DNA of 43,977 bases from Opitutus sp. GAS368. Its GTDB lineage: Bacteria; Verrucomicrobiota; Verrucomicrobiia; Opitutales; Opitutaceae. Position numbers and translations under genes: made by a program. Below the pieces are notes generated by a model. It ran no database searches, was not told the origin of the DNA, and saw only the letters and a program-made list of their open reading frames with translations. Positions 1 to 43,977 of the stretch are shown here, one piece after another (position 1 is the stretch's first letter; each line of letters begins with the position of its first letter). The stretch lies in NCBI GenBank assembly GCA_945859965.1, contig CAMAPG010000003.1, forward strand, positions 1 to 43,977, written 5' to 3'.

Positions 1-1217
1 CCGGCCGCCATGAAGCTCCGCGAGACGGCGGCTGATGACCAGACCGAGACCGGTGCCGCCATAACGGCGCGTGGTGGAGGCGTCGGCTTGGGTGAAACTT
101 TGGAAAAGGCGGATGATCTGCTCGGCCGACAGCCCGATGCCAGTATCACTTACGCTAAAATGAATCTCATGGCGTCCGTCCGCCCGGGGGATCGCATTGG
201 CCCGCACGATCACGCTGCCATGTTCAGTGAACTTCACCGCGTTTGAAAGCAGATTGGCAAGAATTTGTCGGACCCGGGTGATGTCGCCGACCACGGCGAC
301 TGGGGTACCCGGTGCGATCTCGACCCGGATGGGCAGCTCTTTTTCTGCGGCCCGCGCGGCGAGGAGATCGACCGCGCCGGTGATGCAGTGCGCCAGGTCG
401 AACGGGACATGTTCCAGGCTGATCTTGCCCGACTCCATTTTCGAAAAATCGAGAATGTCGTTGATGACCGTCAGGAGAAGTTCACCGCTCGTGCGGATGA
501 TATCGACGCTCTCGCGCTGCTCCTCGTTGAGCGGGGTGGCCGCGAGCAGGGTGGTAATGCCGATGACCGCGTTCATCGGCGTCCGGATCTCGTGGCTCAT
601 CGCGGCGAGAAATTCGCTTTTCACCCGCGCGGCCGCCTCGGCCTCGATCCGTGCTTCGCGCAATTCCTTCTGGGTGGCTTCGAGCTGGACGATATTGTTG
701 CGCTGGACCGTGGCCAGGCGGCGGAGCTCGAAAGCGGTGACCACATGCCGGCGCAGTACCCGGAGCCCCCGCAATTGGTCGGGGTCAACTGGCGCGGCTT
801 GCGGTCAATCACGCAGAGAGAACCGAGTCTCCAGCCATCGTGCGAAATCAGCGGGATTCCGGCGTAGAAACGGATATGGGGTTCGCCGGTGACATTGGCG
901 TATTGGGCGAAGCGCGGATCGGCCCGGGCGTCGGGCACGACAAAAATATCGTCCTGCTCGCTGCAGATCGCGTGGGCGCAAAAAGAGATGTCGCGCGGTC
1001 CTTCCCGGTCCTCCAGTCCCACTCGCGCCTTGAACCACTGCCGGGTTTGATCGATGAGCGTGATCGTCGCTATCGGGGTGTTGCAGATCTGCGCGGCGAG
1101 CTGAACCAAGTCATCATATTCCTCTTCCGGCGGCGTGTCCAAGACCTGGTAGCTGTGCAAGGCTGCGAGCCGCCCGGCCTCATTGGAGGGGATTGGATAG
1201 GGGAGGCTCAGAGCCAT
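1..1217 (-). CDS. Sensor histidine kinase (GAF + HisKA + HATPase_c), 3' end cut by window edge, apparent 1-nt frameshift near 781-784
   Basis: ORF 621-1217 encodes a GAF-like N-terminus ([43 protein letters not shown]...DISFCAHAI...[15 protein letters not shown]). Manual reverse-complement translation in another frame continues as [26 protein letters not shown]...[18 protein letters not shown]...[18 protein letters not shown]...DTGIGL...[19 protein letters not shown] up to base 1. Confidence 0.85.
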
Positions 1218-1276
1218 GCGCCTACATGCAATCGACTGTCGGTGGCGTCAATAACGGGCCAGACGTTTGTCGCGCC

Positions 1277-3259
1277 CTAGGCAGCCGGCAGCGGCATGGG
1301 CACGTCCAGCGTGGCGGCAACGGCGCGGAGCAACTCGGCTTCGGCAACGAGAAGCACACCGTCCGCGCTGACCACATGGGCTGCGGCCACCAGCAAACGC
1401 TGTTTGATCGGGCCGCTGCTGGTGGCGAGCTTGTCCAGGGCGGCATCCAGTTGCGGCAGGTCACAGGCCCCGGGGGACAGGAGGGGGATTTTTCCTTCCA
1501 GCAATTTGAGCTGGGCGGCGCCGGCGGAAAAATTCCGCGCCGGATCCTGCCCGGCGTGATGCGCGAGCGCGGAAAGCACGATGGCGATCTCGCCAGCCAC
1601 CGCGTTGAAGGAATAGATCTGGACCACCGTTGCGCCCGGGGCGCGGCCGACGGCCAGCGTGCGCAGGATGATTTTCTGCAGGGCGAATTCAAACGTGGAT
1701 ACATGGCCGTCGATGTGTACCAGTTCATCGAGCGTGGAGAAAAAGGGCTCCAGTGCGGCGGGAGGAAGATTGCGCAACGCGGGTTGGGCCAGCTGGAGCA
1801 GCGGCAGCTTATGAGCGGGTTTGAGTTCCTGCAGGGCCGGCGCCAGGGCGGCGAGGAGGCGCGCGGCGGCATCGCCCGACCGGCTGGCGATGAGTTCGGT
1901 CTGCTGCCGCCGGGTTTCGGGTTCGAGCTCAAGCAGGAGACCGTAAAGGAGCACCGGCGCCTCGTGCGGCGAACGGGCCGCGGTCAGGAGGCGCGGGGGC
2001 ACGGAGGCGAGCAGCGATCCAGCATTAGCCAGTTGCTCGGTCGTCAGGGTGCCGGCGGTGGCCATGACCGTCCCGGCCGCGGGCGCGAAGGGGGCCTTTA
2101 GGTCCGGGCTCGGGCGATTGGAACGACCGGCATCCTGCCCGGAAACAGCCCGGGCAGGGGCCAGTCCGGCGCTGACAAAGGATTCGCGGGTCACATCGAC
2201 CACTTGCGGAGGTTCGATGAACGTGCCGTCGAACTGCGGATCGATCGCGCGGATGCGTTCGGGCAGGGGAGGGTGGGTCGCCCACAGGCCGCCGAACATT
2301 GAGCGAAAACCCTGCGCAAAAAAGAAATGCCCGATCGCGGTGCCCTTCGTTGCCTGGATCGAGGAACCCAGAGCATAGCCGCCGATTTTTCTCAGGGCAC
2401 CGGTCAGGCCTTCGGGATTGCGCGTGAATTGCACAGACGAGGCGTCCGCGAGGAATTCCCGCTGGCGGGACACCGCGGCCTGGATCAGGCGGCCAAAGAA
2501 ATAGCCGACGTAGCCGACAAGCACCAGCGCGAGGCCGCTGACGACCACGAGGGCCACGCCGCCGCCCGAGTTTTTCCCGCGCGGCCGCGAAAAGCGGAGG
2601 CTGTTGAGAATGCCGCGGCCGAGCAGCCCGAGCACGAGGATGCCGAACAGGATCGCGGAGAGCTTCACATTGAGCCGCATGTCCCCGTTGAGGATGTGGC
2701 TGAACTCGTGCCCGATCACGCCCTGCAGTTCGTCGCGCGTGAGCTTCTCCAGCGTGCCGCGCGTGACCGCCACCACGGCGTCGCTGGTGGTGAGCCCGGC
2801 GGCGAATGCGTTGATCCCCGGCTCGTCGTCGAGCACGTACACGGTTGGCATGCCCACGCCCGAGGCGATGGCCATTTCCTCCACCACGTTCAACAGGCGG
2901 CGTTCCTGCAGGTCGGTGGTGTGCGACTCGATCCGGCGGCCGCCCACACTTTCGGCGACCGCGCCTCCGCCGGTGCGGAACTGCGTCCACTTATAGAACG
3001 AGGCCAGACCGACGACGGCCAGGGTGAGGACGGAAACCGTCGCGAAAACCTGGGGTTGCCACAAGGGCCGCTCGCCGGCGAATGCAGTGCTCTCCGTTTC
3101 ATAACCGCGATAGCGCGGGTTCCGGTCGGGCGCCTGGCCGAGCACAAAAATCGCGGCGAAATAGCCGGCGAGAATCGTGCCGCCGACCGCGAACGCAAAG
3201 AGCACGACAAGACGGCGGGTCCGCTGCTTGGCGCGTTCCTGGGCCTCGAAGAAGTCCAT
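1277..3259 (-). CDS. M48 family (HtpX-like) membrane zinc metallopeptidase with long C-terminal extension
   Basis: VIGHEFSHILNGDMRLN carries the HExxH-type motif, with multiple TM segments; paired with lemA. Start MDFFEAQERAKQRTRR chosen at 3259; the upstream in-frame start at 3325 lies inside an inverted repeat. Confidence 0.88.
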   Translation of the reverse strand: MDFFEAQERAKQRTRRLVVLFAFAVGGTILAGYFAAIFVLGQAPDRNPRYRGYETESTAFAGERPLWQPQVFATVSVLTLAVVGLASFYKWTQFRTGGGAVAESVGGRRIESHTTDLQERRLLNVVEEMAIASGVGMPTVYVLDDEPGINAFAAGLTTSDAVVAVTRGTLEKLTRDELQGVIGHEFSHILNGDMRLNVKLSAILFGILVLGLLGRGILNSLRFSRPRGKNSGGGVALVVVSGLALVLVGYVGYFFGRLIQAAVSRQREFLADASSVQFTRNPEGLTGALRKIGGYALGSSIQATKGTAIGHFFFAQGFRSMFGGLWATHPPLPERIRAIDPQFDGTFIEPPQVVDVTRESFVSAGLAPARAVSGQDAGRSNRPSPDLKAPFAPAAGTVMATAGTLTTEQLANAGSLLASVPPRLLTAARSPHEAPVLLYGLLLELEPETRRQQTELIASRSGDAAARLLAALAPALQELKPAHKLPLLQLAQPALRNLPPAALEPFFSTLDELVHIDGHVSTFEFALQKIILRTLAVGRAPGATVVQIYSFNAVAGEIAIVLSALAHHAGQDPARNFSAGAAQLKLLEGKIPLLSPGACDLPQLDAALDKLATSSGPIKQRLLVAAAHVVSADGVLLVAEAELLRAVAATLDVPMPLPAA

Positions 3260-3272
3260 GGTGGTCGTACTC

Positions 3273-3355
3273 CTGTCATTCTGACGCAGCGCAGAATCCA
3301 GTGCGACTCTGCCGCGCGAATTCAACCGGATTCTTAGCCGGGCTCAGAATGACAG
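3273..3355. repeat. Short MITE/REP-like element with perfect 12-bp terminal inverted repeats
   Basis: CTGTCATTCTGA (3273-3284) and TCAGAATGACAG (3344-3355) are perfect reverse complements flanking about 60 bp; internal CAGAATCC / GGATTCTTAG also pair partly. Confidence 0.65.
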
Positions 3356-3363
3356 TCTTGGCT

Positions 3364-3966
3364 TCAGCTGAACTGGACCTTCGGTGCGGCGCGTTCGGCC
3401 GCATCGTCGATCTGGAACAGCTGGGCCTCGGTGAAGCCAAACATCCCGGCGAAAATCACGTTGGGAAACGTCTCCCGCGTGGTGTTGTAAGTCATGACAC
3501 TGTCGTTGTAGGCCTGCCGCGCGAAGGAGATCTTGTTTTCGGTCGTGGTCAGCTCCTCGGTGAGCTGCATCATGTTCTGATTGGCCTTCAGGTCCGGGTA
3601 TTGTTCGGACACGACCATCAGCCGGCCCAGTGCACCGGTCAGGCCGGTTTCGGCGGACAACAGGTTTTTGACGGCCCCGGCGTCGGCGGGATTGGCGGCG
3701 GCGGTTTGGGAAGCGGCGAGGGCGATGTTGCGGGCCTTGATCACGGCCTCGAGCGTCTCGCGTTCGTGCTTCAGGTAGCCCTTGGCGGTTTCGACGAGAT
3801 TGGGAATCAGGTCATAACGGCGCTTCAGCTGCACATCGATCTGGGCAAACGCGTTTTTGAAGCGATTGCGCAGGCCGACGAGCGCGTTGTAGATCCCCAC
3901 AATCCAGAAGGCGAGGATGACAAAAACCAGCAGCAGGACTCCGAGAACGATCAAGATGGGACTCAT
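3364..3966 (-). CDS. LemA family protein
   Basis: N-terminal TM then GIYNALVGLRNRFKNAFAQIDVQLKRRYDLIPNLVETAKGYLKHERETLEAVIKAR, typical of LemA. Confidence 0.93.
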   Translation of the reverse strand: MSPILIVLGVLLLVFVILAFWIVGIYNALVGLRNRFKNAFAQIDVQLKRRYDLIPNLVETAKGYLKHERETLEAVIKARNIALAASQTAAANPADAGAVKNLLSAETGLTGALGRLMVVSEQYPDLKANQNMMQLTEELTTTENKISFARQAYNDSVMTYNTTRETFPNVIFAGMFGFTEAQLFQIDDAAERAAPKVQFS

Positions 3967-4085
3967 GGTAAGGATTGGTTCGTTGAGCCGCTGAATGTGA
4001 ACACGGAAACGATGGGCGCGAGACGGAACTCTTTACAACGCGATTGATTGTTTCCAGCGGTCGAACCAACGTAAGGCCGCTCGCA

Positions 4086-6737
4086 ATGGTTTCAAAAATT
4101 TTCGTTTTCCCGCTGCTGCTGGTCTCACTCATGCCGTTGCTGGCCCAGGAGCCGCTCAGCCCGCCGGGACCCTTCGTGACGGCCAAGGAGCTGATGCCGC
4201 CGGCCGGAAACTGGCTGGAGCGCCTCAACGCCGCCCGGAGCGCACAAGATGCGGGCCTGCCGTCCATTGCCGTGGGGCTCTATCGCGAAGTGCTGGCGGC
4301 GCCACCTGGCGCGGGCGGAGATCGCACCCAAATCACCCTGGCGCTGGTTTCCGCGCTGCTGGATGATGGAGATGTTGCCGGTGCCGGGCAAGTGCTGCAG
4401 GGTTTTGTCGGGCTGCGGGGCAGCGCCTGGCATTTGCGCGCTGGTTTGATTGCGGCGCATCTGAAGAAAATGGAAGAGGCCAAGGCGGAGCTGTTGGCGG
4501 TGCGACGCGAGGATCTCGCTCCCCAAGATGCGGGCTGGCTGTCCTTCCTGCAGGGCATGGTCGCCGACGCGGCGGGTGAAATCACCAAAGCCCGCGACGC
4601 GTATGTGCGGGCGGAAGGCGAAGCGGTGTCCTCCCTGCAACGCGCGCGCTTTTTGCTCGCGCGGGAGTATGTGCAGTTGCGGCTGGGTTCCTTCTCGGCG
4701 GCGGACGTGGATTCGGCCCGCAAGAACGCGGAAAAATTCCAGGGGCAAAAAATCGGCTACACTTTTTCCCGGCAATACGCGGTGGTGCTCGACGCCACGG
4801 GCCGGCGGAGCGAGGCGGTCGCCGCGTTGCAGCGGCAGCTGTTTGCGCTGCCGGCGGAGGAACGCGGCGTGAACGATGATTTCCGCCTGCTGCTCGGAAT
4901 CATGGCCGGTGCGGGGGAGGACGGCGTGGGCCGCAACGCCCTGAGCCAGTTGCTCGCGCACGGCAGCGATCCGGTGAAGCAACGGATCGCCCTGCAGTTG
5001 CTCGCGAACGCCTCCCTGCGCGGCCCGGCGTCGGCCCGGGCTGATTTCCGGAGAAAACTGGACGGGCTTATTTCGGCTTCGCCGGCCCATCCGATCCTCG
5101 AGGATCTGCTGCTGTTTCGTGCGCAGGTGGCGCTCATCGAAAAAAATTCCGGCAGTTATCTCCAGGCTGAGACGGATGCGAAAACGCTCCTGGAGAAATT
5201 TCCCGGCTCCCAGCTCAAGGCGCACGCCAACGGCATCCTGACGAGCGTGGCGTGGGAACAGCATCGTTATCGCACCGCCGCCGACTATGCCCAGCGGGCG
5301 CGGACCAGCCTCCCGCCCGGCCAGGCGCATGCCGAACTCGGGGTGCTGATCGCCGAGGCCTGGTACCGTTACGGGGATTATCGCAGTGCAGCCGATGCCT
5401 ATGGCGCGGCTCTGGCCGAGCGTCCGGACGGGGTGAAAGCCGGCGTGCTCATGTTTCAACGCGTGCTGGCCGAAATCGAGGCGGCCCGGAGCGATCCTGC
5501 CCAGGAGGCGGAGCGTTTGCTCGCGGTCCAGGGGTTGCTGGACACGCTGGCCCGCGACTCGGGCTTCGATGTCGAAAACCGCTGGCAGGCCGAATGGAAT
5601 TTGGCGCGCGCGTTGCAAGTCGCCCACCAAACCGGTGCGGCGTATGCGCGGGTCAACAAACTGCTGGCGTCGTCGTCCGGCGCAACGAACTTGCCGGAAT
5701 TGAAATTGCGCGTGCGCATGGCCTGGTTGCAGGCGCAATTGTCGCGCGATGCCAAATTGCCGGAGCAAACCCTGAAACTGGCGGAGGCATTGCTCGGCAC
5801 CCTGGGCTCCAATGCGACTGCCGGTCTCGAGGCCGATTTGCGCACGGAGTTGGCGAGCACGACGATCCTGCTGCGGGCGCAGGCGAACTTTGACCTCGGG
5901 CGCGAAGCCGCGGCGATTGACGTGCTGGAAAAACTACGGACGGATTATCCCAACAGTCTCGCGGCCATTTATTCGTTTATTGTGGCAGCCGATTACTACG
6001 GGGAGAAGGACCGGACCGATGAAGCCCAGAAGCTCCTCGCCACCCTGGCGGACAAATTTCCGGACAGCAGCTATGCCCCGCTGGCCCTTTATCAGGCGGC
6101 TTTGCTCGACGAACGCCGGGGCCAGGACACCAATGCGAACAACCGGCTTGAGCAACTCGTCACGCGTTATCCCGCCAGCGATCTCGTGTTCACGGCGAGA
6201 CTCAAGCAGGGCGACTTGTTGCGGAAGCTCAACCGCTTCCCGCTGGCCGAGCAAACCTACGACGACATTATCCGGAAATTTCCGCGGCATCAGGGGGTGC
6301 TGGCGGCCAAACTCGCCTTGGCGGATTGTCACAGCGCGCAAGTGGCCGTGGACCCCGCCCATGCCGACCGGGCGCGCGAACTGTATGAAGGGCTGCTGGC
6401 GTGGCCGGATGCCTCGGTCGACTTGCGGGTGGAAGCGGGCGTCAAGCTGGGTGAAAATTATGTCACCCGCGGCAACCTCATGCGGGCGGAGCAGGTCTGG
6501 TGGAGCGATGTGGTCGACGCGTTTTTACTCAAGCCGGCGAATGCGGCGAAATTGAATGCGACCGGCCGCTTCTGGATGTCGCGGGCATTGTTGCGGCTCG
6601 GCGATCTTCGCGAACAGCAGGCCAAGCTCGAAGAGGCCAAGCAGGCTTGGTCGTTGATTCTGAAAATGACGCTGCCCGGGGAAACCGTGGCGAAATCGAA
6701 GCTGGCCCGTTTCAAGCCGGCGGAGGCCAAACCGTGA
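4086..6737 (+). CDS. Secreted/periplasmic TPR-repeat protein (YbgF/BamD-like tetratricopeptide architecture)
   Basis: Signal peptide MVSKIFVFPLLLVSLMPLLAQ; many TPR-like helices (DRTDEAQKLLATLADKFPDSSYAPLALYQAALLDERRG, RFPLAEQTYDDIIRKFPRHQGVLAAKLALADCH). The ORF-track start 4044 is 14 codons upstream. Confidence 0.8.
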   Translation: MVSKIFVFPLLLVSLMPLLAQEPLSPPGPFVTAKELMPPAGNWLERLNAARSAQDAGLPSIAVGLYREVLAAPPGAGGDRTQITLALVSALLDDGDVAGAGQVLQGFVGLRGSAWHLRAGLIAAHLKKMEEAKAELLAVRREDLAPQDAGWLSFLQGMVADAAGEITKARDAYVRAEGEAVSSLQRARFLLAREYVQLRLGSFSAADVDSARKNAEKFQGQKIGYTFSRQYAVVLDATGRRSEAVAALQRQLFALPAEERGVNDDFRLLLGIMAGAGEDGVGRNALSQLLAHGSDPVKQRIALQLLANASLRGPASARADFRRKLDGLISASPAHPILEDLLLFRAQVALIEKNSGSYLQAETDAKTLLEKFPGSQLKAHANGILTSVAWEQHRYRTAADYAQRARTSLPPGQAHAELGVLIAEAWYRYGDYRSAADAYGAALAERPDGVKAGVLMFQRVLAEIEAARSDPAQEAERLLAVQGLLDTLARDSGFDVENRWQAEWNLARALQVAHQTGAAYARVNKLLASSSGATNLPELKLRVRMAWLQAQLSRDAKLPEQTLKLAEALLGTLGSNATAGLEADLRTELASTTILLRAQANFDLGREAAAIDVLEKLRTDYPNSLAAIYSFIVAADYYGEKDRTDEAQKLLATLADKFPDSSYAPLALYQAALLDERRGQDTNANNRLEQLVTRYPASDLVFTARLKQGDLLRKLNRFPLAEQTYDDIIRKFPRHQGVLAAKLALADCHSAQVAVDPAHADRARELYEGLLAWPDASVDLRVEAGVKLGENYVTRGNLMRAEQVWWSDVVDAFLLKPANAAKLNATGRFWMSRALLRLGDLREQQAKLEEAKQAWSLILKMTLPGETVAKSKLARFKPAEAKP

Positions 6738-6802
6738 ACCTGGAAGGCGCGCCCCGTTTCGGATTTACCTCCCGGAGTCCCTGAAGTCTAAATTTCCCCG
6801 CA

Positions 6803-7471
6803 ATGTCTGTTCTCAACGTCAGCCTCTTCGCCAAGGGCGGTCCGATGATGGTGGTGGTGCTCATTCTGGGCGTCCTCTGCCTCCTGCTCACGATCGAGCG
6901 CATTCTCTTTTTGCATCGCGGACAGATTCGTTCCACGGCGTTCATCAACGGCATCAAGAACATCCTCGCGAAGCGCCGCATCGTGGAGGCCCTGACCGTG
7001 TGCGAAGAAACGCCCGGTCCGGTCGCGGCAGTGGTGAAGGCGGCGCTGTTGCACGCGGACGATGACGCTGAAAAAATGCGTTTTTATGTGCAGGAAGCGG
7101 CCGTGGTCGAACTGCCTGCCCTGGAACGGCGGTTGGGCTCGATCGCGGCCATTGCACAGGTGGCGCCGCTGGTCGGACTGCTCGGCACGATCCTCGGCCT
7201 GATCACGACCTTTCTGGCGTTTGAAAAGGATTATGCACCGGCCAGCGTGCTGGCGACCGGCATGTGGCAGGCGCTGCTTTGTTTGGCGGCCAGCCTGATG
7301 CTCGCCATTCCGGCCCATCTGGCGCATCATTTTCTGGCCGGCCGCGTGCGGGCGATCGTGCGCGACGTCGAATGGGCGGGGAATGAGATCATGAAGTACC
7401 TGTTGATCGAATATCGGAGCATTCCCTCGGGAGCGGACGAAGCCGAAGCGGTTCCCGAAAAAAAGCCATGA
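6803..7471 (+). CDS. MotA/TolQ/ExbB-family protein (noncanonical)
   Basis: APLVGLLGTILGLITTF and GMWQALLCLAASLMLAIPAHLAHH align ungapped with ExbB/TolQ TM2/TM3 signatures. Confidence 0.85.
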   Translation: MSVLNVSLFAKGGPMMVVVLILGVLCLLLTIERILFLHRGQIRSTAFINGIKNILAKRRIVEALTVCEETPGPVAAVVKAALLHADDDAEKMRFYVQEAAVVELPALERRLGSIAAIAQVAPLVGLLGTILGLITTFLAFEKDYAPASVLATGMWQALLCLAASLMLAIPAHLAHHFLAGRVRAIVRDVEWAGNEIMKYLLIEYRSIPSGADEAEAVPEKKP

Positions 7472-7914
7472 TCACGCGCCCGCTCGACCTCGCCTCGAAA
7501 TTGCGGCCGGAGCCCCGGAATTTCGATTTTCTGTTTCTGGTGAATGGCGGGCTGATCGTGCTTTTCTTCACGTTGTTCGGCTCGCCCTTCGTGCTCGCTC
7601 CGGGTTTGGGGATGAATTTCAAGATGCCGGAAATGCGTGGGGCGGGGCAGGGGGCTGTCGCGACCACCGATGTGATCAGCATCAAGCAGGGAGGGGTCAT
7701 TGTCACCGAAAGCGGGAATATCACCCTGCCCCAGTTGCGCGACTGGCTGAAGGTGCGGGCGAAGGCTTCAAAGCATCCTCTATTATTGGTCCGGGCGCAC
7801 GCGCAGATGCCGTTGGAAGACATCGCGGAAATCCAGGCTGCCGCCAAAGAGGCGGGTTATGCCGGTATCGTCCTCGGTGCCGAAGAACCTTCAGCGGTAC
7901 GGGGAGGACGGTAG
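7468..7914 (+). CDS. ExbD/TolR-like protein (noncanonical)
   Basis: Single N-terminal TM (FLVNGGLIVLFFTLFGSPF) plus ExbD-like periplasmic domain (VTESGNITLPQLRDWLKVRAKASKHPLLLVRAHAQMPLEDIAEIQAAAKEAGYAGIVLGAEEP); overlaps the exbB-like stop by 4 nt. Confidence 0.75.
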   Translation: MITRPLDLASKLRPEPRNFDFLFLVNGGLIVLFFTLFGSPFVLAPGLGMNFKMPEMRGAGQGAVATTDVISIKQGGVIVTESGNITLPQLRDWLKVRAKASKHPLLLVRAHAQMPLEDIAEIQAAAKEAGYAGIVLGAEEPSAVRGGR

Positions 7915-7915
7915 C

Positions 7916-8653
7916 GTGAAACGGGTCGTGGATGGTGCTGGGCGGATTTGGGTGGTTGCTGGAGTGATTACCTTGGTCGCTTTCCTGCTGGTAGTTGCGC
8001 TTTTTAGGACTCCCCCTGTCTCTTCAAAACCGGTCAGGCCGACCCTGACACCGACCCAAGTCGAACTGACCCAGCTGGGAAAGGAAGGGGACAAGCTTTT
8101 GCGCGAGCAGGCCGATCTTTATGATCCGACCCCGCTTTTCCTGCCGACCGAATGGAATGCCCGGCCGAATGACCTGCCGGTCAATGCGGTGCGAGGCCCC
8201 AGCGATGCTTTTCAGGGGTTTGCTTCCAAACCCACATTTAAGGAGGATTCCGCCCGCCTGACTTTCCCCGCGCCGATTGAGGTTCCGGCCAAGCCGGTCG
8301 ATGCCTTGGCGGTTGGACCACCCGAAATGCCATTTGCAGGTATGGGACGAAGCGATCGGGCGTTGCCGCTATTGTCTCCCCGCAACGCTTTTATGGAGGT
8401 GGCGGCCGCCGGCACTGGAAAACTGGCCATCGCGCTGGCCCTGCAGGATTTTCGCCTCCCGGCGGAAACCGATTGGTCGCCGCTGGAGTTTCTCGTGGCG
8501 GTCGATCGCGCCGGATTGGTGGGGTCGCCGCGGCTTACGGCCAGCTCCGGCGTGGAGCAGGTCGACCTCTACTGCGGCAAATATCTGGTCAATGAACTGC
8601 AGCTGGGCGGTCGACTTGAACCCGGATTTTATCGAATCAAGATTGGGCCGTAG
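7916..8653 (+). CDS. Single-TM protein, possibly divergent TonB-like
   Basis: GTG start just after the exbD-like stop (ggggaggacggtagcGTG); TM segment IWVVAGVITLVAFLLVVALF, then proline-rich region; C-terminus FLVAVDRAGLVGSPRLTASSGVEQVDLYCGKYL...PGFYRIKIGP loosely resembles a TonB C-terminal fold. Confidence 0.55.
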   Translation: MKRVVDGAGRIWVVAGVITLVAFLLVVALFRTPPVSSKPVRPTLTPTQVELTQLGKEGDKLLREQADLYDPTPLFLPTEWNARPNDLPVNAVRGPSDAFQGFASKPTFKEDSARLTFPAPIEVPAKPVDALAVGPPEMPFAGMGRSDRALPLLSPRNAFMEVAAAGTGKLAIALALQDFRLPAETDWSPLEFLVAVDRAGLVGSPRLTASSGVEQVDLYCGKYLVNELQLGGRLEPGFYRIKIGP

Positions 8654-8681
8654 CTTTTTGCGAAAAAGAGCAAATTTGCTG

Positions 8682-8710
8682 TTGACGGTTGATTTACCGA
8701 GGCGCACTTT
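8682..8710 (+). promoter_or_regulatory. Candidate promoter for tRNA-Thr/tuf
   Basis: TTGACG (8682-8687), 17-nt spacer, weak -10 CACTTT (8705-8710), about 40 nt before the tRNA. Confidence 0.25.
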
Positions 8711-8749
8711 CGCCGCTCTTTTCGTCGTTTTTTGACCCAGTCTTGGTCT

Positions 8750-8825
8750 GCCCAGATAGCTCAGTTGGCAGAGCACGTCCTTGGTAAGGACGAGGTCGCC
8801 GGTTCGAATCCGGTTCTGGGCTCCA
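8750..8825 (+). tRNA. tRNA-Thr (GGT)
   Basis: Cloverleaf: acceptor GCCCAGA/TCTGGGC, loop TTGGTAA (anticodon GGT), T-arm GGTTCGAATCC, encoded CCA. Confidence 0.95.
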
Positions 8826-8900
8826 GGGTCAAATAGCGACGTCGGTAGGCTGCCGACGCTAAATAATAGGTCACCTTTCTAATCCAAATCCAACATCTCC

Positions 8901-10091
8901 ATGGCTAAAGGCACATTCGAACGCAAGAAACCGCACGTCAACGTCGGCACCATCGGCCACGTCGACCACGGTAAAACCACGCTTACCACCGCGATTCTCG
9001 CAGTGCAGGCGCGCAAAGGCCTCGCAGAGGTTAAATCCTACGCAGATATCGCCAAGGGCGGGACCGTTCGCGATGCCTCCAAGATCGTCACGATTTCGGT
9101 CGCCCACGTGGAATATGAGTCGGACAAGCGCCACTACGCCCACGTCGATTGCCCCGGCCACGCCGATTTCGTCAAGAACATGATCACGGGCGCGGCCCAA
9201 ATGGACGGCGCCATCCTCGTCGTCTCCGCCGCTGACGGCCCGATGCCGCAGACCCGTGAGCACATCCTCCTCGCCCGCCAGGTCGGCGTGCCGAAGATCG
9301 TGGTGTTCCTCAACAAGGTCGACCTCATCGACGACAAGGAGCTGCTTGACCTCGTCGAGATGGAAATCCGCGAACTCCTCACGAAATACCAATTTGATGG
9401 TGACAAGGCGACGATCATTCGCGGTTCCGCCACCGCGGCCTTGGATAACAAGCCCGAGGGCAACGAGGCGATCACGGCGCTGATGACCGCGATCGATACG
9501 GACATTCCGGAGCCCGTCCGCGAAATGGACAAGCCGTTCCTGATGTCCGTTGAAGACGTCTTCTCGATCACCGGTCGCGGCACTGTGGCCACTGGTCGTA
9601 TCGAGCGTGGCGTGGTCAAGGTCAACGACACCGTCGAAATCGTCGGCCTCAAGGACACCACCACCTCGGTTGTCACCGGTATCGAAATGTTCCGCAAGCT
9701 GCTCGATAGCGGCCAGGCTGGCGACAACGTCGGTATCCTCCTCCGCGGTATTGAAAAAGAAGGCATCGAACGCGGCCAGGTGCTCGCGGCTCCGAAGTCG
9801 ATCACCCCTCACAAGAAGGCCAATGCCGAAATTTACGTCCTCTCCAAGGAAGAGGGCGGTCGTCATACGCCGTTCTTCAATGGTTACCGTCCCCAGTTCT
9901 ACTTCCGCACGACGGACGTAACGGGTATCGTCAACCTCCCGAAGGGCGTCGAAATGATCATGCCAGGCGACAACATCACGGTCGAAATCGACCTGATCGT
10001 CCCCATCGCGATGGAAAAGACCCAGAAGTTCGCCATCCGCGAAGGCGGCCGCACGATTGGTGCCGGTCGTATCACCGACATCATCGAATAA
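8901..10091 (+). CDS. tuf: Elongation factor Tu
   Basis: [45 protein letters not shown]; full-length 396 aa. Confidence 0.99.
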
Positions 10092-10118
10092 CGCACAAAT
10101 CACCGTTTCTCACGAAGC

Positions 10119-10144
10119 GCCGAGGTCTCTTCAGGGACCTCGGC
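10119..10144 (+). promoter_or_regulatory. Perfect 9-bp hairpin between tuf and tRNA-Trp (processing site/attenuator candidate)
   Basis: GCCGAGGTC (10119-10127) / GACCTCGGC (10136-10144); no T-tract follows. Confidence 0.5.
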
Positions 10145-10169
10145 TCTCGCGTCTAAGAAAGCAAACCAC

Positions 10170-10245
10170 AGGGGTGTAGCTCAATTGGTAGAGTAGCGGT
10201 CTCCAAAACCGTTGGTTGGGGGTTCGATTCCCTCCGCCCCTGCCA
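10170..10245 (+). tRNA. tRNA-Trp (CCA)
   Basis: AGGGGTG/CGCCCCT acceptor, CTCCAAA anticodon loop, GGTTCGATTCC T-arm, encoded CCA. Confidence 0.95.
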
Positions 10246-10255
10246 CTTTTCCCTC

Positions 10256-10459
10256 ATGAAAAACCCGTTCAGCAGCGCGCGCATCTTCATCACCGAAATG
10301 GTCGGTGAGCTCCAGAAGGCTACCTGGCCAACTCGCACCGAATTGCGCGACTCCACGATCGTTGTGATCGTGGCGGCCGTCATCCTCGGGGTTTTCACTG
10401 CGATCAGCGATTTTTCACTCTATCAAGTCGTGAGTCTCTTCACCGACTGGGTCAGCTAA
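10256..10459 (+). CDS. secE: Preprotein translocase subunit SecE
   Basis: FITEMVGELQKATWPTRTELRDSTIVVIVAAVILGVFTAISDFSLYQVV; position before nusG. Confidence 0.93.
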   Translation: MKNPFSSARIFITEMVGELQKATWPTRTELRDSTIVVIVAAVILGVFTAISDFSLYQVVSLFTDWVS

Positions 10460-10471
10460 ACCTGTTTCCCT

Positions 10472-11050
10472 ATGGCCGCCCAAGTTTCCGCGCCCGTTGG
10501 CGCCCAGTGGTTCGCACTTCACACGCTCTCCGGCCAGGAGGGCAAGGTGAAGAACTACATTGAGAAGTTTAAAAAGGCCGAAGAGCTCGAAGAGCATATC
10601 TTCGAGGTGCTCCTGCCGACCGAAGTCGTCTCGGAAGTCAAAGCGGGCAAGAAGTCGACCAAGGTCCGCAAACTTTACCCGGGCTACGTCTTCATCCAGA
10701 TGCGGCTCTACGACGAGGAAACCAAGGTCATCAACAAGCCGTGGTATTTCGTCAAGGAAGTCGCCGGCGTCATCGGTTTTGTCGGTGGCGATCATCCCGC
10801 GGCGCTGCGCCAGACTGAAATCGACGAAATCAAGGCCCGCATCGAGGCCGCCAACGGCAAGGAAGTCCCGAAGGTGCAATACACCGTCGGCGAAGAAGTG
10901 AAGATCAACGACGGTCCTTTCGCCAACCTCAACGGCCGCATCGACGAAATCGATCCCGCCCGTGGCAAACTCAAGATCTCTGTCTCCATTTTTGGCCGTT
11001 TCACTCCGGTCGAGCTCGAATACTGGCAAGTCCAACGCGTCACCGAGTAA
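10472..11050 (+). CDS. nusG: Transcription termination/antitermination protein NusG
   Basis: QWFALHTLSGQEGKVKNYIEK...YPGYVFIQM...KINDGPFANLNGRIDEIDPARGKLKISVSIFGRFTPVELEYWQVQ. Confidence 0.97.
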   Translation: MAAQVSAPVGAQWFALHTLSGQEGKVKNYIEKFKKAEELEEHIFEVLLPTEVVSEVKAGKKSTKVRKLYPGYVFIQMRLYDEETKVINKPWYFVKEVAGVIGFVGGDHPAALRQTEIDEIKARIEAANGKEVPKVQYTVGEEVKINDGPFANLNGRIDEIDPARGKLKISVSIFGRFTPVELEYWQVQRVTE

Positions 11051-11074
11051 ACTCAATCATCTCCTCTTTTTCCC

Positions 11075-11500
11075 ATGGCTAAGAAGATTCAAGGTTACAT
11101 TCGCCTCCAACTCCCTGCCGGTGCGGCCAATCCCGCTCCCCCGGTCGGTCCTGCGCTGGGCGCTCAAGGCGTCAATATCATGGCGTTCTGTAAGGAGTTT
11201 AACGCGAAAACCAAGGAGCAGGCGGGCATGATTCTGCCGGTCATCATCACGGTCTACTCCGACAAGAGCTTCACTTTCATTCTCAAGTCCCCGCCGGCGG
11301 CCATCCTCCTGAAAAAGGCAGCCAACATCGCCAGCGGCTCGGCCAAGCCCAACCAGGACAAGGTCGGCAAGGTCACCCGCAAGCAGCTGCTCGAGATCTA
11401 CAAGCTCAAGCAGAAGGACCTCAACGCGAAGAGCGACGAGGCCGGAATCAAGATCATCGCCGGCACCGCCCGCAACATGGGCATCGAAGTCGTCGACTAA
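11075..11500 (+). CDS. rplK: 50S ribosomal protein L11
   Basis: [42 protein letters not shown]. Confidence 0.98.
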
Positions 11501-11573
11501 CCCTTTCGTCCGCACATCAACGAAACTCAAAGCGGGAGTCCCACCCGGGACGTTCGCACCGCAGGAGTCATCC

Positions 11574-12269
11574 ATGGAAAAACACAGTAAACGTTATCGC
11601 AGCGCCGTCAAAGTCGCTGATCTCACCAAGGAATATCCGCTGCAGGAAGCGGTCGATATTCTCGCCAAATTCCCCAAGGCGAAGTTCGACGAGACCGTCG
11701 AGCTTTCCTTCCGCCTCGGCGTCGACGCCACTGCGGGCGAACAGATGGTGCGCGGCACCACGCCGCTGCCAAATGGCTCGGGCAAGAAGGTCCGCGTGCT
11801 CGTTTTCACCGACAATCCCAAGGTCGCCCTCGATGCGGGTGCCGATTTTGCCGGTCTGCAGGAAATGATGCAGAAGGTGAACGAAGGGTGGCTCGATTTT
11901 GACGTCGCGATCGCCACGACGGAAGCGATGAAGCAGGTCCGTACTCTCGCCCGCATCCTCGGCCCAAAAGGCCTGATGCCGAATCCGAAGAGCGGCACCG
12001 TCACCGACGACATTCCCGCCGGCATCAAGGCCGTCAAGGCCGGCCGCGTGGAGTTCAAAATGGACAAGGCGGCGAACATTGGCGTTGGCATCGGCAAGCG
12101 CTCGTTCACCACCGCCCAGATCATCGAGAACGCGCAGGCGGTCCTCGATGCGATCGGCAAGGCCAAACCCGCCTCCTTCAAGGGCGGCAATTACATCAAG
12201 ACCGTCGCGATTTCCGCGAGCATGAGCCCCGGCGTACGCGTGGCCTCGGTTGAATTCAGCAAATACTAA
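11574..12269 (+). CDS. rplA: 50S ribosomal protein L1
   Basis: GSGKKVRVLVFTDNPKV...ARILGPKGLMPNPKSGTVTDDI. Confidence 0.98.
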   Translation: MEKHSKRYRSAVKVADLTKEYPLQEAVDILAKFPKAKFDETVELSFRLGVDATAGEQMVRGTTPLPNGSGKKVRVLVFTDNPKVALDAGADFAGLQEMMQKVNEGWLDFDVAIATTEAMKQVRTLARILGPKGLMPNPKSGTVTDDIPAGIKAVKAGRVEFKMDKAANIGVGIGKRSFTTAQIIENAQAVLDAIGKAKPASFKGGNYIKTVAISASMSPGVRVASVEFSKY

Positions 12270-12283
12270 ACGGAGCCCGACCC

Positions 12284-12781
12284 ATGAGAGCCGAAAAAAA
12301 TTACCTGATTGCCGAGGTCGAGAGCCACCTCAAGAAATCCGACTACGTCATCCTCGCGAACTTCACGAAGGTCACGGTGGCCGACGTCGCCGAGTTGCGC
12401 TCCCGTCTCGCGACGGAGAAAGCCGAATTTCACGTCGTCAAGAACAGCTCGCTCCGCGTCGCGGCCAAGGCCCTCGGCCTGCCCGACCTGGAGAGCTCAC
12501 TCGCCGGACCGACGGCCGTCATCGTTGGCGGCAAGAACTCCGCGGGCGTCGCCAAGATCCTGAAGAAATTCTTCGAGGAAAAGCAGAAGCTCGAGGTGAA
12601 GGTGGGCGTGATGGACAAGAAGCTGATCAGCGCGGGTGACCTCGCGAAGATCGCCGATTTGCCCTCGTTCGAAGCGCTTCGCTCGCAACTGCTCGGCCTG
12701 TTCTCGCAGAACGCCGCCGCGTTCGTTCGCGTGCTCGACGCCAAGGTCAAGAAGGAGCAGCCCGCTGCTCCGGCCGCCTGA
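12284..12781 (+). CDS. rplJ: 50S ribosomal protein L10
   Basis: L10 length and motifs, between rplA and rplL. Confidence 0.95.
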   Translation: MRAEKNYLIAEVESHLKKSDYVILANFTKVTVADVAELRSRLATEKAEFHVVKNSSLRVAAKALGLPDLESSLAGPTAVIVGGKNSAGVAKILKKFFEEKQKLEVKVGVMDKKLISAGDLAKIADLPSFEALRSQLLGLFSQNAAAFVRVLDAKVKKEQPAAPAA

Positions 12782-12867
12782 TTCCAACCTTTATCCTTTA
12801 AATCCAAACCATTTTTCCGGCGTCAGCCGGGGAAGAAAAACATCCAACAGGGCAGGCTAGGGGATAC

Positions 12868-12916
12868 GTCTCTTAAACGCGTCTCACCTCCTGAGACCGC
12901 TAGTTCGCCCGAGGAG
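12868..12916 (+). promoter_or_regulatory. Candidate pseudoknot/anti-SD element in rplL leader
   Basis: GTCTC(12881-12885)-ACCTCCT-GAGAC(12893-12897); loop CTCCT (12888-12892) complementary to rplL SD AGGAG (12912-12916); a second GTCTC at 12868-12872 can compete for GAGAC. Confidence 0.4.
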
Positions 12917-12924
12917 AAATCAAT

Positions 12925-13305
12925 ATGAGCAACATCACAGACGAACAAGGCATTGAGTGGCTGAACAGCAAAACGGTTCTTCAGCTCGCTGAGCTGGTCA
13001 AGACCCTCGAAGGCAAGTGGGGCGTATCCGCCGCCGCTGCCGTTGCCGCCGCTCCTGCGGGCGGTGCTGCCGCTGCCGCTCCGGCCGAAGAGAAGACCGA
13101 ATTCACCGTCGTCCTCCTCGAGGCCGGCGCCAACAAGATCGGCGCGATCAAGGAAGTCCGCGCCATCACCGGTCTCGGCCTCAAGGAAGCCAAGGATCTC
13201 GTCGAAGGCGCGCCCAAGCCGGTCAAGGAAGGCGTCAACAAGGCCGAAGCCGAAGAGATCAAGAAGAAGCTCGAGGCTGCCGGCGCGAAGGTCGAACTCA
13301 AGTAA
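12925..13305 (+). CDS. rplL: 50S ribosomal protein L7/L12
   Basis: [72 protein letters not shown]. Confidence 0.98.
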
Positions 13306-13345
13306 TTCACTTGGCGATTTTCGACGCACAAAGTCCGGAATTTTC

Positions 13346-13377
13346 AGGACAGGCTGTGCACCTGCATGGCCTGTCCT
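13346..13377 (+). promoter_or_regulatory. Hairpin in rplL-rpoB spacer (attenuator/RNase processing candidate)
   Basis: AGGACAGGC (13346-13354) perfectly complementary to GCCTGTCCT (13369-13377). Confidence 0.5.
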
Positions 13378-13487
13378 TTGCCTCTTCTCCGCATAGTTCG
13401 TATAGTTCTTTTTTGGTTCTCTGACGTCCCTCCAGCCGTTAGCGCGCCCTGTCCGTTTTTGTCATCCTTTATCCAACCGGGAATACC

Positions 13488-16400
13488 ATGGCCGACCGCA
13501 CTCACACCGAACGCACTAACTTCGGCAAACTCCGCGAAGTCATTCAGCCGCCGAACCTGATCGAAATCCAGATCACGTCCTATCTCGACTTCCTGCAAAA
13601 GGGCACGCCCGAGAAGCAGCGCAAGCCGCAGGGCCTCGAGGCCGTCTTCCGCGAGGTCTTCCCCATCGAGAGCTATGATGGCCGCCTCGTGCTGGAATAC
13701 GTTTCGTACACCCTGGGTGAGCCCAAGAACACCGAGATCGAGTGCATCCGGGAAGGCATCACCTATTCCGTGCCGCTTTACGTGAAGCTCCGCCTCCGTG
13801 AGGAAGACTTCATCAAGGACGAGGAAATCTACATGGGCGAAATCCCGATGGTGACCGAGCGTGGCTCCTTCATCATCAACGGCGCCGAGCGCGTCGTGGT
13901 TTCGCAGCTCCACCGTTCCCCCGGCATCGCGTTCGAGGTCACCCCGCACCCGAACGGCAAGCTGCTGCATTCCTTCCGCATCATTCCCGATCGCGGCACC
14001 TGGCTTGAAGTGCAGTTCGACAATAACGATCTGCTCTACGTTTACCTCGACCGCCGCCGCCGCCGCCGCAAGTTCCTGATCACGACCCTGCTGCGCGCGA
14101 TCGGCTACAGCTCGGATATCGACCTGCTGAACCTTTTCTACGAGATCAAGGATCTCAAGGTCTCCAAGGCCCTCGATCTGGAGAATGTTTCCACGCTCGT
14201 TCTGGTGGAAGACGCGATCGACGCCCAAAAGGGCGTGGTTCTCGCACGTGCCTTCGAACCGCTCACGAAAGCGATCGTCCGCACCTTCGAAAAGCATGAC
14301 ATCACTTCAATCCGCGTGATCGACACGGCCCTCGATGAAGGCGCGCTCATCCGTGCCCTCAAGAAGGACCCGACCCGCAACGAAGAGGAAGCGCTCAAGG
14401 AAATCTACAAGCGTCTCCGTCCGGGCGAACCGCCGACCACGGCGAACGCCAAGGCTCTGCTCAAGCGTCTTTTCTTCGATCCGAAACGCTATGACCTCGG
14501 CCGCGTGGGCCGTTACAAGGTCAACCAAAAGCTCGGCCTGAAGGTCGATCTCGAACAGCGTATTCTGGAGTCGGGCGACGTGGTTGGCGCCACCAAGTAC
14601 CTCGTCCGCTTGCGGAAGGGTGAGGGCGTGGTTGACGACATCGATCACCTCGGCAGCCGCCGGGTCCGTACCGTTGGCGAACTTTTGGCCAATCAATGCC
14701 GCGTGGGCCTCGCCCGCACGGAGCGCCTCGTGCGCGAGCGCATGACGATGTATGACCAGAGCGTCGACTCGATCACACCACAAAAGCTGATCAACCCGAA
14801 GGCCCTGACGACTGTCATCCGCGATTTCTTCGCGCGCAGCCAGCTCTCGCAGTTCATGGACCAGATCAACCCGCTCGCGGAGGTCACGCACAAGCGCCGC
14901 CTCTCTGCGCTCGGGCCAGGAGGTCTCAATCGCGAACGCGCCGGCTTCGAAGTCCGCGACGTGCATCCTTCGCACTACGGTCGTATTTGTCCGATCGAAA
15001 CGCCTGAAGGCCCGAACATCGGTCTGATCAACTCGCTCTCGACCTATGCGCGGGTCAACGAGTTTGGTTTCATCGAAACCCCTTATCGCCATGTGAAGGA
15101 CGGTCGCGTCTCCGACAAGATCGACTACCTCACCGCCGACCAGGAAGAGGCCAAGGTCATCGCCCAGGCCAACGCCGAAATCGACGACAAGAATTACTTC
15201 GTCGGCAAGGTTACCGTTCGTAAGGACGGCGAGTTTCTCGAAGTACCCGCCTCCGAGGTGGACTACATGGACGTATCGCCGAAACAGGTCATCTCGATCG
15301 CGGCCGGCATGATTCCGTTCCTTGAGCACGACGATGCGAATCGCGCGCTGATGGGTGCGAACATGCAACGCCAGGGTGTTCCATTGCTCCAGGCCGAGGC
15401 TCCGTTTGTGGGCACTGGCATCGAAGAGCGTGTCGCTCGCGATTCCAAGATCGTGGTGGTGGCCGAAGACAGCGGCATCGTCGCCTCGGTCGACGCCAAG
15501 CGTATCATCGTCACCAAGGACGGAGAACTGCCCCGCAACGTTAAGAACGATCCGAAGAACCACGTTTATGTGTATGAACTGCGGAAGTTCATGCGCTCGA
15601 ACGCCGGCACCTGCTTCAATCAGAAGCCGATCGTCGAGCAGGGTCAGAAGATCAAGGCCGGCCAGATCATCGCCGACGGTCCTTCGACCGATCAGGGCGA
15701 AATGGCCCTCGGTCGTAACGTGCTCGTCGCGTTCATGCCCTGGAACGGTTATAACTTCGAAGACGCGATTCTCATCTCCGAGAAGGTGCTCCGTGAAGAC
15801 ATCTTCACCTCAATCCATATCCAGGAATTCGAAGTGACTGCTCGCGACACCAAGCTCGGGCCTGAAGAAATCACGCGCGACATCCCGAACGTGGGTGAAG
15901 AAGCCCTCAAGAACCTCGATCACAACGGCGTCATCCGCATCGGTGCCGAGGTAAAGCCTGGCGACATCCTCGTCGGCAAAATCACGCCCAAGTCCGAAAC
16001 CGAACTGGCGCCCGAGGAAAAGCTCCTCCGCGCGATCTTCGGCGAAAAGGCCGCGGACGTGAAAGACACCTCCCTTGTCGTTCCTTCCGGTGCCGCTGGC
16101 ATCATCATGGACGTGAAGGTTTCCTCCCGGATCGATAACCAGGAAGAGAAGCTTTCGCCGTCCGACCGTCGCCGCCAGATCAAGCAGATCCAGGAAGAGT
16201 ACAAGACGCAGATGGACAAGTTGCGCGAAGGCCTCACCGAGGCCCTCTCCAACATCCTCCTCGGCGAAAAGATCCCGCTCGACGTCATCAACGGCGAAAC
16301 GCGCGAGATCATCATCCCGGCTAATCGCAAGATCACCAAGACGCTTCTCCGCAAGCTCGCTGCCGTCTCCAAGCACGTCGAAATCGATCCGTCCCCGGTT

Positions 16401-17267
16401 CGCATCAAGATCATGGAGATCATCGGCTCGTACCAGACGAAGTTCGACGAGCTCGAGAGCGACCGCGAACGCAAGGTCGGTGGCGTTGAGTCGGGCGAAG
16501 GTTCGGCCGACGGTGCGATCAAGCAGGTCAAGGTCTACATCGCCACCAAGCAAAAGCTTGAGGTCGGTGACAAGATGGCCGGCCGCCACGGTAACAAAGG
16601 TGTCGTGGCCAAGATCGTGCCTGAGGAAGACATGCCGTTTCTCCCGGATGGCACGCCGGTTGAAATCTGTTTGAATCCGCTGGGCGTACCTTCGCGTATG
16701 AACGTCGGCCAGGTGTTGGAGACGCATCTCGGTTGGGCTTGCAAAAAGCTTGGCATGAAAGTCGCCACTCCGGTGTTCGACGGCATTTCCGAAAAGAAAG
16801 TGCGCGAATACCTCAAGGAGGCCAAACTGCCTTCCTCAGGTAAGAGCCCGCTGCTCGACGGTCGTACCGGCGAGAAGATCGATCAGGAAGTGGTCGTCGG
16901 CTACATCTACATGATGAAGCTGAACCATCTTGTGTCGCACAAGATCCACGCCCGTGCAGTCGGTCCTTACTCGCTCGTCACGCAGCAACCGTTGGGCGGC
17001 AAAGCCCAATACGGTGGCCAGCGTTTCGGCGAAATGGAAGTGTGGGCGCTCGAGGCCTATGGCGCAGCTCACACCCTCCAGGAACTCCTCACCGTCAAGT
17101 CCGACGACGTGCAGGGACGCACCAAGATCTACGAGTCGCTCGTCAAGGGCGACAACACGCTGCAGGCCGGTACGCCCGAGTCCTTCAATGTGTTGATCAA
17201 GGAAATCCAGTCCCTCGGTCTCGACATCAAGCTCAACAAACGCGATGCGCTCGGTTTTGGCACTTGA
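13488..17267 (+). CDS. rpoB: RNA polymerase beta subunit
   Basis: Full-length 1259 aa; [62 protein letters not shown]. Confidence 0.99.
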
Positions 17268-17321
17268 GCCGCCGCCGCATCCGCGCCTTCACCCTTTTAA
17301 CAAACGTCAGGGAGATCACAC

Positions 17322-21461
<4,140 letters not shown>

Positions 21462-21480
21462 GTTCTCACGCTTTTAATTC

Positions 21481-21513
21481 AAAGCCGCGGCCACTTGGCC
21501 GCGGCTTTTTTAT
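21481..21513 (+). terminator. Intrinsic terminator after rpoC
   Basis: AAAGCCGCGGCC-ACTT-GGCCGCGGCTTTTTTA. Confidence 0.92.
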
Positions 21514-21787
21514 TTTTAAAGATCAGGCCCTTCACTCGAGTAAGCAGGGTAGGATAATACATAACTTAATCAGATTGAATATATTGGGTGTAATTTTACC
21601 CAGGAATAGCCGCCGGAACAGGCTGTTTCCACTACTAGGTATTTCTCCGGACGGCCCCGTGACTCTCTTGCACCTCTTCCGTCATTCAAATGTCACAAAA
21701 CCCCGGCTCGTGGGGTAAAAATGATCGATTTGGTATCTCGGACCCTTGCAGGTGGTTAGCATCTCCAAAAATAGAGGGCCAATGACC

Positions 21788-21793
21788 TATAAT
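21788..21793 (+). promoter_or_regulatory. Possible -10 box (TATAAT) upstream of the second terminator
   Basis: Perfect TATAAT; no convincing -35 at 17 nt. Confidence 0.25.
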
Positions 21794-21885
21794 TTTTGAA
21801 ATTTTACTTGTCAGGTATAGGGTGTTTCCCCATCTCTCGAATCCTCCCGCCAAAACTGCATGTAGAGCTTAGCTCCATGTGGTTT

Positions 21886-21919
21886 ATCGCCTGGCCTTCA
21901 CCGGCCGGGCGATTTTTTT
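21886..21919 (+). terminator. Second intrinsic terminator/attenuator in rpsL upstream region
   Basis: ATCGCCTGGCC-TTCACC-GGCCGGGCGAT followed by a T-tract; one T.G wobble. Confidence 0.8.
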
Positions 21920-22058
21920 ATACAGATCCGAAGGAGTCAGTCTGGGAAAAATTCAGTTGCTGAAGATTCAGCTTGAACTCCCTTCGCGAGACACGAGGTT
22001 CAACCGCTCCACTTCTCTTCTGTGCGTTGTCGGCCTCGGCCCATGGCGCTTTTTCACT

Positions 22059-22090
22059 CGCGAGACAGGTTTCAAAACCTGGTTTTCGCG
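22059..22090 (+). promoter_or_regulatory. rpsL leader hairpin
   Basis: CGCGA-ga-CAGGTT-TCAA-AACCTG-gttt-TCGCG; a TCGCGAGACA copy also occurs at 21984-21993. Confidence 0.45.
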
Positions 22091-22185
22091 AACATCTCAT
22101 TTTTTGGCCAAAAAGTTCTTGCTGCGGTTTTGCCACTTGGTAGTTTCCACCTCTTTTCTCAAATTCTCACTCTTCTCAATTTCGT

Positions 22186-22566
22186 ATGCCGACCATCAAT
22201 CAACTCGTGCGCAAAGGCCGCCGCAAGGTGCGCATCAAGTCGAAGTCCCCGGCTTTGGCGGGGAACCCGTTTCGTCGTGGCGTCTGCGTGCAGGTGATGA
22301 CCCGCACTCCGAAGAAGCCCAATTCGGCTATTCGTAAGGTCGCTAAGGTCCGTCTGACCAATGGCAACGAAGTGATTTCCTATATTCCTGACGAAGGTCA
22401 CAACCTTCAGGAGCATTCCATTGTCCTCGTGCGCGGCGGCCGTGTGAAGGATCTCCCCGGCGTTCGTTATCACATTGTCCGCGGCACACTCGATGCCACC
22501 GGCGTCGAAAAACGTCGTCGCAGTCGCTCCAAATACGGGGTGAAACGCCCGAAGGCTGCCAAGTAA
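22186..22566 (+). CDS. rpsL: 30S ribosomal protein S12
   Basis: [12 protein letters not shown]...[58 protein letters not shown]. Confidence 0.99.
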
Positions 22567-22596
22567 ACCGCTCTTTCCAACCCAACTTTTTTCGTC

Positions 22597-23070
22597 ATGT
22601 CACGCCGCCATAGAGCCGAGAAACGCCAGGTCGCTCCCGATGCCCGCTACAGCAGCCCGCTGGTTGCGCATTTGGTCAATGTCATCATGAAGAGCGGCAA
22701 AAAGAACCTTGCCCAGCGCATCGTCTATGGCGCCTTCGAAAAAGTTTCCGAAAAGCTCGAAAAGGGCGATCCGGTGGACCTGTTGCTCGGCGCGCTTGAA
22801 AATGCCCGCCCGCGCTTGGAAGTGAAGAGCCGCCGCGTCGGTGGCGCCACCTATCAGGTGCCCGTTGAAATTTCGTTTGAACGCCAGGAAAGTCTCGCGC
22901 TCCGCTGGATTGTGGATGCTGCGACCGGCCGCAAGGGAACGACCATGAAGGACGCCCTCGCCGCCGAGATCATCGACGCTTACAACAACACGGGCAGCGT
23001 CGTGAAGAAGAAGGAAGACACCCATAAAATGGCCCAGGCCAATCGCGCCTTTGCCCACCTCCGCTGGTAA
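22597..23070 (+). CDS. rpsG: 30S ribosomal protein S7
   Basis: [36 protein letters not shown]...TYQVPVEI. Confidence 0.98.
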
Positions 23071-23090
23071 GTCCCAGCCCCCTTTTGTCC

Positions 23091-25283
23091 ATGTCTGCCG
23101 TTTCTGCACCCGTTATTACTGTCGTTACCGACAAAGCCAAGGTTTCGCCGGTCAACGCGAAAGAACGTCCTTTTCCTCTGGAGTGGACGCGCAACATCGG
23201 CATTGCCGCGCACATTGATGCGGGCAAGACCACGACGACCGAGCGCATTCTCTTTTATTCCGGCGCTGTCCATAAGATGGGCGAAGTCCATGAAGGTACC
23301 ACGGTGACCGACTGGATGGAACAGGAGCGCGAACGCGGCATTACCATCACGGCGGCCGCCATTTCCTGTGCTTGGAACGCCTCGTGCGGTCCTTGGAAGG
23401 GGATCAAGCAGCGGATCAATATTATCGACACTCCCGGACACGTGGATTTCACGGCCGAGGTCGAACGTTCCCTCCGCGTCCTCGACGGCGCAGTTGCGGT
23501 GTTCGATGCCGTTTCCGGCGTGCAGCCCCAATCTGAAACGGTTTGGCGCCAGGCGAACAAATACCGGGTGCCGCGCATTGCATTCATCAACAAGATGGAT
23601 CGCGTGGGCGCCGATTTTCACCGCGCGATCGATGATATCCGCACGAAGCTGAAGGGCAACGCGCACGCGCTGTTCCTGCCGATCGGCAAGGAAGAAAACT
23701 TCAGCGGCCTGATCGACTTGGTGCAGATGATCGCCTATATTTTTGATGATACCAAGGATCCGCTTGGTCTCGTTCCCGTAACGGCGGCGATCCCGGACGC
23801 TTTGCTGGCTGAAGCCAAAAAATTCCGCGAGAAGCTGATCGAGGCGGTTTCCGATTACGATGATGTGATCGCCGAAAAATATCTTTCCGGTCAGGAGATC
23901 AGTGTCGAGGAGTTCACGCTCGCGGTCCGCAAAGCGACCATCTCGCTCAATTTCTGCGGCGTTATCCCTGGCTCGGCCTTCAAAAAGAAGGGCATCCAGC
24001 GCTTAATCGACTGCGTCGTTAATTACCTTCCGAGCCCTATCGACGTTCCGCCGATGAAGGGGCAGGACAGCGATGGCAAAGAAGTCGAGGCTGTCGTCAA
24101 CGACAAGGCCAAGATGGCTGGTCTCGCTTTCAAACTCTGGACCGATCCGTTCGTCGGCAAAATCGTTTTCTTCCGCGTCTACACCGGCGTGGTGAAGAAG
24201 GGGATGTCGATGTACAATCCGCGCACGCGCCGTGGTGAACGCGTTTCCCGGCTCGTGCTCATGCGCGCGATGGACCGTGAGGAAATCGACCTCGCTTACT
24301 CGGGCGACATCTGTGCGCTGGTCGGCGTCAAAGAGGTCATCACCGGAGACACGCTCTGCGACGAAGATTTCGACATTCGTCTCGAACCACCGTCATTCCC
24401 GGAGCCCGTCATCTCGATGTCGATCGAGCCGAATTCGAAGGCCGACCAGGAAAAAATGGGCACTGCTTTACAGCGGCTTGTGGCCGAGGATCCGACCCTC
24501 CGCGTTTCTACCGATCCGGATAGCGGTCAGACCATTCTTTCCGGTATGGGCGAGCTCCATCTCGAAATCATTCTCGATCGGATGAAGCGTGAGTTCAAGG
24601 TCGAGGCCACCTCCGGCAAGCCACAGATCGCCTACCGCGAGACGATCACCGTTGCCTCCGAGGGCGAGGGCAAGTTCATCCGCCAATCGGGCGGCAAGGG
24701 CCAGTACGGTCATGTTTGCATTACGCTCGAGCCGAACGGAAAGGGTAAGGGCATCGAAATTACCAATGAGACGGTCGGCGGCTCGATCCCGAAAGAATTT
24801 ATCAAGCCTGCCATCGAGGGGATCAAGGAAGGTACCAATAACGGTGTCATCGCTGGCCATCCTGTGGTCGATATCATCGTCAAGATTACCGATGGTTCCT
24901 TCCACGAGGTCGATTCGTCGGAGCTCGCGTTCAAAATGGCCGGGATCTTTGCGTTCAAGGACGCGATGAAAAAGGCCACCCCGATCCTGCTCGAACCCAT
25001 CATGGGCGTCGAGGTCACCACTCCCGAGGAATATCAGGGCGATCTCATCGGCGACATCAACCGTCGCCGCGGCCGCATCAACGGCATGGAGAACAAGGCT
25101 GGCGCATGCATCATCGATGCGCAGGCGCCGCTCGAGACCCTCTTCGGTTACGTCACCGACATTCGCTCGCTTTCGAAGGGCCGCGCCAGCGCGGGTATCA
25201 CCCCGTCGCATTTCGAGCAGGTGCCAAATTCACTTCTGCAAAAAATCGTCGAGTCCACCGCCAAGGGCCCGTCCCGCACTTAA
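23091..25283 (+). CDS. fusA: Elongation factor G
   Basis: [24 protein letters not shown]...[46 protein letters not shown]. The track start is an upstream TTG at 23085. Confidence 0.98.
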
Positions 25284-25303
25284 ACCCTCGTTCTTTTTTC
25301 GTC

Positions 25304-25612
25304 ATGAAAGGCCAACGCATTCGCATCAAACTCCAGGGCTTCGACTATCGAGTCATCGACCAGTCGGCCACGGAGATCGTCGAGACCGCCAAGCGCTCCG
25401 GCGCCCGGGTCTCCGGCCCCATCCCTTTGCCGACCCGCATCGAGAAGCTCTCCGTGAACCGCTCGCCGCACGTCGACAAGAAGTCCATGGAGCAGTTCGA
25501 GACGCGCACGCACAAGCGTCTCATCGACATCATCGAACCCACCGCGCAAACGGTGGATGAACTCAAGAAACTCAATCTCCCGTCCGGCGTAGATATTACC
25601 ATCAACGTCTAA
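25304..25612 (+). CDS. rpsJ: 30S ribosomal protein S10
   Basis: [48 protein letters not shown]; the track start 25106 is inside fusA. Confidence 0.98.
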
Positions 25613-25720
25613 GACTGACTTTAACTCAACGTTAGCAGCTGCCTGTGTGCCTTCCGGCACCGCCAGGTTTCGACTAATGTAGGTCCCTTAAACGGAAACT
25701 ATCCACCTACCGCTTAGCCC

Positions 25721-26374
25721 ATGATCTCATCGCTTCTCGGCAAAAAAATTGGCATGACGCAGGTCTACGACGCTCAAAACGTCCTGGTCCCCGTCACTGT
25801 GGTTGAAGCTGGACCCTGCTCAGTGGTCCAAGTCAAAACCGTAGAAACCGACGGCTACAACGCCGTCCAAATCGGCTTCTCCACCAAGAAGGCCAAAAAC
25901 ACGAGCAAGGCTGAACTCGCCCACGCGAAAAAAGCCGGCCTCGACAACGCCCCCCGCGTCCTTGGCGAAGTCCGCCTGACTGCCGCCTCCACGCTCAAAG
26001 TGGGTGATGTCGTCACGGTCGCGACCTTCGCGGAAGGCCAGTTCGTCGACGTCATCGGCGTCTCGAAGGGCAAAGGTTTTCAAGGCGTCGTGAAGCGATT
26101 CCGGGTTGCGGGCGGTCCTGCCACGCACGGATCGATGTTCCATCGCCGCATCGGCTCCATCGGTATGCGCCAGACCCCTGGTCGCACCTGGAAAAATCAA
26201 TCGATGCCCGGCCACATGGGCAGTGACGCCCGCACGGTGCAGAACCTGCGCGTTGTGAAAGTCATCGCCGACAAGAACCTCATTTTGGTGAAGGGCGCGA
26301 TCCCTGGTGCGAATGGCGACGATGTCCTCGTTCGCTCCGCCATCAAGGGCCAGCCCAAGGCCGTCAAAGCCTAA
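25721..26374 (+). CDS. rplC: 50S ribosomal protein L3
   Basis: LLGKKIGMTQVYD...HGSMFHRRIGSIGMRQTPGRTWKNQSMPGHMG. Confidence 0.98.
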   Translation: MISSLLGKKIGMTQVYDAQNVLVPVTVVEAGPCSVVQVKTVETDGYNAVQIGFSTKKAKNTSKAELAHAKKAGLDNAPRVLGEVRLTAASTLKVGDVVTVATFAEGQFVDVIGVSKGKGFQGVVKRFRVAGGPATHGSMFHRRIGSIGMRQTPGRTWKNQSMPGHMGSDARTVQNLRVVKVIADKNLILVKGAIPGANGDDVLVRSAIKGQPKAVKA

Positions 26375-26392
26375 CCCGGAGACCGCACAACC

Positions 26393-27028
26393 ATGAAATT
26401 CACCGTTTTCAGTTCCGACGGAAAGACGAGCAGCGAAAAAGATTTCGCCAATCTTCCCACCTTCGAAGGCGACAAAGGCCTTCAGGCGGTCAAGGAAGTC
26501 ATCGTCGCCATCAACGCCAACAACCGCCAGGGCACGCACTCCACGAAAACCCGTGGCGAAGTCCGCGGCGGCGGCAAAAAGCCGTGGCGCCAGAAGGGCA
26601 CCGGTCGCGCCCGCGCCGGTTCCATTCGCTCCCCGCTGTGGGTGGGCGGCGGCGTCGTGTTCGGTCCGAAACCGCGCGACTATTCCAAGAAAATCAATGC
26701 TAAGGTAAAGGCGCTGGCTTTCAGCCGCGCGTTGTTCGATCGCGCCACGGCCGGGGAAATCGCCGTCATCGAGGCGTTCGATGCCAAGGTCAAGAAGACC
26801 AAGGCGATCAATATCGTCGTTTCGCTGATCGCCCCGAAGGGCAAAGTGCTCCTCGTCGATGCTCCCTTCGCCGTCGAGACTGCACGCGCTTCCCGCAACA
26901 TCGAGCGCGTCTCGCTACAGGATGCCGCGAAGCTCAACACCCTCGATCTCGCGCAATACAAGAAGATCATTGTTAGTACCAAGGCGCTCGAGGCCATCAT
27001 CGCCCGCGTCAACGGAGGAAAGAACTGA
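26393..27028 (+). CDS. rplD: 50S ribosomal protein L4
   Basis: [56 protein letters not shown]. Confidence 0.97.
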
Positions 27029-27309
27029 TGCAAGCCGACAAAGTATTAAAACTCGTCCGTCTCACGGAAAAATCCAACAAGCTCAGTTCCGAGCTTGGCC
27101 AGTACACCTTTGAGGTTTTCTCGAGCGCCACGAAGCACACCGTCGCCACCGCCGTCGAGCAGACCTTCAAGGTCACAGTGCGTCGCGTGAACATCCAGAA
27201 TTACCGCGGCAAAAACAAAAAGAGCCGCCAGGGCCGCCCCAGCACGACCTCCGACTTCAAGAAGGCGATCGTAACGCTCAAGGCCGGCGACAAAATCGAG
27301 CTCGTCTAA
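27028..27309 (+). CDS. rplW: 50S ribosomal protein L23
   Basis: 93 aa; LTEKSNKL...YTFEVFSSATKHTVATAVEQTFKVTVRRVN. Confidence 0.95.
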   Translation: MQADKVLKLVRLTEKSNKLSSELGQYTFEVFSSATKHTVATAVEQTFKVTVRRVNIQNYRGKNKKSRQGRPSTTSDFKKAIVTLKAGDKIELV

Positions 27310-27342
27310 TCACGACTTCGTTCGATCCGGAGAAAAACCACC

Positions 27343-28212
27343 ATGGCTATCAAATCCTTTCGTCCTCTCACGCCTTCCGGGCGCTTCACCCAGCTCAACC
27401 AGGTGACGGGCATCCTCACAAAGAAGCGCCCCGAGCGCGGTCTCACGGAGCCCAAGCCCAAGACCGGCGGCCGCAACAACAACGGCCGGCTCACGTCGCG
27501 CCATCGCGGCGGCGGCCACAAGCAGCTGTACCGCGTGATCGATTTCAAGCGCGACATCATCGACATGCCGGCCCGCGTGCAGGCGATCGAGTATGATCCG
27601 AACCGCACGGCGCATCTCGCGCTGGTGGCCTATTCGAATGGCGAAAAGCGCTACATCCTCGCACCCGAGGGCCTGATCGTCGGCGCCACCATCGTGGCGG
27701 CCAACAAGGCGACGACGAACGACTTCCTCGTCGGCAACAATTTCCCGCTCTCGCTCATTCCTCCGTCCACGAAAGTGCACGCGGTTGAGCTCATCCCTGG
27801 CCGCGGCGCTCAGATCGCCCGCTCCGCCGGTGCTGCGCTTGAACTGATCGCGGTCGAAGGCGACCAGGCACAATTGAAAATGCCCTCGGGCGAATTCCGT
27901 TTTGTCCACGCGAACTGCCGGGCGACGATCGGCATCGTTGGCAACGGCGACCACAACAAACAATCGCTCGGCAAAGCCGGCCGCGCCCGCTGGCTTGGGA
28001 AGCGTCCTCATGTCCGCGGTGTCGCGATGAACCCGGTCGACCATCCGAACGGTGGCGGTCAGGGTAAATCCAAGGGTGGTGGCGGCCGCCAGCAGCTCGT
28101 TTCTCCCTGGGGCCAGCTCGCCAAGGGTTTCCCAACCCGTCGCCGTTCGAAGCTCTCGAACAGCATGATCATTGTCCACCACAACGGCCGCAAGCCGCGC
28201 GGCGGGAAATAA
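27343..28212 (+). CDS. rplB: 50S ribosomal protein L2
   Basis: GGGRNNNGRLTSRHRGGGHKQLYRVIDFKR-type sequence and VAMNPVDHPNGGGQGKSKGG. Confidence 0.98.
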   Translation: MAIKSFRPLTPSGRFTQLNQVTGILTKKRPERGLTEPKPKTGGRNNNGRLTSRHRGGGHKQLYRVIDFKRDIIDMPARVQAIEYDPNRTAHLALVAYSNGEKRYILAPEGLIVGATIVAANKATTNDFLVGNNFPLSLIPPSTKVHAVELIPGRGAQIARSAGAALELIAVEGDQAQLKMPSGEFRFVHANCRATIGIVGNGDHNKQSLGKAGRARWLGKRPHVRGVAMNPVDHPNGGGQGKSKGGGGRQQLVSPWGQLAKGFPTRRRSKLSNSMIIVHHNGRKPRGGK

Positions 28213-28231
28213 CCCCTAGCATTTTCGCACC

Positions 28232-28507
28232 ATGGCACGTTCCATCAAAAAAGGCTTCTTCGTTGATTACCACCTGCTCGAAAAAATCGAGAAAGCGGTC
28301 AAAACCGGCGCCAAGAAACCCATCCAGACCTGGTCCCGCCGCTCGACGATCACGCCTGATTTTATCGGGCACACGTTTAGCGTGCACAACGGCAAGATCT
28401 TCACCGCCGTCTACGTTACCGAAAACATGGTGGGTCACAAACTCGGCGAGTTTGCCCCGACGCGCATCTTCAAGGCGCACGGTGGCATGACGCGCAAAGA
28501 AATTTAA
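28232..28507 (+). CDS. rpsS: 30S ribosomal protein S19
   Basis: [22 protein letters not shown]...[45 protein letters not shown]. Confidence 0.98.
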
Positions 28508-28580
28508 TTTTTAACTGAATCAAAATCGAAAAGGGTAGGGCGCCACGCGCCGCTATCGCCGAAACCGGAATCACACCATC

Positions 28581-28922
28581 ATGGACGTTCAAGCTCTCAC
28601 CCGTTACGCGCGTATGTCGCCGAAGAAAGTGCGCGAAGTCGTGCGCACCATCCAGGGCCGCAAGGCCACGGAAGCCGTCGATTATCTGACGCTCATCCCG
28701 CGCAAGTCGGCGCGCCTCATCGCCAAGACGCTCAAAAGCGCCATCGCGAATGCCGAGAACAACAACAATCTCTCGGCCGACAGCCTCACCGTCAAAAGCG
28801 CCATCGTCGAAAACGGTCCCGTGCTTAAACGTTTCAAGGCTGGTGCCCGCGGCACCGCAATGCCCCGCCGCAAGAAAATGTCCCACATCCGCATCATTCT
28901 CTCGGACGGTAACTCCAACTAA
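28581..28922 (+). CDS. rplV: 50S ribosomal protein L22
   Basis: [27 protein letters not shown]...[20 protein letters not shown]. Confidence 0.97.
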
Positions 28923-28930
28923 CTTTCACC

Positions 28931-29563
28931 ATGGGCCAAAAAACCAATCCGATCGGTTTCCGTCTTGCCGTCCGCCGCAACTGGCAGTCCCGCTGGTTCG
29001 CCACGAAGAAGGATTTCCCCAAGCTGCTCCTTGAGGATCAAGTCATCCGCACCAAGCTGATGGAGAAGCTGAAGCAGGCCTCCGTGCCGCGCATCTTCAT
29101 CGAGCGCGCCTCCAACCGCGTCCGCGTCAAGATTTACACCGCCCGTCCCGGCATCGTCATCGGCCGCAAGGGCCAGGAAATCGAGAAGATCAAGGAAGAG
29201 CTCGCGAAGCTCACCGGTAAGGAAATCCTGCTCGATATTCAGGAAGTGAAGAAGCCCGAGATCGAGGCCCAGCTCGTGGCCGAGAACGTCGCGCTGCAGC
29301 TCGAACGCCGCATTGCCTTCCGTCGTGCGATGAAGAAGGCGGTTGAAATGGCCATGGCGCTCGGCGCCGAAGGTATTCGTATCCAGTGCTCCGGTCGTCT
29401 TGGTGGCGCGGACATCGCCCGTCGCGAATGGCAGCGCAAAGGCCGCGTGCCATTGCACACCCTGCGCGAAAACATCGATTACGGCTTTTCCGAGGCCCTC
29501 ACGGTTTACGGCAAGATCGGCGTGAAATGCTGGATCTGCAAAAAAGAGGCCGACGCCGCCTAA
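28931..29563 (+). CDS. rpsC: 30S ribosomal protein S3
   Basis: [24 protein letters not shown]...[19 protein letters not shown]. Confidence 0.98.
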
Positions 29564-29572
29564 TTCAAGCAC

Positions 29573-29649
29573 GCTAAGTTTTAAGCGGTAAGAGCGTAAG
29601 CCAACCCGACGCCGCCCAAACTTAAAACTTACACCTTAAACCTTACAGC
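29573..29649. repeat. AT-rich inverted repeat in rpsC-rplP spacer
   Basis: gCTAAGTTTTAAGcggtaagagcgtaag ... aaCTTAAAACTTACaccttaaaccttacagc; arms 29574-29585 and 29621-29632 match 11/12. Confidence 0.55.
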
Positions 29650-29660
29650 TCACTCCTCTC

Positions 29661-30083
29661 ATGGCTCTCGCTCCCGCCCGTACCAAATACCGCAAGTCCC
29701 AGAAGGGCTCCCGCGCCGGCAATGCCAAGCGCGGCAACACGCTCGCTTTTGGTGAGTTCGGCCTGCAGTCGCTGACTCGCGGACCGATGACCGGCCAGCA
29801 GATCGAAGCGGCTCGTGTCACGATCTCCCGCCACTTGAAGCGCAAGGGCAAACTCTGGATCCGTGTTTTCCCCCACAAGCCCGTCACCAAGAAGCCAGCC
29901 GAAGTGCGCATGGGTTCCGGTAAGGGCCCGGTCGAATACTACGTGGCGGTCATCAAACCCGGCGCCGTGCTCTTTGAGCTCGCCGGTGTTTCGCCGACCA
30001 TCGCGAAAGAGGCCTTCCGCCTCGCCGATGCCAAACTGCCTTTCCACTGCCGGTTCATCTCCCGCGACGCCGCGGTGGTCTGA
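29661..30083 (+). CDS. rplP: 50S ribosomal protein L16
   Basis: [30 protein letters not shown]...[31 protein letters not shown]. Confidence 0.97.
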
Positions 30084-30114
30084 GGCCGCTCCCACTTTTA
30101 ACGCACTGTCTGCC

Positions 30115-30321
30115 ATGACTTCGAAAGAAATCCGCGAACTCGCTCCCGCCGAGATCACCACCAAGCTTCGCGAAACCCGCGAACAACTTCTCCAGCTCCG
30201 CCTGCGTAAGCAGACCGGCCAGGTCGAGAAGACCCATGAGTTGCGCACGCTCCGCAAGGACATTGCCCGCCTCGAGACCTTCCTCACCCAGAAGAACCAG
30301 AAAGCCCCCGCGGTCGCCTAA
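30115..30321 (+). CDS. rpmC: 50S ribosomal protein L29
   Basis: [57 protein letters not shown] (68 aa); the track start 29863 overlaps rplP. Confidence 0.95.
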
Positions 30322-30350
30322 GACGCACCCGGGCCAACCGAATTATCGCC

Positions 30351-30731
30351 ATGTCCTCACCCACTTCCGGTTCGCGCAACCAGCGCAAGACCCAGCTCGG
30401 TTTCGTCTCCAGCCGCTCTGGCGACAAGTCCGTCAAGGTCACCATCGCTTACAAGACGCCGCATCCTCTCTACCACAAGGTCGTCAATCGTCAGACGGTT
30501 CTACACGTTCACGATGAAAAGAACGAGACCAAGGTGGGCGACAAGGTCGAGGTCATGGAGACCCGTCCTCTCAGCCGCCTGAAGCGCTGGCGCGTCGTCT
30601 CGATCGTGCAACGGGCCGTCACCACGGATGCCGTCGCGATCACCGAGGCGGATGTTGCCGCCCAAGTGCCGACCAAGACCACCGTCGCGAATGCGTCTGC
30701 TGCCAAAGCGAGCGCTCCCCAGAAGGCCTAA
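30351..30731 (+). CDS. rpsQ: 30S ribosomal protein S17 with C-terminal extension
   Basis: RKTQLGFVSSRSGDKSVKVTIAYKTPHPLYHKVVNRQTVLHVHDEKNETKVGDKVEVMETRPLSRLKRWRVV. Confidence 0.96.
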   Translation: MSSPTSGSRNQRKTQLGFVSSRSGDKSVKVTIAYKTPHPLYHKVVNRQTVLHVHDEKNETKVGDKVEVMETRPLSRLKRWRVVSIVQRAVTTDAVAITEADVAAQVPTKTTVANASAAKASAPQKA

Positions 30732-30767
30732 CTGTTTATTTAATCCAATCCTCCCAGGAGGTCCGCC

Positions 30768-31133
30768 ATGATCCAACTGCGTTCCATTCTCGAAGTCGCC
30801 GATAACACCGGCGCCCGTCGTGCCGCCATGATTAGCCGCAAAGGCCAAATCACCGACACTGCTGGCGTGGGCGACATCATCACTGTCCACATCAAGGAAA
30901 GCACCGCGGACGCCACCGTGAAGAAGGGCGAGGTCGCCAAGGCCGTCGTCATTCGCACCAAGGCGGCGGTCCGTCGCGCCGACGGCAGCTACCTGCGTTT
31001 CGACAGCAACGCCATCGTCATCATTGATGCGACGAGTAATCCGAAGGGCACCCGCATCTTCGGGCCCGTCGCTCGCGAACTGCGCGCGAAGAACTTCATG
31101 AAGATCATCTCGCTCGCTCCGGAGGTCCTCTAA
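30768..31133 (+). CDS. rplN: 50S ribosomal protein L14
   Basis: [26 protein letters not shown]...[26 protein letters not shown]. Confidence 0.98.
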
Positions 31134-31134
31134 A

Positions 31135-31398
31135 ATGCAAAAGTTTCACGTAAAACGCGGCGACTCGGTCGTCATCATCGCCGGCTCCCAGAAGGGCAAG
31201 TCGGGCAAAGTGCTCGAGATTCTCGCGGCCAAGCAACGCGCCCGCGTTGAAGGCATTGCGATGATCAAGCGCCACCTCAAGAAGTCCCAGGAGCATCCGC
31301 AAGGCACGATTGCCGAGCGTGAAGGCTCTGTCCACATCTCCAACCTCATGCTCCAGGCCACTTTCGATGCGAGCAAACGCAAGAAGCCCACAGCCTGA
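31135..31398 (+). CDS. rplX: 50S ribosomal protein L24
   Basis: FHVKRGDSVVIIAGSQKGKSGKVLEI; 87 aa, between rplN and rplE. Confidence 0.95.
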   Translation: MQKFHVKRGDSVVIIAGSQKGKSGKVLEILAAKQRARVEGIAMIKRHLKKSQEHPQGTIAEREGSVHISNLMLQATFDASKRKKPTA

Positions 31399-31504
31399 GC
31401 ACTGCGCGCTTGCCAACCTCATCGTCCGCCTGCGTTACTGATCCTTTTTCCCTTTCAACCACCACTCTCAACGCCTCCGGGTCGGAAATCCGGTCGCCCT
31501 ATCA

Positions 31505-32083
31505 ATGAGCAGTTACACTCCCGTCCTTAAAAAACTTTATTACGAGCAGATCATTCCTGAGCTCGTGAAAGCCCGCGGCTACAAGAACAAGCATCAAGTG
31601 CCGAAGCTTGTTAAAATCAATCTGAACACCGGCATCGATGCGGAAGCCGACAAGAATCAGATCGCCGACATCGCCCGCGACATGGGCACGATTGCCGGGC
31701 AAAAGCCGGTGCTTTCGCGCACCCGCAAGGCCATCTCGAACTTCAAGCTGAAGCCCAATCAGGTCACGGGTTGTCATGTCACCCTCCGCGGCACCGCGAT
31801 GTGGGAATTCCTCTATCGCCTGCTTTCCGTGGCGCTCCCGACCATCCGCGATTTTCGCGGCGTGTCGCCGAAGCTCGATGGCCAGGGCAATTACAACCTC
31901 GGCATCACCGATTTCACCATTTTCCCCGAAATCACCGTGGAAAACGTCAAGAAGACCATGGGCCTCGACATCACGATCGTCACGACGGCTGACACCGACG
32001 AAGAGGGCCGCGAGCTCCTTCGCCAGCTCGGCATGCCGTTCCGCCGTTCCGAGACCGCCGCTCCCAAGTCCAACGCCGCCTAA
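31505..32083 (+). CDS. rplE: 50S ribosomal protein L5
   Basis: [20 protein letters not shown]...[18 protein letters not shown]...[29 protein letters not shown]. Confidence 0.97.
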
Positions 32084-32097
32084 ACACCCGTACCGCC

Positions 32098-32403
32098 ATG
32101 CCGAAGACGTCCGCCATTCAGCGCAACAAGAAGCGCATCAGACTTTCCGACAAGTACAAAGCCAAGCGTGCTGAGCTCAAGGCCATGCTGGCCAACCCGG
32201 CCACGACCGATGTGGAGTTCTACGCCGCGCAGAAGAAGCTGCAGAAGCTTCCGCGCAACTCGTCGCCCACGCGTATCCGCAACCGCTGTTCCATGAGCGG
32301 CCGTCCGCGTGGCTTCCACCGCAAGTTTGGTGTTTCGCGTATCCAATTCCGCGAACTCGCTCTCGCCGGCAAGATCCCCGGCGTCACAAAGTCCTCCTGG
32401 TAA
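32098..32403 (+). CDS. rpsN: 30S ribosomal protein S14 (long, zinc-free type)
   Basis: 101 aa; [51 protein letters not shown]; lacks the CxxC pairs of the short form. Confidence 0.97.
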
Positions 32404-32480
32404 ATTTCCCGGCCGCGGGGGTAAGTGCACCTCTGGTGCATCGGATATGACCCACGGCCACATTAAACACTAACATCCAT

Positions 32481-32873
32481 ATGACCGACCCGATCAGCGA
32501 TTTCCTCACCCGCCTGCGCAACGCCAGCAAGGCCCGTCTCGAAGAGTGCGTCATGCCGCACTCCCAACTCAAGGAAGGCCTCGCGGCCATCCTCAAGGCC
32601 GAGGGCTACGTCCTCGATCACTCGAATGGCACCGACAAGCTCGGACACAAGGCCCTCGTCGTGAAAATGAAGTACGTCGACAACGCCCCGGCCATCACCG
32701 GCCTGACCCGCGTTTCGTCGCCTGGCCGTCGTCTCTATTTTGGTTATACTGAAATTCCGCGCGTGCTCAATGGCCTCGGCATCAGCATCCTCTCGACCTC
32801 CAAGGGTCTCATGAAGGACGCCGATTGCCGTCGCAACAAGGCCGGTGGCGAACTCGTCTGTAACATTTGGTAA
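32481..32873 (+). CDS. rpsH: 30S ribosomal protein S8
   Basis: MTDPISDFLTRLRNASKARLEE...YTEIPRVLNGLGISILSTSKGLMKDADCRRNKAGGELVCNIW. Confidence 0.97.
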   Translation: MTDPISDFLTRLRNASKARLEECVMPHSQLKEGLAAILKAEGYVLDHSNGTDKLGHKALVVKMKYVDNAPAITGLTRVSSPGRRLYFGYTEIPRVLNGLGISILSTSKGLMKDADCRRNKAGGELVCNIW

Positions 32874-32886
32874 GGAATCCTGCACC

Positions 32887-33426
32887 ATGAGCCGCATTGG
32901 TAAACAACCCGTTCACATCCCGGACAAAGTGAAGGTCGATATCAAGGATATGACCGTCCACGTCGAGGGACCCAAGGGCAAGGTCACGAAGACCTTCGCA
33001 CCCGTCGTTAAAATTTCCGTGACCGATAAAAAGGTCATCGTTGCTCCCACTGCGGACGACAGCCGTTTCGCCAAGGCGATGTATGGCACCGTCCGTTCGG
33101 TCATCGCCGGCATGGTCAAAGGAGTCTCCGTGGGCTACACCAAGGAGCTCGAAATCCAGGGCGTTGGTTTCAAGGCCAACCTCAAGGGCAAGCAGCTCGA
33201 TCTGGCGCTGGGCTTTTCCCATCCGATCCTGATGGACATCCCCGACGGGATCAAAGTCACGGTCACCGACCAGACCAAGCTGAAAGTCGAAGGTGCCGAC
33301 AAACAACTCGTCGGCGCCGTGACCGCGGAAATTCGCAGCTACTATCCGCCCGAGCCTTACAAGGGCAAGGGTGTCCGCATCGTGGGCGAACGCGTCCGCC
33401 GCAAAGAAGGCAAAACCGTCGCTTAA
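32887..33426 (+). CDS. rplF: 50S ribosomal protein L6
   Basis: MSRIGKQPVHIPDKVKVDIKDMTVHVEGPKGKV...PEPYKGKGVRIVGERVRRKEGK. Confidence 0.97.
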   Translation: MSRIGKQPVHIPDKVKVDIKDMTVHVEGPKGKVTKTFAPVVKISVTDKKVIVAPTADDSRFAKAMYGTVRSVIAGMVKGVSVGYTKELEIQGVGFKANLKGKQLDLALGFSHPILMDIPDGIKVTVTDQTKLKVEGADKQLVGAVTAEIRSYYPPEPYKGKGVRIVGERVRRKEGKTVA

Positions 33427-33473
33427 GGCTGACGCGCATTGCAGACCTCCAATCTCAAAATTTCGATTTCATC

Positions 33474-33836
33474 GTGAATACCATTCGCAAAGCCAGCCTG
33501 CTCCAGAAGCGTCGCTGGCGCATCCGCAAGAAAGTCACCGGCACCGCCGCCCGCCCGCGTCTCTGCGTGCGTTTCAGCACGAAACACATCTACGCGCAGG
33601 CCATCAACGACGAGGCCGGCAGCACGCTCGTGTTTCTCGGCACGCTCGATCCCGAGCTCCGCAAGCAGAAGCTTCAGGCCAATCTGGCCGGGGCCAAGGC
33701 ACTCGGCGTGGCTTTCGCCACCAAGGCCAAGGCCGCAGGCATCGCGTCGGTCGTATTCGACCGCAGCGGCGCCCGTTACCATGGCAAAGTTAAACAGTTC
33801 GCTGACGCCGCCCGTGAAGGCGGCCTCGTATTCTAA
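33474..33836 (+). CDS. rplR: 50S ribosomal protein L18 (GTG start)
   Basis: [37 protein letters not shown]...[27 protein letters not shown]. Confidence 0.95.
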
Positions 33837-33845
33837 TCCTCGCCT

Positions 33846-34460
33846 ATGAGCTCTGATACCACTTCCGCCGCCACTCCTGCTCCTGCTCCCGCTCCTACGC
33901 CGGCTGGCGATCGTCCCACGGGCGAACGTTCCCACCGCGCCCCGCGCCGCGAATTCCGCCGCGACGACCGCAACAAGCCTGCTCCGCCCAATGCTGATGG
34001 CAGCCCGGCGATGATCGAGAAGGTCGTCTTCATCAACCGCTGTGCCAAGGTCGTCAAGGGTGGCCGCCGTTTCAGCTTTGCTGCGCTCGCCGTCGTCGGC
34101 GACCAGAAGGGCAACATCGGCGTCGGTTATGGCAAGGCCAACGAAGTGCCTGACGCCATCAAGAAAAGCACCGCGCATGCGCACAAGCACATGGTCCACG
34201 TGAAGCTCAAGGGCGACACGATCCCGCACGACGTTCTCGGCGTGTGCGATGGCGGCCGAGTGCTGCTCAAGCCCGCTTCCCCTGGTACCGGTTTGATCGC
34301 GGGTGGCGGCGTCCGTGCCGTGCTCGAGGCTGCCGGCATCAAAAATGTTCTCACCAAGTCGATGGGTTCCAACAACCACATCGCGGTGGTCAATGCGACC
34401 GTCAATGCGCTCCAGCAGCTCCGGCTGTCGGCTGACATTGCGGCCATCCGCAAGATCTAA
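33846..34460 (+). CDS. rpsE: 30S ribosomal protein S5 with N-terminal extension
   Basis: [40 protein letters not shown]...[32 protein letters not shown]. Confidence 0.97.
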
Positions 34461-34536
34461 GCTCAGCTCCCTACTTTAACTATCCGAGTTCCACTCCGCG
34501 CGGTGCGCAGGGTGGGGCGCCTCTGAGGAAATATTC

Positions 34537-34983
34537 ATGAAACTCCACGAACTTAAAAACGTTGCCGGTGCTATCCATCGCAAGAAGCGGGTCGGCTGCG
34601 GCGAAGGCGGCGGCCACGGCAAGACCAGCGGTCGCGGTGGCAAAGGCCAGTCCGCACGTTCCGGCAGCAGCATCCGCCCCGGTTTCGAAGGCGGCCAGAT
34701 GCCCCTTTACCGCAAACTTCCGCATCGCGGCTTCAATCAGGCGGCTTTCCGTGTTGAGCCCGTGATCGTGAATGTGGGCGATCTCGCGGCCCTCGATGCC
34801 AAGGTCACCGAGGTCAATGTCGATGTTCTGGCGAAAGCCGGCCTCATTCGCGCCAACGAAAAATATTTGAAGGTCCTCGGCGACGGCGAAATCAGCCGCA
34901 AGCTGAAGATCACGGCTTCGAAGTTCTCCGAGTCGGCCAAGGCCAAGATCGAAAAGGCCGGTGGCGAAGCCATTGTGGCCTGA
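34537..34983 (+). CDS. rplO: 50S ribosomal protein L15
   Basis: KRVGCGEGGGHGKTSGRGGKGQSARSGSSIRPGFEGGQMPLYRKLPHRGF. Confidence 0.97.
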   Translation: MKLHELKNVAGAIHRKKRVGCGEGGGHGKTSGRGGKGQSARSGSSIRPGFEGGQMPLYRKLPHRGFNQAAFRVEPVIVNVGDLAALDAKVTEVNVDVLAKAGLIRANEKYLKVLGDGEISRKLKITASKFSESAKAKIEKAGGEAIVA

Positions 34984-34990
34984 GGCTCCT

Positions 34991-35080
34991 TTGCGGATCT
35001 CGGATGACGAATTGCGGTTTCGTTAAACCCCGCCTTTCCGTCATCCACCCGATCCACACCCTGCAATCCGAAATCCGCAA
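34991..35080. repeat. Intergenic inverted repeat, rplO-secY
   Basis: TTGCGGATCTCGGATGAC (34991-35008) vs GCAATCCGAAATCCGCAA (35063-35080): 15/18 complementary. Confidence 0.6.
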
Positions 35081-35086
35081 TCAACG

Positions 35087-36592
35087 ATGTTCTCCGCTTT
35101 CACGAACTCGCTGAAGATCCCCGAGCTCCGCTCGCGTATTTTCTACACGCTGGCATTGTTGTTCGTCGCCCGCGTGGGCGCGTACATCCCGCTTCCCGGC
35201 ATTGACCCTCACCCGCTGCAGGAATTTTTCAAGCAGCAGGCGGGCACCGCTGGCGGCGCCTTGGTCGGGCTTTACAGCATGTTCACCGGCGGTGCGCTGA
35301 CGCACGGTGCGGTCTGCGCGTTGGGCATCATGCCCTATATCAGTGCCTCCATTATCTTCCAGCTGATGACGGCGGTCGTGCCGTCATTGAGCCGCCTGCA
35401 GCAGGAAGGGGATGTCGGCCGCCAAAAGCTGACGCAGTACACGCGTTACGCGACGGTTCTCATCTGTTTGATTCACGGCACGTTGACGATTCTGGCGCTG
35501 GAAAATCCGTCCAAGCTTTTCCCTGGCTACGATCTCAATACTTATGGGCCGATCGTGGTCTCCAGTCACTTTAGCTTTCTGGTCACCTCTGTGATCCTGA
35601 TGACTGCGGGTACGATGCTGCTGATGTGGATCGGAGAGCAGATTACCCAACGCGGCATCGGCAACGGCGTTTCGCTGCTGATTACGGTTGGTATTCTCGC
35701 GGGCATTCCCACCGCGGCTCGCGATACCTTCCACTTGTTCTTCAAGCCCGTGGGTGCGGGCGAAGCGCTGGGTCTTCCCCAAGCTGTGATCATGTTTGCG
35801 CTCTTTATCGGAGTGACGATGGGCATCATCATGGTGGTGCAGGGCCAGCGGAAAATCCCGGTGCAGTACGCCAAGCGTGTGGTCGGCAACAAGGTCATGG
35901 GTGGCCAAAGCTCCTTCCTGCCACTCAAGGTTAATTACTCCGGGGTCATGCCGGTCATCTTTGCCAGCGCGATCATCCTCTTTCCTCAGCAGATCTTCTC
36001 CTACATCGGAGCCGCCTTTCCTTCGCTGCATTTCTTTGCCGACTTGTCGGCGAGCCTGCAACGCGGACATTGGATGCATTACGCGATCGAGGGAGTCTTG
36101 ATCCTCTTCTTCAGCTATTTTTGGGTTTCCGTGATGTTCAAGCCGATCCAGATCGCGGACGATCTCAAGAAGTATGGCGGCTATATCCCGGGCGTGCGTC
36201 CGGGTGAGCCGACGGCGCAGTTCCTGGATTTCATCATGACCCGGCTGACCCTGGCCGGGGCGATCTTCCTGACGGTCATCGCGGTCATGCCCGACCTTTT
36301 CCTTTATTACCTCAACGTTCCTTACAGCGTGGCGGCCTTTTTCGGCGGCACGGGTATGCTGATCACGGTGGGTGTCATTCTGGACACGATGCGCCAGATC
36401 GAAACCTTCCTGCTGCAGCGCCATTATGACGGCTTCCTCAAAAAAGGCCGGATTCGGGCGCGCAGCGCCAATCCAAGCGGTATGACGGGCGAAGCCCTTA
36501 GTTCCGAAGCAGTCATGAAACTGGCCCTTCCGATGTTGGGATTATTGCTGCTCGGCGTCGGGATTTGGGCCTTCCGGCTGTTAACCAAATAA
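35087..36592 (+). CDS. secY: Preprotein translocase subunit SecY
   Basis: KIPELRSRIFYTLALLFVARVGAYIPLPGID...GEQITQRGIGNGVSLLI...GGYIPGVRPGEPTAQFLDFIMTRLTLAGAIFL. Confidence 0.98.
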   Translation: MFSAFTNSLKIPELRSRIFYTLALLFVARVGAYIPLPGIDPHPLQEFFKQQAGTAGGALVGLYSMFTGGALTHGAVCALGIMPYISASIIFQLMTAVVPSLSRLQQEGDVGRQKLTQYTRYATVLICLIHGTLTILALENPSKLFPGYDLNTYGPIVVSSHFSFLVTSVILMTAGTMLLMWIGEQITQRGIGNGVSLLITVGILAGIPTAARDTFHLFFKPVGAGEALGLPQAVIMFALFIGVTMGIIMVVQGQRKIPVQYAKRVVGNKVMGGQSSFLPLKVNYSGVMPVIFASAIILFPQQIFSYIGAAFPSLHFFADLSASLQRGHWMHYAIEGVLILFFSYFWVSVMFKPIQIADDLKKYGGYIPGVRPGEPTAQFLDFIMTRLTLAGAIFLTVIAVMPDLFLYYLNVPYSVAAFFGGTGMLITVGVILDTMRQIETFLLQRHYDGFLKKGRIRARSANPSGMTGEALSSEAVMKLALPMLGLLLLGVGIWAFRLLTK

Positions 36593-36611
36593 GTTCTTTA
36601 CTCTGGTCGCG

Positions 36612-37046
36612 ATGGCTGCCATCAACGACCCCTTTTCGGGTTTCGGCCTCATGGCCAAAACCAAGCTGCTTATACTCGGTTCGTTAGATTCTCTTCCTGA
36701 AAGTGTAATGAATCGGGTCCGTTCTTTGAATTTTGAGCACGTCTCTCCTGCTGGCTTGCTGCGGCTGGAGATTTCGCGCCGCTCGCCGTCCCGCGTTTCC
36801 GCGGGCGACGATCCGACCCTTGCGCTTCTGCGCCGGTGGTTCTTTGCGCGCAAACCTGATGCGGGATTTGTCCTCACCGACTTCCCGGCTACGTTGCTCC
36901 ATGCCAAGGTGTTCGATGAATGGCTTGAGGCCCGTGACGAGACGCTTGATGCGGTTCTCGTCTCCGAGCCCTCTCATCCCGCCGTCGAACATTATCGCAC
37001 TCTCGGTCTCTTGTCTGAGACCGCTGATTTCGCTTCTACCGTATGA
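36612..37046 (+). CDS. Degenerate adenylate-kinase-like protein without P-loop (in the adk slot); alternative start ATG 36651
   Basis: KLLILGSLDSLPESVMNRVRSLNFEHVSPAGLLRLEI...DDPTLALLRRWFFARKPDAGFVLTDFPATLLHAKVFDEWLEARDETLDAVL resembles Adk ...IILLGAPGAGKGTQA...VTDELVIALVKERI...GFLLDGFPRT; ATGA overlap with map. Confidence 0.7.
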   Translation: MAAINDPFSGFGLMAKTKLLILGSLDSLPESVMNRVRSLNFEHVSPAGLLRLEISRRSPSRVSAGDDPTLALLRRWFFARKPDAGFVLTDFPATLLHAKVFDEWLEARDETLDAVLVSEPSHPAVEHYRTLGLLSETADFASTV

Positions 37047-37861
37047 TTCCGATCAAAAATGACCGGCACATAATTCGGATGCGCGAATCCTGTGCGATTG
37101 CGGCCAATGTCCTTCAAGAATTGAAGACACTTGTCCGGCCAGGCATGAGCACGCAGGATCTGGAAGAATCCGGTCGCGCTTCAATTGCGCGGCAGGGAGC
37201 CCGTAGCGCCTGTTACGGTTACCAGATTGGATCGCGCCGCTATCCGGCGCACACTTGTATCTCGGTTAACGAAGAAGTCGTTCATGGCATTCCTTCCTTC
37301 CGACGCATCTTGCGCGATGGCGACCTGGTTTCCCTCGATATCGTAGTCGAATACGAAGGCTTCATTGGCGACAATGCGGCCACGGTTGCTGTGGGAACGA
37401 TCGCTTCGGCGGCGCAAAAACTACTGCGCGTGACGGAGGAAGCGCTCCGGATCGGAATCGTCGAAGCAGTCGTTGGTAACCGTATCGGCGATATTTCGCA
37501 CGCGATTCAGCGGCACGTCGAAAGCCACGGTTTCAGTGTGGTGCGAGACATGGTCGGCCATGGGGTCGGTCTCTCGATGCACGAAGAACCGCAGATTCCC
37601 AACTTCGGACGTAAAAACTCCGGCGAGAAGATCAAGGCGGGCATGACCCTGGCGATCGAGCCGATGGTTAACCTCGGCGCCTACAAGACGAAAACCCTCT
37701 CGGATGGCTGGACGATCGTCACTGCGGATGGTTCTCCCTCTGCCCATTTCGAACATACCGTGCTCACGAGCGATAAAGGCCCCGAGATTCTCACGATCCC
37801 GCGCCCTGTTTTAGCTCCCGTCCACGCTCTTTTGCCAGTCGCGGCCAGTGCCGCTCACTAA
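37043..37861 (+). CDS. map: Type I methionine aminopeptidase
   Basis: TCISVNEEVVHGIPS...DGDLVSLDIVVEYEGFIGDNAATV...GHGVGLSMHEEPQIPNFG...GMTLAIEPM. Confidence 0.97.
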   Translation: MIPIKNDRHIIRMRESCAIAANVLQELKTLVRPGMSTQDLEESGRASIARQGARSACYGYQIGSRRYPAHTCISVNEEVVHGIPSFRRILRDGDLVSLDIVVEYEGFIGDNAATVAVGTIASAAQKLLRVTEEALRIGIVEAVVGNRIGDISHAIQRHVESHGFSVVRDMVGHGVGLSMHEEPQIPNFGRKNSGEKIKAGMTLAIEPMVNLGAYKTKTLSDGWTIVTADGSPSAHFEHTVLTSDKGPEILTIPRPVLAPVHALLPVAASAAH

Positions 37862-37886
37862 TTTTCATTTTCAACTCATCCTAACC

Positions 37887-37909
37887 TTTACCCGCCTCCG
37901 GCGGGCTAA
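37887..37909 (+). promoter_or_regulatory. GC-rich hairpin in map-rpsM spacer
   Basis: TTTA-CCCGCC-TCC-GGCGGG-CTAAA. Confidence 0.5.
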
Positions 37910-37928
37910 ATTCTCAACCTAATCCACA

Positions 37929-38309
37929 ATGCCTCGTCTCCTCGGTGTAGAAATTCCCGCGAAGAAGAAAGTCGCGTACTCCCTCCGTTATATCAACGGC
38001 ATCGGTCCCACCCGTGCTGATCTCATCGTCAAGGAGGCCGGCCTCGACGCGAACATGCGCGCGCAGGACCTCACGGAGGAACAGCTCAACAAGATTCTCC
38101 ATATCATCACCGAGCGCAAATGGGTGCTCGAGGGTGATCTCCGCCGCGAAATCGCGGCCAATCTCAAGCGCCTGCAGGCGATCAATTGTTACCGTGGCAT
38201 CCGCCACCGCCGCAGCCTGCCCGTCCGCGGTCAGCGCACCAGCACCAATGCCCGTACCCGCAAGGGCCCGCGCAAGACCGTTGGCGTCACCAAAGCTAAA
38301 GAAGCATAA
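37929..38309 (+). CDS. rpsM: 30S ribosomal protein S13
   Basis: [31 protein letters not shown]...[32 protein letters not shown]. Confidence 0.98.
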
Positions 38310-38321
38310 AGCATTATCGTC

Positions 38322-38954
38322 ATGGCCGAAGAAAAGTCCGCTCCCAAGAAAGAAAAGCCCGCCAAGCCCGCCGCCGACGGCGCGCCTGCCGCCACTCCCG
38401 CCGAGAAAAAGGCCAAGGGCCTCAAGGCTGCCGCCGCTGCTGCGGAAGCCGCTGCGAATCCCGTCGCCGAGGCTGCCCCCAAGGCCGCTCCTGCTTCCGA
38501 CAAACCGGTCGAGATGATCGGTGGCGTCGCCAAACAGCCGACCGCTGAGGATCTCCTTAAGGAAGAGCTTGGCGCCATCAAGGTCCGCAAGGCCAAGGGC
38601 TCCAAGAATGTCACCTCGGGCGTCGTCAACGTCCTCGCGTCGTTCAACAATACCATCGTTTCCATCACCGACTCCAAGGGTCAGGTGATCGCGTGGTCGA
38701 GCGCCGGCAAATGCAATTTCCGCGGTTCGCGCAAATCCACGGCCTATGCAGCGCAGGTGGTCGCGCAGGACGCCGCCCGCAACGCGATGTCGCACGGGCT
38801 CAAGGATGTGGTCATTCGCGTCTCCGGTCCCGGTCTCGGCCGCGACAGTGCGATCCGCGCCCTCCAGGCCATCGGTCTCGAAATCACCTCCATCGTCGAT
38901 GTGACGCCGATTCCGCACAACGGCTGCCGCCCCCGCAAACGCCGTCGCGTCTAA
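38322..38954 (+). CDS. rpsK: 30S ribosomal protein S11 with long N-terminal Ala/Lys/Pro extension
   Basis: Core [51 protein letters not shown]...[42 protein letters not shown]. Confidence 0.97.
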
Positions 38955-38998
38955 CGACCCGCGCAGTTTCAAATCTCAAAATTTAAACCTCAGATTTT

Positions 38999-39610
38999 AT
39001 GGCTCGTTATACCGGACCAACCACTCGCATCAGTCGCCGCTTCGGCCAACTCATCCTTGGCTCGGGCAAGGCGTTTGAGCGTCGCAACTATCCCCCGGGC
39101 GTGCACGGCCCCAAGTCCCGCCGCAAATTCTCCGAATACGCGGTCGGCCTCAACGAAAAGCAGAAGCTCCGTTACATCTACGGTCTGCTCGAGCGCCAGT
39201 TCCGTCGCGTGTTCGAAATCGCCAAGAAGGAACGCGGCGTCACCGGCGAACGTTTCCTCCAGCTGCTCGAGACCCGTCTCGACAGTGTCGTATTTCTCCT
39301 CGGCCTGGCCAAAAGCCGCGCGGCCGCCCGCCAGTTCGTCAATCACGGGCATATCCGCGTCAACGGCCACAAGGTCGACATCGCCAGCTACAGCGTGCTC
39401 CCGGGCGATGAGATCGAGATCAAGAATGCCCCGGCTTCCCGCCAGATGGCCACGCGCCAGCTCGAGGAAAACCGCATCCGCACCGTTCCTGGCTGGCTCA
39501 CGCTGAATGCCGACGCCTTCAAGGCGACGATGGTCCGCCTGCCCAACCGCGATGAAATGGAGCAGGGCATCAACGAGCAGCTCATCGTCGAGTTCTACTC
39601 GCGCTTCTAA
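38999..39610 (+). CDS. rpsD: 30S ribosomal protein S4 (zinc-free type)
   Basis: RRNYPPGVHGPKSRRKFSEYAVGLNEKQKLRYIYGLLERQFRRVFEIA...SRAAARQFVNHGHIRVNGHKVDIASY. Confidence 0.97.
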   Translation: MARYTGPTTRISRRFGQLILGSGKAFERRNYPPGVHGPKSRRKFSEYAVGLNEKQKLRYIYGLLERQFRRVFEIAKKERGVTGERFLQLLETRLDSVVFLLGLAKSRAAARQFVNHGHIRVNGHKVDIASYSVLPGDEIEIKNAPASRQMATRQLEENRIRTVPGWLTLNADAFKATMVRLPNRDEMEQGINEQLIVEFYSRF

Positions 39611-39664
39611 GCGCTGTCCGACCGCCATCCTTTTTCTCACCAACTCTCAACAGAAGAGCCCGCC

Positions 39665-40666
39665 ATGCCCAAACGTCTAGGAAAGTTCGAACTCCCCAAC
39701 AAGCTCACGAAGGTCGAAGACGGCGCTACGCCGACTTACGCCAAATTCATCGCTGAGCCTTTTGAGGCCGGTTACGGTCATACCATTGGCAATTCCCTCC
39801 GTCGCGTCCTCCTCAGCTCCATTGAAGGCGCCGCCATTTCCTCGATCAAGATCGATGGCGTGAACCATGAGTTTCAAAGCATCGACAACGTGGTCGAAGA
39901 TGTCACCGACATCGTTCTCAACCTGAAGAAGGTCCTCCTCGTTTCCACGAAGCGCGAGCCGCTCAACCTGATCATTAAGGCCAACAAGGCCGGCCCGGTC
40001 ACGGCGGCGGACATCGAGGCCGATTCCAATATCACCGTCGTCAATCCCGACCAGCTCATCTGCACGCTCGACAGCAAGCGCTCTTTTGAGGCTGAGATCG
40101 AAATCAAGACTGGCCGTGGTTATTGTCCCGGCGAACAGAACAAGAAAGAGGAGCAGGCGATCGGTGTGATTCCGATCGATTCGCTTTTCTCGCCGGTCCG
40201 CCTGGTCAAGTACTCGGTGGAGAACACCCGCGTTGGTCAGATCACCGACTACGACAAGCTCATCCTCGAGATCTGGACCGACGGCCGCATCACGCCCGAT
40301 GACGCGCTCAAGCAGTCCGCCTCGATCCTGAAGCATCACCTCGACGTGTTCGATCGCGTTTCCGAGGAAGCCTTCGAATTCGAGAGCCAGCAGAGCGAAG
40401 TCAGCGAAGAGCAGAACAAGCTCCGCAAGCTCCTCAACATGTCGGTCAACGAGATCGAACTCTCGGTCCGTGCCGCCAACTGTCTCAACAACGCCAACAT
40501 CACGACCGTCGGCGAGCTGGCGATGAAGACCGAGCAGGAAATGCTCAAGTACCGCAACTTCGGCAAAAAATCACTGAACGAAATCAAGGAGAAGCTCGAA
40601 GCCCTCGGCCTGTCCTTGGGCATGAAGTTCGACGAGCGTCTGCTCGACACCAAAAAAGAAGCCTAA
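39665..40666 (+). CDS. rpoA: RNA polymerase alpha subunit
   Basis: FEAGYGHTIGNSLRRVLLSSIEGAAISSIKIDGVNHEF; C-terminal ELSVRAANCLNNANITTVGELAMKTEQEMLKYRNFGKKSLNEI. Confidence 0.99.
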   Translation: MPKRLGKFELPNKLTKVEDGATPTYAKFIAEPFEAGYGHTIGNSLRRVLLSSIEGAAISSIKIDGVNHEFQSIDNVVEDVTDIVLNLKKVLLVSTKREPLNLIIKANKAGPVTAADIEADSNITVVNPDQLICTLDSKRSFEAEIEIKTGRGYCPGEQNKKEEQAIGVIPIDSLFSPVRLVKYSVENTRVGQITDYDKLILEIWTDGRITPDDALKQSASILKHHLDVFDRVSEEAFEFESQQSEVSEEQNKLRKLLNMSVNEIELSVRAANCLNNANITTVGELAMKTEQEMLKYRNFGKKSLNEIKEKLEALGLSLGMKFDERLLDTKKEA

Positions 40667-40670
40667 GCCA

Positions 40671-40760
40671 TCGCGGATTTCGGATTGTGAATTGGGGTGG
40701 TGCGGCGCTAACGCCGCACTTTCTGGCAATCCGCAATTCGCAATCGGCAATCCGAAATTT
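40671..40760. repeat. Composite palindromic intergenic element, rpoA-rplQ
   Basis: Left arm TCGCGGATTTCGGATTGTGAATTG; inner perfect hairpin GTGCGGCG-CTAA-CGCCGCAC (40700-40719); right arm CAATCCGCAATTCGCAATCGGCAATCCGAAATTT. Confidence 0.7.
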
Positions 40761-40768
40761 AAAACGTC

Positions 40769-41278
40769 ATGCGTCATAATAAACACCACTCTTCCCTGGG
40801 TGTGACCGTCGAGCATCGCCGTGCGATGCTGTCCAATCTCGCCGCGTCTCTCATCACCCACGGCCGCATTCAGACCACGCTTACCAAGGCGAAGGCACTG
40901 CGTCCTTTCATCGAGAAGGTCATCACAAAGGCCAAGAAAGCCGCGGCCCAGACCGACCCGAAGGATGCCCTGCATTACCGCCGTCTCGCGCTCAGCGATG
41001 TCCGCGACGAGACCGCGCTCACGCTTCTCTTTAACGAGAAGTACAAGGATTTTTCGGCCCGTAGTGGCGGTTACACCCGCATTTACAAGCTTGGCCAGCA
41101 GCGCCAGAGCGATGCCGCCGAACTCGCCCTCATCGAATTCGTGAAGGCCGACGACGTTGGCTACAAGAAGTCGAAGGGCCGCAAGGCCACCAAGGCGAAG
41201 AAGGCCCCGAAGGCCGCCGCCCCTGCCGAAGCCTCCGCTGATGAAGCGCCGGCCAAAGCGGCGGACGCGAAGAGCTAA
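40769..41278 (+). CDS. rplQ: 50S ribosomal protein L17 with C-terminal Ala/Lys tail
   Basis: MRHNKHHSSLGVTVEHRRAMLSNLAASLITHGRIQTTLTKAKALRPFIEKVIT. Confidence 0.97.
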   Translation: MRHNKHHSSLGVTVEHRRAMLSNLAASLITHGRIQTTLTKAKALRPFIEKVITKAKKAAAQTDPKDALHYRRLALSDVRDETALTLLFNEKYKDFSARSGGYTRIYKLGQQRQSDAAELALIEFVKADDVGYKKSKGRKATKAKKAPKAAAPAEASADEAPAKAADAKS

Positions 41279-41301
41279 GGTTCTTTCCTCTCTGTAATTT
41301 C

Positions 41302-41334
41302 AACGCGCCGAAGGAAACTTCGGCGCGTTTTTTT
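41302..41334 (+). terminator. Intrinsic terminator after rplQ
   Basis: AACGCGCCGAAG-GAAA-CTTCGGCGCGTTTTTTT; perfect 12-bp stem, GNRA-type loop, T-tract. Confidence 0.95.
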
Positions 41335-41401
41335 GCGCCCGAGAATTCGACCGGTTGATTCTGCGCTTTGTTCGGCCGGGGAATTCTGGCAATCTCGGCC
41401 C

Positions 41402-41629
41402 ATGTTCGATCTCACCACTGGCACGGTTGTCTACTGCCTGCTTGTCGCGGTGATTTTTCTCGGTCTCTGGCTCTATTATGATCGCCGCGACCATGCGCGC
41501 TTTGAACTCGAGCGCCGTCGGGCGACTTTTCACTGCATCCGTTGCGATCATCTTTATACCGCACCGGCCGGAGCTGAACTCTGCAAATGTCCCCGGTGCG
41601 GACATGAGAACACGCGCTTGAAGTTCTAA
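41402..41629 (+). CDS. Small membrane protein with C-terminal zinc ribbon
   Basis: TM VVYCLLVAVIFLGLWLYY then HCIRCDHLYTAPAGAELCKCPRCGHENTRLKF (two CxxC knuckles). Confidence 0.65.
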   Translation: MFDLTTGTVVYCLLVAVIFLGLWLYYDRRDHARFELERRRATFHCIRCDHLYTAPAGAELCKCPRCGHENTRLKF

Positions 41630-41749
41630 GCAGGACTGCGGTCGGGAGTATTTTTTAGGAGCGGGCGACACTGCGTAGCGGCGATCGTCCGCATTGGGCG
41701 GGAATGATTCCCTGAAAGATCAGCGGAGCTCAGTCCGTTTCGTAGTCAT

Positions 41750-43977
41750 ATGATTACGCGCATCGGATCAGGGAGCGGAAGTGTAAGGGGCGCGTTTCTC
41801 TTTTTCTGTGCTTCGTTGCTCGCCCACGCTCAAGTGAGCCTCGTACGGCATGCGCCGACCTTGAATGGCACGGTCGAGGGTTCGTTGCAGCAATTGACGG
41901 CGGAAAACGTGACTCTGAGCGGCAATGGGGCCGTGACCGGTGATCTGCTCATTCCCGGAACTCCCACAGTCCGGTTAAATGGCAGCCCCGTGTTTGGCGG
42001 GATAATCACCGGCACCGGCAGCGCTACGCCCAGCAATCATCAATTGACCATCAATGGGAGCGCTCGTCTCGGGCATCTCCGGACACGGACGGATCCCGTG
42101 GCATGGCCGACGGTAAACGCCCCTCCCGCGCCCTCAGGGACACGATCGGTGTCACTGAATGGCCCGGGTCAAAACGCCGGCGATTTCACCTCGCTGCGCA
42201 ATCTCACGCTCAACGGCAATGCCGGCCAAGTGGTGATTCCACCGGGTGTGTACGGAGATTTTACCGCCAACGGAAACAGCGGCTTCACTCTTGGGATCGC
42301 GGGTGCGGTCCAACCCGCGGCCTATGCCCTGCAGCGTCTCACCCTGAATGGGAACAGTGAGCTGCGCGTTGCGGGCCCCGTCGTGCTCACATTGGCCAAC
42401 GGGGTGACGCTCAACGGCACCGCGGGCTCCAGCACTTATTCCGCCTGGCTGACGCTCAAGATCGCCGCTGGCAATCTGACTCTTAACGGCAACGTCGTCT
42501 TTCACGGCTATGTGGTGGCGCCGGCCGGTACGGTTACCATCAATGGCAACAGTCAATTGATTGGGGGTGTGGCTGCCGACCGTCTCGTGCTCAACGGCGC
42601 TGGTTTCCTGAAGATTTTGGCCGCGAATGAGCCGCCCTCCGTTGCGCTCACGGCTCCATCAGGCGGTGCGACGTTCACGGCGCCTGCGACGATTGCGTTG
42701 CAAGCGTCTGCGACAGACGGCGACGGGACTGTGGTCAAGGTCGAGTTTTTCAATGGGACGGCGAAGCTCGGCGAAAGTACGGTCATGCCGTATCGCTTCG
42801 TCTGGAATGGGGTTCCGGTCGGTACCTATGCGATCATGGCGAAAGCGACGGACAATCTCGGTGCTGTCACGACCTCAAGCACCCTCACACTTTCAGTGAC
42901 ATCGGCGCTTAATCGGCCGCCGCAGGTTTCCTTGGACCATCCACAAAGCGGAGCCGTGTTGAATGGGCCCGCGGCCTTACTGCTCTCGGCGACGGCAACC
43001 GATCCCGACGGCACGATCACCAAGATCGAGTTCTTGGATGGTGAGACCAAACTTGGCGAGAGTACGGTTCCCATCGGCTTATCGACGTTTAAGTTAAATC
43101 TGGCCAACGGGCTTTCCGCTGGCGGTCATGTCCTGACGGCGCGTGCGACAGATAACAACGGAGCTCGTGCGGATTCCGCGGGAGTGACGATCACCGTTTT
43201 GCCGACACTTCCCTATACGGTGAATTTCGAAAGCCTCGAGGGCTACCGGTTGGAACCTTTGCACGGCCAGCAAGGGTGGAGAGTGAGTCAGGGCGCAGCG
43301 GGAGTTATTTCCGGGGCAGCCTTTGACGGCTCGCAGTCGGTGGAAATGAATTCGGGGGCTACTGGTGCCGGCGTTCAGCAGGTGTTTGCAACGACTTCTT
43401 CGTTGGCGACAACCTTCGTCGATCTCTGGGTACATCCGGTGGCCGGAACGGATGCGCTGCAGGGCACCCGTTTCGAATTCGGGGGCGCGCGAATTTCTTT
43501 TGTCCGCGAAGGCACGGCGGGACGGATGGCAGTGTTTCAGGCTGATGGTTTTGGCGCTGGTACGTGGCAATTGGCCGGCCCTGTGGTCGGGTTGAACGGA
43601 AGCAGTGAGGCTGCGCGTTGGGTGCGATTGACGGCCCGGTTGGATTTCACGGCCGGCCGCTGGGATCTTTTCGTCGATGGGCAGTTGGCCGTGTTTGATC
43701 TTCCCTTCAGCTATGCCGGGACTCCTCCATCGTCCCTGACAACGTTCTCCGCTCAAGGCGTGGCTGCCCAGGCATCCCGCTTCGATTTTCTCTACGCAGG
43801 TTATGAAAACCCGCTGTTTGCCGATGCCGATTGGGATGGGATGGACGATGCCTGGGAGCGCGCGCATGGGCTTGATCCGACTGTGAACGACCGCAATGGG
43901 GACAAGGATGAAGATGGGCTCAGCAATTTCCGGGAATTTCAATTGGGCCTGAAACCCGACAATTCTGATACGGATGG
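41750..43977 (+). CDS. Large secreted multidomain protein, truncated by window end
   Basis: Continuous manual translation from ATG 41750 to the window end with no stop: signal peptide (GAFLFFCASLLAHAQ), repeated LTLNGN-type segments, two bacterial Ig-like modules (PPSVALTAPSGG...DGDGTVVKVEFFNGTAKLGEST; PPQVSLDHPQSG...DPDGTITKIEFLDGETKLGEST), a LamG-like region, and Asp-rich DADWDGMDDAWERAHGLDPTVNDRNGDKDEDGLSNFREFQLGL. Confidence 0.85.
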   Translation, partial: MITRIGSGSGSVRGAFLFFCASLLAHAQVSLVRHAPTLNGTVEGSLQQLTAENVTLSGNGAVTGDLLIPGTPTVRLNGSPVFGGIITGTGSATPSNHQLTINGSARLGHLRTRTDPVAWPTVNAPPAPSGTRSVSLNGPGQNAGDFTSLRNLTLNGNAGQVVIPPGVYGDFTANGNSGFTLGIAGAVQPAAYALQRLTLNGNSELRVAGPVVLTLANGVTLNGTAGSSTYSAWLTLKIAAGNLTLNGNVVFHGYVVAPAGTVTINGNSQLIGGVAADRLVLNGAGFLKILAANEPPSVALTAPSGGATFTAPATIALQASATDGDGTVVKVEFFNGTAKLGESTVMPYRFVWNGVPVGTYAIMAKATDNLGAVTTSSTLTLSVTSALNRPPQVSLDHPQSGAVLNGPAALLLSATATDPDGTITKIEFLDGETKLGESTVPIGLSTFKLNLANGLSAGGHVLTARATDNNGARADSAGVTITVLPTLPYTVNFESLEGYRLEPLHGQQGWRVSQGAAGVISGAAFDGSQSVEMNSGATGAGVQQVFATTSSLATTFVDLWVHPVAGTDALQGTRFEFGGARISFVREGTAGRMAVFQADGFGAGTWQLAGPVVGLNGSSEAARWVRLTARLDFTAGRWDLFVDGQLAVFDLPFSYAGTPPSSLTTFSAQGVAAQASRFDFLYAGYENPLFADADWDGMDDAWERAHGLDPTVNDRNGDKDEDGLSNFREFQLGLKPDNSDTD

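Follow-up and report, generated by a model that had tools for sequence, protein, structure and literature searches.

The ExbB/ExbD-like pair encoded in the window (the whole stretch of DNA analyzed here, 43,977 nucleotides of Opitutus sp. GAS368) lacks the transpore-helix aspartate, which is regarded as essential to MotB, TolR, and ExbD and as their defining residue, and across Verrucomicrobiota the loss of this aspartate is evolutionarily coupled to loss of the hydroxyl at ExbB Thr181. From a parsimony estimate, the aspartate has been lost about 20 times in the phylum. On the sequence evidence set out below, we think it rather probable that the pair belongs to the MotA/TolQ/ExbB–ExbD/TolR 5:2 stator family and to a phylum-wide envelope cluster, and that it has lost canonical ion coupling while being retained under selection as a stator-like scaffold. 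The features on which this reading draws are the following:

4044..6737, + strand: large periplasmic TPR protein of at most 897 aa, first gene of the cluster (TPR_6, E = 2.6e-18; YbgF/BamD-like TPR matches)
6803..7471, + strand: ExbB/TolQ-like pentamer subunit, 222 aa (Pfam MotA_ExbB, PF01618, E = 2.6e-23)
7187..7189, + strand: ExbB-like Thr129, equivalent to E. coli ExbB Thr148, kept
7268..7270, + strand: ExbB-like Gln156, equivalent to E. coli ExbB Glu176, a variable site uncoupled from the loss of Asp
7280..7285, + strand: ExbB-like Cys160-Leu161, equivalent to E. coli ExbB Ala180-Thr181
7468..7914, + strand: ExbD/TolR-like subunit, 148 aa, with a TM helix at about residues 21-37 and a periplasmic domain of ExbD fold (Pfam ExbD, PF02472)
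7525..7527, + strand: ExbD-like Asp20 (NFDF), position −6 relative to the lost Asp; an ancestral polar position and no relocated proton site
7543..7545, + strand: ExbD-like Asn26, equivalent to E. coli ExbD Asp25 (TolR Asp23, MotB Asp32) by profile alignment to solved ExbD
7859..8653, + strand: single-TM protein, likely start GTG 7916 directly after the ExbD stop (AlphaFold, Foldseek, synteny)

The TPR protein, the ExbB-like protein, the ExbD-like protein, and the single-TM protein form a four-gene cluster on the + strand (4044-8653), 3′ of which lie tuf, nusG, and ribosomal protein and RNA polymerase genes. The TPR reading frame opens at TTG 4044, with the likely start at ATG 4089 followed by a signal-peptide-like stretch. 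Both the gene order and the position of the cluster next to tuf-secE-nusG are conserved: a TPR homologue lies directly 5′ of ExbB in 126 of 128 Opitutaceae loci, EF-Tu lies 3′ of the cluster in 65 of the 66 Opitutaceae loci of sufficient length, and single-TM homologues occupy the equivalent place in 142 of 200 loci examined. Among non-Opitutaceae loci, a search with one sequence found the TPR neighbor in 46 of 69. Upstream on the − strand (1277-3966), genes for an M48-type metallopeptidase (HEFSH motif) and a LemA-like protein were identified by eye.

The two reading frames that the initial annotation had called an ExbB/ExbD-like pair (6803-7471 and 7468-7914) are indeed present and match the corresponding Pfam families, with the ExbB-like protein scoring 82.6 bits against PF01618 (curated cut-off 22.9) and the ExbD-like protein 30.9 bits against PF02472 (cut-off 25.4). 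At the level of NCBIfam equivalogs, the model closest to the ExbB-like protein was TolQ (65.3 against a cut-off of 221), followed by ExbB (40.4 against 206.2), neither cut-off being reached, and no TolR or ExbD equivalog was listed for the ExbD-like protein. An AlphaFold model of the latter contains a helix at residues 21-37 and a periplasmic domain that matches TolR/ExbD structures (Foldseek probability 1.00).

We determined the identity of the putative proton-path residues from profile alignments. When a profile built from 40 ExbD orthologues was aligned to solved ExbD (E = 8.5e-16), Asn26 fell opposite Asp25 in a gap-free region, and a misregister in ExbD was rejected on this basis. The ExbD-like protein of the window thus has asparagine where ExbD and TolR have the transpore-helix aspartate. 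Residues of the ExbB-like protein were placed by HMMER against solved ExbB/TolQ chains from the PDB and by a multiple alignment with E. coli ExbB and TolQ. These alignments reproduced the initial hand alignment at Gln156, Leu161, Thr129, and Asn26 without a register shift, including the claim that the Thr of LLGT is the Thr148 equivalent. The pore threonine pair (ExbB Thr148 and Thr181) is therefore incomplete in the window, with Thr148 kept and Thr181 replaced by Leu, and the hydroxyl pair found in Asp-bearing relatives is gone at Cys160-Leu161. Within Opitutaceae, only this genome has Leu at the Thr181 position; its relatives mostly carry Thr and otherwise Ala, Val, Ser, Phe, or Met. Adjoining the relaxed Thr181 site, ExbB position 164 (7292-7294) is Gly or Ala in every Asp-bearing member, and Ser is common there in the Opitutaceae Asn group.

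The initial annotation had counted three classical proton-path residues as replaced. Replacement stands for Asp25 and Thr181 but not as a third classical loss for Glu176, which does not appear among the shared key proton residues Asp25, Thr148, and Thr181 (PMC12965293), and Thr148 is kept.

We next consider how widely the cluster and the loss of Asp are spread. ExbB-like matches were found in 55 of 57 genomes in a first survey, and a search of 289 Verrucomicrobiota genomes gave ExbB orthologues in 228 (E<=1e-30), orthology at the scale of the phylum being judged from the single best hit and in part from synteny. Once loci with identical ExbB had been collapsed, 115 Opitutaceae loci remained, of which 104 have Asn at the ExbD site (encoded by both AAC and AAT), 3 have Ser, and 8 have Asp. 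Asp is kept in one group of 8 Opitutaceae and predominates in most other families of the order. Orthologues with canonical residues, which the initial annotation had named as evidence against its reading, therefore exist in part, and its proposed check of whether Q, L, and N are conserved gives a positive answer for the nearly fixed Asn of Opitutaceae but not for the private Leu161 or the variable position 176. Across the phylum, 257 scored loci divide into 86 with Asp and 171 with another residue (N, S, G, A, T, C, L, or V). Parsimony requires 27-28 changes at this site, of which 19-21 are losses of Asp and 7-8 are apparent regains that fall where branch support is modest; the trees rest on one protein of about 200 columns and have modest support overall. 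One clade from other orders of the class (loci L155-L163 without L160; 8 members, SH-aLRT 100) has replaced the ExbD Asp by Ser, Cys, Ala, or Gly, and its ExbB frequently has Arg or Lys where E. coli has Glu176. At locus L091, ExbD is split over two overlapping frames (about 5109-5400), probably by an assembly frameshift.

Canonical paralogues in the same genomes have kept the residue. Each of 12 genomes searched (that of the window and 11 relatives from its family or order) contains several ExbDs, and the canonical ExbD paralogues carry Asp in 36 of 36 distinct sequences. The search for further canonical copies proposed in the initial annotation yielded a separate exbB-exbD-exbD-tonB locus in the window's genome, which has three other ExbDs, all with Asp.

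To learn which residues are lost together, we compared ExbB between loci with and without the ExbD aspartate. Every one of the 86 Asp-bearing loci has Thr or Ser at both 180 and 181; of the 171 Asp-less loci, 126 have Thr or Ser at 181. On the tree, no gain or loss of Thr/Ser at 181 falls on an Asp branch, against 26 on branches without Asp (P about 3e-8), and outside Opitutaceae the corresponding counts were 0 and 10 (P about 9e-5). We used change counts per branch class because the independent pairs (starred branches) were too few for a sign test to decide. The Thr181 result was repeated with a tree built without TM3, outside Opitutaceae, and in a fresh set of 80 loci outside Opitutaceae for which the prediction had been written beforehand. 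In this fresh set, 37 of 37 Asp-bearing loci had Thr or Ser at 181 vs 31 of 39 Asp-less loci (P = 0.005, Fisher's test, which treats related sequences as independent, the branch-class counts on a FastTree topology of modest support being the better measure). Position 180 is coupled likewise, with 37 of 37 Asp-bearing vs 18 of 39 Asp-less loci in the fresh set. Within Opitutaceae alone, a single loss of Asp leaves the comparison with too little power.

Glu176 behaves differently from Thr181. It is highly variable phylum-wide, is often Gln beside an Asp-bearing ExbD, and is uncoupled from Asp (Glu in 6 of 37 Asp-bearing vs 5 of 39 Asp-less loci of the fresh set), which rules it out as part of a matched loss. 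For example, a second exbBD pair in the window's genome (contig C50, L003/L035) has Leu at ExbB 176 and keeps Thr148, Thr181, and the ExbD Asp. Thr148 is likewise uncoupled, being Thr or Ser in 254 of the 257 loci with a scored ExbD and hence in nearly all of both groups. The matched loss in both partners suggested by the initial annotation thus holds for Asp25 with Thr181 but not for Glu176. Selection for hydroxyls at ExbB 180/181 is relaxed only where Asp is gone, while gene content, synteny, and the Thr148 ring persist. The coupled loss of the ExbD Asp and the ExbB Thr181 hydroxyl also supports the proposal that this homologue has left the canonical proton path.

A substitute proton site was sought around the lost aspartate and in ExbB. 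Of 171 Asp-less ExbDs, 160 contain no Asp or Glu between positions −4 and +16 relative to the site, and 32 are free of acids over the wider span −8 to +20. Relocation to the NFDF aspartate, raised in the initial annotation, is unlikely. Position −6 is ancestral: it is Asn or Glu in the canonical members of the standard ExbD motif examined, many Asp-bearing relatives have the NFDF aspartate too, and some members of the Asn group have exchanged it for another residue. We rejected Asp20 as the moved site on these grounds, together with the absence of detectable coupling on the tree and the many Asp-less members without it. ExbB His172, three turns below Thr181 and present in 97 of 107 members of the Opitutaceae Asn group, was rejected as well, as it shows no detectable coupling on the tree and other Asp-less lineages mostly have Tyr there.

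How, then, might the pair work? The ExbD(D25N) mutant is reported to be inactive (PMC11658791), and MotB D22N mimics the protonated state (PMC9389320). The ExbB ring and the ExbD dimer would still assemble, while Asn at the Asp25 position, which in MotB mimics a permanently protonated Asp, would block proton binding and release, such that the complex would not turn. Judging from the neighboring genes, a static inner-membrane scaffold of this kind might provide a periplasm-spanning tether for the TPR protein and the single-TM partner, and other lineages with the equivalent cluster would keep the motor version. We infer that the Asp-less complexes are not proton-driven in the known way and yet are retained, which suggests natural "engines without fuel line" kept for another purpose. 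The broader proposal, that a Verrucomicrobiota stator repeatedly became a "pseudo-motor" by losing Asp and the Thr ring together some 20 independent times while being kept for a structural or regulatory job, we regard as evenly balanced. Three observations weigh against parts of these readings: the near-invariant Thr148 could mean that some pore function remains, the relaxation at Thr181 could reflect repacking against Asn instead of lost conduction, and the apparent regains of Asp are odd if the loss is irreversible.

A continued drive by another route, whether through a different ion, a water wire of Asn, Gln, and Thr, or a titratable side chain supplied by another helix or by the single-TM partner, would fit the kept fold and Thr148 ring and the frequency of His172 in the Opitutaceae Asn group. 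We nonetheless consider it unlikely, given that His172 lacks detectable coupling and gives way to Tyr elsewhere, that acids are scarce around the ExbD site and Thr181 is relaxed, that the hydrophobic segments of the single-TM partner hold almost no acid, and that E. coli D25N is inactive (PMC11658791). Alternatively, Asp could be supplied in trans, with ExbB working with a canonical ExbD from another locus or in mixed dimers; every genome searched has the additional ExbDs that this would take. ExbB Thr181, however, follows the state of the ExbD encoded in cis, and 270 of the 271 fetched stretches contain no second ExbD, the exception being two overlapping-frame hits that resemble a frameshift, so that supply in trans appears improbable.

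Faster divergence of ExbD and the single-TM partner than of ExbB in the alignments is what ordinary drift in a decaying system, with genes heading to loss, would produce. This explanation is very hard to reconcile with genes that are intact in almost all Opitutaceae, an ExbB that is mostly 60-83% identical across genera, preserved synteny, and an Asn retained with both of its codons. Least credible of all is a misalignment concealing a conserved acid at the pore in another register: the Pfam score of the ExbD-like protein is modest, but the profile is gap-free at the site and the Asp-bearing orthologues align column by column. The reading that we favor remains a stator-like scaffold without canonical ion coupling.

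Compared with known systems, the cluster resembles TolQ-TolR(-TolA, CpoB/YbgF) of Tol-Pal in grouping a channel subunit, a protein of ExbD/TolR fold, a single-TM partner, and a periplasmic TPR protein, and in the best score of its ExbB-like protein being with the TolQ model; unlike Tol-Pal, its pair falls below every equivalog cut-off and has lost the equivalents of TolR Asp23 and TolQ Thr178. TolB_N was absent from the window's genome (84% complete) and was found in 1 of 13 Opitutaceae searched; since it is missing in most of these, one may speculate that the cluster fills part of the Tol-Pal role, canonical Tol-Pal seeming absent. With ExbB-ExbD-TonB the cluster shares its folds and a single-TM tail weakly matching the TonB C-terminal domain; it differs in lacking Asp25 and Thr181 and in lying apart from the canonical exbB-exbD-exbD-tonB locus. 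The vWA-type force-transducer clusters of the PVC group also place a TPR gene before tolQ-like and tolR-like genes in Verrucomicrobiota, but carry two tolR-like genes and a vWA protein (PMC12204202); a second vWA type, which has a transpore helix, is reported to retain Asp (PMC12204202). Finally, the substitution is that of the MotB D22N and ExbD D25N laboratory mutants, except that here it is natural, is fixed across most of Opitutaceae, and is accompanied by an altered partner Thr ring.

In the open-access papers found, a natural group of Asp-less ExbD/TolR homologues was undescribed. Such a group provides natural evidence on the proton path, in that Asp25 and Thr181 co-evolve and Glu176 does not, and a large natural series that keeps or loses Asp, with a partner residue tracking it, offers matched pairs for testing the ring without ion flow. 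It also cautions against labeling such loci "proton channel family" transport genes. If the pseudo-motor proposal is true, a motor family has a selected non-energized function, comparable to pseudo-enzymes.

The single-TM protein has no Pfam family and no Pfam TonB hit, and a PDB sequence search gave no significant TonB match. AlphaFold predicts a C-terminal alpha/beta domain at about residues 177-263 (pLDDT mostly >90), for which Foldseek returned a weak match to the TonB C-terminal domain (probability 0.75, E = 0.87, rmsd 1.6 over 41 columns), and a profile–profile comparison of the protein with TonB fell short of significance (P = 0.054). The modeled domain thus bears a weak resemblance to the TonB/TolA C-terminal domain and is a candidate for a new TonB/TolA-like family.
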